In this document: positions 1 through 64,000 of the stretch, piece after piece | Position numbering within the stretch: the first letter of the stretch is position 1 | Layout: every line of letters begins with the position of its first letter | From: Fontisphaera persica | Lineage (GTDB): Bacteria; Verrucomicrobiota; Verrucomicrobiia; Limisphaerales; Fontisphaeraceae | Assembly (NCBI RefSeq): GCF_024832785.1 | Contig: NZ_CP116615.1 | Span: forward strand, 3,348,001 to 3,412,000 | Length of the DNA: 64,000 nucleotides | Direction: 5' to 3' | Notes under the pieces: model-generated | Told to the model about the DNA's origin: nothing | Databases searched by the model: none | What the model saw: the letters and a program-made list of their open reading frames with translations, nothing else | Position numbers and translations under genes: made by a program

Positions 1-151
1 GAATCCCAGCCTCCCGCCAGCCCAAAAATACGGGGAATGTTCCCCCTCGGCCGGCACAAGCGCCATTTTCGGACCAGCCAGGCTTGCCAGCACCTCCCGG
101 CCAGCGCTTGCTCGTCATCGCGCCTTTCCCACCCGGCTGGCGCCGCCCTGT
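1..151. other. window edge, no gene seen
   Basis: The first 151 bases lie downstream of the leftward cyclase gene. I see no convincing reading frame, RNA or terminator in them. They could hold the 3' end of a gene entering from outside the window. Confidence 0.4.
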
Positions 152-2299
152 TCATTTTTCGTGCAGGATAATCTGGCCGCGCCAGTCCGGCGGCAGAGGT
201 TGGGCGCGCAATTCTTGGATGCGCTCCAGATAATAATGGCAGGGGCCGTCCTCGGGTTTGAGAGCCAGCACATGGCGAAAGGCTTTTTCGGCGGCGTCCC
301 ATTGCCGGGTGGCAAACAACTCCCAGGCCTCCGCAAAAGCCTCCCGCCAGGCCCGCGAGGCTTCGGCCTGCTCGGGAAGCCCCACCACCTCATAGACAAA
401 TTGAAACTGCGTGACGCCTTTGAAACGAAACAGGCCCACCGGCCGGAAGACAATCTGGTCCCCCACCGCCCGGCGGATGGCCTCGGTGGCCAGCACGCCG
501 GTGCCCACCATTTTGTTCATGCCTTCCAGGCGGGAGGCAATGTTCACACAATCGCCCACCGCGGTGTAATCAAAGCGTTGCGAACTGCCGATGTTGCCTA
601 CGCTGGCTTCGCCGAGGTTCAACCCCACCCGCGTCCGCATCACCGGCCCGGCGCGCTGCTGGTCATGCGCCGCCAGCCGGCCCCGGAGCAACAAGGCCGA
701 CACACACGCCCGCCGTGCATGGTCTTCCTGCGAAAAGGGCGCGTTCCAAATCGCAAAAATCGCGTCGCCAATCAGCTTCACCACCGTGCCCTCCGTTTCG
801 TGCACGCAACCCAGGGTCAGCTCATAATAGGCGTTCAACTGCTCCGCCAGCTCATCGGGGGACAGATTCTCCGAGAGTTTGGAGTAAGCCTCAATGTCAC
901 TGAACATGATGCTGATGATTTGCCTGCGCGTGCCGGGTTTGAGCAGCTCCGGATTCTTGAGGATTTGCTCCACGCGCCCCGGCGAAAGCTGTTTCACCAG
1001 GGTCTCGCGCAACAAGGCGCGCTCCTGCTCCAATAATTTCTGCTCCGCCTCCAACCGCTGCTTTTCGGCCTTTTCCGTGCGCGCCTCCGCCTCGGCGAGC
1101 ATTTTCTCAAAATAGAGCCGGACCGAATTGAACAACACCGACCACAGGGTGGCCGCGCCGATTTGCACTGGCGGGATGAGCCACGCGAACCACACCGCCG
1201 CCTTCCAATGCAGCGCAATGGCCGCCGCCGCCTCGCCCACCACCAGGACCACGGCCACCGGCACCGCCCAGGTGGGGCGCAGCATGGCCAGGCCGAAACC
1301 CACCCCCGCGCCCAGCAATATGAGCAAACCCAATTGCAGCGAATCGGGAATGGCCACCATCCAATTCTTCCGCATCAAATTGCAAAAGGCGGTGGCCTGG
1401 ATTTCCGTCCCCGGCGAAAAGGAGCGAATCTGCACCTCCGCGTCATGCTCGCCGGCCGCGGCCTCCAGATACCGCGGCCAGGGATTGCGGAATTCGTCCT
1501 TGCCCTCGCCGGTCATGCCGGTGCTCTGGCGTGCCCCAATGAACACCACCTTGTCCTTGAACAAGTCGGGCGGCGTATCGCCGCGGTACACGGTGAAATA
1601 ACTCTCCGAGCGCAGCGTTAATGGCGGCCCAAAGTAATTGATATACCGGGTGCCATGGGGCGGGTCCACGTAGCCCAAAACCTGCGCCGCCGCCTCGCAC
1701 AGCGAGGGAAAAGGCTCGCCGCCATAATCCACAGCTTCGGGAAACAGCCGGATGGTGTAATCCGAGGAAACCGTAGTGTAAGAGTGGCCCACGGCGGCCA
1801 CCGCCTTTTCCACGCGTTCATAGATGGGCAGGATGCGCCAAGCCACCGCCCCTTCCATCTCCAGCCGCCCGTACTCCGCCGCCACCACCACCTTGCCGTG
1901 GCGGCGCATGGCTTCCGTCAGGCGCGCGTCCCACTCCTCAGCCATCTGCGGGTCGGCCAGAAAATTGGAGGCGGGGCTGCTGAAGACCACGTCAAACACA
2001 ATGGCCCGGGCGCCTTGTTGCGTCAGCCGCTCGACCAACTCGGCATGCAGCAGGCGGCTCCACGGCCGGCTGGGGTCCTGGTCCAGCTCCGCATGGGAAT
2101 AATCGTCCATGTAGATGAGCACCACCTCCTCCGGCACCACCGGCGTGCGATACCGAAACGGCCAGTCAAAACTTGCGTTGATGAGCGGCTTGCCCAGGGC
2201 CGACAGGAACAAGGCCACTCCCGTCAGGATGGCCACCACCGCGCCCACCAACCCGCCAAAGGAGCGTGCTTGTGCCAATCGCTGACGAAAGGGATTCAT
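152..2299 (-). CDS. CHASE2-domain adenylate/guanylate cyclase
   Basis: This is a membrane-bound class III nucleotidyl cyclase of 715 residues. An N-terminal helix (about 15-40) is followed by an extracytoplasmic CHASE2 sensor (about 45-310), about three transmembrane helices (about 320-400), a charged coiled-coil linker (about 400-440) and the cyclase catalytic domain (about 455-640). The catalytic domain keeps both metal-binding Asp residues (MFSDIEAYS and KLIGDAIFAIW), the purine-contacting Lys in VVKLIGD, and the FDYTAVGDCVNIASRLE block with the transition-state Asn and Arg, so it should be active. The C-terminal 60 residues look like one or two TPR helices. The CHASE2 ligand is unknown in this family. 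It stands alone on its strand, and its output fits the cNMP-binding SulP protein at 29.4-31.6 kb. Confidence 0.93.
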   Translation of the reverse strand: MNPFRQRLAQARSFGGLVGAVVAILTGVALFLSALGKPLINASFDWPFRYRTPVVPEEVVLIYMDDYSHAELDQDPSRPWSRLLHAELVERLTQQGARAIVFDVVFSSPASNFLADPQMAEEWDARLTEAMRRHGKVVVAAEYGRLEMEGAVAWRILPIYERVEKAVAAVGHSYTTVSSDYTIRLFPEAVDYGGEPFPSLCEAAAQVLGYVDPPHGTRYINYFGPPLTLRSESYFTVYRGDTPPDLFKDKVVFIGARQSTGMTGEGKDEFRNPWPRYLEAAAGEHDAEVQIRSFSPGTEIQATAFCNLMRKNWMVAIPDSLQLGLLILLGAGVGFGLAMLRPTWAVPVAVVLVVGEAAAAIALHWKAAVWFAWLIPPVQIGAATLWSVLFNSVRLYFEKMLAEAEARTEKAEKQRLEAEQKLLEQERALLRETLVKQLSPGRVEQILKNPELLKPGTRRQIISIMFSDIEAYSKLSENLSPDELAEQLNAYYELTLGCVHETEGTVVKLIGDAIFAIWNAPFSQEDHARRACVSALLLRGRLAAHDQQRAGPVMRTRVGLNLGEASVGNIGSSQRFDYTAVGDCVNIASRLEGMNKMVGTGVLATEAIRRAVGDQIVFRPVGLFRFKGVTQFQFVYEVVGLPEQAEASRAWREAFAEAWELFATRQWDAAEKAFRHVLALKPEDGPCHYYLERIQELRAQPLPPDWRGQIILHEK

Positions 2300-2462
2300 G
2301 CAGTGCGTATGCTGGGGGAGATTATAGCATCGTCACCCCCCGGGGAAAAGCGCAATGACCAAGCCCCAACGCTTGGCCTTGCCGACAAAAACGCGGGCCT
2401 CCTGCATGGTTCCCCGCCGTTTGTGGCTTGACCCTGCCGCCTGCCCGCTTTATACCCAAATC

Positions 2463-3335
2463 ATGATCCACCTCGGCCTGCATACGGATAATTGGCGCCC
2501 GTTGAGCGCGAGTTTTGAAACCGCCATCGAAAAAATCGCTGCCACGGGCTTGAAACACGTCGAATTCGCCGTCATCCACGGCCAGAATTTCATCCAGGCG
2601 CTGGGCTACGACCCCGGCGTGTCGCTCCAATCTAATCCCCGCGCCTTGCGCCGGTATCTGGAGGGCAAGGGCCTGTCAGTCTCCCAGATTGACGGCTCCT
2701 ACCCCATGATGGGACCCAACGGCTCGGCCTACGGCGTGCAGTATGTGCAACAAAGCATCCGCTTTGCCGCCGAGTTGGGCTGTCCCATGGTGGATACGGT
2801 GGACGGCGCCTTTGAAACGCCGGGCATGACCCGCAAGGAAGTCTTTCGCGTGACCTGCGACAACTACCGCCAATGCCTCTCCTGGGCCGAAGACTACAAG
2901 GTCATCATCAACGTCGAGCCGCACGGCCCCTACACCAATGACATTGAGTTCATGCAGAAACTCTTTGCCCATTTTGAATCGGAATATCTGCAGATGAATT
3001 TCGACACCGGCAACACCTTCATCGCCGGCCACGACCCGCTCGAGTATCTCAAGGCGCTCCGCCAATACTGCACGCACTGCCATATCAAGGACGTCAGCGC
3101 CGAGCTGGCCGCCGCCGTCCGCGGCGAGGAAACCGGCATCGGCAGCTCCATCGTCCCGGTGGGCGGCGGCGTCAACGCCGAAAATATCCGCCGCTGCCTG
3201 GCCTACCTGAATGAAACCGGATGGGACGGCGCCGTCTCCATTGAATGTCACGGCTCGGACGAGAATACCGCCGCCAGTGTGCGGTGGATGCAGGAGACCC
3301 TCAAGAGCCTGAAGCCGCGCAAAGGCAAAAAGTAA
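2463..3335 (+). CDS. sugar phosphate isomerase/epimerase (TIM-barrel)
   Basis: The 290-residue protein belongs to the AP endonuclease 2-like (xylose isomerase-like) TIM-barrel family. Visible family features are an early GLHTDNW strand, the metal-binding region KVIINVEPHGPYTNDIEF, MNFDTGNTF, CHIKDV and the late SIECHGSDENTAAS segment. These supply the Glu, Asp, His and Glu expected to hold a divalent metal. I chose the internal ATG at 2463 because homologous sequence starts at MIHLGLHTDNW; the upstream in-frame extension is non-homologous. In planctomycetes and verrucomicrobia such proteins handle keto-sugars or inositol derivatives, but the substrate cannot be read from sequence. The gene is monocistronic and divergent from the cyclase. 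Confidence 0.88.
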   Translation: MIHLGLHTDNWRPLSASFETAIEKIAATGLKHVEFAVIHGQNFIQALGYDPGVSLQSNPRALRRYLEGKGLSVSQIDGSYPMMGPNGSAYGVQYVQQSIRFAAELGCPMVDTVDGAFETPGMTRKEVFRVTCDNYRQCLSWAEDYKVIINVEPHGPYTNDIEFMQKLFAHFESEYLQMNFDTGNTFIAGHDPLEYLKALRQYCTHCHIKDVSAELAAAVRGEETGIGSSIVPVGGGVNAENIRRCLAYLNETGWDGAVSIECHGSDENTAASVRWMQETLKSLKPRKGKK

Positions 3336-3392
3336 GGGTCCGACCGACCCGACAGATACGGTTGACGGAAGGGCGTACCCGACCGCAGAGCT

Positions 3393-4037
3393 TCAGGGCA
3401 CGTTGATGGCCGTCAACCGCAAGTCATCGAAGCGAATGGGTTTGCCAGAGACAGGCGCGCCCCACACCGAGGCCCGCCCGGCGGGCGGCGGCTGTTTCAG
3501 TTCCGCCCCCAGAGTCCATTCCGCCGGCTCAACCTCGCCTTCCAGCCACATTTTGCCCTCAGCGCGCATCATCCCTTGAGGGGTTTGCACGTAGCGCAGC
3601 TTGAGATGCGCCCACGCCCCGGATTTCCAGGCAAGCGGCCGGGTGACCAGCATGCGCTCGCCCAAGTGCAGCTCCAACTGCTCGCGCCCCGGCGCCACCC
3701 ATAATTTCAGCCCCCCAATGCCGCCCAATCCCACGGCAAACATCGGATGCCGCCGGCCGGTGCTTTCCCCCCAAATCCGCGCCTCCACGCAGACGTTGGA
3801 GGCAGCAGGGGGGCCAAAGAGCACCCCGTAATTTTCCAGCGGGTTGCCCGGCAGCTCCAGAAAACGCTGGCTGCTCTCCTCCCGCACCGTGAAGCCGCCG
3901 TCCACCACCATGAAGTTGGTGGGCGGTTTGCCGGGGGGGACTTGCGCGAAGTTTTCCTCAAACAACGGCACCGCAGCGGCGGCGGCAGGAGCGGCGAGTT
4001 CCGCCAGAAGGCACAAAACGAAGAGGGAGGTTTTCAC
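3393..4037 (-). CDS. secreted DUF1080/LamG-like beta-sandwich protein
   Basis: The protein has 214 residues and a clear signal peptide (MKTSLFVLCLLAELAAPAAAAA). The mature part looks like a concanavalin-type beta-sandwich of the 3-keto-disaccharide hydrolase (DUF1080)/LamG sort: it opens with FEENFAQVPPG, has alternating strands, and ends with IRFDDLRLTAINVP. The start is a GTG at 4037, eight bases after the pilT stop, so it is probably the last gene of the PilZ-like/pilT/secreted set. No catalytic motif is evident. It may bind carbohydrate or be structural. Confidence 0.65.
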   Translation of the reverse strand: MKTSLFVLCLLAELAAPAAAAAVPLFEENFAQVPPGKPPTNFMVVDGGFTVREESSQRFLELPGNPLENYGVLFGPPAASNVCVEARIWGESTGRRHPMFAVGLGGIGGLKLWVAPGREQLELHLGERMLVTRPLAWKSGAWAHLKLRYVQTPQGMMRAEGKMWLEGEVEPAEWTLGAELKQPPPAGRASVWGAPVSGKPIRFDDLRLTAINVP

Positions 4038-4045
4038 GCGGTGGC

Positions 4046-5134
4046 TTACCCCAAAATGCGATGGCCGGTGGAAAGGAAGATGCCGCGGAAGTTCATCTCC
4101 AGCGCCTGCGGGTTGCTGGCCTTGGAGAGCGCCTCTTTCTCGGTGACGCGCCCGGCCTGCACCAGTTGCAGCAGGTGCTGGTTGAAGTTCTGCATGCCGT
4201 CCTCGGTGCCGGTTTCAATGGCCGCGGGCAGCGTTTCGAGGCGGTCTTCCTCAATCAGTTTCTTGACCGTGGGCGTGTTGATGAGGATTTCCACGGCCGG
4301 CGTCATCTTGCCGTCCACGGTGTTGACCATGCGCTGGCAGATGACCGCTTTGAGCGTGGACGCCAGTTGGCGGCGGATGGTGTCGCGCTCCTCCGGCTTG
4401 AAGAAGTCCAGCACGCGCCCCACCGATTGCGCGGCGTTGGTGGTATGCAGCGTGGAGAGCACCAGATGGCCGGTGTCAGCCGCGCTCATGGCGGCGGTGA
4501 AGCTGGTGGCATCGCGCATTTCACCCACCATGATGATGTCCGGGTCCTGCCGCAGCATGTGCTTGAGGCCGGTGGCAAACGCCTTGGTGTCGAGGCCAAT
4601 CTCGCGCTGCTCAATCACCGACTGGTTGTCTTCAAATACATATTCGATGGGGTCCTCCAGCGTGACAATGTGCTTCTTAAAATTCTCGTTGATGTGCTCA
4701 ATCATCGCCGCCAGCGTGGTGGACTTGCCGCAACCGGTGGTGCCGGCCACCAGCACGATGCCGCGCGGGGCCTCGGCAATGCGCTTGATGACCTCGGGCA
4801 GCCCCAGCTCGGGAAAACTGGGCACCTTGGTTTTGACGTAGCGCATGGCAATGGCGAAAGTGCCGCGCTGCTGGTACACATTGGTCCGGAACCGCCCCAC
4901 CCCGGGGAGATGGTAGGAGAAGTCTATTTCCCGGTCTTCCTCGAACCGCGCCCGGGCGTGTACCGGCACAATGTGCTTGAGCACATCGTCAATCCATTCC
5001 TCGGTGGGCAGCGGGCATTCGATGGGCAATAATTGCCGGTTAATCCGCAGAATCACCGGCGCGTCCACCTTGATGTGAATATCCGACGCCCCCGCCTCCA
5101 CGGCGGCGGCACAAATCTTCTTAAACAGTTCCAT
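4046..5134 (-). CDS. pilT: PilT/PilU-type pilus retraction ATPase
   Basis: This 362-residue hexameric secretion-superfamily ATPase would drive type IV pilus retraction from the cytoplasmic face of the inner membrane. The N-terminal PAS-like domain (about 1-105) is followed by Walker A GTTGCGKSTT (131-140), the Asp box TLEDPIEYVF, Walker B DPDIIMVGEMRD and the His box STLHTTNAAQSV. The C-terminal AIRNLIRE motif needed for retraction in canonical PilT is degenerate here (TPTVKKLIEE), so a PilU-like accessory role is possible. It follows a PilZ-like gene by 26 bases and precedes a secreted protein by eight. No pilin or assembly genes lie nearby. Confidence 0.92.
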   Translation of the reverse strand: MELFKKICAAAVEAGASDIHIKVDAPVILRINRQLLPIECPLPTEEWIDDVLKHIVPVHARARFEEDREIDFSYHLPGVGRFRTNVYQQRGTFAIAMRYVKTKVPSFPELGLPEVIKRIAEAPRGIVLVAGTTGCGKSTTLAAMIEHINENFKKHIVTLEDPIEYVFEDNQSVIEQREIGLDTKAFATGLKHMLRQDPDIIMVGEMRDATSFTAAMSAADTGHLVLSTLHTTNAAQSVGRVLDFFKPEERDTIRRQLASTLKAVICQRMVNTVDGKMTPAVEILINTPTVKKLIEEDRLETLPAAIETGTEDGMQNFNQHLLQLVQAGRVTEKEALSKASNPQALEMNFRGIFLSTGHRILG

Positions 5135-5160
5135 GTCCCGATGGTACTCGGGAAACCCGG

Positions 5161-5484
5161 TCAGGCCAAGGCGGAAAAGGCAATTTCACCCAGCCGGGAG
5201 CGCGCCTGGCGATTCATGCCCGTGAACACCAAAGCCACTGTGTAGCCTTGATGCCGCGAACCGTCACACGCCACCACCACCCCCGTGCACTTGACCCGGC
5301 AGCCATCGTGCGGGCTTTCCAGCTCCACAGTCATTTCCACCCAGGGAGAGACCGGCACCGGCGAATGAAACTCGAGACCATTTTTGCGAAACCGAACCGC
5401 ACCAGGGGCGAGGGCCAGATGATATTGCCGGTTTGCAATGACGACCGGCTTAAAACCAGACTTGTCCAGTTTGCCAGAACTCAT
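5161..5484 (-). CDS. PilZ-like small domain protein
   Basis: A 107-residue single-domain protein that I read as a divergent PilZ beta-barrel. The central GLEFHSPVPVSPWVEMTVEL and the closing GVVVACDG...GYTVALVFTGMNRQARSRL match the second half of PilZ domains. The c-di-GMP signature (RxxxR plus D/NxSxxG) is not intact; only VRFRKNGLEF stands in its place. The ATG at 5484 (MSSGKLDKSG) is preferred over the upstream frame, which is low-complexity. It directly precedes pilT, which suggests a pilus-related regulatory role. Confidence 0.6.
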   Translation of the reverse strand: MSSGKLDKSGFKPVVIANRQYHLALAPGAVRFRKNGLEFHSPVPVSPWVEMTVELESPHDGCRVKCTGVVVACDGSRHQGYTVALVFTGMNRQARSRLGEIAFSALA

Positions 5485-5672
5485 AAAACACACGGCGGCT
5501 GGTTCAGCCAGCGCGCACGTTATGAGGTAATCTACCACACTCCCCCCGCCCGTCAAATGCTGGCTGTACTCCAGGCGCCGTTGACCCCCGCCGGCCGGGC
5601 GGCCGGCACAGCCCAACCTGCAAGACAACGCGCCGCCCACCGCGCCCATGCGGTACGCTTGTTTTTCCCCCT

Positions 5673-7379
5673 CTATTGTTGCGGCGAGGTGGCCTCCAAC
5701 AAATACACCCGCCGCTTCACCACAAACGTCTTGAGGCCCATGTTGCCCCCGGGCGGACCGCGAAATCCGGGCGGGCCAAAACCCCCGGCCAGCGCGGGCG
5801 GGCTGGCGGTGTCGGCCAGGCCCGGTTCGTACGCCAGCGAGCGTTCAAAAGCCTGGTAGCTTTCCAGCTTGTGCGTGTCGGCCTTCACTATGGGCGCGAT
5901 TTTTTTGTGCAACGCCGCCGCCAGTGCCTCCATTTTTTTCCAGTCCAACTGTTTTTCGGCAATGTCGCGCACGTATTGCAAATACCGCTGGCGCAGGGAC
6001 GGCACGGCGAGCAGTTTGCTCAGCAACGGCTTGCGGGAATCGCTGGCGCCCGCCAGCGGTTCCAGCTCCACGCCGGCGGCGTCATTGCCGACCACGCCCA
6101 TGCCCCGGCGTCCGCCGCCCATGGGACCGCCGCGCATGGCCGGCTGGAAGGTCTCATTGCTGTCGTAAGGCAGAATGTGGAAACGCCCCTTTTCATCCTG
6201 ATAAAGGTAATAGTCACTGGCTCGCACCCAATACCCATCGTTGTTGATGAACACATTCTCCAGCGCCAGAAACTTCAGGGCGCCGTCCACATCCAACAGC
6301 GGCGCCAGCGCCTTCTCCAGCTCGCTGGCCGGCGTCTGGTTCAACACCCGGCACAGTTGGATCAGCGCCTCCCAGCTCGCCGCTTCGTCCTTGCTCTTGA
6401 TTTCGTAAATCTTTTTGTACGGCTCGGCGTTGTCCCCCAGATACTCCAGCCCGCCGCGGCCCTGCGGGCTGCCGGGCACTTTCCAGCGGGCGCCCTTGGT
6501 GGTGCCAAACCATTTCTGGATGAAGTCCTTGTTGACCTGCTCCACGCTGACATAAATGCCCCAGCTTTCGCCATTGATGACCACGTGCACCAGGTTGGCT
6601 TCCGGGGCCGGCACATATTCCCGTGCCGCCTTGAAGTACAACACCGTGCGCAGATAGGAAGGGTCATTGTGGGAGTTGAGCAGATTCAACGTCCGCACCC
6701 CCATCAACCGCTGCGCCTCATGCGCAAAATCCAACGATACATTCAGGGAGCGCTTGTAGCCCCGCGGCACCGTGAAATAGGAGGAAGCCCCGCGAAAGCG
6801 CACGCCCACCTCGCGGTATTCCTTGCCATCCACCACCAGCCGCGCCGGCACATCCACATCCGTGTGATAAAAATCCTCCAGCTCCTGCTCCCAATCCTCG
6901 TTCTCAAAATACAAAAACAGCGTCCGCACCGTTTCCAAATCATACAACGGCTTGTCGGGATAACTGGGCACCGCGGCAGGCGTGACCTTGGGCCCGGCGG
7001 GGGGCGGGGTGGCGTTAAAATCAGGGTTGCGCCGCATGGGCCCCGGTCCCGGCAGGCGGGGGCCGCGCCCGGCCGCCTTTTCCTTCTGCATGTACTCACG
7101 CGCCGCCTTGCGCTCCGCCGCATCGAGCCGCTGGTCCTTGTTTTGGTCAAACTTGCTCACCAGCGCGTAACGCTCCTGCACGCCGCCCATGCCCCCCGGC
7201 CCCATGGGTCCGTCCGGCCCGCCGGGGCCGCGATTGAAGTTGCGGCCGCCCCGCGGCCCGGCGCCCGGTCCGAAAGGCGGGAAATCATTCGCCGGCTGTG
7301 CCGCCAGTCCCCAGCCAAAAACGCCCAGCGCCAAACTCAGCCACCACCACTTGCCCCATCGCCGACGTTGCATGCTCAT
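5673..7379 (-). CDS. secreted CotH-family kinase-like protein with EF-hand
   Basis: The 568-residue protein starts with a signal anchor (RRRWGKWWWLSLALGVFGWGLAAQ), then a Gly/Pro/Arg-rich segment (about 30-70), a single EF-hand-like calcium loop DQNKDQRLDAAE, another Pro-rich linker, and a CotH domain (about 150-560). The CotH part shows RFRGASSY, SWGIYVSVEQVNKDF and the ASDYYLYQDEKGRFHILPYDSNETF region, which carries the nucleotide/metal-binding Asp residues of this atypical kinase fold. CotH proteins phosphorylate extracellular or spore-coat proteins in Bacillus; in verrucomicrobia the targets are unknown. GTG at 7385 and ATG at 7379 and 7373 are alternative starts. Confidence 0.87.
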   Translation of the reverse strand: MSMQRRRWGKWWWLSLALGVFGWGLAAQPANDFPPFGPGAGPRGGRNFNRGPGGPDGPMGPGGMGGVQERYALVSKFDQNKDQRLDAAERKAAREYMQKEKAAGRGPRLPGPGPMRRNPDFNATPPPAGPKVTPAAVPSYPDKPLYDLETVRTLFLYFENEDWEQELEDFYHTDVDVPARLVVDGKEYREVGVRFRGASSYFTVPRGYKRSLNVSLDFAHEAQRLMGVRTLNLLNSHNDPSYLRTVLYFKAAREYVPAPEANLVHVVINGESWGIYVSVEQVNKDFIQKWFGTTKGARWKVPGSPQGRGGLEYLGDNAEPYKKIYEIKSKDEAASWEALIQLCRVLNQTPASELEKALAPLLDVDGALKFLALENVFINNDGYWVRASDYYLYQDEKGRFHILPYDSNETFQPAMRGGPMGGGRRGMGVVGNDAAGVELEPLAGASDSRKPLLSKLLAVPSLRQRYLQYVRDIAEKQLDWKKMEALAAALHKKIAPIVKADTHKLESYQAFERSLAYEPGLADTASPPALAGGFGPPGFRGPPGGNMGLKTFVVKRRVYLLEATSPQQ

Positions 7380-7500
7380 GCTCACACTTCATCAGACATA
7401 AAAATATGCCCGCTGGTTACAAGGGCTGCGCCCGCAGCGTCCGGCTGCGGGTACCCCAAGGCTGCCCGCCGCCAGCAACTCCGGCTGCGCCAATACCCTT

Positions 7501-7562
7501 GTGGTCCACGGCGCGCCCTTCCCACAGGGTGCTGGGCCAGGCCGTTACGTGGTCCACGGCGC
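7501..7562. repeat. two copies of GTGGTCCACGGCGC
   Basis: The 14-base sequence GTGGTCCACGGCGC occurs at 7501-7514 and again at 7549-7562, 48 bases apart. Each copy contains the short palindrome GTGG-T-CCAC. They lie 47-108 bases upstream of the FHA-cyclase start, where an operator would be expected. No regulator is assigned. Confidence 0.45.
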
Positions 7563-7608
7563 TGCGTCAGCGCACTATCTGATTGCATTTCCCCGCCTGC
7601 GGCGTAGC

Positions 7609-8499
7609 ATGGCAGTCATGGAAGCATGGCTGGAAACTGCGGCTGGCGACCGCATTCCTGTGCAGGGACCTCTCTCCATCGGGCGCGCCTCGCAAAACGC
7701 CCTTGCCCTGCCGGGCGACCCGCGGGTCAGCCGCCGTCATGCGCTGATTCATCCACAGGGAGCCGGTGAGTTTTGGATTGTGGACCTGGGCAGCTCCAAC
7801 GGCGTGTTCATCAACGGCCGCCGCCTGCGCCAGCCCGTCCAGTTGCGTCACCAGGACCGCATCGAAATCGGCTCCACCACCTTCACCTTCATGCAGTCCG
7901 AACAGCCGGTGTTTGCGGGCGAGAGCCTGGCGCCCCGCACCACCAATTACGTGACCATGAAGGACATCAAGACCGAGGAGCTATGGCTGCTGGTGGCCGA
8001 CATCGTGGGTTTCACCCCCCTGAGCCAAACCGTGCCCGGCGATGAACTCGCCAAACTGGTCGGACGCTGGATTTGCGCCTGCAAGGAAGCCATCGAGCAA
8101 CAGGAAGGGGTCATCAATAAATACCTGGGCGATGGTTTTCTCGCTTACTGGCCCCAGGCAAATGCGCCCGTCGAAAAAGTGCGCCATACGCTGGAAACCT
8201 TGCGGCAACTGCAACAGCAAACCCGCGAATTCTCCTTCCGGGTGGTCCTGCATCGGGGACGCATTACCGTGGATAACGCCGTTTCCCTCGGCGAAAACAG
8301 CCTTATCGGCCCGGATGTCAACTACGTCTTTCGCATGGAAAAAGTGGCCAGCCAGCTCAAGGAGCTTTGCCTGTTGAGCGCCCCTGCCGCCGCCCTGCTC
8401 TATCCCGCCGGCGAATGCCGCAGCGTGGGCCGCCATCCCCTCCACGGCTTCGAGGGGAATTTTGAATTTTTTGCGCCGCCCGGCCCGGCACCCTCTTGA
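7609..8499 (+). CDS. FHA-domain class III nucleotidyl cyclase
   Basis: The 296-residue soluble protein joins an N-terminal FHA phosphothreonine-binding domain (about 8-90; GRASQNALAL, SRRHALIH, DLGSSNGVFINGRRL) to a class III cyclase domain (about 115-270). The cyclase keeps the two metal Asp residues (VADIVGFTPLS and INKYLGDGFLAYW) and the Asn/Arg pair in GPDVNYVFRMEK. FHA-cyclase fusions couple Ser/Thr phosphorylation to cAMP synthesis in known bacteria; no Ser/Thr kinase is in this window. The start is ATG 7609 or 7618; sequence upstream is not FHA-like. It ends 50 bases before the zinc-ribbon gene. Confidence 0.88.
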   Translation: MAVMEAWLETAAGDRIPVQGPLSIGRASQNALALPGDPRVSRRHALIHPQGAGEFWIVDLGSSNGVFINGRRLRQPVQLRHQDRIEIGSTTFTFMQSEQPVFAGESLAPRTTNYVTMKDIKTEELWLLVADIVGFTPLSQTVPGDELAKLVGRWICACKEAIEQQEGVINKYLGDGFLAYWPQANAPVEKVRHTLETLRQLQQQTREFSFRVVLHRGRITVDNAVSLGENSLIGPDVNYVFRMEKVASQLKELCLLSAPAAALLYPAGECRSVGRHPLHGFEGNFEFFAPPGPAPS

Positions 8500-8549
8500 C
8501 ATGCCATCGGGCTGGCCGGAAATTGGAAGGGAAACGCGAAGGAGATTTT

Positions 8550-8795
8550 ATGCCGCTGTACGAATACGAGCTTTGCGAAGGCGATTGCCTGATTTGCGGC
8601 GGGCGCTTCACGCTCCGGCGCCCGGCCGATGCGCCGCCGGTCACGCGTTGCCCCCTTTGCCGCAAGCCCGTGCGCAAGGTCTTGAGCCAGTTCAGCACGC
8701 CCCACAAACTGAAACCGCTGTCCATCAGCGACGCCAAAAAGGCCGGCTTCACCGTCTATAAACGGCTGGGCAAAGGCGAATACGAGCGGCAGTGA
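8550..8795 (+). CDS. FmdB-type zinc ribbon protein
   Basis: An 81-residue protein opening MPLYEYEL, the hallmark of the FmdB/putative regulatory zinc ribbon family. Two CxxC knuckles (CEGDCLICGG and CPLCRKP) would bind one zinc ion. The start at 8550 is set by a good ribosome binding site (AAGGAG) six bases upstream. Family members are implicated in regulation of amidase or formamidase operons, but most have no known function. It follows the FHA-cyclase and may be co-transcribed. Confidence 0.85.
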   Translation: MPLYEYELCEGDCLICGGRFTLRRPADAPPVTRCPLCRKPVRKVLSQFSTPHKLKPLSISDAKKAGFTVYKRLGKGEYERQ

Positions 8796-8949
8796 GGGGA
8801 CGGTAGGTTTTACGTTGCAAGTTTCGAGTTTCATCAAGGCAGAGGCAACCGCTTTCCGCCGCTATTTCCTGCCCAGCCCAGCCCATGCTGCCTGTCACCT
8901 GTTGAGGCTAAAACTTGGCACCGGCGCGTCGGCTCCGTAAAGTCAAGCC

Positions 8950-11547
8950 GTGGCTGGTACCCTCATAGAGCGGCTGCCCGCAGAGCCGGTCAGTCCCGAC
9001 TCCTTGCTGGAACGCTTCCTGGCGTATGTGCAGGACCGCGGGTTGGAGCTCTACCCAGCCCAGGAGGAGGCTCTGCTGGAATTGCTCGAAGGCAAGAACG
9101 TCATCCTGAATACCCCCACCGGCTCCGGCAAATCCCTGGTGGCGGCGGCGCTGCATTTCTTTGCGCTGGCCCAGGGACGCCGCTCGGTGTACACCTGCCC
9201 CATCAAGGCGCTGGTCAACGAGAAATGGATGGCGCTTTGCCGTGATTTCGGCCCGGAAAACGTGGGCTTGAGCACCGGCGATGCCACCGTCAACCGTGAC
9301 GCCCCCATCCTCTGTTGCACCGCCGAAATCCTGGCCAATATCGCCTTGCGCGAAGGTGCGGAAGCCCCGGTGGACGATGCGGTGCTGGACGAATTCCACT
9401 ATTACGCAGACCCGGAGCGCGGGGTGGCCTGGCAGGTGCCACTCCTCACTCTGCCCCAAACCCGGTTTCTTCTCATGTCCGCCACCTTGGGAGATACCAC
9501 TTTTTTTGAAGAAGCCCTGACCCGCCTTAATGGACGGCCCACGGTGACCGTGCGCTCGGACCATCGCCCGGTCCCCTTGAGCTTCGCCTACGCGGAAACT
9601 CCGCTGGCCCAGACGGTGGAAAGGCTTTTATCCGAGAATAAAGCTCCCATTTACGTGGTGCATTTCACCCAGGCGGAAGCCGCCGATAATGCCCAGAACT
9701 TCACCAGTCTGAATGTTTGCACCCGGGAGGAAAAACAGGCCCTCGCCCAGGCATTGGAGGGATACCGCTTCACCAGCCCTTATGGGCCGGAAATCAAGAA
9801 ATACCTGCGGCAGGGGATTGGCATCCATCACGCGGGGCTTTTGCCGCGGTACCGGGTGTTGGTGGAGCAACTGGCACAGCAGGGGCTGTTAAAAGTCATC
9901 TGTGGGACTGACACCCTGGGCGTCGGCATCAACGTCCCCATCCGTACCGTCCTCTTCACCCGCCTCTGCAAATTCGACGGCCAGAAAACCGCCATCCTCT
10001 CCGCCCGCGATTTCCATCAAATCGCCGGCCGCGCCGGCCGCAAAGGCTTTGATGAGCGCGGCTACGTCGTGGCCCAGGCCCCGGAGCATGTGGTGGAAAA
10101 TCTTAAACTCGAAGAAAAAGCCCGGCGCGACGGCAAAAAATACGTCAAACGCCGCCCGCCGGAGCATAACTTTGTGAACTGGGACGTCCAAACCTTCCGC
10201 CGGCTCATGGCCGCGCCCCCGGAAAAGCTGGTTTCCCGGTTTCAGGTGACCCACGGCATGCTCCTGCAAGTGCTGAGCCGCCGCGGTGACGGTTGCCGCG
10301 CCATGCAACGGCTGGTGCGCGATTGCCACGAGCCGCCCAAAGCCAAAGCCCAGCATCGCCGCCGGGCCTGGCAGCTTTTCCGCGCGCTGGTCGAGCGCGG
10401 CATCATCGAATTCACGCCGCAGGCGGAGGACGGCTCCTACCTGCGCGTGCGGATGGATTTGCAGGAAGATTTCAGCATGGACCAGACGCTTTCGCTCTAC
10501 CTGCTGGAAACGCTGCCGCTGCTTGACCCCCAGGCGCCCGATTACGCGCTGAACGTCATCACCCTCATCGAGAGCATCTTGGAGGACCCCGCCCCAATCC
10601 TGCGCCGCCAGCTTGACCGTCTCAAGGCCCAGCGCATCGCCGAAATGAAGCAGCAAGGCCTGAACTACGAGGAGCGCATGGCCGAGCTGGAGCAACTGGA
10701 GCATCCCAAGCCGCTGCGCGAGTTTATTTACAGCACCTTCAATGCCTTTGCCGACAAACACCCCTGGGTGGGCCAGGAAAACATCCGCCCCAAATCCATC
10801 GCCCGCGAAATGTTCGAGCAATTCCGCTCCTTTGCCGATTACGTCAAGGACTACGAGCTGCAGCGGGTGGAAGGCCTGCTTCTGCGCCATCTGCACAACG
10901 TCTATAAAGTGCTGGCCCAAACCGTGCCGGACCAGGCCAAAAACGAAACGTTGTGGGAGATGGAAACGTACTTGCGCACCCTGCTGCGGCAGGTGGACTC
11001 CAGCCTGTTGGAAGAATGGGAAAAGATGCTGCACCCCGCAGTGGCGGCCGCCGCCGCCGCCCGCCATGCCGCGCCGGGCCTGGCCCCGCCCGGCGGCGAA
11101 GCTCCAGCCGCCGACATCACCCGGGACACCGAGGCTTTTCTGCGGCAAATCCGCACGTTAATTTTCAACTTTCTCCGCAACTGGCAATGTGGCGAACCGG
11201 AGGCCGCCATTGAGCAACTCTTCCACCGCGAGGATGCCGCCGGCCAGCCGTGGACGCCCGAGCGCCTGAAAGCCTTGTACGAAGAATATTTGCAGGAACA
11301 CCAGCGCCTGTGCCTGGACCCGGAAGCCCGCAACCGCCGCCACACTTATGTGGAAAAAGGCGCGGCCCCGCGGGCGTGGCGCGTGCAGCAAATGCTCGTG
11401 GACCCGGACGGCTTCAATGACTGGGTGGCCGAGTTCACCGTGGATTTGCCGGCCTCCCGCCGCGCCGAAGCCCCCGCGCTGCGCCTGGAGCGCCTTGGGC
11501 CGCTGGTGGGCGGCCCTTCCCAACCGGCGGAGACTGAAAAGCCCTGA
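8950..11547 (+). CDS. DEAD/DEAH-box helicase with DUF3516 domain
   Basis: An 865-residue superfamily 2 Ski2-like RNA helicase with a GTG start. RecA1 holds the Q-like motif [12 protein letters not shown], Walker [10 protein letters not shown] (about 53-61), motif II DEFHYY and SAT. RecA2 holds [24 protein letters not shown] and the motif VI segment [10 protein letters not shown]. The C-terminal half is the DUF3516 region seen in actinobacterial relatives, interrupted near residue 700 by an Ala/Pro-rich linker. Such helicases probably unwind structured RNA; the substrate is not established. The 3' end forms a 9-base inverted repeat with sequence downstream. Confidence 0.9.
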
Positions 11548-11582
11548 AGCAGGTCGCCTGACTGGCGCGCAAACTTCAGGGC
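11541..11582. terminator. inverted repeat between convergent genes
   Basis: GCCCTGAAG (11541-11549, overlapping the helicase stop) and CTTCAGGGC (11574-11582) form a perfect 9-base stem with a 24-base loop. There is no T-tract, so this is only a candidate bidirectional terminator between the convergent helicase and fucI genes. Confidence 0.35.
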
Positions 11583-11616
11583 CTGCCGCCGGCGTGGCGG
11601 TCTTAGTCCGCCAATT

Positions 11617-13419
11617 TCATCCCCGCGTTTTACCGTAAAGCGGCCCAAAGTGACGGCAGGCGCGGAAATCCGCCGCTTCGGCATCCGCCGTGCCAAACGC
11701 CGTCCAGGCCGAGGGACGGAAGATGCGCTCCTGGGCCACGTTGTGCATGTACACCGGGATGCGCAACATGGCGGCCAGCGTAATTAGGTCCGCGCCCACG
11801 TGCCCGTAGCTGATGACGCAGTGATTGGCCCCCCAGGCGTTCATCACCGAATACACATCGCGGAAGGGCCCCTGGCCGGTCAGATGCGGCACAAACCAGT
11901 GCGAGGGCCAGGTGGGATTGGTGCGCTCCTCCAGCACCGTGTAAATCTCCTCGGGCAAATCCACCAGTTGGCCTTCGGCGATTTGCAGCGCCGGCCCCAG
12001 CCCCTTGACCAGGTTGATGCGGAACATGGTGGCCGGCATGTTGGCCCGTGTGCCATACGCGCTGGAGAAGCCGCCCCCGCGGAAATACTCGTAAATGGCG
12101 GGCGGCCAGGTGGTGGCGTCCAGACAGGCCTGCGCCTCTTCCGGCGTGATTTCCCACCACGGCTTGATGACCGGTTTGCCGTCCTTCATCAGCTTGCCAC
12201 AGCCATCCAGGGCCGCCGCGCCGGAGTTGATAAGATGCAAAACCCCGCCTGCCGCCGCGCCGGTCAATTCGCGGCCCGTCACCCGCTTGACCGCCTCTGG
12301 ACTCCAATAAGTGCGCACATCGGCAAAGATTTGGGCGGTATCCGTCAATTGATGGCCCAGCAACATGCAGGCGCCGTTGAGGCAGTCGTTTTCGGTGGCC
12401 ACCAAAATCGGCTCCCGTATGCCATTCCAATCAAAGGACGAGCTGAGGATGGCTTCCAAAAAGTCGCCATTCGGATAATGGTCCGTCCACTGGCGCTGGC
12501 CCTGAAAACCGCCCACGATGGCGTTGTGGCCCAGGGATTCTTCCACCAAGCCTTTGGCCGCCAGGGCCTCGTTGCCAATCATCAGGTCCCGCACAATCAT
12601 GGCGCATTTGACCACAAACTCCCACTCCCACGCCTTCCGCGCGGCATCCCGCGGCGTGCGGTTGTAGTCCTTGCCCTCCCGGCAGTTCTGCTTCACCCAC
12701 GCCAGGGCCCGCTTGAACTCGCGCTCGTCATAAATCTGCTCCTCAATGCGCCGTATCAATTCCGTCATGTCCACGCACTCCACCCGCATCCCCAGGTAAT
12801 CCTCAAAGAAATCCTGATTCACAATCGAGCCGGCGATGCCCATCGAAACCCCGCCCAGCGAGAGGTAGGACTTCCCGCGCATGGTGGCCAGCGCCAGCCC
12901 CGCCTTGGTGAAACGCAGGATTTTTTCCTGCACTTCCCCCGGTATTTCCGTGTCGCCAATGTCCTGCACGTTGCGCCCGTAAATGGAAAACACCGGCAAA
13001 CCCTTTTGCGTGTGCCCGGCGCTCACCGCCGCCAGATACACCGCGCCGGGGCGCTCGGTGCCGTTGAATCCCCAGACGGCTTTGGGCCGCAACAAATCCA
13101 TGTCCATCGTTTCGCTGCCATAACACCAGCACGGCGAAACGGTGAGTGACACCCCCACCCCTTCCTGCCGGAATTGCTCGTCCACCATGGCCGCCTCCGC
13201 CACGCCGCCAATGCACGTAGCCCCCACCACACACTCCACCTTTTTGCCGCAGGTGTGCCGCAGCCGCTCCGAAATCAGCCGCGCCACGGAGCGGGCCATG
13301 GCCATCGTGGTTTTTTCCAACGACTCGCGCACGCCCTTGCGCCGGCCATCAATGGCCGGACGAATGCCCACCTTGGGCAGGGCGCCAATCAAACGTGACA
13401 CTGGACGATTTACTTTCAT
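11617..13419 (-). CDS. fucI: L-fucose isomerase
   Basis: A 600-residue aldose-ketose isomerase converting L-fucose to L-fuculose (often also D-arabinose) in the cytoplasm. It aligns end to end by eye with Escherichia coli FucI: IGIRPVIDGRR-like start ([19 protein letters not shown]), [24 protein letters not shown] and [19 protein letters not shown]. The manganese ligands are present as Glu in [10 protein letters not shown], Asp in [11 protein letters not shown] and His in YGHVGAD. Length equals the family norm. It is divergent from an oxidoreductase across 379 bases. Together they could belong to fucose use, but kinase and aldolase genes are absent here. Confidence 0.96.
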
Positions 13420-13554
13420 AATCAGCCGCTTTCTTCGTATGAATGTGTTAGAAAAGTTCAGCCATCCTGGGTCTGTTCCTGGTTCCCGGGCTGGTTGGGA
13501 GCGAGCCTGCCAAAATCCACGCTCCCTGCCAACTCAATAATCCGCATTCCCCCA

Positions 13555-13572
13555 GTTGACTCGCGTTGACTC
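13555..13572. repeat. tandem GTTGACTC half-sites
   Basis: GTTGACTC occurs at 13555-13562 and 13565-13572, a period of exactly 10 bases, about one helical turn. This is typical of direct-repeat operators read by a dimer on one DNA face. It lies between fucI and the divergent oxidoreductase. The regulator is unknown. Confidence 0.4.
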
Positions 13573-13697
13573 AGGATAAAAGTGACTGGAGCGATACGGT
13601 TCTCCCTGCCATGGCCCCGGAGGAGCGGCGCAAAGGGGAATGAATCTTTACTGCTTCTATGATATATTAACCAATCTTATATACTTTGCTTAAAGTG

Positions 13698-13726
13698 TTG
13701 ACCTCACGCAGGTTTCGTTATATATA
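13698..13726 (+). promoter_or_regulatory. sigma70-like promoter
   Basis: TTGACC (13698-13703) and TATATA (13721-13726) are separated by 17 bases and lie 73 bases before the oxidoreductase start at 13799. The match to -35/-10 consensus is good for a GC-rich genome. Confidence 0.5.
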
Positions 13727-13798
13727 ACCCACGATTCCTTCTGTGACCTGCGGCTTCAGGAAGTCGCGTGGTGTTTTTCCGCAGGCACACATCATTTT

Positions 13799-14854
13799 AT
13801 GGCTGAGCGACTTCGGTGTGCGGTCATCGGTGCTGGCGTGGCCGGAGCAGAATGGGTAGCCCGGCTGACACGCGGCCCGCGCACCACTGTGGTGGCCTTG
13901 TGCGACGCGCATCCCCAACGCGCGCGAGAGTTGCAGGAGCGTTACCGGATTCCCCGACTCTACGCCTCATTTGAAGAGGCGGTGGAGCAGCCGGATTTGG
14001 ATGCGGTGGTGGTGGCGGCGCCCAATCACTTGCATGCGCCCATCACGCTGGCGGCATTGAAAGCCCGGAAGCATGTGTTGGTGGAAACGCCCCTGGCCCT
14101 CAATGCCAAAGAAGCCACGCGGCTGGTGGAGACCGCCCAGGCCATGAAATGCCTGCTCATGCCGGCGCAGGAATTACGTTTTAACCGCGCCTCCCAACTG
14201 GCGCGCGCCTGTTTGCATCATGGCGAGTTGGGGGAGGTGTTTCATGCCCGGGCCTGGTGGCGCCGGCATCAATGGCCGCGGCCAGGCACCTGGCGTGCCC
14301 AGCGCAATCAATCCGGGGGCGGCTGTTTGGTGGATTTGGGCCAGCCGCTGGTGGATTTGCTGCTGTATTTACTGAATGACTTTCAAGTGGCGCAGGTGTA
14401 CGCCTCCGGCCAGATTTTGTTTGGCCCCCATACCAACCATGAACCGGAGCCGAATCGCGCCCCGGCGCCGGTGGCCGGCATTTTTGATGTCGAAGATACG
14501 GGCACGGCCTGCCTGGTTTTGAAGAACAATCGCTGGCTGAATATCGAGACCAGTTGGGGCGGCCATTTCCAGGGCGATGAACCGGAGCAGGGGGTGGAAA
14601 TCCTCGGCACCAAGGCCAGCCTGCGCTTGTTTCCCGCCCGATTGTATCGCCAAGGCAATCTGGGGATGGAGTGCATTCTTCTCAATGCCCTCAAACCCTC
14701 GCATCCGGAAGATTGCGGCCAGCATTTTGCCCAGTGCGTGCTGGAAAACAAAAAACCACTCATCACCCCAGCAGAAATGCTGGCCGTCCAGCGGGTTGTG
14801 GATGGCATTGTCGTCGCGGCGGCCAGCGGCAAACCCGTGCCGCTCAAGCCCTGA
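13799..14854 (+). CDS. Gfo/Idh/MocA family protein, catalytic residues altered
   Basis: The 351-residue cytoplasmic protein has an N-terminal Rossmann fold (CAVIGAGVAGAEWVARL, about 7-23) and a C-terminal alpha/beta substrate domain typical of Gfo/Idh/MocA dehydrogenases. The strand that normally reads EKP, with the catalytic Lys, reads HVLVETPLALN. The usual GGxxxDxGxHxxD catalytic segment reads GGGCLVDLGQPLVDLL, so the conserved His is Gln. It may have lost NAD(P)-dependent hydride transfer, or use other residues. It lies divergent from fucI. Alternative: an oxidoreductase with an unusual active site. Confidence 0.82.
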   Translation: MAERLRCAVIGAGVAGAEWVARLTRGPRTTVVALCDAHPQRARELQERYRIPRLYASFEEAVEQPDLDAVVVAAPNHLHAPITLAALKARKHVLVETPLALNAKEATRLVETAQAMKCLLMPAQELRFNRASQLARACLHHGELGEVFHARAWWRRHQWPRPGTWRAQRNQSGGGCLVDLGQPLVDLLLYLLNDFQVAQVYASGQILFGPHTNHEPEPNRAPAPVAGIFDVEDTGTACLVLKNNRWLNIETSWGGHFQGDEPEQGVEILGTKASLRLFPARLYRQGNLGMECILLNALKPSHPEDCGQHFAQCVLENKKPLITPAEMLAVQRVVDGIVVAAASGKPVPLKP

Positions 14855-15073
14855 AGCCCCCCCAACCTTTCAAGACCGGGCCTTCAAATACGGCAAGCCG
14901 TTGCAATCCCCAACCCCCTCCCGCCCGGCTGACTAGGACTGCCAGAGAGGCCAACAGGGCATCCATTTGGGGCAGGCCGCCTATTGTCCATTCCTTGAGG
15001 CGTATTTGCTGTTTGGGGAAACGAGGTTATACTTCCTGCCTGTCGTCCGCGTTTCGACCTAATTAGCTTAGTC

Positions 15074-15628
15074 ATGTTTCAAGTACCGTTGAATCTCCGA
15101 AGGTGGGATGGCACCAGGCCCTGGCATTATTTTGCCTTGAACGCTGCGGCCTTCCTGACCGCCGCCACCCTGCTCAGAATCGTGCTTTGGTTCCAGTTTA
15201 AACCCGAAGCCCCTTCTCTCGGGCAGGCAGTGGAAGGTTTCCTGATTGGCTTCCATCTGGACCTGTGGGTGGCCCTGGCTGTCTCTCTGCCCTGGCTACT
15301 TTGGTTTGGCCTGGCCCCGGCCCGCTGGCTGGCGGGCCGCTGGCATCGGTTGGGCGTCACGGTGGTCTTTGGCCTGGGATGGGCGGTGATGATTTTCCTC
15401 TTTTTTGTCGAGTACTTTTTCTTTGAGGAATTCAAGTCGCGCTTCAACACCGTGGCGGTGGACTACCTGTTGTATCCCAAAGAAGTGGGCACCAACATCT
15501 GGGAAAGTTATCCGGTGGTTTTAATTGTGCTGCTGAGCCTGGCCGGTGGTTTGGTGCTGGCCCGCGTGGTCTGGCATGGGGTGGGCAGGCTGGCCACCGC
15601 GATGGCTGCGCCGCCGGCCTTGCATTAA
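15074..15628 (+). CDS. truncated LTA-synthase/sulfatase-type membrane domain
   Basis: A 184-residue inner-membrane protein with about four transmembrane helices (about 19-42, 55-80, 94-116, 144-166). Its order of helices and the FNTVAVDYLLYPKEVGTNIWESYP segment resemble the N-terminal membrane domain of LTA synthase-like phosphoglycerol transferases and arylsulfatase family proteins, which run to 600-700 residues. The sulfatase domain is missing: a stop follows MAAPPALH, and the next gene begins 114 bases on with no sulfatase sequence between. It is therefore a C-terminal deletion remnant or a free-standing membrane domain. Confidence 0.55.
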   Translation: MFQVPLNLRRWDGTRPWHYFALNAAAFLTAATLLRIVLWFQFKPEAPSLGQAVEGFLIGFHLDLWVALAVSLPWLLWFGLAPARWLAGRWHRLGVTVVFGLGWAVMIFLFFVEYFFFEEFKSRFNTVAVDYLLYPKEVGTNIWESYPVVLIVLLSLAGGLVLARVVWHGVGRLATAMAAPPALH

Positions 15629-15742
15629 AGGACCGGCCAGGGGATTCCGGCAGGAATGGGGGCGTGAGAGGCCCCCCAAATCCGTGCTGGCCAAGGGCAG
15701 GGGCTTTTGGTAAGGTGCGCATGAACCAACCCAGGCCCGCGT

Positions 15743-17221
15743 ATGTTCAAATCCATCGAACTTGGCTTGAAAGTCTCCAAGGAAGAATACGACCAACGGC
15801 TGCCCCAACTGCGCTCCGAATTGTTGGCGGCCCAGCAGGCGCTCAAAGGCTCGCCCGTGCCGGTCATCGTGGTGGTTTCCGGCGTGGAAGGCGCCGGCAA
15901 GGCTGCCGTGGTCAACGCCCTGACCGAATGGCTGGACCCCCGCGGCGTGGAAACCAACGTCTTCTGGGCTCCGTCCGATGAAGAGCTGGCGCGCCCGGAG
16001 TACTGGCGGTTCTGGCGCACCCTGCCGGCGCGGGGCCGGATTGGCATCTTTTTTGGCTCCTGGTACACCGACCCCATTGTGCAGCGCGTCACCGGCAAGC
16101 TCAAAAGCGCCGCCTATGACCGCGCCCTGCAGCGCATTGCCAACTTTGAGCGCATGCTGGCCGAGGACGGCGCGCTCATCGTCAAACTCTGGTTTCATCT
16201 CTCCAAGAAAGACCAGCGCAAACGCCTCAAAAAATTGGAAAGCGATCCCGCCACCCGCTGGCGTGTCACACCGCAGGATTGGAAATTCCACAAAATGTAT
16301 GACGATTTTGCCCGCGCCAGCGAGCAGGCCATCCGCCTCACCGACACCGCCAATGCGCCGTGGCATCTCATTGACAGCGCCGATGCGCATCACCAGAAGC
16401 TGGAGGCTGGCCGCTTGCTGCTGGAAGCCATGCGCCAGAAACTGGACGCCCTGCGGCAGGCGCCGCCACGGCCCAAGGGCGCGCCGCCCGTGCCCAAAAA
16501 GTTGGACACCCCCACCGTGTTGGACCGCGTGGATTTGAGCCGGAAAATCAGCGACAAGGAATACAAGGCCCGCCTCAAAGCGCACCAGTCGCAGCTCAAC
16601 CTGCTGACCTGGGAGGCGCACCGGAAAAAAGTTTCCACCGTGGCGGTGTTTGAGGGATGGGACGCCGCCGGCAAGGGCGGGGCCATCCGGCGGGTGACCA
16701 GCGCGGCGGACGCCAAACTGACCCGGGTCATTTCCATTGCCGCGCCGACCGATGAAGAGCGCGCCCACCATTATTTGTGGCGGTTCTGGCGGCACATTCC
16801 GCCGGCGGGCCGGGTCACGATTTTTGACCGCTCATGGTACGGGCGGGTGCTGGTGGAGCGGGTGGAGGGGTTTGCCACGCCGGAGGAGTGGTCGCGCGCG
16901 TACCTGGAAATCAATGAATTTGAGGCGCAACTGGTCGAGCGCGGCATCGTTCTGCTCAAGTTCTGGCTGCACATTTCGCCCGACGAGCAACTGCGCCGCT
17001 TCAAGGAGCGGGAGCAGGTCGAGTACAAGCGCCATAAAATTACCGAGGAAGACTGGCGCAACCGCGAGAAATGGAACGCCTACCTGCTGGCGGTGCATGA
17101 CATGATTACCCGCACCAGCACGGATGTGGCGCCGTGGACCATCATCCCCGGCAACGACAAACACTACGCCCGGGTGCAGGTGCTCAAGACCTTCTGCAAG
17201 GCCCTGGAAAAAGCGCTCTGA
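15743..17221 (+). CDS. pap: polyphosphate:AMP phosphotransferase (two-domain PPK2)
   Basis: A 492-residue tandem PPK2 protein of class II, which transfers phosphate from polyphosphate to AMP to give ADP. Each half carries a P-loop: GVEGAGKAAVVN (about 49-60) and GWDAAGKGGAIRR (about 305-317). The second is followed by the lid module FDRSWYGRVLVERVEG. The first copy is degenerate around its lid (FFGSWYTDPIVQRV), as is usual in this class, so the C-terminal domain is probably the main catalytic one. Length matches the known enzyme (about 496). It is the last rightward gene before the convergent aspartate kinase, 23 bases away. Confidence 0.94.
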   Translation: MFKSIELGLKVSKEEYDQRLPQLRSELLAAQQALKGSPVPVIVVVSGVEGAGKAAVVNALTEWLDPRGVETNVFWAPSDEELARPEYWRFWRTLPARGRIGIFFGSWYTDPIVQRVTGKLKSAAYDRALQRIANFERMLAEDGALIVKLWFHLSKKDQRKRLKKLESDPATRWRVTPQDWKFHKMYDDFARASEQAIRLTDTANAPWHLIDSADAHHQKLEAGRLLLEAMRQKLDALRQAPPRPKGAPPVPKKLDTPTVLDRVDLSRKISDKEYKARLKAHQSQLNLLTWEAHRKKVSTVAVFEGWDAAGKGGAIRRVTSAADAKLTRVISIAAPTDEERAHHYLWRFWRHIPPAGRVTIFDRSWYGRVLVERVEGFATPEEWSRAYLEINEFEAQLVERGIVLLKFWLHISPDEQLRRFKEREQVEYKRHKITEEDWRNREKWNAYLLAVHDMITRTSTDVAPWTIIPGNDKHYARVQVLKTFCKALEKAL

Positions 17222-17244
17222 ACCGGCTGCGCCGCCGCGCGAGC

Positions 17245-18459
17245 TTAGGCGCCCAGGAAGGCCGCGTGCACGGCCCGGGTGGCGCGCTCGGCGCAATCCA
17301 GGTCAATCACCACCGAAATTTTAATTTCGCTGGTGGAAATCATGGCGATGTTCACGCCCTCGCGCGCCAGCGTGTCAAACATCCGGGCGGCCACGCCGGA
17401 ATGGCTGCGCATGCCCACGCCCACGATGGAGAGCTTGCCAATTTTTTCGTCGGCCAGCACGTCCTTGAAGCCCACCTCGTTTTTCAAACCATCAATCACC
17501 TTGCGGGCCTTCAGCAGTTCGGCCTTGTCCACCGTGAAGGACAAGTCGGTGGTCTGGGTGCCGTGGCTGATGTTTTGCACAATCATGTCCACGTTGATGG
17601 CGGCCTCGGCCAGCGCCTTGAACAGCCGCGCCGCCATGCCCGGCCGGTCCGGCACACCCACCACGGTGATTTTGGCCTGGTTTTTGTCGAGCGCGACGCC
17701 GCGAATGACGACGCCTTCCATGCTTTTGGTTTCCTCTTTCACAATCGTTCCGGGGTTGTCGTTCATGCTGGAGCGGACTTCAAACACCACACCAAATTTT
17801 TTGGCAAATTCCACCGAGCGCAGTTGCATGACCTTGGCGCCGGCGCCGGCCAGCTCCATCAATTCGTCATAGGCAATCTCGGTGAGCTTGCGCGCCTCGG
17901 GGACAATGCGGGGGTCGCAGGTGTACACCCCGTCCACATCAGTGTAAATCTGGCAAAGGTCGGCCTTGAGGGCGGCGGCGAGCGCAATCGCTGTCAAATC
18001 GGAGCCGCCGCGGCCCAGGGTGGTAATCTGGCCGTCCGGCGTTTCGCCCTGGAAACCGGCCACAATGACCACATGGCCCTCGTTTAGCAGCGCATGCACC
18101 TTTTTAGGGGTGATGTTCATGATTTTGGCCTTGGTGTGCAGGCCGTCGGTCACAATGCCCGCCTGTGCGCCGGTCAGCGAGACGGCTTTGACGCCCAGCG
18201 CATGCAGGGCCATGGCGGTCAGCGCAATGGTGGTTTGCTCGCCCGTGGCCAGCAGCACATCCATCTCGCGCTCGCTGGGCAGGGGCATGATTTCCTTGGC
18301 CAGTTTGATGAGGCTGTCGGTCACGCCGCTCATCGCGGAGACCACCACCACCAGTTTGTCACCCCGGGCATGATATTCCGCCACCCGGCGGGCCACATTC
18401 TTGATGCGTTCCGTGTTGCCCACCGAGGTGCCACCGTATTTTTGAACGATTAGCGCCAT
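17245..18459 (-). CDS. lysC: aspartate kinase
   Basis: This 404-residue enzyme phosphorylates L-aspartate, the first step toward lysine, threonine, methionine and diaminopimelate. The start is fixed by the conserved MALIVQKYGGTSVG. Further motifs are VSAMSGVTD, TGEQTTIAL, GFQGETPDGQITTLGRGGSDLTA and a pair of C-terminal ACT domains (about 260-400) for feedback control by lysine and/or threonine. The family norm is about 405. A -35/-10 pair lies 21-48 bases upstream of the ATG. The resulting 5' leader is too short for a lysine riboswitch. It is downstream of cysK but separated from it by a terminator. Confidence 0.96.
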   Translation of the reverse strand: MALIVQKYGGTSVGNTERIKNVARRVAEYHARGDKLVVVVSAMSGVTDSLIKLAKEIMPLPSEREMDVLLATGEQTTIALTAMALHALGVKAVSLTGAQAGIVTDGLHTKAKIMNITPKKVHALLNEGHVVIVAGFQGETPDGQITTLGRGGSDLTAIALAAALKADLCQIYTDVDGVYTCDPRIVPEARKLTEIAYDELMELAGAGAKVMQLRSVEFAKKFGVVFEVRSSMNDNPGTIVKEETKSMEGVVIRGVALDKNQAKITVVGVPDRPGMAARLFKALAEAAINVDMIVQNISHGTQTTDLSFTVDKAELLKARKVIDGLKNEVGFKDVLADEKIGKLSIVGVGMRSHSGVAARMFDTLAREGVNIAMISTSEIKISVVIDLDCAERATRAVHAAFLGA

Positions 18460-18479
18460 GTTAAAGTTAAACGGGCGGG

Positions 18480-18507
18480 ATAATATAGAAATCCGATTTT
18501 CTGGCAA
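18480..18507 (-). promoter_or_regulatory. lysC promoter candidate
   Basis: Reading leftward, TTGCCA (18507-18502) and TATTAT (18485-18480) are spaced by 16 bases and end 20 bases before the lysC ATG, predicting a very short leader. Confidence 0.5.
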
Positions 18508-18605
18508 TGGCCTTTTTTCGGCCTGGGCACATCGGGGGGGGTGGGGTGCCGAACCTCCTCTTTGAAAATGGACCCTCACGGGCCTTCAGAAACGGCGGCC
18601 AGGGC

Positions 18606-18635
18606 GAAAAAAGAAGGACGGCGGCGACGCCGTCC
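18606..18635 (-). terminator. intrinsic terminator of cysK
   Basis: Reading leftward, GGACGGCG and CGCCGTCC form a perfect 8-base stem (18635-18616) around a TCGC tetraloop, followed by TTCTTTTTT. It lies 35 bases after the cysK stop and upstream of lysC, so it separates the two genes. Confidence 0.85.
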
Positions 18636-18670
18636 CTGACGACCATTGATTATTTATGCCTGCTTGCCGC

Positions 18671-19654
18671 TCAGGAACCCACGTCGCGGCGGGCCTCTTC
18701 GGCCAGCGCGGTGCTGAGATACCGTTCGCCGGTGGAGCAAGCGATGGTGACAATCATCTTGCCCTTGTTTTCCGGGCGCTTGGCCACCTCAATGGCCGCC
18801 CAGACATTGGCGCCCGTGGAAATGCCCACCAGCAAACCTTCTTCTTTGGCCAGGCGCCGGGCCATGGCAAAAGCGTCCTCATTGCTGACGGTGATGCACT
18901 CGGTAATCTGCGGACGCCCCTGACTGTCCTTCAAATGCAGGTTCTTGGGCACAAATCCCGCGCCCGTTCCCTGAATCTTGTGCGCCCCCGGCTTGACCGG
19001 CTGGCCGGCCAGGGTCTGGGAAATGACCGGCGAATCTTTGGGTTCCACGGCAATGGCCACAAAACTTGGTTTTAACGGTTTGATGACTTCCACGCAGCCG
19101 GTAATGGTCCCGCCTGTGCCCACGGCGGCCACCAGAATATCCACCTTCCCATCGGTATCTTCCCAGATTTCCCGCGCCGTGGTACGGCGATGCACCTCCG
19201 GATTGGCTTCGTTTTCAAACTGCATGGGAATCCAGGAATTGGGGATTTCCTTGGCCAGTTGCTCGGCGCGGTTGATGGCGCCGCGCATGCCTTCGGCGCC
19301 GGGCGTGAGCACCAGCTTGGCCCCCAGCATTGCCAGCAACGTGCGCCGCTCCAATGACATCGTCTCCGGCATGGTCAAAATCAGCTTGTATCCCTTGGCG
19401 GCGCACACAAAAGCCAGCGCGATGCCCGTGTTGCCGCTGGTGGGTTCAATGATGGTGGTCTCCTTGGTAATCAACCCCTTCTTTTCCGCATCTTCAATCA
19501 TGGAGACCCCAATGCGGTCCTTGACGCTGCCCAGGGGATTAAAAAATTCACACTTCAACAAAATCGTCGCGTCCAATCCCGCGGTCACTTTGTTCAGGCG
19601 CACCAACGGAGTTCGCCCCACCGTTTCAATGATGTTGTTGTAAATACGACCCAT
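18671..19654 (-). CDS. cysK: cysteine synthase A (O-acetylserine sulfhydrylase)
   Basis: A 327-residue PLP enzyme making cysteine from O-acetylserine and sulfide. The start is ATG 19654 ([20 protein letters not shown]); the longer upstream frame is not homologous. It has the PLP-lysine segment in [13 protein letters not shown], the substrate loop [13 protein letters not shown], the phosphate-binding loop [10 protein letters not shown] and the C-terminal GISTGAN. Length is typical (about 310-325). It is transcribed leftward, has its own terminator, and diverges from pyrC. It makes the window's second amino-acid biosynthesis gene after lysC. Confidence 0.95.
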
Positions 19655-19940
19655 AAAAAAAAGATGGTTAGCAGTTATACCTGCAAAATAGTGGCGCAAA
19701 ATAACGACCAAGCAAGTCTTTATTTGTTCCCTGGTCGGTTTTTCCGCGTCGCGACCGCCACAGGGGAAAATGGTCCTCGGACTGGCGAAAAAGCAGGGCT
19801 GCCGGAGTTCACGGCTCCGGCCAGGGGCGCGCCATAATGGCTTCCTGAAGGCTGAGCGTCCCGCAGGGAAGGCAGGGCGTGGGCCCCGCCGCAACGGTGG
19901 GCTTGCTAAGCGGTGGCTTCCATGGTTATCCTGCATCCTC

Positions 19941-21311
19941 ATGAATTCTTTGCTGCTCGCCGGCGGACGATTGGTGGACCCCGCGCAAAAGGTGGATGAG
20001 ACGGCTGACTTGCTCATTCTGGAAGGCCGCGTGGCCGCCTGGGGCGCGCCTGGCTCGCTGCAGGCGCCGGCGAACACACCACGGCTGGACGTGCGGGGGC
20101 TGGTGGTGAGTCCTGGTTTGATTGATGTGCACGTGCATTTGCGCGAGCCGGGGCAGTCTGCCAAGGAAACCATTGCCACGGGCACGCGCGCAGCGGCCGC
20201 CGGCGGCTTCACCACCGTGGTTTGCATGCCCAACACCAACCCGGCCATTGACAGCGCCAGCGCGGTGGCCCTGGTGCATGAGAAATCAGCGCGCGAGGCC
20301 GTGGTGAACGTGCTGGTGGCCGGCGCGATTTCCAAGAACATCGCCGGCGAGGAGCTGGCGCCCATTGGTTCGCTGAAACAAGCCGGAGTGGTGGCCATTA
20401 CCGACGACGGGCATTGCGTGCAAAACAACGAGCTGATGCGCCGGGCGTTGGAATATGCGCGCATGTTTGATTTGCCGGTGCTGGACCATTGCCAGGATTA
20501 CTCGCTGGTGACCGATGGGGTGATGCACGAGGGGTATTGGAACCTGGTGCTCGGCCTGCGCGGCTGGCCGGCGGCCGGCGAGGAACTTATTGTGCAACGC
20601 AACATTTTGCTGGCGGAACTCACCGGCGCGGCCGTCCATTGCCAGCACATCAGCTCGGCGGGCAGTGTGCGGCTCCTGCGTGAGGCGCGCCGCCGCGGCG
20701 TGCCCATTTCGGGCGAGGCCTGCCCGCATCATTTCACGCTCACCGACGCCGCGGTGGCGGGCAGTGAATGTTTTTGGGCGGAGGACGGCCAGCCGCTGGC
20801 CGCCACCCAGGGCGCGCAGTTGCCGGTGTGGCCGCGATACGACACCCACTTCAAAATGAACCCGCCCTTGCGCACCGCGGCGGACCGCGAGGCGATTCTG
20901 GAAGGACTGGCGGACGGCACGCTGGAAATCATCGGCAGTGATCACGCCCCCCACTGCGACTTTGAGAAGGAAGTGGAGTTTGACTTCGCTCCCTTCGGCG
21001 TAACCGGCCTGGAAACCGAGCTGCCACTTTCACTCATGCAGCTTTATCACACCGGCCGCCTGCGCTTGCCGGATTTGCTGGCCAAGTTCACGGCGAATCC
21101 GGCCCGTTTACTGCGCCTCTCCACCAAGGGCAGCCTGGCGGTGGGCATGGATGGGGACGTGACCGTGATTGACCCGGACCGCTCCTGGGTGTTTCGCCGC
21201 GAGGAATCTGCCAGCAAATCCCGCAACACGCCCTTCCACGGCTGGCGGCTGCAGGGACGGGCAGTGATGACGATTGTGGGTGGGCAGGTGGTATGGCAGG
21301 CGCCTGGTTGA
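19941..21311 (+). CDS. pyrC: dihydroorotase
   Basis: This 456-residue amidohydrolase closes carbamoyl-aspartate to dihydroorotate in pyrimidine synthesis. The start is ATG 19941 ([14 protein letters not shown]). The zinc-binding signature is [11 protein letters not shown] (about 58-68), followed by [34 protein letters not shown] and GSDHAPH, giving the His and Asp metal ligands of an active class I enzyme rather than the inactive PyrC-like subunit type. The 3' neighbour, an MBL hydrolase, starts 41 bases later and may be co-transcribed. The 286-base gap to cysK holds short inverted repeats such as GCCGGAG/CTCCGGC but no clear PyrR-type element. Confidence 0.94.
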
Positions 21312-21352
21312 AAAAGCGTTGCGCTTTGGCGCGCCCCTTTTAAGGTTGGCCC

Positions 21353-22135
21353 GTGGCGGTACGTTGGACCATTTTAGGCAGTGGCTCGGCCGGGAATTGC
21401 GCGTATCTCGAAGCCGGCAACACGCGCCTGCTGATTGATGCCGGCCTGAGCGCGCGGCAAATCCGGCTGCGCCTGGCCGCCCTGGGGCGGGTGGTGGAGT
21501 CCCTGACCGGCATCCTGATTACCCACGAGCACAGCGACCACACGGAGGGTTTGAAAGTGCTCGCGGCCCGCCATGACATTCCCATTTACTGCAACCGTTT
21601 CACCCGCGAAGCCATTGAAGCACAAACCGGCCTCCGGCTGGCCTGCCGGCTGTTTGAGACGGGCGCCGCCTTCAGCGTGGGCGACGTGGAGGTGGAATCG
21701 TTCAGTGTGCCGCACGATGCCCAGGACCCGGTGGGTTTCCTGGTGCGCACCTCTTCCGGCAATGTGGGCGTGCTCACCGATTTGGGGCACGTCACCCGCC
21801 TGGCGCTGGAGCGGATGCGGCCAGCCAACGTCCTTTTGGTTGAGGCCAACCACGATGTGCGGCTGTTGCAGGAGGATACGCGCCGGCCGTGGGCCACCAA
21901 ACAGCGCATCCTCAGCCGGCATGGCCATCTCTCCAACGAGGCGGCGGCGGCCATGGTGGAGGCGCTGGCGGGGGAAAACCTGAAACACGTTTTTCTGGGA
22001 CACCTGAGCCGTGATTGCAACCGGCCGGAGCTGGCGCATGCCGCGGTGGCGCAGCGCCTTGAATTGCTGGGCGCCAGGCATATTCAACTGGCCACCGCTT
22101 CCCAGGACACGCCCACACCCGAGCTGATTTTTTAA
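21353..22135 (+). CDS. MBL-fold metallo-hydrolase (WalJ/YycJ-like)
   Basis: A 260-residue metallo-beta-lactamase-fold protein with a GTG start. It shows WTILGSGSAGNCAYLEAG, TRLLIDAGLS, the dinuclear metal site THEHSDHTEG (about 60-69), VGVLTDLGH and FLGHLSRDCNRPELA, as in the WalJ/YycJ group of predicted DNases or phosphodiesterases. WalJ is linked to cell-wall/replication coordination in firmicutes; here only the fold can be claimed. It follows pyrC. Confidence 0.88.
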   Translation: MAVRWTILGSGSAGNCAYLEAGNTRLLIDAGLSARQIRLRLAALGRVVESLTGILITHEHSDHTEGLKVLAARHDIPIYCNRFTREAIEAQTGLRLACRLFETGAAFSVGDVEVESFSVPHDAQDPVGFLVRTSSGNVGVLTDLGHVTRLALERMRPANVLLVEANHDVRLLQEDTRRPWATKQRILSRHGHLSNEAAAAMVEALAGENLKHVFLGHLSRDCNRPELAHAAVAQRLELLGARHIQLATASQDTPTPELIF

Positions 22136-22151
22136 GGTTGGGCGCGCCGCC

Positions 22152-22988
22152 TCACGCGCTGGCGCTGGTGTAATGGCGCAGCGAAAGCCGCCAGAATTTT
22201 TCCGAAATCCACAGCAGCAGCAGGCTCATGCCCAGAAGCAGCAGCAGCTCCCACGGGGAACGCAATTTGTCCACCAGCATCTTCACTGGCACGTTGACCA
22301 CCAACAGCACCGGCAGGGCGTAGGTGAAGGCCACCTTGAAAAGGCCGCGAAAAGCCTCGTCAGGAAACCGGGCAAGGTTGAACAAGTTGTAATAACTCCA
22401 GACAATGCCCTGGGCGCGGACCGTCCAGAAACTGATGCAGGCCAGCATGTACATCAATGAGTAATGAATCAGGATGCCCGCCACCAGCAGCACGCCAAAA
22501 CCTGCCAGCTCGGCTACCGTGGGGCTGAGGCCCAGTTGGCGGGCCGCATACCCCATCACCACCACGGCGGTGGCGGCGTTGACGAAACTGCCCAGGTCCA
22601 CGTGCCGCAGGGAAACCACAAAGCGCGTGTTCACCGGCAGCAGCAACAGGAAATCCAGGCGCCCGGTGCGGACGTGCTCGGAAAGCTGGACGCAGTTGTT
22701 GAGAAACAACGCCGTGAAAACTTGCTGGATGAAATGACTGGCGCCCACCAGCATCACCACCTGCCAGCGGGTCCACGTGCCGATGGCCTCGGTGTGCGTG
22801 TAAAGCACCAGAAAAAAAGTGATTTGCAGGGCAAACCAAAGCAGCTCCACGACAATCCACAACAGGAAGTTGGTCTTGAAGCCCATCTCGCGAATGAGCG
22901 AGTTGCGCCACATCGCTGCGTACAGGGCGGCATAGCGCGCCAGGCGCTGAAGCCACGTCACTTTGGGCATGGGTAGTCCGTCAGCCAT
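22152..22988 (-). CDS. ABC-2 type transporter permease (DUF990-like)
   Basis: A 278-residue polytopic inner-membrane protein with six predicted helices (about 40-60, 75-95, 125-150, 160-185, 205-225, 240-260), resembling ABC-2 permeases of the DUF990/daunorubicin-resistance group. Such permeases need a partner ATPase and usually a second permease; neither lies next to it. The only related ATPases in the window are at 39.5 kb and 58.0 kb. It converges with the MBL gene. M7 at 22970 is an alternative start. Substrate unknown. Confidence 0.75.
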   Translation of the reverse strand: MADGLPMPKVTWLQRLARYAALYAAMWRNSLIREMGFKTNFLLWIVVELLWFALQITFFLVLYTHTEAIGTWTRWQVVMLVGASHFIQQVFTALFLNNCVQLSEHVRTGRLDFLLLLPVNTRFVVSLRHVDLGSFVNAATAVVVMGYAARQLGLSPTVAELAGFGVLLVAGILIHYSLMYMLACISFWTVRAQGIVWSYYNLFNLARFPDEAFRGLFKVAFTYALPVLLVVNVPVKMLVDKLRSPWELLLLLGMSLLLLWISEKFWRLSLRHYTSASA

Positions 22989-23096
22989 GTTCTGCAGCAG
23001 TTTCCAACCATCTGACGCAACGCGGCCAGCACCATGGCCTGTTTGCCATGCCCCGCCACCACAACCGGGCGCGGTGCAGGACCTTGGGCTTTTCCC

Positions 23097-24575
23097 TTAA
23101 TCCTCCGGCAGCGGTTGGCCTTTGGTTTCCGGCGCCCAAATCAGGGCCACCAGGCCAATGAGAAAAACGCTGCACATGAGGGTGGCGACCAGGCGGAATT
23201 CCATCAACGTGGTCAGATAACCAAACAGGGCCGGAGCGGGCGCTGCCAGATAGCGCACGGTGTTGTAGCAGAATCCCACGCCCGTGCCACGCAGGCGGGT
23301 GGGGAACAATTCCGGGAAATAAATGGAATAGCCGGCGAACACGGACAAGGTGGCAAATCCCAGCAACGGCAGCATCCAGTAGGCATCGGTGGGTTTGCGC
23401 AGGAAATTGAACACCAGCGCGACCACCACCAGGCATGACAGGAACGAGACGAAAAACGCCGGTTTGCGCCCCCAGCGCGAGGCCAGCACCGTGAAGACCA
23501 TCATGCCCACAAAGGCGCCGGCATCCTGCAACGCGGTGCCCCAGCTCTTGACGGTGTCCACTGTCCGGGCCGGGTAATCCCCCTTCAACGCCTCGCTAAT
23601 CAGCTCCGGCGAAAAGAAGCCGATGCCCCACAAGCCAATCATGCCCGAAACCCCCAACAGCAGGCCAATCAAGGCATGACGCCGCCAGCGCGGATGCTGC
23701 AGCATTTCCACGGGTGAACCCACCTGTTTATCTTTGTGTCCCAGCTTGGCGGCTTCCTTGGCTTTTTTCCAGGCTTCCGGCTCTTTCAAAATGAAAATCA
23801 TGGGGATGGCCAGCAGCGCCGGCAGGATGCCCACAAAAAACAACACCCGCCAGCCGGCATAGGGCCCCCAGAAGTTTTCCGCGCTGGGAGGAATGGCCAG
23901 ACTAATCAGGGAGCCGGTGATGTTGCCCGTGGCGGACAGGGCCTGCAGGGAGCCAAGCGCCACCGAACGGAAATTGGTGGGCACACTCTCGGCCACCAGC
24001 GTGGTGGCCGCGCCAAACATGCCGCCCACCCCCAGCCCCACCAGAAAACGAAACGCCATGAATTGCTCCCACGTTTGGGCCAGGCCCGAGAGTCCCGTAA
24101 ACCCGGAATACACCAGCAGCGTGGCCACCATCGTCTTCACGCGCCCCCATTTGTCGCTCATCATCCCGAAGAAAATCCCGCCGGTGGCCCAGCCGATAAT
24201 CATGCAGGTGGTGGCCCAGCCGCCATAGTTTTTCGCGTCCCGAGCCTTGACCTCTTTGAGTTTTTCCGGGGCGGGTGTCGCGGGCTGGCCGGCCGGGGGG
24301 GAAGTGCGGCCGGTTTTCTGGCAATCAGCGCAAATCTCGCTGCGCGCCTTGTCTTTGATGGGCACACCGCAGGCGCTGCAATACCGCTTTTGGGTGTATT
24401 CGTGCGCGGCCAGCTCGGTGAGCGCCGGCTGGCGGGCCAGGATGAACAGGCGCTGGTCCATGCAGTCAAACAACCAGCCGCAGGAGGCAATGATGACCAG
24501 CAGCCAGTGATAGGGGGTGACGCCGTCAAAAGTGCCGCCACTGCGTGGCCCGTCGGATGTCGTGTTTGCGTGCAT
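23097..24575 (-). CDS. MFS transporter with inserted zinc ribbon
   Basis: A 492-residue major facilitator carrier with about 12 helices. TM1 is YHWLLVIIASCGWLFDCMDQR, and the motif A loop GGIFFGMMSDKWGR follows TM2. Overall it is like the sugar/sialate:proton symporter type. The loop between TM1 and TM2 is expanded by about 70 residues and contains YCSACG(V)...ICADCQ, a CxxC-x15-CxxC zinc-ribbon pattern, followed by a Pro/Ala-rich stretch. The ATG at 24575 is preferred over 24650. Substrate unknown; no metabolic partner gene is adjacent. Confidence 0.88.
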   Translation of the reverse strand: MHANTTSDGPRSGGTFDGVTPYHWLLVIIASCGWLFDCMDQRLFILARQPALTELAAHEYTQKRYCSACGVPIKDKARSEICADCQKTGRTSPPAGQPATPAPEKLKEVKARDAKNYGGWATTCMIIGWATGGIFFGMMSDKWGRVKTMVATLLVYSGFTGLSGLAQTWEQFMAFRFLVGLGVGGMFGAATTLVAESVPTNFRSVALGSLQALSATGNITGSLISLAIPPSAENFWGPYAGWRVLFFVGILPALLAIPMIFILKEPEAWKKAKEAAKLGHKDKQVGSPVEMLQHPRWRRHALIGLLLGVSGMIGLWGIGFFSPELISEALKGDYPARTVDTVKSWGTALQDAGAFVGMMVFTVLASRWGRKPAFFVSFLSCLVVVALVFNFLRKPTDAYWMLPLLGFATLSVFAGYSIYFPELFPTRLRGTGVGFCYNTVRYLAAPAPALFGYLTTLMEFRLVATLMCSVFLIGLVALIWAPETKGQPLPED

Positions 24576-24837
24576 ATCAATGATGGCTTTGCCCAACAAA
24601 CCAGCCCCATGCCCCGCCGGGCTGGTCTGCTGATGCCCGGCATTGTCCAAATCTCCTTGGGCGGGTCAAGCCGGGACGACAGAAAAAGGCCCAAAGAATG
24701 CCGCCAACGCGGCCAAGGAAATCTGGAAGTGCGGCAGCGACCCAATGACCGGCATGGCTCTTTTCCTTGAACTTTCCCCCCAAGGCAGCCTTCGGTCATC
24801 CCACCCAAGAAGTCCCCGCGCCCCAAGTAGCAGGGCC

Positions 24838-26073
24838 TCACCGCCGCCGGCGGCGGACAGGGCCAAAGTAGTATCCTCCGCTCACGCGCGCGCCGCGCAC
24901 TTTGACCGGGGCCGTCGAGGCTCCCGGCTTGTCCTGCTCAAACAGGGCGGTGTACTTGTATTCAAATCCCTCCAAGCGCACGCGGGGAATCTTCTGGCCG
25001 ATGAAGCGCTCGATGGCCTGCACGTGCATCATGTCCTCCGCCACCATGAGGGTGAAGGCGTCCCCCGCCTGCTCGGCGCGGCCGGTGCGGCCGATGCGGT
25101 GCACGTAATCCTCCGGATGTTGGGGCACATCGTAATTGATGACGTGGCTGACATTGGCGATGTCCAGCCCGCGGGCGGCAATATCGGTGGCCACCAATAC
25201 CTCATAACGGCCGTCGCGGAAACCGCGCAGGGCCTGCTCGCGCTCCATCTGCGTGCGGTTGGAATGCAGCACCGCCACGGCATGTTGATGGCGCTTGAGC
25301 AGGGCGGCCACGTGGTCGGCCCGCTCCCGGGTGCGGCAGAAAATGATGACCGAATCGTAGTTGACCCGCTCCAACAGGGCCAGCAACAAATCCGTTTTTT
25401 GGTAATCGCTGACCGGATAGATGACATGCTTGACCGTCTCCGCCGGCCGGCGCCGGACGCCCACCTCCACCGTCACTGGCTGGCGCATGGCCCATTGGAT
25501 GAGCGTCTCAATTTCCGGCGGAATGGTGGCGGAAAACAGGGCCGTCTGGCGTTTGCGGGGACAACGTTCCACAATGCGCCGGACATCCGGCAAAAACCCC
25601 ATGTCCAGCATCCGGTCCGCCTCGTCCAGCACCAGAAACTGCACGCGGTCCAGCCGTACGGCGCGGCGCTCCAGGTGGTCCAGCAGCCGCCCGGGCGTGG
25701 CCACCAGCACATCCACCCCGGCGCGCAAGGCCGCCAGTTGCGCCCCGTAACCCACGCCGCCATAGACCACGGCCACGCGCAACCGGGTGAAACGCGCCAA
25801 ATCCCGGAAAGCCGTCTCCACCTGCGCGGCCAGCTCGCGGGTCGGTTCCAGAATCAACGCGCGCGGGCCGTCCGCCGGTTCGCCCAGGTGATGGAGAATC
25901 GGCAGGGCAAAAGCGGCGGTTTTGCCTGTGCCCGTCTGCGCGCTGCCGATGACATCCTTGCCCTCCATGAGGAGCGGGATGGCGCGGAGTTGAATCGGCG
26001 TCGGATCGGTGTACCCCATGGCCTGCACCCCCTGGTTGAGGGCAGGGGAAAGTCCAAACTGCTTGAAACCCAT
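24838..26073 (-). CDS. rhlE: DEAD-box RNA helicase (RhlE-like)
   Basis: A 411-residue ATP-dependent RNA helicase. Motifs in order: Q motif GYTDPTPIQLRAIP, Walker A AQTGTGKTAAF (about 44-54), PTRELAAQ, TPGRLLDH, DEAD in LVLDEADRMLDMGF, SAT, and C-terminal ATDIAARGLDI and HRIGRTGR. The short basic tail ends in five Arg residues. RhlE-type proteins act in ribosome assembly and RNA decay, often in the cold. The gene is divergent from the Tat oxidoreductase. Confidence 0.95.
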   Translation of the reverse strand: MGFKQFGLSPALNQGVQAMGYTDPTPIQLRAIPLLMEGKDVIGSAQTGTGKTAAFALPILHHLGEPADGPRALILEPTRELAAQVETAFRDLARFTRLRVAVVYGGVGYGAQLAALRAGVDVLVATPGRLLDHLERRAVRLDRVQFLVLDEADRMLDMGFLPDVRRIVERCPRKRQTALFSATIPPEIETLIQWAMRQPVTVEVGVRRRPAETVKHVIYPVSDYQKTDLLLALLERVNYDSVIIFCRTRERADHVAALLKRHQHAVAVLHSNRTQMEREQALRGFRDGRYEVLVATDIAARGLDIANVSHVINYDVPQHPEDYVHRIGRTGRAEQAGDAFTLMVAEDMMHVQAIERFIGQKIPRVRLEGFEYKYTALFEQDKPGASTAPVKVRGARVSGGYYFGPVRRRRR

Positions 26074-26150
26074 GTCCCAAGGTTACACCCGGACGTCACG
26101 GGAGCAAAGCAGGAATTAGCGGGCCGCCCGGCAGGGCGTCACAATTTGCG

Positions 26151-26180
26151 TTGTGCCGGCATTCTTCTTGCGCCTATAGT
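26151..26180 (+). promoter_or_regulatory. weak promoter candidate
   Basis: TTGTGC (26151-26156) and TATAGT (26175-26180), 18 bases apart, lie 76 bases before the oxidoreductase ATG at 26256. The -10 is good and the -35 moderate. Confidence 0.35.
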
Positions 26181-26255
26181 TCTGTTGTCACCACTTGCCG
26201 GAATACTATGACAAACGACTCGACCTTGCACTGCTCGCCCCACGGCTCCCTTGCC

Positions 26256-27527
26256 ATGAACCAGACCCGCCCCTTGAATCGCCGCCGTTTTCTGCAAGCC
26301 ACCACCCTGGCGGCCGCCGCCGTTTCCTGTCCGTCCGTCCTGGCCGCTCCTGCCGCCGCGCCGACTGTGCGCGTGGGGTGCATCGGTGTGGGCACGCGCG
26401 GCGGCGACCTCTTAAACGTGGTGGCTCAACTGCCCGGCGTGCAGGTCACCGCCATTTGCGACGTGTACGGCCCCCACCGCCAGAAGGGTCTGGAGCGCTG
26501 CAACAACCCGCAGGCCAAGGCCTATGTGGATTACCGTGAGCTGCTGGCGGATAAACAGGTGGACGCCGTGGTGATTGCCACCCCCGACCACTGGCATTGC
26601 CAGATGGTGTTGGATGCTGTCAAAGCCGGCAAGGACATCTACCTGGAGAAAGGGTTTTCCCGCACGCTGGACGAGGCGAAATTAATGCGCCAGGCCCTGA
26701 AGCAAAGCCGGGTGGTCTTCCAGCTTGGCCACCAGGCGCGCCAGGCCACCTGCGCCCTCCAGGCCAGGGAGCTCATCGCGCAAGGCCTGTTGGGGCCGGT
26801 GACCCTCGTGCGCACCGGGCGCTTCAAAGCCTCGGACCCCGCCCATCCCAACTGGCGCTGGTATGGCTATTACGAAAAATGGGACCGCCCCGACCCGGCC
26901 CTGGTGCAAAAGGAGGTGCAGTGGGATTTATGGCTCGGCCCTGCCCCCAAAATCCCCTGGAATGAACGGCATTTCTGGCATTGGCGTTGTTATTACGCTT
27001 ATGGCACTGGCTATGCCGGCGACCTGTTGTCCCATGAAATGGACTTTGTTCAATACCTCCTGGGGCATGGCATACCAGACACCTGCTATTGCGCCGGCCT
27101 GAATGCCTTGTTGCACGACGACCGCGAAGTGCCGGACACGTGGGTGGCCACCTATCAGTTTGAAAAACTGGGACGCACCGTCACCTTCACCGGCAGCATG
27201 GTCTCCACCGCCAGCCAGCCGGTGGAAATCTGCGGCCGGGACGCCACCCTGCGCTTCGATGGCATCGCCCACGATGTCACCACCTTTGAAATCATCCGCG
27301 CCCGCCACAACCGGCGCAGCGACCTGCCCGCAGGTTATGAGCGCGGCAAGACGCCCGCCCAGCCCAATCACCTGCAGGACTGGGTCCAGTGCATCCGCAC
27401 GCGCGGCGTGCCCAAGTGCTCGACGGACGAAGCCTTCATCGAGGCCGCCACCAGCCTGATGTCCCTGGTCTCCGCGCAAGAGCGGCGCATGGTGCGCTGG
27501 GACCCGGTGCGCGAAATCATTGTTTAA
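26256..27527 (+). CDS. Tat-exported Gfo/Idh/MocA oxidoreductase
   Basis: A 423-residue periplasmic oxidoreductase. The start at 26256 gives a twin-arginine signal peptide (NRRRFLQATTLAAAAVS) directly. The Rossmann motif is VGCIGVGTRGGDLL, followed by ATPDHWHCQMV, the catalytic Lys in DIYLEKGFSR (EKG in place of EKP) and GDLLSHEMDFVQYL with the His/Asp pair. Such proteins are abundant in planctomycetes and verrucomicrobia and act on sugars released outside the cytoplasm; the specific substrate is unknown. The next gene starts 15 bases later, so the two are probably one operon. Confidence 0.92.
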   Translation: MNQTRPLNRRRFLQATTLAAAAVSCPSVLAAPAAAPTVRVGCIGVGTRGGDLLNVVAQLPGVQVTAICDVYGPHRQKGLERCNNPQAKAYVDYRELLADKQVDAVVIATPDHWHCQMVLDAVKAGKDIYLEKGFSRTLDEAKLMRQALKQSRVVFQLGHQARQATCALQARELIAQGLLGPVTLVRTGRFKASDPAHPNWRWYGYYEKWDRPDPALVQKEVQWDLWLGPAPKIPWNERHFWHWRCYYAYGTGYAGDLLSHEMDFVQYLLGHGIPDTCYCAGLNALLHDDREVPDTWVATYQFEKLGRTVTFTGSMVSTASQPVEICGRDATLRFDGIAHDVTTFEIIRARHNRRSDLPAGYERGKTPAQPNHLQDWVQCIRTRGVPKCSTDEAFIEAATSLMSLVSAQERRMVRWDPVREIIV

Positions 27528-27542
27528 GCTGTCCCTGAGCCT

Positions 27543-29183
27543 ATGAAAATCAGCCTTGCCTCGCCCGCGGTTCTCGCCCTGCTTTGCGCCAGCACGCTGG
27601 CCCAAGCGCAGGTGCAGTCATCGCCCGCCACTCCCGGCCAGGTCAAAGCCCTCTCCGAGGGATTGCACGGCTACATCGGTTTTTCGCATGACCGCCCCCC
27701 CGCCGAGGGCCAGTTCACGGCTGGCATGGGTTTTTATGTGGCCGTGTGGCCCCTGATTGACCAGCCTCTGGCGAATTTCCAAATCGGCCTGCCCAGCTCC
27801 TGGGTGATGCCGGACAACTCGGACAACAAAGACCGCCCGCTCGCGCCCGAAGGCACCCTGGCCCGGCAATGGAAAGAACGCGGTCCCACCTGGAGCAGCG
27901 TTTTCCAAACCCTCGAAGGCGGCGTGGGCTACTGGGCGCGCAATCATTGGCGCTACGGCCCGCCCAAGTTCAGTCTCAACGCCACCCCGCAATGTTACGA
28001 TTACGAAATCGGCTCGCCCGGCTGGTCTTTTTTCTACAGCAACGAAGCCCTGCCGGATGACCGCCTGGGCATCGCCCAGCTCAGCAATCGGCTGCTTATT
28101 CCGCCTGACGCCCTGCCTTTTGACGGCAACCCGAACGGTGAATTTTTGGGCTACACCTGGATGGCCCTGCCCTTCACCGACCCCACCACTGGTGACCCGC
28201 CCACCGGTGACCAAAGCTGGACCTGTTTTCTGAATGCCGAAAACTTCAAGGGCCCCATCGCTTATTACATCCCGGAAACCTGGAGTAAAATTGGCAAGCT
28301 CTTCAACTATCCCTTCCTTTACGGGCGCGGACTGGACGCTCGCCCGGGCATCATGGGCGGCGGGGCCATGGAAATCAACACCGTGCCCCGCCTCGAAAGC
28401 CAGGACGCACAGGGCAACCTCTACTGCAAAATCCCCAAACTTCAGTTTCCCGTGGACGCCCAGGGCCGCGCCCTCTTGGTGCAGGAAGTCACCTATTACT
28501 CGAAAGCCGCCTTGTACGAGCCTTTCAAACGCTGGCGTGATGGCGGACCCGTCTGCCCAGGGCGCTTTGACGAACAACACTCGTGGAAGCCCAAGCTGAA
28601 TACCCGCAACCCCCGTTACACGCAGGCCGGCAAAACCATCAAAGGCGTGGAGACCGTCCTCCAACCCCGCATTTTTCCCGGCAACATCTGGGGATTGGAA
28701 TGGGCCACCAACACGCCTTATGCCGCGGGGCAATTCCCGCAATACTTCAAACCAGTGGGTGAGGAACGCCAGGTCATCGCACCGGCGGACGTCCCCGCTG
28801 AAACCCAACTGGCCAAAGCCGCCTTTAAACTGGCCCAGCCGGGGCCACCCTACACCTCCCCCAATAAAGGAGCCTGGACCAAACCCGGCCCGCAGCGGGG
28901 CCCCTTCACGGCCCACTTGCGCGATGGTTCCGTGGTCACTTATTACTGGTACCGTTTCGTGGACCAACCGTCTTTTCAACAATATTCCTGGAGCGACGAA
29001 AAAAAGGCGAAGTTGCAGGCTTTCGTCGAAAAGATTCATCTCCATTGGACGATTCACCGGGAATACATGCCGCCGCCCGCTCATGGCAAACTCGTCCGGC
29101 TTGACCCCGGCCTGCTGGTGACGCCGCCGCCGGGACTGGAAGCGGGGTATGTGCCCATTGTGACCCATCAGGCCAGCCGGTAG
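27543..29183 (+). CDS. secreted protein of unknown function
   Basis: A 546-residue protein with a signal peptide (MKISLASPAVLALLCASTLAQAQ). I do not recognise the mature part. It is rich in Trp, Tyr, Pro and Gly, with motifs such as WPLIDQPLANFQIGLPSSW, YWARNHWRYGPPKFSLN and a C-terminal PSFQQYSWSDEKKAK, looks globular, and has no membrane helix or heme motif. It lies 15 bases after the Tat oxidoreductase and is probably co-expressed and co-exported, possibly for the same polysaccharide or sugar substrate. That link is inference. Confidence 0.7.
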   Translation: MKISLASPAVLALLCASTLAQAQVQSSPATPGQVKALSEGLHGYIGFSHDRPPAEGQFTAGMGFYVAVWPLIDQPLANFQIGLPSSWVMPDNSDNKDRPLAPEGTLARQWKERGPTWSSVFQTLEGGVGYWARNHWRYGPPKFSLNATPQCYDYEIGSPGWSFFYSNEALPDDRLGIAQLSNRLLIPPDALPFDGNPNGEFLGYTWMALPFTDPTTGDPPTGDQSWTCFLNAENFKGPIAYYIPETWSKIGKLFNYPFLYGRGLDARPGIMGGGAMEINTVPRLESQDAQGNLYCKIPKLQFPVDAQGRALLVQEVTYYSKAALYEPFKRWRDGGPVCPGRFDEQHSWKPKLNTRNPRYTQAGKTIKGVETVLQPRIFPGNIWGLEWATNTPYAAGQFPQYFKPVGEERQVIAPADVPAETQLAKAAFKLAQPGPPYTSPNKGAWTKPGPQRGPFTAHLRDGSVVTYYWYRFVDQPSFQQYSWSDEKKAKLQAFVEKIHLHWTIHREYMPPPAHGKLVRLDPGLLVTPPPGLEAGYVPIVTHQASR

Positions 29184-29421
29184 GGCGCTGCCGCGTGCTG
29201 CCAAGGGGCCTGCTGCCGCGGCGTCGGTCCATTCTATGGTGACCCGTAAATTAGGCTGGATTTTCAGTCCAAGTCCCGCATTGCGGGCGCGCTTCCGGAT
29301 GTGATAAGCTGTTGGTGGTAACCCAGTACAACGGCCCTGCGAAGGGCGGCCCCCATGGTGGGAAGTGCTGCTTGTTGCCAGGGGGATGCGCCTTCCCGCA
29401 CCGCCAGAGTCGCAAACCGCC

Positions 29422-31644
29422 ATGATGTCTGCGCCGCCAGCCACCGCCAGCCCGGGCAACGCCATGAACGATATATGGGGAGGGCTCGCTGCCATGCTCG
29501 TGGCGTTGCCTTCCTCCATCGCCTTTGGCATCGCCATCTATCTGGCGCTGGGACGCGAGTTTCTGGCGCAAGGGGTGATGGCGGGCATTCTGGGCGCCGC
29601 CGTTCTGGGCTTGGTGGCGCCCGCCTTGGGCGGCGCTCCCCGGCTGATTACTGCGCCGTGCGCCCCCGCCGCCGCGGTTTTGGGCACCTTGGCGCTGCAC
29701 CTCACGCACGAAGCTGGTTATCCGCCCGCGCAAGCCGCCGCCATGCTCGGGCTGGTGGGCCTCATCGCCGGCGTTCTCCAAATATTTTTCGGCAGCATCG
29801 GCGCCGGCAAGGTTATCAAGTATATCCCGTATCCCGTGGTCAGCGGCTATCTGACGGGTGTCGGCATCTATATTTTCCTTGGTCAACTCCCCAAATTTCT
29901 CGGTGCCACTGGCAAGTCCCCCTTTGCCGTGCTCCTGCACCCTGCAAGCTGGAATGGGGCGGCCGTGGCGGTGGGCGCCCTGACCATCGTGGGCATGGTG
30001 GGGGCTAAAAAAATCACGCAGAAGATTCCCGGCGCAATCATCGGCCTGACCGCCGGTCTGACCGCCTATGGTTTGCTGGCACTGGCCATGCCGGAATTGC
30101 GCACTTTTGCCAAAAGCAACCCGCTGATTATCGGCCCGCTGTTCACCGAAGGCGGCCTCGAGGCCGGTTTTTGGGGGGAACGCCTCCGCCTGTGGGCCGC
30201 CATGCCGCTGGCCCGGTTGCAGGAGGCCATCATGCCGGCATTGACCCTGGCCGTTTTGCTTTCCATAGACACGCTGAAAACGTGTGTGGTCATGGATACC
30301 CTCACCCGCAGCCGTCACAACTCCAACCGCGAGCTACTGGGCCAGGGCACGGCCAACCTGCTGTCCTCGCTGGCCGGCGGCCTGCCCGGCGCTGGCACCA
30401 TGGGCGCCACCCTGGTCAACCTCAACAGCGGCGGACGCACCCGCCTGAGTGGCGTATATGCCGGCGCGTTCGTGATTGCTGCGGCGGTTTTGCTGGGCAA
30501 CGCCCTCGGCTGGATTCCCCTCGCCGCCCTGGCCGGCATCCTGATGGTGGTGGCCTGCCGCATGATGGACTGGCACAGCTTCCACCTGCTCAGGCAACGC
30601 GCCACCGTGCTGGATTTTGCCGTCATCGCCACCGTGGCCATCATCGCGCAATTCAGCCTCATCGCCGCCACCGGCGCCGGCCTGGCCCTGGCCATCCTGC
30701 TTTTCCTGCGCGAGCAAATGCGCGGCTCGGTCATCCGCCGCAAAATCCACGGCCATCAAATCTCCTCCAAACAATACCGCCTGCCCGCCGAAAAAGAATG
30801 CCTGCTGCAATACGGCCATCTCACCACCGTTTGCGAGCTGCAAGGCAGCCTGTTCTTTGGCAATACCGAGAAATTGTACAATGAGCTGGAGCCGGATTTG
30901 AAAATGAGCCGCCGCGTGATTTTGGACTTTCGCCGGGTGCAATCCGTGGATTTCACCGCCGCGCACATGCTCGAACAAATGGCCCTGACCCTGCGGGACC
31001 GTGGCGGGCAGCTTGCGTTTAGCGGCGTGCCCGAACACCTGCCCACCGGCCAGAATCTCCGGACTTACCTGGAGCAGGTGGAAGTGGTGGGCCCCCAGCA
31101 TCCCGTGCCCATTTTTGACACGCTGGATGAAGCCCTGGCCTGGGCCGAGGATGGCATCCTGGCCGAACAACGCCTCCTGGCCGCCGGCAATGACCCCCCC
31201 TTGGAATTGCCGGAAATTGAATTGCTCCGGGAATTTGAAGCAGACCACACCCTGGGCGCCCTGGGCCAATGTGTCGAGCAACGCACCTGCGCGGCGGGCG
31301 AGGTCATCTTTCGCCAGGGCGAGCCGGGCGATGAATTATTCCTCATCCGTCAGGGACAAGTGCGCATCAGCCTGCCGTTGGAAGGCGGCCAACATCACCT
31401 CATCGCCACCTTTGGCCGCGGCAATTTCTTTGGGGAAGTGGCTTTTCTGGACCGCGGCCTGCGCTCGGCCGATGCCGTCGCCGCCACCCCCACCCAGCTT
31501 TACGTCATCTCCCGCCGCCGGTTTGACGAGCTTTCCCGGGCCAATCCCATCCTGGGCGTTAAACTCTTTGCCCGGCTGGCGCGCGGCCTGGCCATTCGCC
31601 TGCGTTACACGGACGCCGAATTGCGGGCGCTTAAAGAGACGTGA
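29422..31644 (+). CDS. SulP transporter with STAS and cNMP-binding domains
   Basis: A 740-residue inner-membrane anion transporter of the SLC26/SulP type. The transmembrane part (about 15-425, 10-14 helices) begins DIWGGLAAMLVALPSSIAFG. A STAS domain (about 455-560; CELQGSLFFGNTEKLY, ILDFRRVQSVDFTAAHMLE) follows, then a C-terminal cyclic-nucleotide-binding domain (about 625-720) whose phosphate cassette FGEVAFLDRGLRSADAV has the needed Glu and Arg. ATG 29422, 29425 and 29464 are possible starts. The cNMP domain suggests gating by cAMP, fitting the two cyclases in the window. The anion (sulfate or bicarbonate) cannot be decided. Confidence 0.9.
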   Translation: MMSAPPATASPGNAMNDIWGGLAAMLVALPSSIAFGIAIYLALGREFLAQGVMAGILGAAVLGLVAPALGGAPRLITAPCAPAAAVLGTLALHLTHEAGYPPAQAAAMLGLVGLIAGVLQIFFGSIGAGKVIKYIPYPVVSGYLTGVGIYIFLGQLPKFLGATGKSPFAVLLHPASWNGAAVAVGALTIVGMVGAKKITQKIPGAIIGLTAGLTAYGLLALAMPELRTFAKSNPLIIGPLFTEGGLEAGFWGERLRLWAAMPLARLQEAIMPALTLAVLLSIDTLKTCVVMDTLTRSRHNSNRELLGQGTANLLSSLAGGLPGAGTMGATLVNLNSGGRTRLSGVYAGAFVIAAAVLLGNALGWIPLAALAGILMVVACRMMDWHSFHLLRQRATVLDFAVIATVAIIAQFSLIAATGAGLALAILLFLREQMRGSVIRRKIHGHQISSKQYRLPAEKECLLQYGHLTTVCELQGSLFFGNTEKLYNELEPDLKMSRRVILDFRRVQSVDFTAAHMLEQMALTLRDRGGQLAFSGVPEHLPTGQNLRTYLEQVEVVGPQHPVPIFDTLDEALAWAEDGILAEQRLLAAGNDPPLELPEIELLREFEADHTLGALGQCVEQRTCAAGEVIFRQGEPGDELFLIRQGQVRISLPLEGGQHHLIATFGRGNFFGEVAFLDRGLRSADAVAATPTQLYVISRRRFDELSRANPILGVKLFARLARGLAIRLRYTDAELRALKET

Positions 31645-31705
31645 GCCTCCGGGTATGGCCTCAAAAGGCCGAGTGGGGAGGCAAAGGGGCGCGCGCAAGA
31701 AAAAA

Positions 31706-31782
31706 TGGCGCATCCATCAGGAGTCGAACCTGAAACCTTCTGATCCGTAGTCAGATGCTCTATCCAATTGAGCTATGGATGC
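31706..31782 (-). tRNA. tRNA-Arg (anticodon ACG)
   Basis: Reading leftward from 31782, the sequence folds as a full cloverleaf. The acceptor stem is GCATCCA/TGGATGC, the D-arm GCTC...GAGC, the anticodon stem TCTGA/TCAGA with loop CTACGGA (anticodon ACG), and the T-arm TCAGG-TTCGACT-CCTGA. Discriminator G and an encoded CCA complete the 3' end. Decoding of CGC and CGA would need A34-to-inosine editing by TadA. Five Ts follow the CCA, perhaps a minimal terminator. Confidence 0.97.
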
Positions 31783-32045
31783 GCCCTAGCGCATAAAAAT
31801 GTAATCAGCACCGGCAGTTGGCGCAAGCAGTTTTATTGGGAGCACCAGGCGCTCCCCCTGCCGGAGCCCATGGTCACCGTTGCGATGGCTGTGGACCGCT
31901 TGACCTCCTCCGCCCAAGGGAGGCGCCATGAAGCCCTATAAAAGCGTTGCTAATGCAAGCGGGAGTCGGTTATAAGGAAGGGGCGGCGCGGCGGCCTTTG
32001 AGAGGTGGGGTGCAAGGGCGTGGCGCCATTTTTCAGCGTGATTTT

Positions 32046-32708
32046 ATGGCAAAAGCAAACAAAGCCTATGTGTTGTTTGGCGCCCCCGGCTCGGGCAAGG
32101 GCACGCAAGCCGAACAATTGGTCAAGCATTACGGATTTGTGCACGTGGCGACGGGAGATTTGTTTCGGGAAAACCTGAAGCAAAACACCCCGCTGGGACA
32201 ACTGGCCAAGGGCTACATGGAGAAAGGCGCCCTGGTGCCGGACGATGTGACGGCCCGGATGCTCAAGGAGCGGCTGCAACGCGGAGACGAAGCGCCCGCG
32301 TATTTGCTGGACGGTTTTCCGCGCACACTCCCCCAGGCGCAAATGCTGGAGGAGATTTTGCGCGAGCTGGGCATCCGCCTGGCGGCGGTGATTTTTATTC
32401 AGACCAGCGATGATTTGATTGTCCGGCGGCTGGGCGGGCGCTTGATTTGCAAAGCCTGCCAGACGCCTTACCACAAGACCAATCGTCCCCCCAAAAAAGA
32501 AGGTATTTGCGACCGCTGCGGCGGGGAGTTATATCAACGGGCGGATGACAATCCAGACACGGTGCGGGCGCGGCTGGCCACCTTTCACTCGCAGACAGCG
32601 CCGCTGATTGAGTACTATAAAAAGGCGGGGCTGCTGCATCCGGTGAACGGCGAAATCAGCGCCGAGCAAACGCTGCAGGAAATCAGTGAGATACTGAAAA
32701 AGTATTGA
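32046..32708 (+). CDS. adk: adenylate kinase, zinc-LID type
   Basis: A 220-residue enzyme catalysing ATP + AMP = 2 ADP. Start ATG 32046 (MAKANKAYVLFGAPGSGKGT) places the P-loop at about residues 12-20. It has ATGDLFRENL, LLDGFPRTLPQA and a long LID carrying two Cys pairs (CKAC and CDRC) that would bind structural zinc, as in Gram-positive and thermophile enzymes. The frame upstream of 32046 is not homologous. It is monocistronic, downstream of the leftward tRNA gene. Confidence 0.95.
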   Translation: MAKANKAYVLFGAPGSGKGTQAEQLVKHYGFVHVATGDLFRENLKQNTPLGQLAKGYMEKGALVPDDVTARMLKERLQRGDEAPAYLLDGFPRTLPQAQMLEEILRELGIRLAAVIFIQTSDDLIVRRLGGRLICKACQTPYHKTNRPPKKEGICDRCGGELYQRADDNPDTVRARLATFHSQTAPLIEYYKKAGLLHPVNGEISAEQTLQEISEILKKY

Positions 32709-32790
32709 GCAGCCGCTCCCGGCATGGAAACGGCGCCGACAGGACCGGAGGGAGGGAAGTCGCGGTCTCCACGGCCCGGAAAGGTACGCC

Positions 32791-34164
32791 ATGAGGCTTG
32801 GCATCATCTTCATCTGGCTGGCGGGCGAGCTCAGTGCGCTGGCGGCGGCGCCTTGCCGGTTGGAAATTGTGGAGGAAGGCACCGGCTGGCCGGTGCCGCT
32901 GGTCGAACTACGCACCACCCACAATGTCCGGTTCGTCAGCGACAACGCCGGCGTAATCGCCTTTGACCTGCCGGAACTGATGGGGCGGGAAACGTGGTTT
33001 GACGTGGTGGGCCACGGCTACGAGCGTCCCAAAGATGGTTTCGGCTACCGGGGTGTGCGCTTGACGCCGGAGCCCGGGAAGACGCTGCGCATTGAAGTCC
33101 AGCGCACCATCATCGCCCGCCGCTTGGGGCGCCTCACCGGTGCGGGGTTGTTTGCGGAGAGCCAGAAGACCGGGCGCGAGCTGGACTGGGCGGAGTCGGG
33201 CGTGCTGGGGTGTGACAGCGTCCAAAACGCGGTGCACCAGGGGCGGCTGTATTGGTTATGGGGTGACACCACCCTGGCGCATTATCCCCTGGGGATATTT
33301 CACATGACCGGCGCCACCACGCCCATCCCGGCCCTGACCAACTTCACCCCGCCTCTGCGCCTGCAGTTCGAGCATTTCCGGGATGGGCAGGGGCGGGTCA
33401 AGGGACTGGCGCCGATGCCCGGCAGCGGCCCGACCTGGTTGACGGGGCTGGCCAGTTTGCCGGCCCGGGACGGCAGCGCCAAACTGGTGGCCAGTTACTC
33501 CAAAATCCGCAATCACCTGGAGGCTTACGAATGGGGCCTGTGTGTGTGGAATGAAGCAAACGCCCAATTCGAGCGGCGCCAGGTGCTCTGGACCAAATCC
33601 GAAAAATCGCCCCGCCCGCCCCCGCTGCCGCAGGGGCATCCGGTGTTATGGCGGGATGAACAGGGGGCGGAATGGGTGTTGTTTGGGGACCCTTTCCCGC
33701 GGCTGCGTTGCCCAGCCACCTTTGAGGGCTGGCAAGATACCAACACCTGGAAGGAAATCCTTCCGCCCGCCCATCTGGTGTCGGCGGCGGACGGCAAAAC
33801 GGTCAAACCCCACACCGGCTCCATCGCGTGGCATCCGTGGCGGAAACGATGGGTGACGGTGTTCATGGAGGCGTTTGGCAAACCTTCGGCCTTTGGCGAA
33901 TTATGGTATGCCGAGGCCGCCTCGCCCTTCGGTCCGTGGGGACCGGCGGTGAAGGTGCTCACGCATGAGAACTACACCTTCTACAACCCGCGCCTCCACA
34001 TTGAGTTTACCCCGCCCGACTCGCCCATCCTGATTTTTGAAGGCACCTACACCGCCGAGTTTGCGGATAAACCGCAGGTTACCCCGCGCCACAATTACAA
34101 CCAGGTGCTCTACCGTCTCGATTTGGATGACCCGCGATTGAAACCCGCGCAAGTCGCCCCGTGA
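32791..34164 (+). CDS. secreted beta-propeller-like protein, unknown
   Basis: A 457-residue protein with an N-terminal signal (MRLGIIFIWLAGELSALAAAP), a small beta domain of carboxypeptidase-regulatory type (about 25-110: VPLVELRTTHNVRFVSDNAGVIAFD), and a larger repeat-like domain with YWLWGDTTLAHYPLG, SYSKIRNHLEAYEWGLCVWNE and IAWHPWRKRWVTVFMEAFG. The second part resembles the five-bladed propeller of glycoside hydrolases or DUF4185 proteins. No catalytic triad can be assigned. It converges with an oxidoreductase 12 bases away. Confidence 0.65.
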   Translation: MRLGIIFIWLAGELSALAAAPCRLEIVEEGTGWPVPLVELRTTHNVRFVSDNAGVIAFDLPELMGRETWFDVVGHGYERPKDGFGYRGVRLTPEPGKTLRIEVQRTIIARRLGRLTGAGLFAESQKTGRELDWAESGVLGCDSVQNAVHQGRLYWLWGDTTLAHYPLGIFHMTGATTPIPALTNFTPPLRLQFEHFRDGQGRVKGLAPMPGSGPTWLTGLASLPARDGSAKLVASYSKIRNHLEAYEWGLCVWNEANAQFERRQVLWTKSEKSPRPPPLPQGHPVLWRDEQGAEWVLFGDPFPRLRCPATFEGWQDTNTWKEILPPAHLVSAADGKTVKPHTGSIAWHPWRKRWVTVFMEAFGKPSAFGELWYAEAASPFGPWGPAVKVLTHENYTFYNPRLHIEFTPPDSPILIFEGTYTAEFADKPQVTPRHNYNQVLYRLDLDDPRLKPAQVAP

Positions 34165-34176
34165 TTTGCCGCCCCC

Positions 34177-35202
34177 TCAGGCGCGCGCGCCTTGTTGTTG
34201 AATCTGCCGGGTGATTTCCAAGGCCAAATCCAGCGCCCGCTTGGCCATGGCGCCACTCACCGCGGGCTCGCGTCCCGCCTGAGCGCAGCGGACAAAATGC
34301 TCCAGCTCCAGCCGCAGCGGTTCGCCTTTTTCAATGGGCACCGGCTCGCGCACGATGCGCCGCCCGGCAAATTCACTCACCAGCGTCGCCTCCTTGCCCG
34401 CCAGCAACTTTTTGAGCAGCGAACTCTCCTGCTCCTCCGCGCGGGCCAGCCGGTAGATGAATCCCTCCTGGGCGCGGTAATCGAGCGAAATGTAACTGGG
34501 CTGCGGCCCGCCGCTGAAGACGCGGATTTTCCGCATCCGCTCGGGGCTGACGCGGCTGACGGTGAGGTTGGCCACGCAGCCGTTGGCAAAGCGCAGGCGG
34601 GCATTGGCAATGTCCTCGGTTTGGCTGAGCACGGAGACACCGACGGCGTCCACCGCCGTCACGGGCGAAGGCACAAAGGCCAGCACGACATCCAAGTCAT
34701 GAATCATCAGGTCGAGCACCACCCCAATGTCCATGCTCCGTTTGGGATACGGCGAAAGGCGATGCGTCTCGATGAAGCGCGGCTCGGTGGCAGCCTTTTG
34801 CAGGTAGGCAAACACGGGATTAAACCGCTCCACGTGGCCCACCTGCAGAATGCAATGGCGCCGCGCGGCCAGTTCCACCAGCTCGGCGGCCTGCGCGGCC
34901 TGGTCCGTCATCGGTTTTTCCACCAGACAATGGCGGCCGGCCTCCAACGCCTGACGGGCCAGGGCATAATGGGTGACTGTGGGGGTGACAATGCTCAGGG
35001 CCTCAGCGGCGGCCAGGGCGGCTTCCACCGAAGCCAGCACCGGCACGCCGCATTTGGCCGCCACCTGCGCGGCCACCTCGCGGTGGGTATCATAAACACC
35101 CACCAACTCCACCATGCCGGCCGCGGCCAGCTCGGCGTAAATACGGGCGTGTTCCTTGCCGAGCGCCCCGGTGCCCACAACGGCCACTTTAAGTTTCTTC
35201 AT
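34177..35202 (-). CDS. Gfo/Idh/MocA family oxidoreductase
   Basis: A 341-residue cytoplasmic NAD(P)-dependent dehydrogenase. It has the Rossmann motif VAVVGTGALGKEHARIY, TPTVTHYALARQ, the intact catalytic Lys in HCLVEKPMTDQA, and the Asp/His pair in VLDLMIHDLDVVLAF. The start is ATG 35202 (MKKLKVAVVG). The sequence resembles the group that includes UDP-N-acetylglucosamine 3-dehydrogenase-like proteins found beside lipid A genes (GnnA). Here no gnnB or lpxA is adjacent, so the substrate is open. Confidence 0.9.
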   Translation of the reverse strand: MKKLKVAVVGTGALGKEHARIYAELAAAGMVELVGVYDTHREVAAQVAAKCGVPVLASVEAALAAAEALSIVTPTVTHYALARQALEAGRHCLVEKPMTDQAAQAAELVELAARRHCILQVGHVERFNPVFAYLQKAATEPRFIETHRLSPYPKRSMDIGVVLDLMIHDLDVVLAFVPSPVTAVDAVGVSVLSQTEDIANARLRFANGCVANLTVSRVSPERMRKIRVFSGGPQPSYISLDYRAQEGFIYRLARAEEQESSLLKKLLAGKEATLVSEFAGRRIVREPVPIEKGEPLRLELEHFVRCAQAGREPAVSGAMAKRALDLALEITRQIQQQGARA

Positions 35203-35337
35203 CCCGCGCAGGAGCGTAATCCGGCCTCCGCCGGCTGGCAAGGCGCTGGAAGCAAGGCCAGAGAAAAGGACTCGCCTTGCTTATAAAAAGCGCGCTGTTC
35301 CCCTGTTACGCCCCACTCCCGGCGGCTCGACTCGTGC

Positions 35338-37707
35338 TTACGGCGTGGCCGTGGGGCTGGCCTCCACAATCTCGTAGAGCTTGCCGTCCAGGACAATTTG
35401 CAAATTCGCGCCCAGGCTGAACCACGCCGCGGTTTGTGGATATTTGCGCAACAACTCAAAGTATTCCGGCGATGCAAACACAATTTTGATGGGCGTTTGG
35501 TCTTTGAGCTTTTGCGCTTCGGCATCCACCCATTGCGCGCCATTCTGGTAGAAGGTGCGACCGCCGACAAAGCGGGAGACGGCGGCGAATTGCTGGGCGG
35601 CCAGGGCGGCTTGTTCTGGTGACGCCGGCTGGCCGCGCACCATGCCACCGCCAGCCGCGCCGGGGACGGCCATGGGCGCCGCCCGCAGGACAGCCCGGCC
35701 ACTATAAAGCATGGCGTCGTGGGCACGCTCGGCGCTCTTGAGACTGGCAGAGGCCTGCGCCCCCGCCACCGCCAGGTCACCCGCCCGCTGGCGGCGGCCT
35801 TCTTCGTAGGCCAGGGAAAGCTCGCGCTGCGCCGCCCGGTCTTCAGCCAGCCAGCGCATGGTTTGCTGGGTGGCGGCCACGTTGCGGCGCTGCTCATCCT
35901 CCACAATCAAATAAGCCGTGTACGGCGTGACGATGCCATACCGCCGCGCCAGCTCGGTGACTTCATCCTTCAATTCCTTGTTCTCGCCGCGCAACCGGAT
36001 TTCATCCAACAAGAAGCCCACCCGGCGCGTGGCCCAGAGGCGGGGGATAAAATCGTGGTCTTCGCTCTCCGCAAACTTGACGGGGAAGGTAAAACGCCGG
36101 GGTTGTCCCTTCATCTGGCCCTCGAGGATGATGGTCACCGCCCCCTGGCCCTCAAAGCGTCCCGCCACCACGACTTGGTCGCCGCGAAACACATCGGGCA
36201 GCGGGCTGGGATGCACTTGCCGCACCTTGACCGGACCATCAAAGGTGAGGGTGGGATTGGTCAGTACTGGCTCGCTAATCTTGGCGTAAAACTGGGAGAG
36301 CTTCACCTCCAAATCCTCCTCGGGCAAAACATACTGGCTGGCAGCGCGGGTGTTTTCTGCCAGTAAATCCAGCAAATGCGTGTTCACATCGGTGCCGATG
36401 CCAAAGCAAAACACGCGCGTCACCCCTTCCCGCGCCTTGAGCGCGCTCTTGAGAATGGCCTCCGCATCCGTCTCGCCCACCGTGGGCTGGCCGTCCGTCA
36501 GGAAAATGACCAGAAACGGCCGCTGGTCGCCCGCCGGCTTTTTGCGCAGGGCCTGCAGCAGCGCATCATGAATGGCCGTGCCCCCCGCCGCGCGCAAACC
36601 GTTGATGAACTCCTGCGCCTTCTGGCGATGCTCCTTGTTGGCCGGCTTCAGCTCCTGAAACAGCGCCTCGGTTTCCGTGGCAAAGCGAATCACATCAAAG
36701 CGGTCCTCCTCATTCAGATTCTCCACGCAATAACGCAGCGCCTTCCGCGCCTGCTCCATCTTGGCGCCTGACATGGAGCCGGAGGTATCTACCACAAAGA
36801 GAATGTCTTTGGGCGCAGGTTTTTCCTTGCCGCTCTCCGGCGGCGGAGACAGCAACGCGAGGAAGAAACCTTCTTCGCCCGCCCGCCGGTGGGTCAACAG
36901 GCTCACACCAAATTCGCCTTCCTCCACGGAATAATACAGTTGGAAATCGGTGTCCGGCTTGACCTGGGTGGCCTCATGGCCAATCACCGCCCGGCGGGCG
37001 CCGTCGCGCTTGATTTCCACCTTGTGACTGGGGGAATACAACGTCTTGAGCGGGCGCGTGGTTTCCAGAGTGAGTTTGAAACTGAGGTTCTTTACGGGCG
37101 CGGCGGAAAATTTTTCCGTGGACAACGGCAGGGTGTAGGCCACCAGGCCGGCATCGGCCTTGAGCAACTGTTGATAAGTGACGGTGATGCGCTTTTTGCC
37201 GTGGGGTTCAATGGGAAAAATACGCACTTTGTACAAATCGCGCCCGGCGTACTCCAGGAGAGCCGGGTCCCGCAAGCGGCGTACAATATCCTCATAAATG
37301 CCCCTGGCCTTGTCCGCCGCCAGCAACTCGGCTTCCATCGGTTTGCCATTGATGTCCATGGTGAATTTGCGGAGCTGCGCCCCGCGCGGCACCGGAAACA
37401 GGAATGTCCCCTCCAACTGCCGCGCATTGGGGTTGTAAAACTCCTGTTCCACCGTGGTCACCGCCACCTGGTCCTTGATGGTGATGTCCGCCCGCGTGGC
37501 CGTAATCTCCAGCGGCGCCCACACCGGCGGCGGAAGCGGCCGCGGCGGCCGCGGCGGGGGCGGGTAGGGGGGGTACGGCGGAGGCCAGATGATGGGGCGA
37601 GTCCAGAAATCCGGCTCATGCACGATGATTAATCCGGCGGCGCGGCCGGGCATAACCGCCGGCAGAGTCAATCCCAATACCAGGGCCAATAGCGCTGCGC
37701 GTTTCAT
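35338..37707 (-). CDS. VIT and vWA domain protein
   Basis: A 789-residue secreted protein. It has a signal peptide (MKRAALLALVLGLTLPAVM), a Pro-rich segment (about 35-65), a VIT (inter-alpha-trypsin inhibitor N-terminal) domain (about 70-195; VEQEFYNPNARQLEGTFLFPVP) and a vWA domain (about 295-480). The metal-ion-dependent adhesion site is complete: DTSGSMSG, a later Thr, and FLTDGQPTVGE. A C-terminal region of mixed helix and strand follows. Such proteins mediate adhesion or protein complex assembly at the cell surface; no specific partner is known. ATG 37716 is also possible. Confidence 0.88.
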   Translation of the reverse strand: MKRAALLALVLGLTLPAVMPGRAAGLIIVHEPDFWTRPIIWPPPYPPYPPPPRPPRPLPPPVWAPLEITATRADITIKDQVAVTTVEQEFYNPNARQLEGTFLFPVPRGAQLRKFTMDINGKPMEAELLAADKARGIYEDIVRRLRDPALLEYAGRDLYKVRIFPIEPHGKKRITVTYQQLLKADAGLVAYTLPLSTEKFSAAPVKNLSFKLTLETTRPLKTLYSPSHKVEIKRDGARRAVIGHEATQVKPDTDFQLYYSVEEGEFGVSLLTHRRAGEEGFFLALLSPPPESGKEKPAPKDILFVVDTSGSMSGAKMEQARKALRYCVENLNEEDRFDVIRFATETEALFQELKPANKEHRQKAQEFINGLRAAGGTAIHDALLQALRKKPAGDQRPFLVIFLTDGQPTVGETDAEAILKSALKAREGVTRVFCFGIGTDVNTHLLDLLAENTRAASQYVLPEEDLEVKLSQFYAKISEPVLTNPTLTFDGPVKVRQVHPSPLPDVFRGDQVVVAGRFEGQGAVTIILEGQMKGQPRRFTFPVKFAESEDHDFIPRLWATRRVGFLLDEIRLRGENKELKDEVTELARRYGIVTPYTAYLIVEDEQRRNVAATQQTMRWLAEDRAAQRELSLAYEEGRRQRAGDLAVAGAQASASLKSAERAHDAMLYSGRAVLRAAPMAVPGAAGGGMVRGQPASPEQAALAAQQFAAVSRFVGGRTFYQNGAQWVDAEAQKLKDQTPIKIVFASPEYFELLRKYPQTAAWFSLGANLQIVLDGKLYEIVEASPTATP

Positions 37708-37857
37708 ACAATGCATTAGACCACTTTCAGAAAAATTTGCTCCACCTTCCCCAAACCCTCCCCAAGACGGACTTCATCCTTGCCTGCTGCCCCGGCTGGG
37801 TTCCCTCTCTCACTTGGCCATTGCACGGCTGGGGCGGATTGTTTAGCTTCAAGTCCG

Positions 37858-38646
37858 ATGTGTGCACGGCTGCGGAGCTGGTTCAGGCGTGCCTGGCCGC
37901 TGTTCCTATTGGCGGTGGCGGGCGGCTGGGGGTGTTTTCCCCCGACCGACTCGGCCTTGGACGAGGCCAAGGAGCCGTACTACGTGCTCGGCCTGCGCAA
38001 ACTGGGAAGCTTTGACTACAAGGGCGCAGTCGAGGCTTTTGAGAAGGCGGTCGAGGCCAACCCGCGCTCGGCCTCGGCGCATTTCCAACTGGGAGTGCTT
38101 TACGAGCAGAAAATTGCCGAGGAAAACTCCTACGCCATCGCCATTTACCATTACAATAAATTCCTCCAACTGCGCCCGCGCTCGGCCCATGCGGAAATCG
38201 TCAAACAGCGCATCATTGCCTGCAAACAGGAGCTGGCCAAACCCATCGCGCTGGCCCCCGGCGCCCAATCGGTCTTGCGGGACATTGAACGGCTGAAAGT
38301 GGAAAATGCCCAGTTGCGCAGCCAGTTGGAAGCCTGGGTGGCCTACGCCACCAACCGCGCCGCCCTGGCGCCACCGCCCGTGGCGCCGTCACCCATGCCT
38401 CCCGGCACTTCCACGCCCGCGGCAACCAATCCGCCGACGACGGTGTCCCACCCCCTTGCGCCCAGCCCCTCGGTGGCCACCAACCGCCCCTCCGCCATGC
38501 GCACCCACAAGGTGCAAGCCAATGAAACCCCCGCCGCCATTGCCCGCAAATATGGCATCTCCTTGCGCGCCTTGATGGATGCCAACCCGGGCGTGGACGC
38601 CCGCCGCCTGAAAATCGGCCAGGTGCTCAACATCCCGCCGTCCTGA
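37858..38646 (+). CDS. TPR and LysM domain envelope protein
   Basis: A 262-residue protein. The N-terminal hydrophobic segment ends in AVAGGWGC, an imperfect lipobox. About two TPR units follow (YYVLGLRKLGSFDYKGAVEAFEKAVEANPRSASAH...), then a short coiled coil and a Pro/Thr-rich linker (about 150-215). The C-terminal LysM domain THKVQANETPAAIARKYGIS...LKIGQVLNIP is expected to bind peptidoglycan. It begins a rightward row with the next two genes (14- and 25-base gaps). Confidence 0.82.
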   Translation: MCARLRSWFRRAWPLFLLAVAGGWGCFPPTDSALDEAKEPYYVLGLRKLGSFDYKGAVEAFEKAVEANPRSASAHFQLGVLYEQKIAEENSYAIAIYHYNKFLQLRPRSAHAEIVKQRIIACKQELAKPIALAPGAQSVLRDIERLKVENAQLRSQLEAWVAYATNRAALAPPPVAPSPMPPGTSTPAATNPPTTVSHPLAPSPSVATNRPSAMRTHKVQANETPAAIARKYGISLRALMDANPGVDARRLKIGQVLNIPPS

Positions 38647-38660
38647 CCCCGCCCCCCTCC

Positions 38661-39476
38661 ATGAGGCCGCGCCCTTTTTTCCTCCTGGTTCTGGCGTTCT
38701 GGCTGGTCATGAATTTTTTGTTGTTTCGCGCCGAGTTCGGCAGCGGCCGCCAGACGGGCATTCCCGTGGCGCCCCAGGCCGTGTGGCAGCGCATCATCAC
38801 CGCCGCCGACAGCTCCTCGCTGGAAATCATCCACCAGGGCCGCAAATATGGCGTCTGCCGCTGGACGGCCACCGTGGCCGAGCAACGCCCGCCGGAAGAA
38901 ATGGGGGGGCGTGAAAACGCGCCCGAAGGCATGGTGCGGCGCATTACCGGCTACACCCTGGATTTTGACGGCAACCTCATGCTGCGCGAGCTGGGGCAGA
39001 ATGTGCGTTTCTTTTTCCGGCTTCATCTCTCCACCAATTACACCTGGCGCGACCTCCGCCTGCGCACGCAGCTCAAGCCCGACGTGTACGAAATCCACGC
39101 CGACGCCGAGGCCCAGCAGTTGACGGTGCGCCTGAGCGACGGCGACCACGAAGCCGCCTACGCCTACACTTTCGACGAACTGCGCGACCCCCGCCGCCTG
39201 CTGCAGGACTTTGAAGTGCCCCTGCCGGTGGCCTGGCTGTTGAACACCATTGAACCCACCGACCCCGCTGCGGCCACCTTCCGCCTGGGGCTGGAGTGGG
39301 AGGCCCGCCATGACGTGCTGCCCCTTGGCCGGTCCCGCATGAAGGTGTATCGTTTGCAGGCGCGGGTGCTCGACCGTTATTACCTGGTGGTCTATGTCAG
39401 CCGCGCCGGGGAAATCATGCGCGTGGATTTGCCGGGCAACGTTTCCCTGGTCAACTACGTGCTGAGCGGCACCTAA
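38661..39476 (+). CDS. membrane-anchored hypothetical protein
   Basis: A 271-residue protein I do not recognise. One N-terminal helix (FFLLVLAFWLVMNFLLF, about 6-22) anchors a soluble domain of about 240 residues rich in beta-strand, with segments VWQRIITAADSSSLEIIHQG and GEIMRVDLPGNVSLVNY at the end. It lies between a LysM protein and an ABC ATPase with gaps of 14 and 25 bases, suggesting an envelope transport or assembly operon. Confidence 0.7.
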   Translation: MRPRPFFLLVLAFWLVMNFLLFRAEFGSGRQTGIPVAPQAVWQRIITAADSSSLEIIHQGRKYGVCRWTATVAEQRPPEEMGGRENAPEGMVRRITGYTLDFDGNLMLRELGQNVRFFFRLHLSTNYTWRDLRLRTQLKPDVYEIHADAEAQQLTVRLSDGDHEAAYAYTFDELRDPRRLLQDFEVPLPVAWLLNTIEPTDPAAATFRLGLEWEARHDVLPLGRSRMKVYRLQARVLDRYYLVVYVSRAGEIMRVDLPGNVSLVNYVLSGT

Positions 39477-39501
39477 CCGCCGGAAACGCTGCCTTGTCTG
39501 C

Positions 39502-40236
39502 ATGATTGAGCTGGTGCATCTGGTGAAAAAGTTTGGCGACCTCGTCGCCGTCAATGACATTTCCCTCACCGTGCCGCGCGGCGAATTCTTTGCCGTCCTG
39601 GGGCCGAACGCCGCCGGCAAAACCACCACCATCAAGATGCTCACCGGCCTCATCAAACCCACCAGCGGCTGCGCCCGCATCAGCGGCTTTGACGTCCAAC
39701 AGCAACCCTTGGAAGCCCGCCGCCGCCTGGCCTATGTGCCGGACTTTCCCTTCCTCTACGAAAAACTCACGCCTTGGGAATTCCTGCGATTCATCGGCCA
39801 GTTGTTTCTCATGCCCCCCGCCGAACTGGACCACAAGGCGCGGGCGCTGGTGGCCCGGTTTCAACTGGAAGAATACCTGCACAAACCCATCGAAGGACTG
39901 TCCCACGGGACCCGCCAGCGCACCGCCATCGCCGCCGCCCTCCTCCATGACCCCGAGGTGTTTGTGATTGACGAACCCATGGTGGGGCTGGACCCCCACC
40001 ATGCCCGCATCGTCAAAGACACCCTCAAAGAACGCTCCCTGCAGGGCATGACTGTCTTCGTCTCCACCCACCAGCTTAGCGTGGCCGAGGAAATCGCCGA
40101 CCGCATCGGCATCATCCACCAGGGCCGCCTCATTGCGGTGGGCACGGCGGAAGAATTGCGGAAAAAGAGCGGCGCGGACGGCCCGCTCGAAGACGCCTTC
40201 CTGGCGCTGACCGAAGCCAGCAACCATGCCCAGTAA
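39502..40236 (+). CDS. ABC transporter ATP-binding protein
   Basis: A 244-residue ABC ATPase with Walker A GPNAAGKTTTIK (about 34-45), Q-loop, an atypical signature LSHGTRQRTAI in place of LSGGQ, Walker B VFVIDEPMVGLDP and the switch His in VSTHQLS. It is of the ABC-2 exporter type. Its stop codon overlaps an ATG at 40226 opening a reading frame that ends after 14 codons. Operons of this type usually have a large permease gene there, so the cognate permease looks disrupted by the restriction island. Confidence 0.93.
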   Translation: MIELVHLVKKFGDLVAVNDISLTVPRGEFFAVLGPNAAGKTTTIKMLTGLIKPTSGCARISGFDVQQQPLEARRRLAYVPDFPFLYEKLTPWEFLRFIGQLFLMPPAELDHKARALVARFQLEEYLHKPIEGLSHGTRQRTAIAAALLHDPEVFVIDEPMVGLDPHHARIVKDTLKERSLQGMTVFVSTHQLSVAEEIADRIGIIHQGRLIAVGTAEELRKKSGADGPLEDAFLALTEASNHAQ

Positions 40237-40270
40237 CCCCCTCCTCCCTGCCCCGCGCCTAGAAGGATGA
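40226..40270 (+). pseudogene. possible start of a lost ABC permease gene
   Basis: An ATG overlapping the last codons of the ATPase gene reads MPSNPLLPAPRLEG and stops at 40268-40270. The overlap is the usual arrangement for translational coupling to a permease. The sequence after it is unlike its neighbours and leads into the restriction-modification genes. The identity of the lost gene is inferred from context only. Confidence 0.35.
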
Positions 40271-40424
40271 AAGGCAACCCTTCCACGCCGTAATCATCAA
40301 AAGCGGGTCAAAAAACCATCGGCGTGAAAAAGGATATCCCGCGGCCAGCTTGGCCGCAGCGATGAGTTCAGCTTGTTGCTTTTCAGTTTGAGGAATACTC
40401 CTGAATGTGGTTTAAGAGAGTCCA

Positions 40425-41153
40425 ATGAACTTTGACAGCGTGATTGCAGATTTGGATGCCCGCACGGCTGAAGCAGTGGCATTCTATTGGCAGACACGCC
40501 AGCGGCAAGCGTCGAAGGAGGCGCCGCGAGATAAAAGCACTCAAGGCCGCCGCCCTGCGGTCACTGGTGGCGCCCAGATGGATCGCTTCCTGGAGTTCAT
40601 TGCAGATTACCTGATAAAGGTCGGCATTCCGCCATGCTCGATTCATTTTGAAAGCCGGCTGGAATTACCCGGTTTCTTTCGCCCCACCAAGAAGTGGGAC
40701 CTTGTGGTGGTCAAGAATGACCAGTTATTGGTCGCGCTTGAAGCGAAGTCCCAAGTCGGCTCTTTTGGGAACAACTTCAATAACCGCACCGAGGAGGCGA
40801 TGGGCTCGGCCCTCGATCTTTGGACCGCATTCCGGGAAAGGGCCTTCAACCCCTCAGTGTCGCCTTGGTTGGGGTACCTCTTTCTCCTGCAGGATTGCGA
40901 GGCATCGCGCCGCGCAGTCATGACGGAAGAGCCGCATTTTCCGGTTTTCCCAGAATTCAAGAACTCCTCTTACGCCACGCGATACGAGTGGTTTTGCCGG
41001 AAGCTGGTGCGCGAGCGGCATTACACCGCCTCCGCTTTCTTGCTCTCCAAAGACGATCAGGGCCGCAACGGGCAATACACCCAGCCAGCATCTGATTTGA
41101 CGATCCAGCATTTCATGCGGTCCCTTCTTGGCCATGCAATCGCACACGTTTAA
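40425..41153 (+). CDS. XhoI/PaeR7I-family type II restriction endonuclease
   Basis: A 242-residue enzyme closely resembling the XhoI/PaeR7I family (about 245 residues), which cuts CTCGAG. The conserved core is FRPTKKWDLVVV, ALEAKSQVGSFGNNFNNR and EEAMGSALDLWTAFRE. The Asp of WDLVV and the ExK of LEAKS form the PD-(D/E)XK active site. It overlaps the methyltransferase gene by 20 bases, so the two are translationally coupled with the nuclease first. No controller (C) protein is visible. The specificity is inferred by family only. Confidence 0.9.
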   Translation: MNFDSVIADLDARTAEAVAFYWQTRQRQASKEAPRDKSTQGRRPAVTGGAQMDRFLEFIADYLIKVGIPPCSIHFESRLELPGFFRPTKKWDLVVVKNDQLLVALEAKSQVGSFGNNFNNRTEEAMGSALDLWTAFRERAFNPSVSPWLGYLFLLQDCEASRRAVMTEEPHFPVFPEFKNSSYATRYEWFCRKLVRERHYTASAFLLSKDDQGRNGQYTQPASDLTIQHFMRSLLGHAIAHV

Positions 41154-42078
41154 TTCGGGATCAACCGTCCAAAAGCTGGTGCTGGGCGATGCTCGGCGGC
41201 TTCAGTTTATTGATGACGAGAGCGTTCACCTGGTGGTGACCTCGCCTCCCTACTGGAACCTCAAGCGTTACAACGAGCATCCGGAACAGCTTGGCCATGT
41301 CCAGGATTATGAGGTTTTCCTGCAAGAATTGAACAAGGTTTGGCAGGAGGTTTATCGCATCCTCGTGCCCGGGGGACGACTGGTTTGCGTGGTGGGCGAC
41401 GTGTGCGTTTCACGCCGAACCTTTGGACGTCATGTGGTCTTTCCGCTGCATGCGGATATTTGCGTGGCCTGCCGCCGATTGGGCTTCGACAACCTCAATC
41501 CCATCATCTGGCATAAAATCGCCAATGCCTCATATGAGGCCAACGGCAATGGCGCGGGTTTTCTGGGCAAGCCGTATGAGCCAAACGCGATCATCAAGAA
41601 TGACATTGAGTTCATTTTGATGCAGCGCAAACCGGGGGGATACCGGCAGCCAACCCAGGAGCAACGCGAGAAAAGCAAACTTTCCAAGGAAGAATACGGC
41701 GCCTGGTTTCGTCAAATATGGAGTCTCACCGGCGCCTCCACGCGCGAACACCCCGCGCCTTTTCCCTACGAACTTGCTTATCGTCTGATACGCATGTTCT
41801 CCTTCCACGGCGACACGGTTTGCGACCCGTTTTGCGGCACCGGCACCACGCTCCTGGCAGCCGCCAAGACCGAACGCCACGGCATCGGCGTCGAGATTGA
41901 TGTCAACTACGTGCGCTTGGCGGCCCGGCGCCTTAAGCACGAACTAGGCGGACTTTTTGACCAAACCTCCTTGCAATGCTACCGCGTGGAGGCTGCCGAA
42001 GTCGTTCAACTCCGCGAAGACCCTGGCACCTACCGCATTTCTAAAACCACCCAAAAGGCAGCAGGTGGAGTTGATTAA
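41134..42078 (+). CDS. beta-class DNA methyltransferase (N4-cytosine or N6-adenine)
   Basis: A 314-residue DNA methyltransferase with motif IV TSPPYW (about 35-40) before motif I DPFCGTGTT (about 232-240), which is the beta-class order. The SPPYW form is commonest in N4-cytosine enzymes, but N6-adenine cannot be excluded. The target-recognition region lies between (about 120-200). ATG 41134 (MQSHTF) is preferred to TTG 41128. It should protect the DNA from the overlapping XhoI-type nuclease. Known partners of that nuclease family are gamma-class adenine methylases, so the pairing is unusual. Confidence 0.9.
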   Translation: MQSHTFNSGSTVQKLVLGDARRLQFIDDESVHLVVTSPPYWNLKRYNEHPEQLGHVQDYEVFLQELNKVWQEVYRILVPGGRLVCVVGDVCVSRRTFGRHVVFPLHADICVACRRLGFDNLNPIIWHKIANASYEANGNGAGFLGKPYEPNAIIKNDIEFILMQRKPGGYRQPTQEQREKSKLSKEEYGAWFRQIWSLTGASTREHPAPFPYELAYRLIRMFSFHGDTVCDPFCGTGTTLLAAAKTERHGIGVEIDVNYVRLAARRLKHELGGLFDQTSLQCYRVEAAEVVQLREDPGTYRISKTTQKAAGGVD

Positions 42079-42206
42079 CAAGATTTCGAGGTTCCGCGTT
42101 GCGCCTTGAATTAAGGGCGCTTGCGGGGACCTAATCCAGGCCAGCGGGGGCCTTGCCGAGCGAATTGTCTGGTCTCCGCCGCACAAACAATATAAGGAGT
42201 GCCTTT

Positions 42207-42671
42207 ATGCCACATTCATTCCGACACAGCGCTGGTTTTGGCAAACGGATCGAATACTGGGTTATTGGCCGAATGCTCAAAGAAGGCTTGGACGTTTATG
42301 TGCCGCTGGTTGACGACGACGCCATTGACGCGGTTATTCGCAGGAAAGACGGCTCTTTCATTACGGTGCAGATCAAAGCTCGCTCGAAAGATATAAAGGA
42401 CGGCGATGCCGCTCTCTTCTCCGCCATCCCCCATGAGCTCCGCGACAATTACTGGTTTGTCTTCTATGCGGAAAGGATGGATATGATGTGGATCATGTCG
42501 TCGGAAGAATTTATCGCTGAGTCAGTGCAGAACAAAACTGGCAAGTATGTTGGTAGTCGCAGTATCTGGTTTAATGGCAGGCGGCGAGACCCCGCCACCG
42601 GCATTCCTCGCGAATACTGCAAAGCTCAGTTTGAAAAGTATATCGCGACAGATTTCAGCCGCCTTCACTGA
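42207..42671 (+). CDS. small PD-(D/E)XK-like protein in the RM island
   Basis: A 154-residue protein with a strong ribosome binding site (AATAAGGAG). The start is ATG 42207, MPHSFRHSAGFGKRIEYW. It has GFGKRIEYWVIGRMLKEGLDVYVPLVDDDAIDAVIRRKDGSFITVQIKARSK spread over residues 9-60. This resembles the PD-(D/E)XK fold of intron-associated or DUF4365-type nucleases: helix with a Glu, Asp in DAIDAVI, and an xIK strand VQIKAR. It could be a nuclease-fold accessory of the restriction system, or an orphan; family assignment is tentative. Confidence 0.6.
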   Translation: MPHSFRHSAGFGKRIEYWVIGRMLKEGLDVYVPLVDDDAIDAVIRRKDGSFITVQIKARSKDIKDGDAALFSAIPHELRDNYWFVFYAERMDMMWIMSSEEFIAESVQNKTGKYVGSRSIWFNGRRRDPATGIPREYCKAQFEKYIATDFSRLH

Positions 42672-42819
42672 TTTTCACTTGCCGCATTTTCCTCACGGCA
42701 ATTGTCCGCCCCTTGTTCCCGACCGCGTAGCACAGTGCATCGGCGCAATCGTCACCCCCCTGGCCCGGCCCCCGCTTTTCCGTTGCCAAAACCCGGCTGT
42801 TTCCTTTAGGCTGCGTACG

Positions 42820-42867
42820 ATGCGAACCGTTTGGGCCGCGCCTGAAACTACGACGACGACCGCCTAA
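42820..42867 (+). CDS. threonine-rich leader peptide of thrS
   Basis: A 15-codon frame reads MRTVWAAPETTTTTA. Codons 10-14 are ACT ACG ACG ACG ACC, five threonines in a row, and the TAA is followed two bases later by a stem-loop and then an intrinsic terminator upstream of thrS. A weak AGG lies about 10 bases before the ATG. Leader peptides with runs of the cognate amino acid regulate thr, his, leu and phe operons in enterobacteria by ribosome stalling. The position, composition and downstream hairpins make a thrS attenuator the best reading. Confidence 0.75.
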   Translation: MRTVWAAPETTTTTA

Positions 42868-42896
42868 GGGTTCACGGTGAAGCCCGCCGTGAACTC
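42868..42896 (+). promoter_or_regulatory. first stem-loop of the thrS leader
   Basis: GTTCACGG (42870-42877) pairs with CCGTGAAC (42887-42894) around a 9-base loop. G68-C96 and a G-T pair extend the stem to ten. It begins directly after the leader-peptide stop, so a translating ribosome would control whether it forms. It may be a pause hairpin or the alternative partner in attenuation. Confidence 0.7.
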
Positions 42897-42898
42897 CC

Positions 42899-42933
42899 AC
42901 GCCTCGCACTGAACGTCCGAGGCGTTTTTGTTT
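42899..42933 (+). terminator. intrinsic terminator/attenuator before thrS
   Basis: ACGCCTCG (42899-42906) pairs perfectly with CGAGGCGT (42918-42925) and is followed by TTTTTGTTT. It lies 36 bases before the thrS ATG on the same strand, so it would stop thrS transcription unless prevented. I could not identify a strong antiterminator by eye. The best candidate pairs GTTCA..GTG (42870-42879) with CACTGAAC in the terminator loop (42907-42914). Confidence 0.8.
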
Positions 42934-42968
42934 GGCCGCCCGGTCTCGCTGCGGGCAGAAGGATTGAT

Positions 42969-44837
42969 ATGGCAGAGCAAACACCAACTGGCGAACGCAA
43001 AAGTCTGGAGCAACGGCAGCAAATGTCCGAGCTGGAGCGGCTGCGGCACTCCTGCGCCCATGTCATGGCCACCGCCATCCTGCGGCTCTGGCCCGATGCC
43101 CAGTTTGCCTACGGACCCCCGGTGGACAACGGCTTTTACTATGATTTGGAATGCGCCCACCGCATCACGCCGGAGGATTTCCCCAAAATCGAGGAGGAAA
43201 TGCGCAAGGAAATCAAAGCCAACCACCCCTTTGAGAAAATCGTGGTGACCCGGGAGCAGGCCCTCCAGGATGCGCAAAGCGGGCGGCTCGGTGCCTTGAG
43301 CGAGCGCCCCGGCCAGCCCAGCAAGTTCAAGCTGGATTTGCTCCAGCAGATTCCCGAGGGCGAGCCCATTTCCTACTACAAAAACGGCGACTTCATTGAT
43401 TTGTGCGCCGGCCCGCATGTCATGCGCACCGGCAACATCGGCGCCTTCAAACTCACCAGCGTGGCCAGCGCGTATTACAAGGGCGACGAGCGGAATCCGC
43501 AGCTCCAGCGCATCTATGGCACCGCCTTCAAAAACAAGACCCAGCTTGAGGAGTGGCTCAAGATGCAGGAGGAGGCCAAGAAACGCGACCACCGCAAAAT
43601 TGGCACGGAAATGGGCCTGTTTTTCATGGACCCGGAATACACCGGCCCCGGCATGCCCCTGTGGCTGCCCAAGGGCACAGTGCTGGTGGAGGAGCTGGAA
43701 AAACTGGCCAAGGAAACGGAATTTGCCGCCGGCTACGTCCGCGTGCGCACCCCGCATGTGGCCCGCGAGAAAATGTACCTCACCAGCGGCCATCTGCCCT
43801 ACTACGCCGAAAGCATGTTTCCGCCCATGGAATTGAAGGGGGACGAGGCGGACCAGGAAGGGGCGGAGGCGGCCGCCCATCGCTATTATCTCAAGGCCAT
43901 GAACTGCCCGCATCATCACCGCATTTTTGCGGCGGAGCCGCGCAGCTACCGGGATTTGCCGCTGCGGCTGGCAGAGTACGGCTGCTGCTACCGCTACGAG
44001 CAGTCGGGCGAATTGTTTGGCCTGATGCGCGTGCGCTCCCTCAACATGAACGACGCGCACATCTACTGCACCGAAGAACAATTCGCGGACGAGTTCAAGG
44101 CCGTGAATGACATGTACCTCAAGTACTTCAAGATTTTCGGCCTGGAAAAATATGTGATGCGCTTCAGCACGCACGACCCCGCCCGCCTGGGGCAGAAGTT
44201 TGTGAATGAGCCGGAGCTGTGGCTCAAAACCGAGGCCATGGTGCGGCGCGTGTTGCAGGAAAGCGGCATCAACTACGTGGAAGTGCCCAATGAGGCCGCC
44301 TTCTACGGCCCCAAAATTGATGTGCAGGTCTGGAGCGCCATCGGGCGCGAGTTCACCATCGCCACCAATCAGGTGGATTTTGCCGTGCCCAAGCGCTTTG
44401 GCCTGGAGTACCGCGACCGCGACAACTCCATGAAGACCCCCCTCTGCATCCATCGCGCCCCGCTGGGCACGCATGAGCGGTTCATCGGATTTTTGATTGA
44501 GCATTACGCCGGCAACTTTCCCCTCTGGCTCGCGCCGGAACAGGTGCGCGTGCTGCCGGTAACCGAGGCGCAAATGGAGTATGGGCGCAGCCTGGTGCAG
44601 GAGTTGCGCGGCCACCAGGTCCGTGCCGAGCTGGAGTTCAGCAACGACAAACTCATGGGCCGCATCCAGCGCGCCGAGGAAGCCCGCGCCCATCACATCC
44701 TGGTGGTGGGCGCCAAGGAACAGGCCGCCCAAGCCGTGGCCGTGCGCGTCCACGGCAAAGGCCAGCAGGGCGTCAAACCCCGCGCAGAAGTGGTGCGGGA
44801 CATCCTGGAAAAAATTAAAACGCGCGCCGCCGATTGA
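42969..44837 (+). CDS. thrS: threonyl-tRNA synthetase lacking the TGS domain
   Basis: A 622-residue class II aminoacyl-tRNA synthetase that charges tRNA-Thr. The editing domain comes first, with RHSCAHVMA (HxxxH) and DLCAGPH (Cys, His). Then come the catalytic core with MNCPHHH and GCCYRYEQSGELFGLMRVR (motif 2), FYGPKIDVQV, motif 3 IHRAPLGTHERF, and an anticodon-binding domain (about 510-615). The N-terminal TGS domain of the E. coli enzyme is missing. ATG 42969 is fixed by GAAGGA six bases upstream. The transcript begins with a Thr-codon leader and terminator, implying control by threonyl-tRNA level. Confidence 0.96.
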   Translation: MAEQTPTGERKSLEQRQQMSELERLRHSCAHVMATAILRLWPDAQFAYGPPVDNGFYYDLECAHRITPEDFPKIEEEMRKEIKANHPFEKIVVTREQALQDAQSGRLGALSERPGQPSKFKLDLLQQIPEGEPISYYKNGDFIDLCAGPHVMRTGNIGAFKLTSVASAYYKGDERNPQLQRIYGTAFKNKTQLEEWLKMQEEAKKRDHRKIGTEMGLFFMDPEYTGPGMPLWLPKGTVLVEELEKLAKETEFAAGYVRVRTPHVAREKMYLTSGHLPYYAESMFPPMELKGDEADQEGAEAAAHRYYLKAMNCPHHHRIFAAEPRSYRDLPLRLAEYGCCYRYEQSGELFGLMRVRSLNMNDAHIYCTEEQFADEFKAVNDMYLKYFKIFGLEKYVMRFSTHDPARLGQKFVNEPELWLKTEAMVRRVLQESGINYVEVPNEAAFYGPKIDVQVWSAIGREFTIATNQVDFAVPKRFGLEYRDRDNSMKTPLCIHRAPLGTHERFIGFLIEHYAGNFPLWLAPEQVRVLPVTEAQMEYGRSLVQELRGHQVRAELEFSNDKLMGRIQRAEEARAHHILVVGAKEQAAQAVAVRVHGKGQQGVKPRAEVVRDILEKIKTRAAD

Positions 44838-44933
44838 AAGGGCTCCCGGGTACGGCTCGCCGTTTGAATTGCCCACCCCTCCCGCACCGGAGGCCGGGCA
44901 CCACCCGGCCCTGGCCAGGCGGCCGGCGGCCCT

Positions 44934-44947
44934 TTGATTTGAGTCAA
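44934..44947 (+). promoter_or_regulatory. FNR/CRP-like palindrome
   Basis: TTGATTTGAGTCAA matches TTGAT-N4-ATCAA at nine of ten positions. It lies 47 bases before the porin ATG and 36 bases (centre to centre) before a good -10, TACAAT (44974-44979). A CRP/FNR-family activator is plausible; the spacing is a little longer than the class II ideal. Confidence 0.4.
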
Positions 44948-44993
44948 GGTTTTCGGCCGGCCAACCGATAAGCTACAATAAACGTTCAATATT

Positions 44994-46415
44994 ATGAAAA
45001 AGCACTGGGTAATGATTGCTGCAGTGGTGGTCTGGTTGGGCGCCGGCATTGCCGCCCGGGCCGCAGGAGCGGCCGGCGCAACCCATCCCGGCCTGGTCAA
45101 TCAATGGTTGCGCGAGCAATCGCCCGCCGCCGAAAAATGGGACCTCGGCGCGCAATTTCGCCTGCGTTACGAAGTCAAGGAAAACGCCGGCGTTTTCGCC
45201 AATCGTGATTTCCTGCGGAACCTGGCCAATGACAACGACTGGCTGCTCTTCCGCAGCAAGGTGCATCTCGGCTGGACCCCCTGCGATTGGATCACCCTCT
45301 TTGGCCAGGGCCGTGACAGCACCGTCCACAGTGACGCACGCTCCCCTTCGCCCGACCGTGACCGTTTCGACCTGCATCAGGCCTGGGTCACCCTCGGCAA
45401 TCCCAAGGCCTTCCCCCTGACCCTCAAAGTGGGCCGCCAGGAAATGGTTTACGGCGACGAGCGCTTCGTCGGCGCGAGCGACTGGAGCAACGTCCCTCGC
45501 GCCTTTGACGCCGCCAAAGTCCGGCTGCACGGCAGCACCAACTGGTGGGTGGACGCCTGGGCCGGCCGTGTCGTGCTCCCGTATGACCGCCACTTCAACG
45601 TGGCCAATGACTACGACTGGTTCTTCGGCCTCTACGCCTCCGCCCGCGGCCTCGTCCCCAAATGGGAAACCGAAGCTTATTTCCTCTCCCGCAACGTCAG
45701 CGCCGGCTCGCCCACCGCCGTTACCCCCACCGTGGGCGGGCCAGGACCGCGCGACCTCTACATGCCGGGGGTTCGTGTCAAATCCCTGCCCGGCGCCTAT
45801 GGACCGTGGGATTTCTCCCTCGAGCTGGCCGGGCAGTTGGGTAGCATCAACCAGGCGGGTACGCGCCGCGACCTCTCTGCTTTCGGTGGCGGCGTCAGCG
45901 GCGGTTATACCTTCAAAGACACCTGGGCCAGCCCCCGCCTGGGGCTGGGCTTCGATTTTGGCACCGGCGATGACCACCCCGCTGACGGCGAGGTGAACAC
46001 CTTCCAAAACCTCTTTGGCACCAACCACCGCTTTTACGGCACCATGGACTTGTTTGGCGGCTGGAACATGTACATCCCACGCGCCAACCTGACCCTCAAA
46101 CCCATCAAAAACCTGACCCTCACCTCCGAAGTGCTCTGGTTCTTCCTGGCCAATGACCAGGACCTCCTCTACACCGTGACCGGCGCCGGCCGGGTGGGCA
46201 ATGGCTACGGCATCAACACCCAGGCCGGTCGTTATGTGGGCACCGAAGTGGACATCGTGGCAACTTACAACCCCACCCCTTGGGCCAATCTCCAGGTCGG
46301 TTACGGCCATTTCTTCGTGGGCGACTATATCCGCGACACTGCGGCGCTGGTGCCGGCCAACGGCGGCGCCGTGGGCGCCCATTGGTTTTACTTGCAGGCC
46401 ATCCTGCGGTTTTGA
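44994..46415 (+). CDS. AlgE-like outer-membrane porin (alginate export family)
   Basis: A 473-residue outer-membrane protein with a signal peptide (MKKHWVMIAAVVVWLGAGIAARA). Alternating strands form a predicted beta-barrel of 16-18 strands, ending in the aromatic C-terminus WFYLQAILRF needed for barrel assembly. FRLRYEVKENAGVFA, LKVGRQEMVYGDERFVGASDW and the central loops resemble the alginate-export (AlgE) Pfam family. The exported or imported substrate is unknown; no alginate synthesis genes are adjacent. It has its own promoter region with a CRP/FNR-like site. Confidence 0.85.
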   Translation: MKKHWVMIAAVVVWLGAGIAARAAGAAGATHPGLVNQWLREQSPAAEKWDLGAQFRLRYEVKENAGVFANRDFLRNLANDNDWLLFRSKVHLGWTPCDWITLFGQGRDSTVHSDARSPSPDRDRFDLHQAWVTLGNPKAFPLTLKVGRQEMVYGDERFVGASDWSNVPRAFDAAKVRLHGSTNWWVDAWAGRVVLPYDRHFNVANDYDWFFGLYASARGLVPKWETEAYFLSRNVSAGSPTAVTPTVGGPGPRDLYMPGVRVKSLPGAYGPWDFSLELAGQLGSINQAGTRRDLSAFGGGVSGGYTFKDTWASPRLGLGFDFGTGDDHPADGEVNTFQNLFGTNHRFYGTMDLFGGWNMYIPRANLTLKPIKNLTLTSEVLWFFLANDQDLLYTVTGAGRVGNGYGINTQAGRYVGTEVDIVATYNPTPWANLQVGYGHFFVGDYIRDTAALVPANGGAVGAHWFYLQAILRF

Positions 46416-46503
46416 CCCCCAGCCCAGTCCTCCGCGTCCTGCCCGGCACTTGACCCCCAAGTGGCGGGGCGCCCCTCATTTGTGATAAAAAATGCCGCAA
46501 GGA

Positions 46504-46532
46504 TTGACTGCCATGCAATAAAGCGTTAATGT
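46504..46532 (+). promoter_or_regulatory. rpoD promoter candidate
   Basis: TTGACT (46504-46509) and TAATGT (46527-46532) are 17 bases apart, 53 bases before the rpoD ATG. A second -10-like TATAAG sits five bases on, at a 22-base spacing from the -35. The downstream AT-rich leader has no other obvious element. Confidence 0.4.
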
Positions 46533-46584
46533 ATAAGACTATTTGTTAAACAAGAATTTGTAGCGGATACTCCGAGAAGCATCT

Positions 46585-48618
46585 ATGGCAAAATCTCAGG
46601 TGAAAAAATCAGCCGACAAGGCTGATAAGGGTAAAGTGTCGTCCCATAAAGTAGTTGCGACCCCCTCCAAACCCACCAAGGCCAAAGAGGCCAAACCAGC
46701 GGCTTCCGCTTCCGCCAAGGCCAAGGACGGCACGCCCCCGGCCAGGAAGGATGCCAAAAATACGCCGCCCCCGGCTAAAGCAGCCAAAAGCGCCCCCGCT
46801 GAGGCCAAAGATAGCACTAAAAAAGCCTCCCCGCACGCCGCAGCCAAGCCTGACCAGAAACCGGCCTCCCCCGCTCCGGTGCCCGCTGTCAAAAAGAGCG
46901 CCGCCAAAACCCGGGAAATCCCCACCGAAGACAAGGGGCCGGAGGCGGAAACTCTGTCAGGTGACCTTTCGGGAGACGGCAGCAAACAGTCCCAGACCCT
47001 GGACCTGGCCGAAAAAATCAAGGAACTGGTGCGCCTGGCCCAGGAGCAAGGTTACCTGACGTACAACGACATCAACGACGCCCTGCCGGATTCCGTGGTT
47101 TCGCCGGAGGAATTGGACGAGATTTACACCAAGCTCCGCAACCTCGAAGTTGAAATTGTGGACCAGGCCGAGGTGGACCGGGTCAAACAACCGGAGCCGG
47201 AAGAAGACGACGACAAAAACCGGCTGGACATCCTGGATGACCCGGTGCGGATGTACCTCAAGCAAATGGGGCAGGTGCCTCTCCTCACCCGCGAGCAGGA
47301 GGTGGAAATTTCCAAACGCATTGAGGACGCCGAGAACGAGGTCAAACGCATCGTGTACAGCTTCGGCTTCACCGCCAAGGAGCACCTCGCCCTGGCGGAA
47401 AAGCTCATCAGCGAGCCGCCCAAGGAGCGGTTTGACCGGGTCATCGTGGACAAAAAGGTGGAGGGCCGCGAACATCACCTCAAGGATTTGCGCCGCCTGG
47501 TCAAGGTCGTCCAGGTCATGGACAACGAGGTCCAGGACAAATACCGCGAAATGGTGGCCGCCACCAATCCCGCCAAACGGGAAAAACTGATGAAGGAGTT
47601 CAAGAAACTGGACGCCAAGCTCCAGGCCATGCTGCCCAAGTTTTACTATAAACAGAAGGTCATCGAGGAAATCGCCAACGTCGCGGAAAACGTGGTGGAC
47701 AAGCTGCAGACCTGCCTGCGCACCATCCAGGAACTCGAGGCGCAAAAGAAAAACCCGCAGATTCAGTCCATCCTCCAGGCGGAACTCCGCAAGAAACAGG
47801 CGCTGGAGGACATGGTGCGCATGTCCAGCGAGGAATACCTCGAGGCCTTCAAGCAGATGCAGCATTTCAACCGCAAAGCCATGCAGGCCAAAACCGAAAT
47901 GGTGGAGGCCAACCTGCGCCTGGTCATTTCCATTGCCAAGAAATACACCAACCGCGGCCTGTCTTTTCTGGACCTCATCCAGGAGGGCAACATGGGCCTG
48001 ATGAAGGCCGTGGAAAAATTCGAGTACCGCCGCGGTTACAAGTTCAGCACCTACGCCACCTGGTGGATTCGCCAGGCCATCACCCGCAGCATCGCGGACC
48101 AAGCCCGCACCATCCGCATCCCCGTGCACATGATTGAAACCATCAATAAACTGATGCGGGTGCAAAAACAGCTCGTCCAGGATTTCGGCCGCGAGCCGAC
48201 GCCGGAGGAAATCGCCGACGAAATGCAAATGCCCGTCGAGCGCGTCCGTGCCGTTCTCAAAATGGCCCAGCAGCCCATCTCCCTGCAATCTCCGGTGGGA
48301 GATAGCGATGACACCAATTTCGGCGACTTCATCGAAGATAAAAGCGCGGAAAACCCCTCCGACATGACCAGCTACAGCCTGTTGAAGGAGAAGGTCAACG
48401 ATGTCCTGGCCAGCCTGACCGAGCGCGAGCGCAAGGTGTTGGAACTGCGCTTTGGCCTGGTGGACGGTTACTCCCGCACGCTCGAAGAAGTGGGCAAGCA
48501 ATTCAAGGTCACCCGCGAGCGCATCCGCCAAATCGAGGCCAAGGCTCTGCGCAAGATGCGCCATCCCACCCGCCTGCGCCAGTTGCAGGGATTCCTGGAA
48601 ACCTCCACCCCGGTTTAA
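46585..48618 (+). CDS. rpoD: primary sigma factor RpoD with H1-like tail
   Basis: A 677-residue sigma70. Region 1.1 is at about 130-190, the non-conserved region at about 240-430, then regions 2.1-2.4 ([44 protein letters not shown]), region 3, and region 4.2 ([28 protein letters not shown]). The first 115 residues are a low-complexity Lys/Ala/Pro tail like histone H1, absent from E. coli RpoD. It should be the housekeeping sigma factor. Its stop interlocks with that of lpxI at TTAA (48615-48618), so the two genes are convergent and share bases. Confidence 0.96.
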
Positions 48619-49469
48619 CCGGCCTTGTGGGGGGGATTACCAGCGGGGGGGGGGACCGCCATCAGGCTGATTTTGCGGCGGGCGGCCAGCGCCTCCATTT
48701 CCGCACGCTCCAGGAGCAGTGAGCGGCCGGCTTCCACCGCCAGCACGGCCACGCCGTGCGCGGCGCACACCTCCAGCGTCTGCGGGCCGGCGCAGGGGAT
48801 GTCAAAGCGAAAGTCATGATGGGCCTTGGCCACCTTGACCGCCACCGCCCCGCCGTCTTTGCCGGCCAGGTCCCCGCCGCGCGCCAGACAGGCGTCCGTG
48901 CCCTCAAACCCCTCCACCGCCAGCACCGTCCCTCCTTTCACCACCACCGTCTGTCCTATGTCCAGCCGCGCAATTTCGCGGGCCATCCGATGGCCAAAGG
49001 CAACATCCCCCGCCTGCGTGGCCGAGACTTCAGGCCCGGCAATATGCCCGGGCTGCGGAATCAGGCTTTGCAGCCAGGGCGTGGCCTCAATCAATTGCAC
49101 GCCCTCGCGGGCCAGCTCCTCCGCAATCGCCCCAAAAATGGTGTGGGCATTTTTCTCCTTCAGGCGCATTAGCAGCGTCATGGCCCGCCAGTCGGGCCGC
49201 AAATCAAACAGATTCTTCGGCGCAATCTGCCCCACCATCACACAATGGCGCACCCCGCGGCGGGTGAAAGCCTCCAGCATCTTGCCCAACTGCCCCACCC
49301 GCAGCCACTCTACCTCGTCCACCAGCTCAGCCAGCGCCGGCTGCGTCTCGCCCTCAAAGGCCACCGCCACCAGTCGCCGGATGCCCGCCGCCCGCGCCTC
49401 CCGGGCCAGCACCAGCGGCAATTGGCGATTGCCGGCAATGATTCCCAGCGTGTCCAACGTTTGCGTCAC
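48615..49469 (-). CDS. lpxI: UDP-2,3-diacylglucosamine pyrophosphatase LpxI
   Basis: A 284-residue DUF1009 protein that hydrolyses UDP-2,3-diacylglucosamine to lipid X in lipid A synthesis, in place of LpxH. A GTG at 49469 ([14 protein letters not shown]) gives the conserved start. Motifs are [49 protein letters not shown] and [15 protein letters not shown], whose Asp is expected to be catalytic. It supports a Gram-negative envelope. It is convergent with rpoD. Confidence 0.93.
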
Positions 49470-49635
49470 CCCGCCAGTGTAATGCCCCCCCGGAGGAATG
49501 TCATGAGCGAATCGCGGCGCATCAAGCTGACACCCGCCTCTATCCATCCCCTCGGCCAGGCGAAAATGATCCCTTGCCTAGTGGCTCGCCTCCCACAGCG
49601 CCTGCTATGTTAATGAAGTGGCGTTGGCACTATCT

Positions 49636-49656
49636 CCCTCTCCCATGGGGAGAGGG
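49636..49656. repeat. CCCTCTCCC stem-loop, copy 1
   Basis: CCCTCTCCC-ATG-GGGAGAGGG, a perfect 9-base hairpin followed by a G-rich tail (CCGGGGGTGAGGG). Further copies lie at 49957-49977 and 50022-50042, with an imperfect pair at 52428-52515. The last two pairs also share a 45-base spacer containing GGCAAAGCCTGTG. Confidence 0.7.
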
Positions 49657-49670
49657 CCGGGGGTGAGGGC

Positions 49671-49840
49671 GTAGCGCAGGCGTCCACGCCTGCGGGTTCA
49701 CGGAGCCTCCCGGCTCCGTGATTGCAAATTGCCGTCATCAAACAGACGCTTCTGGATGCACCAAAGCCGCCCATCAATTTCTCGTGTGCCTTAACTCAGG
49801 CGTCTCGTCCCGCATAGCGGGACAATGCCTGCGTCCCCTA
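49671..49840. repeat. modular palindromic repeat, copy 1
   Basis: The core GTAGCGCAGGCGTCC-CGCCTGCGGG folds as one stem (GCAGGCG/CGCCTGC) and CACGGAGCC-TCC-GGCTCCGTG as a second. TCCCGC/GCGGGA follows near 49810. The whole unit recurs at 52143-52320 and 52695-52903 with small changes, in intergenic DNA only. Confidence 0.75.
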
Positions 49841-49956
49841 GTCCGGTGGCAATGAATTGAAGCAGGTAAATCATTGGTGTTTCTGTACCTAACTTGTCCT
49901 TCTCGCCTGACGGAGCAAACACGCGTCATGAATAATCCGAGGTACTTTAACTATTC

Positions 49957-50048
49957 CCCTCTCCCCTTGGGAGAGGGCTAGGGTGAGGGGGGCAAAGCCT
50001 GTGAGCGAAATTGGTGTATTTCCCTCTCCCTTGGGGAGAGGGCAAAGA
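49957..50048. repeat. paired CCCTCTCCC stem-loops, copies 2 and 3
   Basis: Two hairpins (49957-49977 and 50022-50042) flank a spacer with GGGGGGCAAAGCCTGTGAGC. A similar pair with spacer GGGAGGGCAAAGCCTGTGTC lies at 52428-52515, so the two-hairpin composite is itself a repeated unit. Confidence 0.65.
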
Positions 50049-50195
50049 TAAGAACGTCCAGCGGTTAAGGGAGCCTTCCGGGAATACCACACTTACATGC
50101 AAAACCACACCCCCGCAAGACAACGGATTTGCCCAACTCTCACCCTGCACTCGGGACGAGCAATGCAGGGACACCCTCCACCGCGCTTCGCTCCC

Positions 50196-51500
50196 TCAAA
50201 CCTCCCGCTGCAAGCGCGCCCCCAATTGCCGCAGACGCTGGTCTATGTGCGCAAACCCCCGGTCAATCTGGATGATGTTTTGAATCACCGACTCCCCCTC
50301 CGCGCACAACGCCGCAATCAGCATGGCCATGCCCGCCCGGATGTCCGGACTGTTCAGCCGCGCCCCGCGCAAACGGTCCGGCCCAATCACCACCGCCCGA
50401 TGAGGATCACACAAAATAATCCGCGCCCCCATGCTAATCAGGCTGTCCGTGAAATACAGCCGCGACTCGTACATCTTCTCATGAATCAGCACCGTCCCCG
50501 TGCACTGCGTCGCCGTCACCAGCGCCACCGACGTCAAATCCGCCGGAAACCCCGGCCACGGCGCGTCATCAATCTTGGGCACCGCCCCGCCCCAATCATT
50601 GACAATCCGCAGGCTTTGCTCGGCGGGGATGAGCAAATCATCCTCGCCCACGGCTTCGGTGCGCACTCCCAGCCGGTTGAACGCCGAGCGAATCATGCGC
50701 AGGTGGGGCACCCCCGCCTGGCGAATCAACAACCGCCCGCGCGTCACCGCCGCCAGCGCAATGAAACTGCCAATCTCCTGATAATCCGGGCCAATCCGGT
50801 GATGGCATCCCCGCAGCGCCGGCACGCCGGTGATGCGCAAAACATTGGAGCCAATGCCCTCAATGCGCGCCCCCATCCGGTTGAGCAAATGGCAAACATT
50901 TTGCACATGCGGCTCGCTGGCGGCATTGCGCAAAGTGGTTTCCCCCTCCGCCACCGACGCCGCGCACACGGCATTTTCCGTGGCGGTCACACTGGCTTCA
51001 TCCATCCAGATGTCCGCGCCCCGGAGCCGCCGCGCCGTAATCTCATAGCCCTGGCCGGTGGCGGTAATCTCCGCGCCCAGCTCTTGAAACACCTGCAAAT
51101 GCGTGTCCAGCCGGCGCCGGCCGATTTTATCCCCGCCCGGCAGCGGCAAAAACACCCGCCCGCACCGCGCCAGCAGCGGTCCCGCCAGCGTCACCGAACC
51201 GCGCAACCGCGCGCACAATTCCACCGGCAACTGCGAATTGGGCTCCGCCGCGGCCTGCACCTTCACCGCCTGCCGCCCCGGCTCCTCCTCCACCGACACC
51301 CCCACCGCCGCGAGGATGCGCAACATCACGTCCACATCCTCAATGTCCGGCAAATTCTCCAGCCGCACCGGCTCACCCGTCAGGCAACAGGCCGCCAGCG
51401 CCGGCAACGCCTCATTTTTATTCCCCTGCGGCGTGACCTCCCCCTGCAGCGGCACGCCGCCCGTCACGCGGAAAACTCCGCCGCGCAAGGCGCCGGCCAT
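50196..51500 (-). CDS. murA: MurA enolpyruvyl transferase, Cys-to-Asp active site
   Basis: This 434-residue UDP-GlcNAc 1-carboxyvinyltransferase performs the first committed step of peptidoglycan synthesis. It has [13 protein letters not shown] (Lys and Asn of the UDP-sugar site), [27 protein letters not shown] with the catalytic Asp, and [17 protein letters not shown]. The flexible loop that reads GGCxIGxRP in E. coli reads [12 protein letters not shown]: Asp124 replaces Cys115. The same change occurs naturally in Mycobacterium and Chlamydia and makes those enzymes insensitive to fosfomycin. It follows the Dabb gene by three bases and is flanked on both sides by repeat clusters. Confidence 0.95.
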
Positions 51501-51503
51501 AAA

Positions 51504-51899
51504 TCACTTCTCCCGCACCCAGAAATCAATCACCAGCGGCTCCGCCAGCACCGGCTTCACAATGTCCACAAACTTTTGATGCTCCGGATGCACCAGATAG
51601 GCGTCCCGGTCCTTCTCCGTGCGGAAGGTGAGAATATAGCAATGCGTGAAACCTTTGTTCAGATTCTCGGGGCTGACATTCACCCCGCTCTCAAACGAAA
51701 CAATCCCCGGAATGGATTTCTTCAGCGCCCGAAACGCCGCCTCCACCCGCTCAATCTCCGCCGCGGAAACCGTCTCCTTGTATTTGAATATCACCACGTG
51801 CCGCAACAGCCCTTTCTTGGGGGAGTCCGCCGCCTGGACATTCATCACCGCGGCCAGCATCAGCGCGGCCGCCCACAGGAAGAAACTGCGTTTCATCAT
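51504..51899 (-). CDS. secreted Dabb (stress-responsive A/B barrel) protein
   Basis: A 131-residue protein with a signal peptide (MKRSFFLWAAALMLAAVMNVQAA) and one Dabb domain (about 33-130): LLRHVVIFKYKETVSAAEIERVEAAF, GFTHCYILTFRTEKDRDAYLVHPEHQKFVD. The dimeric alpha-beta barrel is found in plant stress proteins and bacterial exports of unknown role. M19/M20 (51899/51896) give the signal peptide directly. It lies three bases before murA, so the two share a transcript. Confidence 0.87.
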   Translation of the reverse strand: MMKRSFFLWAAALMLAAVMNVQAADSPKKGLLRHVVIFKYKETVSAAEIERVEAAFRALKKSIPGIVSFESGVNVSPENLNKGFTHCYILTFRTEKDRDAYLVHPEHQKFVDIVKPVLAEPLVIDFWVREK

Positions 51900-52142
51900 A
51901 ATGCGTATCGTTTCGGTATGATGCCGGCCAAAGTAAGCCACCCACCCCGCCAAAGCAACCGCAAATCCCAGAAAAAGCCAAACCTCGCACCCCCGCCAAT
52001 TTGCCCAACCGCCAACCAGGCAAACTCAACCATCCTGTCTCCCCCTTCCAGCAACTCCCCGGCCGAACAAGCGAAAGTATCGCAGGCGTTCCACATGCTG
52101 CACCAATGGGCGAAAGTGGGTGTAGCGCAGGCGTCCCCCCAT

Positions 52143-52320
52143 GTAGCGCAGGCGTCCTCGCCTGCGGGTTCACGGAGCCTCCCGGCTCCGTGATTGCAGA
52201 ATTGCCGAAGTCAAACAGACGCGCATGTAAGCACCAGTCCGTGCGCCAATCCTTTCTGTGCCGCAACGCAGATGTCCTCGTCCCGCAAAGCGGGATTCAG
52301 CCTGCGTCTTGCAGGCGGGG
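52143..52320. repeat. modular palindromic repeat, copy 2
   Basis: It shares the core GTAGCGCAGGCGTCC plus CACGGAGCC-TCC-GGCTCCGTG and ATTGC.GAATTGCC with copy 3 almost without change. It is preceded by a truncated copy of its own first 19 bases at 52122-52140, which suggests growth by head-to-tail duplication. Confidence 0.75.
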
Positions 52321-52427
52321 GGCAAAGGATGAATGAGTTTTTACTGCGGCTGACGTTTCCCTCATCTTCATCTCGGCCTGCAGCTAACAAAAGCGGGCGA
52401 AAAAATCCCACAACGCCCATTAACAGT

Positions 52428-52515
52428 TCCCTTCTCCCCGTGGGAGAGGGCCAAGATGAGGGAGGGCAAAGCCTGTGTCCGAACTGGGTGTGTTTCTCTC
52501 TCCCCGTGAGAGGGC
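52428..52515. repeat. paired CCCTCTCCC-type stem-loops, copy 4
   Basis: The hairpins CCCTTCTCCCCGTGGGAGAGGG (split as two arms) and CTCTCTCCCC-GTGAGAGGG flank the spacer GGAGGGCAAAGCCTGTG, as at 49957-50048. Confidence 0.6.
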
Positions 52516-52694
52516 CAGGGTGAGGAGCTTCTTCTCCCTCTTCGTTCCCTCCATTTCCTTCTGTTCAAAATTTGTGTCCATTCGTGTTCATTCGTGGTTA
52601 GTGTTTCACTTTTCACGCGTTCTGCCCCCTTTTCCCTCCACCCCATCGTGGTAAAAGGCCAAGGTGAGGGTCTGTAGCGCAGGCGTCCCCCCAT

Positions 52695-52903
52695 GTAGCG
52701 CAGGCGTCCTCGCCTGCGGGTTCACGGAGCCTCCCGGCTCCGTGATTGCTGAATTGCCAACGTAAAGAGGAAACGCTCGGAAACAACAAACCGTGCGCCA
52801 ATCTTTCCTGTGCCGTAACGAAGGTGAGCACGCATCGTAAGGTTGGAATAAGCCTGCGGGACGCAGGCCCAACTCGCAGGCGGGGACGCCTGCGCTACAT
52901 GGG
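52695..52903. repeat. modular palindromic repeat, copy 3
   Basis: It begins with the same core as copy 2, again with a truncated copy of its start at 52674-52692. It ends in an inverted copy of that start (GCAGGCGGGGACGCCTGCGC to CTACATGGGG, 52873-52904), so the whole unit has inverted termini like a small non-autonomous element. Confidence 0.75.
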
Positions 52904-52993
52904 GTCGAGGCTTGCGCTACACTCCTTCACACTGGCCCGGGGGGGTGAGCGCCATGGTCGCAAGCGCATCGCCCGGATGTTGCACGCGGCGCT

Positions 52994-53350
52994 TTACACT
53001 TCGTAATCTTCGTAGTGCTTGAAGTGGGCGGCGAGGCGTTGTTGGACGCTTTCGCCCACCAGTTCGCACAGTTCGTGCACGCTGGGGTCAATGAGGGAGT
53101 ACCAGACGGTGTGGCCGTCCTTGCGTTTGCCGAGCACGCCGGCGCTGGTCAGGGCGCGCAGGTGTTTGTCCAGGGTGGCCTGGTTGAGGCGCAGGTGGGA
53201 TTTGATGTCGGCCAAAGAGCGCTCCTTTACGCCGTCATCCAGCAAGTCAATGATTTTGAGGCGGTGGACATCACCTAAAAGGCGGAAGCGGGCGGCAATG
53301 ACATGCAACCCTTGATCCGCAGGCACCCGGCTGACTGGTTTTTTTCCCAT
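52994..53350 (-). CDS. ArsR-family transcriptional regulator
   Basis: A 118-residue winged-helix protein. It has helix-turn-helix RFRLLGDVHRLKIIDLLDDG and SLADIKSHLRLNQATLDKHLRALTSAGVL, then the wing GKRKDGHTVWYSLIDP. No Cys metal-site motif (ELCVCDL in ArsR) is present, so it probably senses something other than arsenite or zinc. The ATG at 53350 is clear. No metal-resistance gene is adjacent; the nearest gene, a phosphodiesterase, lies 92 bases upstream on the same strand. Confidence 0.9.
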   Translation of the reverse strand: MGKKPVSRVPADQGLHVIAARFRLLGDVHRLKIIDLLDDGVKERSLADIKSHLRLNQATLDKHLRALTSAGVLGKRKDGHTVWYSLIDPSVHELCELVGESVQQRLAAHFKHYEDYEV

Positions 53351-53442
53351 ATCTGGCCCGACCTAACAGTTCGCGTCGCTGGGACTAACCTACGAAGGGG
53401 AGGTGGGCTTGTCAAATGCTGGGCGGCATTCGGCCCGATTTT

Positions 53443-54852
53443 TTAAGGCATGCGCGACTCCACCACTGCTTCCAGGGCTGCGGCAATCGCTGTAGAGGGG
53501 AGCTGGGGCGGGCTTTCCGGCAAGGGGCACGGGGCGATGAACACCGGATAATCCGCCGCCTCCGCCGGGGGGGCGCCGTGCGAGCCTTTGACGAGCGAGG
53601 CCTCCAGCGGAATGACGTCCATGAGCATGCGGAATCCCAGTCTTTTTTGCAGCAATCGCCAGCCGATTTTAAGCCGGGGAAAACGCAGGGCGGGATCGAG
53701 GAATAATTCCACCGGATCATAACCGGGCTTGCGATGAATATCCACGGTGCGCGCAAAGTCCGGTGCCCGGGTGTCGTCGAGCCAGTAATAGTAAGTAAAC
53801 CAGGCGTTGGGCGCCGCCACTGCGATTAAATCGCCCGCCCGGGGATGCCGCAGTCCGGCCGCGGCGATTTCTTCCGGCCCCAACACCCGGGCAACGCCCG
53901 GTGTTTTTTCCAGCAGCCGGCGCACGGCGGGCAGGTCGGCGGGATTTTTAACATATACATGGGCCACCTGGTGATCGGCCACAGCAAAGGCGCGGCTGGC
54001 GCCGGCATCCAGCAGCTCGCGCCCCAGCTCCTCCTTGAGGACCAGCCATGCTTCCTGGCGCAGCAGGCGGTTCAAATGCACGGGTTGATGAACCGGCACC
54101 AGGCCGTATTCGGAAAGCACCACCGGCGCCACGCCGCGGCCAGTGAAGAAATCGAGCAGCTCGCCGGTGATTTCATCCACCCGCTGCAAGTCCGCCGGGA
54201 CCGTGGGCGCGTCCGGCCCGTGACGTTGCAAATTGTAATCCAGGTGGGGCAGGTAGATGAGATGCAAATGCGGCTGGAATTTGCGCTCCATCCACTGCGC
54301 CGCAGCGGCGATCCAGCGGCTGGCGGCCTCGGGTGGCCCCTGGGGCGAGGCCACGCCCGCCGCCGGCCCCCAGAAGGTGGGAAAGGGAAACTCTCCCAGC
54401 TCGCGCTTGAGGTCCGGTTTCAACTCGAAGGGCCAGGTGTAAATGTCGAAGATTTTGCGGCCATCCGCCGGGTACATGGGGCGCGGGGTGATGCTCCAGT
54501 CGGCGGAGGAATACATATTGAACCACCAGAAGAGCTTGGCGCAGGTGAATCCCGGATGCCGCTGGCGCAGGCGCTCCCAGATTTTGGGGGCGGTGACCAG
54601 GTGATTAGATTGTTTCCAGAAATGCACCTCGGCCAGCTCGCGGTGGTACCAGCCATTGCCCACGATGCCGTGTTGGGCGGGGAGGCAGCCGGTGAGGTAA
54701 TTGGCCTGGGCGGTGCAGGTGACGGCGGGGAAAGCGGGTTGGATGGGCGCCAGCCAGCCGCGTTGCCGCCAGCGCTGCAAGCGGGGCAGGTGTCCGGATT
54801 GCAGGAGGCGGGAAGTCAGTCCCACCACGTTGATGACGGCAACCCGTTGCAT
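53443..54852 (-). CDS. alkaline phosphatase/nucleotide pyrophosphatase family protein
   Basis: A 469-residue type I phosphodiesterase/nucleotide pyrophosphatase. AFPAVTCTAQANYLTG places the nucleophile Thr and HGIVGNGWYHRE follows. Metal-ligand segments include LPHLDYNLQRHGPDAP and VLSEYGLVPV. The C-terminal part has HRKPGYDPVELFLD and the late GSHGAPP (HG) typical of this family. It has no signal peptide, so it is probably cytoplasmic. A similar phosphatase occurs in ebo gene clusters, but no other ebo gene is here. Confidence 0.88.
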   Translation of the reverse strand: MQRVAVINVVGLTSRLLQSGHLPRLQRWRQRGWLAPIQPAFPAVTCTAQANYLTGCLPAQHGIVGNGWYHRELAEVHFWKQSNHLVTAPKIWERLRQRHPGFTCAKLFWWFNMYSSADWSITPRPMYPADGRKIFDIYTWPFELKPDLKRELGEFPFPTFWGPAAGVASPQGPPEAASRWIAAAAQWMERKFQPHLHLIYLPHLDYNLQRHGPDAPTVPADLQRVDEITGELLDFFTGRGVAPVVLSEYGLVPVHQPVHLNRLLRQEAWLVLKEELGRELLDAGASRAFAVADHQVAHVYVKNPADLPAVRRLLEKTPGVARVLGPEEIAAAGLRHPRAGDLIAVAAPNAWFTYYYWLDDTRAPDFARTVDIHRKPGYDPVELFLDPALRFPRLKIGWRLLQKRLGFRMLMDVIPLEASLVKGSHGAPPAEAADYPVFIAPCPLPESPPQLPSTAIAAALEAVVESRMP

Positions 54853-54898
54853 GGCTCAAGCCGGGTATAGCCGAAACCTGCTGCCGTTCCCAACGGAT

Positions 54899-55462
54899 TT
54901 ATGCACGGCGGGCTTTGGCAGGCTCGCGCCAGTTGAGGATGTAATCGCGCTGCTGGGGGGTCTCCGGCGTTTCGGGGTAAAAGGCGGCTTTTTCCACGGT
55001 TTTCCACAATTTGCCCAGCTCGCGCAGGGCCTGCTCGCCTTTCATGCCGTGGCGGACGAGGTAGCATCCCACCACCAGACCGGTGCGCCCGATGCCGCCC
55101 CAGCAGTGCACATAAACCACATGGCGTTCGGCCAGGGCGTGGTCAATCACATTGAGAATCTGGGCCATGTACTCCGGCGAGCGGGGCACGGAAGCATCAG
55201 GAATGGGCAGCCGTTGATAGAGGGGCATCACGCCCAGCTCCTGCGATTCTTCATATAGAAAGCGCTCGTAAGAACGCAATTCGCCGGGGACGGTGAGGTC
55301 CAGAAAAAAGGTGATTCCCGCCTCCAGATATTCCCGCAAACGCGCACGCGCTTTTTCGGATCGCTGGTGCCCCGGGTACTCCCCCGCCATGAGTTTGCCT
55401 GGTTTGACCCAGTAGGCATTGGAGTTAGGCAACCTATATGGATTCACCCGGCCAAAAACCAT
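54899..55462 (-). CDS. dual-specificity/tyrosine phosphatase family protein
   Basis: A 187-residue protein with the Cys-based phosphatase loop VYVHCWGGIGRTGLVVGCYL (HCxxGxxRTG, Cys about 121). Its early part MVFGRVNPYRL...PGHQRS resembles the DSP-like proteins that act on phospho-tyrosine or phosphoinositide. No transmembrane segment is visible. The ATG at 55462 is preferred to the TTG at 55468. It lies 46 bases before the phosphodiesterase gene on the same strand. Confidence 0.88.
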   Translation of the reverse strand: MVFGRVNPYRLPNSNAYWVKPGKLMAGEYPGHQRSEKARARLREYLEAGITFFLDLTVPGELRSYERFLYEESQELGVMPLYQRLPIPDASVPRSPEYMAQILNVIDHALAERHVVYVHCWGGIGRTGLVVGCYLVRHGMKGEQALRELGKLWKTVEKAAFYPETPETPQQRDYILNWREPAKARRA

Positions 55463-55614
55463 GCCCAAACCTATTCACACTTTTCCAACTCGCGCAAGGG
55501 AAATTGCCGGGAAAACCAGGCTTCCGGTGAAGGGGTTTCAGCGGTACGCCCAAGGAGCGGAGGGCGTGAGGGAGCATCGCTGGAGGTGGGAGAAAATGGT
55601 CATAGGGATTTGGT

Positions 55615-56748
55615 TCATGGACCGCCCTTGAACCAGCGGCGCAAGCATCCATGTGGCAGCGCCACCGAGGCCACCGTGTTCAGCAGAAACACCGCCACGG
55701 CCAACCCGTTGAAGATGGCGCCCCAATGCCGCGCCCAGAAAATCTCCAGCAAATCACCGGCCACGCGCAAGGCCAGAGCGGCATGCAACATCGCCACATG
55801 CACATACAGCACCGGCCGGTAGGTGGCGGTAAAATTCAAGATGGCGGGAAAGATGACGGGCGCGTGGCCAAAAATCATGGAAAACACAAAGCCCACAAAG
55901 AAGGTGTGGAGCACGGCGTCATAAGGCCAAGGGCCATTTTCCAGCGGACTGTGGCGCATCATCAACAGGCCGCTGAAGGCCATCCACGCGTAGCCGGCTA
56001 ACAGACATACGGCCATGAATCGCGGCAGGCCAGGATGCCGGAGGGTGCGGCGCGCCAAATCAAACCACCCCAGCCACGCCGCCAGCGCCAACAGCCCCGC
56101 GCCTGTCAGACGCTCGCCCCAAAGCTGGTGCCAGGCGCTCAGCCCCACCCCGCCCAAAAACAAGGCCAGTGCGGCATACAAGAAGGGGCGGGACCATTTT
56201 GACGGGCGGGTGAAACGGTTTAAGTCCAAGCGCTCGCCCACGATGGTCAGGCCCAGAAAAGCCATCCACCAAGGCACTATCCGGTTGAAGGTCCATCCTT
56301 GCGTCCACAGCACATTCCCCGTGACCCAACAAACCGCTGCCACTGCCATCAACACCGTGAACAAGGCCCGTTGCAGCGCCACCACCCGCCAGGCCACCCC
56401 CGCAAACACGGCGCTGCCTGCTGTCACGAGCCAAAGGGGATGCGCTGCGGTCACTCCGGCAACCATCGCAATCGAGCCGGCGCCCGTAAGGATGGGCGGA
56501 ATATACGTCCACCAGGAGCGGAGGCCCACGGCGCGTTCGAGGCCGATGACGGTGCCCAGGAAACCGCACACCATGAGCGGCCCGTGCAGGGTAATCCACT
56601 GGGCGCCATGTTCGGGCGTGGGCAGTTGCACCCCCAGCCGCAACAGACCACCCCAAATGGCCGCCACCAGACAGGCCATGGCCAGCACCACCCACGGCGC
56701 GCGGCCCGCGCGCTGCCAACCCTGGCTGATTTGTTTTTTACCTTGCAT
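55615..56748 (-). CDS. NnrS-like polytopic membrane protein
   Basis: A 377-residue inner-membrane protein with about 10-12 helices. ITLHGPLMVCGFLGTVIGLERAVGL and HTFFVGFVFSMIFGHAPVIFPAIL, each with conserved His, resemble NnrS, the heme- and copper-containing protein linked to nitric-oxide stress. The family assignment rests on pattern recognition only. A CRP/FNR-like site at 56820-56833 with a correctly spaced -10 is consistent with control by an NO- or oxygen-responsive activator. Confidence 0.6.
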   Translation of the reverse strand: MQGKKQISQGWQRAGRAPWVVLAMACLVAAIWGGLLRLGVQLPTPEHGAQWITLHGPLMVCGFLGTVIGLERAVGLRSWWTYIPPILTGAGSIAMVAGVTAAHPLWLVTAGSAVFAGVAWRVVALQRALFTVLMAVAAVCWVTGNVLWTQGWTFNRIVPWWMAFLGLTIVGERLDLNRFTRPSKWSRPFLYAALALFLGGVGLSAWHQLWGERLTGAGLLALAAWLGWFDLARRTLRHPGLPRFMAVCLLAGYAWMAFSGLLMMRHSPLENGPWPYDAVLHTFFVGFVFSMIFGHAPVIFPAILNFTATYRPVLYVHVAMLHAALALRVAGDLLEIFWARHWGAIFNGLAVAVFLLNTVASVALPHGCLRRWFKGGP

Positions 56749-56792
56749 GAAAAAGTGTCATCCGGGCGGGCGTTGCCTGGCCCGTTGTCTTC

Positions 56793-56833
56793 ATTGTAGA
56801 GCAGCCTGCCGGGGCAGGTTTGACTTAAGCCAA
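56793..56833 (-). promoter_or_regulatory. FNR-like class II promoter
   Basis: Reading leftward, TTGGCTTAAGTCAA (56833-56820) is a near-perfect FNR/NnrR-type site. Its centre is 31 bases from the centre of TACAAT (56798-56793), which puts the site at about -41.5, as in class II activated promoters. The palindrome CCTGCC-GG-GGCAGG (56805-56818) lies between. Confidence 0.5.
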
Positions 56834-56961
56834 TTATTTTTATTTTTCGGAAAGGCCGAAGAGCACGCGGCAGGATGCAAGGCCGGCGGCAAGCCCCCGG
56901 CTAAGCAGACACTGATGCAGCGCCGGCCCCGGCAGCCACCAGCACACCGTGGAAGCGTTGT

Positions 56962-57996
56962 TTAGAACAGCGTGCCGATGGCCATGCCCAGCACGCTAAG
57001 CGGGCCCTGGTCTTCCAGGCCCTCGGTGGCTTTGTCGAGTTTCTGGAGGGTGAGTTTGGCGTTCTTGAAAAGGCTCTCATCATTGACGAGCCGGCCCACC
57101 GAGCCCTGGCCGCGGTTGATCTTCTGCATGATTTCCCGCAGATTGGTCATGGCGGTGGAGGTTTCGTTATAAAGTTTGTCGTCCTTGAGCAGCAGGCCCA
57201 TCGTGCCCCGCCCGGCCTGCACGCCTTCAATCATTTCGTTGGCGCGGGTCAAAGCCAGGTTCAGGTTGGTGGTGATGGTTTTGGCGTTGGCAATGACGGC
57301 CCGGCCTTCGTCAATCGCGCTGCGCACTTCCACGGCGGTGGCTTCAAAATTGGAGAGCGTGTTCACCGCGGTGACGTGCAGGGTGTCCTCACGAATCAAC
57401 CGTCCCACTGTGCCGCGTCCCTGGGCAATCTGGTCGGAAATGCTGCGCAGATTGCCGATGGTCAGGGTGAGCGGCTCGCGGTTTTGTTTCAGGAAATCGG
57501 TCAGCGGACCCAGCAGGTTGTCAATGCGGTCCCCGCTGAAACTGCGGGTGATGTTTTCAATGCCCGCCGCCACATTGTCCACCTTGGCCAGCATTTCGCT
57601 CAAGTCCGCCCCTTCCACGGTTTCAATGAATTTGCCCGCTTCCAGCGGCACGCCTTTTTCAGAACCGAAATCAAGGGCGACAAAGTTCTGGCCCATGAGG
57701 CCGGTGAATTTGATGCGCGCCTTGGAGTCGGTCCGCACCACCACGTCCTTGCGCAGGCGCAGGGTGACCCGCACCAGATTGTTGGTCAGCGTCACGCTGT
57801 CCACCCGGCCCACAGGGACCCCCGCCATTTTAACCGGGTCGCCTACTTTCAACTCGTGGACATTTTTGAAAAGTGCGTGCAGCGGGTAGGTTTTCATGAA
57901 CAGGTCCTTGCTGCCCGCCAGTTCGAGGATGATGACGGCCACGATGACCGCCAGCGCCGCAAAGATGCCCAACCGGGTTTCGAGAGTGTTGCGCAT
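56962..57996 (-). CDS. mlaD: MlaD/Mce-family lipid-binding protein
   Basis: A 344-residue periplasmic protein anchored by one N-terminal helix (LGIFAALAVIVAVIILELAG, about 9-28). The MCE domain (about 38-115) has the family hallmark HELKVGDPVKMAGVPVGRVDSV. A long helical C-terminal region (about 150-340) of heptad-like repeats (GRGTVGRLIREDTLH, GRGTMGLLLKDDKLY, GQGSVGRLVNDESLF) forms a needle-like extension, longer than E. coli MlaD. ATG 57996 (MRNTLETRLGIF) is preferred. It is the third gene of mlaE-mlaF-mlaD. Confidence 0.9.
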   Translation of the reverse strand: MRNTLETRLGIFAALAVIVAVIILELAGSKDLFMKTYPLHALFKNVHELKVGDPVKMAGVPVGRVDSVTLTNNLVRVTLRLRKDVVVRTDSKARIKFTGLMGQNFVALDFGSEKGVPLEAGKFIETVEGADLSEMLAKVDNVAAGIENITRSFSGDRIDNLLGPLTDFLKQNREPLTLTIGNLRSISDQIAQGRGTVGRLIREDTLHVTAVNTLSNFEATAVEVRSAIDEGRAVIANAKTITTNLNLALTRANEMIEGVQAGRGTMGLLLKDDKLYNETSTAMTNLREIMQKINRGQGSVGRLVNDESLFKNAKLTLQKLDKATEGLEDQGPLSVLGMAIGTLF

Positions 57997-58001
57997 AAGC
58001 G

Positions 58002-58766
58002 TCAGGTTTGAGGTTTGAACTTGAAGTCTGCGGTTAAAAATTTCTGCACTTCGGGGTCGGCGCATTGCCGGACCTGCGAGGGGGTACCAATGGCGCGGAG
58101 CTGTCCCCCCAGTAGAATGGCCACGCGGTCGGCGATGCCAAAGGCCAGATCGCGATCGTGGGTCACCACCACGGAGGTGGCCCCCATGCGGTCATTCAGG
58201 CGCACGATTTCCTCGGCAATGGTCACGGCAATCAGGGGGTCCAGCTCGCTGGTGGGCTCATCATACAAAATAAGCTGTGGCTCCACCACCAGCGCGCGCG
58301 CAATGGCCACCCGCTTTTTCATGCCCCCGGACAGCTCGCCGGGGAGCTTGTTTTCGGTGCCCGCCATGCCCACCAGCTCCAGTTTTTCACGTACAATGCG
58401 CTGGATTTCCGCGGCGGGTTTGAGCCGGTGCTCGCTCAGGTAAAGTCCCACATTCTCGCCCACCGTGAGGGAGTTGAGCAGCGCGCCGCTCTGAAAGACC
58501 ATCGCCATGCGGTAATGGTCCATGATTTGCCCGCCGTCCACCGGCTGGCCGTCAATGAGGATTTCCCCGGCGTCGGGCGTTTCCAGTCCGATGATATGGC
58601 GCAGCAGGACACTTTTGCCGCTGCCGCTGGGGCCCATGATGACAAACAGTTCGCCGGGCGCCACCTCGAAGGACAAGCCTTGCAGGACAGTTTGGGCGCC
58701 AAAAGTCTTCCGCAGGCCACGCACCGAGACCTTGACCCCGTTGTGTTTGGATTCCGCCGGGTTCAT
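58002..58766 (-). CDS. mlaF: Mla-type ABC transporter ATPase
   Basis: A 254-residue ABC ATPase, with Walker A GPSGSGKSVLLR (about 40-51), Q-loop VFQSGALLNSLTV, signature LSGGMKKRVAIARAL and Walker B LILYDEPTSELDP. The Ser-Glu-Leu before D-loop and KKR after the signature are typical of MlaF. It powers phospholipid movement between the membranes with MlaE and MlaD. Its ATG overlaps the mlaE stop (ATGA, 58763-58766), and mlaD starts five bases after its stop. Confidence 0.95.
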   Translation of the reverse strand: MNPAESKHNGVKVSVRGLRKTFGAQTVLQGLSFEVAPGELFVIMGPSGSGKSVLLRHIIGLETPDAGEILIDGQPVDGGQIMDHYRMAMVFQSGALLNSLTVGENVGLYLSEHRLKPAAEIQRIVREKLELVGMAGTENKLPGELSGGMKKRVAIARALVVEPQLILYDEPTSELDPLIAVTIAEEIVRLNDRMGATSVVVTHDRDLAFGIADRVAILLGGQLRAIGTPSQVRQCADPEVQKFLTADFKFKPQT

Positions 58767-59509
58767 TCCTCAAAATAAAGCAGCAAGCGGGTCACGAAAT
58801 AATCGAGAATCAAAATCAGCACGATGGAGTTGACCACCGCCTTGGTGACCGAGCGCCCGATGCCGCGGGGCCCGCCGATGGTGACCAGCCCTTGATGGCA
58901 GGAAACCAGGCCCACCACGACGGCGAAGCAGAAAGTCTTGAAGAGGCCATGCGCCAGGTCCCCCAGCTCGACCACTTCCTGCAGGTTGTTGAAGTAAGTG
59001 GCAAAGGAAATGGCGATGGACTGGTTGTAGTGAGCCACCACCGCCCCGCCCAGCCAGCCGGTTAACACCGCAAATAAAACCAGGGTGGGCAGTGCCACGG
59101 CGATGGCCAACATGCGGGGCAGCACCAGGTAATGGACGGGATTGATGTTAAGCGTGCGCAGGGCGTCCAGTTCCTGATAGACCTTCATGGAGCCGATTTC
59201 GGCCGCCATGGCGGAGCCGATGCGCCCGGCAATCAGGATGGACATCATGACGGGGGCCAGCTCCTTGCAAATGCTGATGCCGACCACGCCGCCCAACAGG
59301 CTGGCCAGCCCGCGCTCGGCCAGCACGGGGCCGGTTTGCAAGGTGAGCACCCCGCCGATGAAAAGGGACAGGATGCACGCCATGAGCAGACTGGCGTTGC
59401 CAATCTCAAACATCTGATCCATGATTTTCTGGCGATGCCGCAGCCACAAGGGCAGCGCTTGCAGCGTGCGCCAGAATAGAATCAACATTTCGCCAATGTT
59501 TTGAAACAT
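58763..59509 (-). CDS. mlaE: MlaE-family ABC permease
   Basis: A 248-residue inner-membrane permease with five to six helices, including LLMACILSLFIGGVLTLQTG, the conserved ELAPVMMSILIAGRIGSAMAAEIGSMKVYQELDAL region spread over about 80-115, and a C-terminal SIVLILILDYFVTRLLLYF. It is the DUF140/MlaE type. ATG 59509 gives the amphipathic N-terminal helix MFQNIGEMLILFWRTL. It is the first gene of the mlaEFD operon. The partner outer-membrane (MlaA) and periplasmic (MlaC) genes are absent from the window. Confidence 0.94.
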   Translation of the reverse strand: MFQNIGEMLILFWRTLQALPLWLRHRQKIMDQMFEIGNASLLMACILSLFIGGVLTLQTGPVLAERGLASLLGGVVGISICKELAPVMMSILIAGRIGSAMAAEIGSMKVYQELDALRTLNINPVHYLVLPRMLAIAVALPTLVLFAVLTGWLGGAVVAHYNQSIAISFATYFNNLQEVVELGDLAHGLFKTFCFAVVVGLVSCHQGLVTIGGPRGIGRSVTKAVVNSIVLILILDYFVTRLLLYFEE

Positions 59510-59648
59510 GGTTTTCCGGCCGCCGGGGGGTGTAAGCCCGCGGCTCATTCTCCTTAGCGCGAACGCTGCGGAAATTCAAAACAAATCCCGCATGGTTTGC
59601 CGGACGCCCCGCTGGCCGGCGGGGAAAGGAGACCGGCTGACCAGAGAA

Positions 59649-61160
59649 TCATCCTCTGGCCATGACGGCCTTGATGGGCTGGCCGAGGCCGTCGCGGGTG
59701 ATGTAGAAGGGGCGTTTTTCCACCTCGTAAGCCAGTTGGGGCGAGATGCCCATCAAATAATAAAGCGTGGCGTGGAGGTCCTCAATCACCACCCGGTCCC
59801 GCAGGGTTTTGCAGGGCCGCTCCTCGGCGGTCAGGCCATGCAAATACCCTTTTTTCACCCCGCCGCCCCATAACAACACACACCCCGCATCGGTGAAATG
59901 CCGGTGCATGCCGTAATGTTTCAGGTCGTTGATGGTATCGGGCACGTCCACCTGGTCTTTGACTTTCTTGTCCGGTTTGCCCTCCACCAGCGAGTCACGG
60001 CTGAACTCGCTGGCCAGCACCACCAGCGTGCGCTCCAGCAGCCCGCGCTCTTCCAGGTCAAGGATGAGCCGGGCAATGGGGGCGTCAATGGCCTGTTTCA
60101 TGTGGACGAGTTTTTCATGGCCGTTCTCGTGGGTGTCCCAATTCAGGAAGGGAATGTATTCGGTGGTGACTTCAATGAAGCGCGCCCCAGCCTCGGCCAG
60201 CCGGCGGGCGAGCAAACACCCCAGCCCAAACCGCCCGATGGTGCTTTTTTCGTAGGAGCCGTCCCGGGTTTGTTTGGCTTCGGAGAGTTTGGCCAGGTCC
60301 GTAATGCCGCCGGTGTACTGGCGCAGGGAAGCTTCCGGTTCCAGGCTCAAATCAAAGGCCTTGGCCGCGGGCGAGTTCAGCAGCCGGTGCGCGTTATCCA
60401 CTGCCCGCAGCAGGGACTCGCGCTGGTATTCGCTGCCGTAACGCATTACCGGGCTGCTGGCCAGCAACTGGCGGTAAAAGCGCTCCCGGTTTTGGAAACG
60501 GCTCGGGGTCATGCCTTCCGGCGGTTGAATGGCCCGCGCGGCCTGCTCCGGAAACGGCACGTTGAACGGCCCATATTCACTGCCCAAAAAGCCCGCCGTG
60601 GTAAAGGCCTTGAGTTCCTCCCCCTCCCCCACATCAAACCGCTGGCCAATGTTAATAAAGGCGGGCAGGGCCGGGTTGAGCGGGCCCAGGGTGCGCGCAA
60701 TCACCGAGCCGATATGGGGGGCGGCCACGGTTTGCGGCGGCGCATAGCCAGTGTGCCACTGGTATTGATGGCGCGAGTGCAGAATAAAGCCCAAATCGCC
60801 GGCGGTGTAGGAACGAATCAAGGTGCCGCGGTCCATCACCCGGGCCAGGTTTTCCAGACCGGCGGAAAAACGGATGCCGTCCACGGCGGTGGGGATGCTG
60901 GGAAAGGTGCTCAGGACATCCGAGGGTTTAATGCCTTTTTCAAAGGGCGTGTAGCGCTTGGGATCAAAGGTCTCGGTATGGGCCATGCCGCCCGCCATCC
61001 AAAGGATGATGAGACGGTCCGCGGCCGGCTCAATTTTAGGGGCGTCTTCCGCCTCCAGCCGGCGCGGGAACCCCGCCGCCAAAGCGCCAAGGAGGGCCGC
61101 GGAAGCGGTTTTGAGAAAATCCCGTCTGGAGGGCGCAGGAATGCGTGCCGGTGTCGTCAT
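59649..61160 (-). CDS. Tat-exported DUF1501 protein
   Basis: A 503-residue secreted protein with a twin-arginine signal (SRRDFLKTASAALLGALAAG) and the sulfatase-like DUF1501 domain: DRLIILWMAGGMAHTETFDPK, LVHMKQAIDAPIARLILDLEERGLLERTLVVLASEFSRD, HFTDAGCVLLWGGGVKKGYLHG. Its genes are usually paired with a cytochrome of DUF1549/DUF1553 type in planctomycetes and verrucomicrobia, as here (six bases upstream). A periplasmic polysaccharide role is likely; no activity is established. Confidence 0.95.
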   Translation of the reverse strand: MTTPARIPAPSRRDFLKTASAALLGALAAGFPRRLEAEDAPKIEPAADRLIILWMAGGMAHTETFDPKRYTPFEKGIKPSDVLSTFPSIPTAVDGIRFSAGLENLARVMDRGTLIRSYTAGDLGFILHSRHQYQWHTGYAPPQTVAAPHIGSVIARTLGPLNPALPAFINIGQRFDVGEGEELKAFTTAGFLGSEYGPFNVPFPEQAARAIQPPEGMTPSRFQNRERFYRQLLASSPVMRYGSEYQRESLLRAVDNAHRLLNSPAAKAFDLSLEPEASLRQYTGGITDLAKLSEAKQTRDGSYEKSTIGRFGLGCLLARRLAEAGARFIEVTTEYIPFLNWDTHENGHEKLVHMKQAIDAPIARLILDLEERGLLERTLVVLASEFSRDSLVEGKPDKKVKDQVDVPDTINDLKHYGMHRHFTDAGCVLLWGGGVKKGYLHGLTAEERPCKTLRDRVVIEDLHATLYYLMGISPQLAYEVEKRPFYITRDGLGQPIKAVMARG

Positions 61161-61166
61161 AAGCCT

Positions 61167-63632
61167 CTAATAGATCATCTGAAACTCGGGCAACATGGCC
61201 AGGCTCCAGAGAAAGTCCTCAATCCCTTCCTTGCCGGGATGCGCCTTGAGGTAGGCGCGGATGAGGGCGTGTTCGCGTGACGTAGGGGCGCGTCCCAAGG
61301 CATGCCGATAGACGGATTGAACCAGTGCTTCCGGGGGATGCGGATAACGCTCGTGCAGCCGGGCGGCGGCCTGCCGCAACAAAGCGGCCAGCGTCTTGCC
61401 ATTGGCCAACTCCAGCGCTTGCAGGGTGGTAGCCTGGTTGGGGCGGGCCGTGCACACTTGTTCGCGATTCGGCCGGTCCAAGGCCACGGCCAGCGGATCC
61501 GCAGCCACCCAGGCAGAGCGATAGCGTCCCCAGCGCTCCAAGGAATGAATGGCTGCGGCAAACTGCCTTTCATTCAACCAGTCGGCCTCGCGCTTCACCG
61601 ATTCGGGAGAGACTGCCTCCCACTCCGCCGTTGGCGGCAGGGCATTCCAATCGTTGGTGCCCGCCGCGTAAAACCGCCAGTGTTGGGCCGTGTCCAGCTC
61701 CCAGACGAGGCCTTCTGATTTCACGCGCAGGGAGGCGGCCAGGCTGCGGGTGGTGGGGAAGGGCGGTTTTTCCGGCTTGCGGCCCACGCGCACGGCAAGG
61801 ACGTTCAAACCGGCACGCAAATGAGGCGTCAAATCAAGGACGGCGGGCGTCTCGGGGGCACGGGTATCTCCCACGGCCTGGCCGTTAATGTAAAGCTTCC
61901 ATTCGAGATTGGCCGCCAGCACGGCCAGCGCTTCGGCGGGACGGCTGGCCAGGACCCATTCGCGGGCAAACCACGTCATCCAACGATTGGTGGCGCTCTC
62001 GGGGGAGTGGGTGACCTGGAGCACGCGGATTTGCTCAAGGCGCTGAGTTTGCAGGGCGGGCGGCTCCGTCAGCAGCCAGTCCACCGTGGCCGCGGGCGAG
62101 GGATAGCCCACGCCGGTGATTTCGGCCAGGACATCCCGGAATTGTTCCGCGGTGAGCCGCCGCACCAGCGGGCCACGAAAAACATAAGCCTCGGAGGCTG
62201 CCTCCGTTCCCGGGACGGCCGCCCGCTGGTAGGCGCGCGAGGTCAATATCGTGGCCATGAGGTGTTTGAGGTCATAGCCGTGGGCCACAAAGTCTTCCGC
62301 CAGCCAGTCAAGCAATTCAGGATGCCACGCCGGGCCGTCCATTTCATCCACCGGCTCCACCAGCCCGCGGCCAAAGAAACGCGCCCAGAGGCGGTTGACC
62401 AGCGTGCGGGGCAGGCGGCCGTTGCGGTCGCTGGTCATGAGGGCGGCGATTTCTCGCAGGCGCTCCTGGCGGTTGGTCGAGGGCGTCAACGCGCCCAGCT
62501 CGGGATAGAGGAAAGCGTAGCCCGCCTTGCGGCCGGTGGGTTTGTCGCATTCAAAAATTTCCAGCGGTTCTTCACTGAAGACATTGGCCAGCGCGTACGT
62601 GCCCGCCAGGGTGTAATCATTGATGAAACTGTCATGGCAGGAGGCGCACTTGAGATTCACGCCCATGAAGACCTGCGAGACATTTTGCGCGGCCTGCATG
62701 GCCGGGGTCTGGCTGGAATTGACCGCGCCGCGCCAGACGATGCCCTTGAGGAAACCCTCGGCTTCGGGCCGCGGATGCAACAGCTCCCGCACCATCTGGT
62801 CATAAGGCTTGTTGGTGGCCAGGGCGCTGTAGAGCCAGGCGGTGATTTGTTTGCGCCCGCCGTCAATGTAGCCCGTACCCTTGTAATCGTTGCGGAGCAA
62901 ATCATTCCAAAAGGAGAGCCAGTGCTCCGCGTAGCGATGGTTGTCTTGCAACAATTGCCGCACCAGCCGCTCCTGCTTGTCCGGGCGCCGATCCGCCAAA
63001 AACGCTTCCAGCTCCTGCGGCGTCGGTAAAACCCCCAAGACATCCAGATAAACCCGCCTGGCCCAAGCCGCTTCGGGCGCGGGCGAGCGCGCCGGCACGC
63101 CGTGTTGCTGATAGTAACCTGCCAGCCAGCGGTCCACGGGATGCGGCCCACTGAGGGCGGTGGGCGGGGGCGGCTCCACCCGGCGGGGATGCAAATTATG
63201 CACCGGCTGCCGCGCAAAGGTGATTTCGGGCGGCCACGGCAGTCCCTGGTCTATCCACGCCCGCAACAGCCCCACCTGCTGCGCGGTGAGACGCTTGCCC
63301 TTTTTGGGCATGATATTGTCCGGGTCCAGGCCACTGACCATCTCAATGACCAGGCTGCCAGCGCTGTCGCCCGCGCGGGCGGCAGGGCCGGAATCGCCGC
63401 CTCGCAGAAAATCCTCGCGGGTGTCTATCTTGAAGCCTCCCTTGTCCTTGCCCCGGCCATGGCATTGGGCGCAACTGACCTGCAGGATGGGCTGAATGTC
63501 CTTGACAAAATCCACCGTGCGGGCCGCCGCGGGTGGCAATTGCTGCCGTTGCGCGGGAGACAAAGCGGCCCAGGTCCAGCAACCGGACAACAACCCAAGC
63601 CACACCAGGCCCCATGAGCGCAGGGAATGCAT
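61167..63632 (-). CDS. planctomycete-type cytochrome, DUF1549-DUF1553
   Basis: An 821-residue periplasmic protein. It has a signal peptide (SWGLVWLGLLSGCWTWAAL), an N-terminal PSCyt1-type cytochrome domain with the heme motif CAQCH (about residue 54), a DUF1549 domain (about 185-385) with a second CASCH, and DUF1553 (about 430-820). A segment at about 565-660 (WKLYINGQAVGDTRAP...LDLTPHLRAGLNVLAVRV) interrupts DUF1553 and looks like a galactose-binding-type jelly roll. It is the first gene of the DUF1501 operon. Function in sugar or sulfated-polysaccharide turnover is inferred. Confidence 0.92.
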   Translation of the reverse strand: MHSLRSWGLVWLGLLSGCWTWAALSPAQRQQLPPAAARTVDFVKDIQPILQVSCAQCHGRGKDKGGFKIDTREDFLRGGDSGPAARAGDSAGSLVIEMVSGLDPDNIMPKKGKRLTAQQVGLLRAWIDQGLPWPPEITFARQPVHNLHPRRVEPPPPTALSGPHPVDRWLAGYYQQHGVPARSPAPEAAWARRVYLDVLGVLPTPQELEAFLADRRPDKQERLVRQLLQDNHRYAEHWLSFWNDLLRNDYKGTGYIDGGRKQITAWLYSALATNKPYDQMVRELLHPRPEAEGFLKGIVWRGAVNSSQTPAMQAAQNVSQVFMGVNLKCASCHDSFINDYTLAGTYALANVFSEEPLEIFECDKPTGRKAGYAFLYPELGALTPSTNRQERLREIAALMTSDRNGRLPRTLVNRLWARFFGRGLVEPVDEMDGPAWHPELLDWLAEDFVAHGYDLKHLMATILTSRAYQRAAVPGTEAASEAYVFRGPLVRRLTAEQFRDVLAEITGVGYPSPAATVDWLLTEPPALQTQRLEQIRVLQVTHSPESATNRWMTWFAREWVLASRPAEALAVLAANLEWKLYINGQAVGDTRAPETPAVLDLTPHLRAGLNVLAVRVGRKPEKPPFPTTRSLAASLRVKSEGLVWELDTAQHWRFYAAGTNDWNALPPTAEWEAVSPESVKREADWLNERQFAAAIHSLERWGRYRSAWVAADPLAVALDRPNREQVCTARPNQATTLQALELANGKTLAALLRQAAARLHERYPHPPEALVQSVYRHALGRAPTSREHALIRAYLKAHPGKEGIEDFLWSLAMLPEFQMIY

Positions 63633-63827
63633 GATTTATTAGGTAGCACAATAGTTCTCATTCGCAAATGGAATGAACACTAGATGAGGCCTCGAACTGG
63701 CCCGGGCGGAGATGCGCCGCTTATCTTGTGCCCCAGGGGGTCAGTACGTTGCCTTTGCCCTTGGAAAAAAATTTGCGCCCCGCGGCGATGGGGTTACTTA
63801 TTAAATTAACTCACTCCAACTATTATT

Positions 63828-64000
63828 ATGGATAACAACAGTCTGGCCAGTCGTCGTGAGTTTGTCCGCCTCTTTGCCATTGGCGCCCTGGGCATGGGAT
63901 GGTGCGGCCCGTTGCGGCATTTATTCGTGGTGGAAGCGCTAGCCCAAAGCCAGGGCGGCACGGGCACTTTTGTTTGTGACCTCTCGGTCACGCCTTTCAC
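63828..64000 (+). CDS. start of a Tat-exported protein (partial)
   Basis: An open frame running off the window edge. Its 57 visible residues begin MDNNSLASRREFVRLFAIG, a twin-arginine signal (SRREFVRLFA), followed by LGMGWCGPLRHLFVVEALAQ. The rest lies outside, so the family cannot be told. The gene diverges from the cytochrome gene across 195 bases. Confidence 0.75.
   Translation, partial: MDNNSLASRREFVRLFAIGALGMGWCGPLRHLFVVEALAQSQGGTGTFVCDLSVTPF

Follow-up and report, generated by a model that had tools for sequence, protein, structure and literature searches.

The window, a stretch of 64,000 nucleotides of Fontisphaera persica DNA, encoded an MFS carrier on its minus strand (Table 1), with exact ORF ends (stop at 23097–23099, ATG at 24573–24575). 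The protein was matched by the Pfam profiles MFS_1 (E 3.7e-36, 125.2 bits against a cut-off of 33.4) and Sugar_tr (1.8e-31), its hydrophobicity displayed 12 peaks, and an AlphaFold2 (AF2) model made with 51 family members as input had a mean pLDDT of 91.1 and a pTM of 0.88. When this model was compared with MFS chains of the PDB, Z scores of 36–44 were obtained, SV2A and SLC22 carriers ranking first (top Z 44.3). By both the profile match and the 12-TM two-bundle fold the protein belonged to the MFS superfamily. Sixty columns were invariant in the 51-sequence alignment (including W34, D37, Q41, F44, R48, G137, D141, G144 and R145), indicating that the carrier was apparently intact.

Residues 137–147, a stretch resembling MFS motif A, would lie in cytoplasmic loop 2–3 according to general MFS topology. 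The top NCBIfam match was to AAHS-type MFS proteins (TIGR00895, aromatic acid/H+ symport; E 1.6e-47, carrier residues 118–454). Both TM1 aspartates were kept in the carrier (D37 invariant, D40 nearly so), but TM1 and the inserted loop fell outside the profile match and the subfamily cut-off was missed (162.3 vs 418.55 bits). The carrier may function like AAHS members though it is not classed as one. It is probably a proton-coupled secondary carrier.

Table 1. Features of the carrier gene, in window coordinates
Feature	Position	Strand	Basis
MFS carrier gene, 492 aa, 12 TM helices	23097..24575	-	ORF and translation, Pfam, AF2
Long TM1 helix, residues 21–64, carrying WLFDCMDQR and predicted to extend past the membrane into the loop	24384..24515	-	AF2 secondary structure
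TM1–TM2 loop, residues 51–118, 68 aa (most homologues 16–23 aa)	24222..24425	-	Loop-length comparison
Cys4 knuckle, residues 66–85, C-x2-CG-x11-C-x2-C	24321..24380	-	Sequence; kept in congener locus L007
Pro/Ala-rich linker, residues 91–104, 3 residues shorter in the congener	24264..24305	-	Pairwise comparison
MFS motif A-like stretch, residues 137–147	24135..24167	-	Sequence; G137, D141, G144 and R145 invariant

The loop between TM1 and TM2 contained four cysteines with the spacing C66-x2-C69-x12-C82-x2-C85. A preceding sequence-only reading had described them as CxxC-x15-CxxC in a 70-residue loop: the four cysteines were found as described, but the spacer was x12, and the loop, although long, represented a net expansion of only about 48 residues, because relatives already have about 20 between TM1 and TM2. 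Among 400,000 random 68-mers generated at the family cysteine frequency, 5 had a CxxC-x8–25-CxxC motif, as did 187 of 200,000 shuffled versions of the loop; the whole window, read in all six frames, had it at four places. A sequencing or annotation artefact was ruled out, since the insert was in frame in two separate assemblies from two species. Both the insertion and the cysteine quartet in it are genuine and exceed chance expectation. A CKAC...CDRC motif was also seen at 32448 (plus strand) of the window, within a 258-residue open frame; this motif may resemble the zinc lid of adenylate kinase.

The congener (G001, locus L007) had a carrier ~90% identical overall, with the same insert and all four cysteines. 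Outside the genus, the closest relative (L013, 68% identical) had a 47-residue loop without cysteine. Among 79 homologues (excluding the truncated or frame-shifted L037, L059 and L071 and the paralogues L002, L003, L010 and L012), the loop was mostly of 16–23 residues and six loops were of 35–64 residues (L013, L024, L025, L035, L056 and L060, scattered across the tree); no cysteine, and so no CxxC, was present in the 1657 loop residues. A second set of 128 same-order loci, 127 of them scored (L123 left out), had loops of 16–30 residues with one exception of 47 (on the contig of L013), no CxxC, and a single cysteine in L219 only. These two counts must not be summed, because the sets overlap (L106 is on the contig of L013). 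From the weaker homologue matches, 100 of those listed were taken in. L059 (3600–5290) was a homologue split over two frames by an apparent frameshift, with a short loop lacking CxxC.

When 387 genomes of the phylum were searched with a DNA pattern of DCMDQR plus two CxxC pairs, the only one hit was the window's own; this list did not include the congener, and the pattern misses carriers with an altered TM1. The insert alone, used as a protein query, gave matches in 12 of 384 genomes of the class. Among the matches examined (L098 and L100 left out), an MFS carrier was present only in the window's genome and the congener; L095 and L105 (the second match in the window's own genome) ran into kinase-like glycine-loop sequence, and the frame translated for each of L096, L097, L099, L101, L102, L103 and L104 did not contain two CxxC. 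Thus, within the genomes searched, the cysteine quartet was confined to a single genus, that of the window, no other homologue examined having CxxC at this position. A family-wide zinc ribbon was ruled out by the absence of CxxC from the loops of both homologue sets. Free variation of the cysteines among close homologues, which would have counted against the sequence-only reading, was not seen within the genus, where both species kept the insertion and the quartet; all other homologues examined lacked the quartet, so the feature is not general.

On the tree, the window carrier and its congener (support 0.998) joined L013 (0.99), and the next neighbours were short-looped. By eye, the flanks “EY..K” and “PEK” were common to the L013 and window loops, which suggests that the loop was lengthened before the difference in cysteines arose; the quartet may then have been either gained in this genus or lost from L013. 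The window carrier and its congener were identical at 14 of 25 positions of the Cys core and at 348 of 374 positions of residues 119–492. The dN/dS between them was 0.25 for residues 58–118 (bootstrap 0.10–0.53) and 0.06 for the rest, indicating that the insert was under constraint, though looser than elsewhere; the Cys core alone gave 0.38, with a bootstrap range (0.00–1.13) that includes 1. The probability that the 14 identical core positions would include all four cysteines by chance was 0.08, so that a comparison of two species is no proof that the cysteines are under selection.

A zinc ribbon has two CxxC knuckles separated by about 10–15 residues, and C66/C69 and C82/C85, with x12 between them, had this arrangement. 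The zinc-ribbon-like Cys4 proposed earlier was thus borne out as a pattern, with profile scores below the Pfam cut-offs: DZR_2 and DZR matched the loop fragment weakly (E 0.003–0.005), and DZR, DZR_2 and Zn_ribbon_3 reached 18.0, 17.3 and 14.3 bits against gathering cut-offs of 27 to 27.3. A PDB sequence search with the insert returned nothing below E 0.34, and the insert folded alone gave a low-confidence model (pLDDT 53). No report of an MFS carrier with a loop-borne zinc ribbon was found in the open-licence PMC literature.

The window's genome contained 13 occurrences of C-x2-CG-x11-C-x2-C, compared with 3 of a reversed-pattern control. Six of the 13 were in open frames of at least 300 residues, namely the carrier, two kinase-like frames with a glycine loop, and three others that may resemble a topoisomerase, a ribonucleotide reductase and a multi-ribbon protein. 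The kinase-like proteins (L258 and L268) had ribbons of identical spacing to that of the carrier, but these were N-terminal, presumably in a soluble part, and not in a TM1–TM2 loop. Given its weak profile matches and the recurrence of its spacing in such frames of its own genome, the insert has the look of a zinc ribbon of the cytosolic type that is located outside. The similarity of the insert to the second own-genome match (kinase-like) was weak (E 0.0025), so that shared ancestry of the insert and the kinase ribbons is a lead and not a demonstrated fact; nothing on such kinase ribbons was found in open-licence PMC.

In the AF2 model, the TM1 helix was followed by a beta bridge (residues 65 and 72), a helix (83–88) and a linker, with TM2 starting from 103; the block pLDDT over residues 61–100 was 70–87. 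The model places the knuckle on the outer end of the extended TM1 helix, beside the outer gate. By the MFS fold the loop would be extracytoplasmic (periplasmic), in agreement with the side predicted earlier. Few zinc ribbons are known from the periplasm. The insert had also been thought foreign to the normal MFS fold; it does lie beyond the core fold, but TM1–TM2 ectodomains are known in the eukaryotic SLC22 carriers and STP10.

The SLC22 carriers (URAT1, OCTN2 and OCT3; structural Z 36–42, e.g. OCTN2 42.4 and URAT1 39.9) resembled our carrier in having the MFS fold with an extra TM1–TM2 domain, and the insert matched this ectodomain in position. They differed in being 18–20% identical to the carrier and in having a disulfide-bonded ectodomain, for which the available part of the source reports no CxxC knuckle. 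According to the same part, the URAT1 ectodomain lies between TM1 and TM2 on the outer side, and urate transport is abolished when its disulfides are lost (PMC11962085). In STP10, as the available excerpt describes, the M1–M2 loop forms a lid that supports proton coupling (PMC6345825); like the insert, it is an extra domain in that loop. It lies above the outer entrance and has a functional Cys, but STP10 is a sugar porter, and its lid is helix-helix-loop-helix and joined to the C domain by one disulfide. By analogy, the Cys4 insert may be a variant on the known theme of TM1–TM2 loop domains in MFS carriers.

A VKOR domain was detected in all three genomes checked, and DsbB in none of the three. 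In the window's genome the VKOR domain formed a fusion with a thioredoxin-like part that bears a CHHC motif (L142, 1381–2850; G000:C1 near 1556815); the latter was read by eye, the Thioredoxin_4 profile giving no match there. Judged by its sequence, this fusion is likely a periplasmic disulfide-forming enzyme.

The carrier gene was flanked by a DEAD-box helicase gene upstream and an ABC-2 permease gene downstream. When six other loci were compared, the congener was essentially the only one to share neighbours of the carrier, and it did so downstream. Clustering of flanking ORFs from 81 loci revealed no widely shared family apart from the carrier itself and overlapping frames (one cluster spanned 10 loci, and the other shared families listed 3–4 loci). 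A conserved operon was ruled out by these two comparisons, and no operon partner, regulatory gene or metal gene linked to the carrier was found in the loci compared. On four contigs (G462:C16, G425:C296, G417:C41 and G418:C38), two homologous MFS genes were adjacent on opposite strands, one 66–72% and the other 46–48% identical to the window carrier.

Our leading, still tentative, reading is that of a working MFS carrier that acquired a longer first periplasmic loop in its lineage; in this genus the loop would carry a zinc-ribbon-type Cys4 knuckle acting as a rigid, zinc-held cap or lid at the outer TM1 end, beside the outer gate. Like the SLC22 and STP10 ectodomains, the cap could stiffen TM1/TM2 and shield the periplasmic entrance. 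We infer both this role and the metal: Zn(II) would be coordinated by the four thiolates, a state that we place, with modest confidence, ahead of disulfides because of the knuckle signature. Retention of the whole quartet, in a core that has otherwise diverged between the two species, argues for the zinc-held cap, as do the constraint on the insert, the recurrence of the pattern in the same genome, the weak ribbon matches, the modelled structure of the loop and the fold neighbours with TM1–TM2 ectodomains; the availability of two species only, the probability of 0.08 for chance retention, the wide dN/dS range of the Cys core, the ribbon scores below cut-offs and the poor model of the lone fragment leave doubt, as do periplasmic thiols that may be oxidised (VKOR fusion) and sister carriers that manage without a knuckle. 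The same cap might instead be held by two disulfides (e.g. C66–C69 with C82–C85, or crossed), as in the SLC22 ectodomain. A disulfide within a CxxC motif usually serves catalysis rather than structure, and CxxCG-PI...CxxC is a layout typical of metal knuckles, which makes this arrangement doubtful; it is nevertheless a strong rival, because the VKOR-thioredoxin-like fusion makes periplasmic disulfide formation likely, and the periplasmic side given by the fold, VKOR in every genome checked and the requirement of URAT1 for its ectodomain disulfides are all consistent with it.

Three other explanations concern what the loop does. In a neutral or nearly neutral expansion, the loop would tolerate changes of length and the quartet would be a functionless passenger, as the scattered long Cys-free loops and an insert dN ~4 times that of the rest might suggest; a dN/dS well below 1 for the insert and the retention of all four cysteines make this unlikely. 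Recruitment of a cytosolic-type ribbon into the periplasmic MFS loop of one genus, to form a lid that responds to metal or redox state and governs access to the carrier, is in our view quite unlikely. A redox or metal sensor or gate, in which transport is turned on or off as the cap loses zinc and forms disulfides, would suit the modelled position of the insert on TM1 beside the gate, and zinc-CxxC redox switches occur in bacteria, as stated in the available part of one source (PMC3184428); with no linked regulatory or metal gene in the loci compared, such a switch seems very improbable. The sequence-only reading had, besides sensing, named partner binding and a substrate trap as roles that the loop might have; the loci compared revealed no conserved partner gene.

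Zinc binding by the knuckle outside the cytoplasm, as in the favoured cap, would make this an MFS carrier whose lid is fixed by a metal. Such a carrier would allow a test of an independent bacterial origin of TM1–TM2 loop domains, which the available parts of the sources describe from eukaryotic carriers, and of whether the bacterial domains likewise serve gating or the shielding of protons. L013, a sister carrier without the cysteines, offers a natural control for the knuckle.

A different insertion, of 113–130 residues and Cys-poor, was seen between TM7 and TM8 (after residue 335 of the window protein) in a subfamily of the carriers (L008, L063–L070, L072, L074–L077 and L079–L083). This site is the pseudo-symmetric counterpart of the TM1–TM2 loop, and SV2, the top fold match here, has its luminal domain at TM7–TM8.
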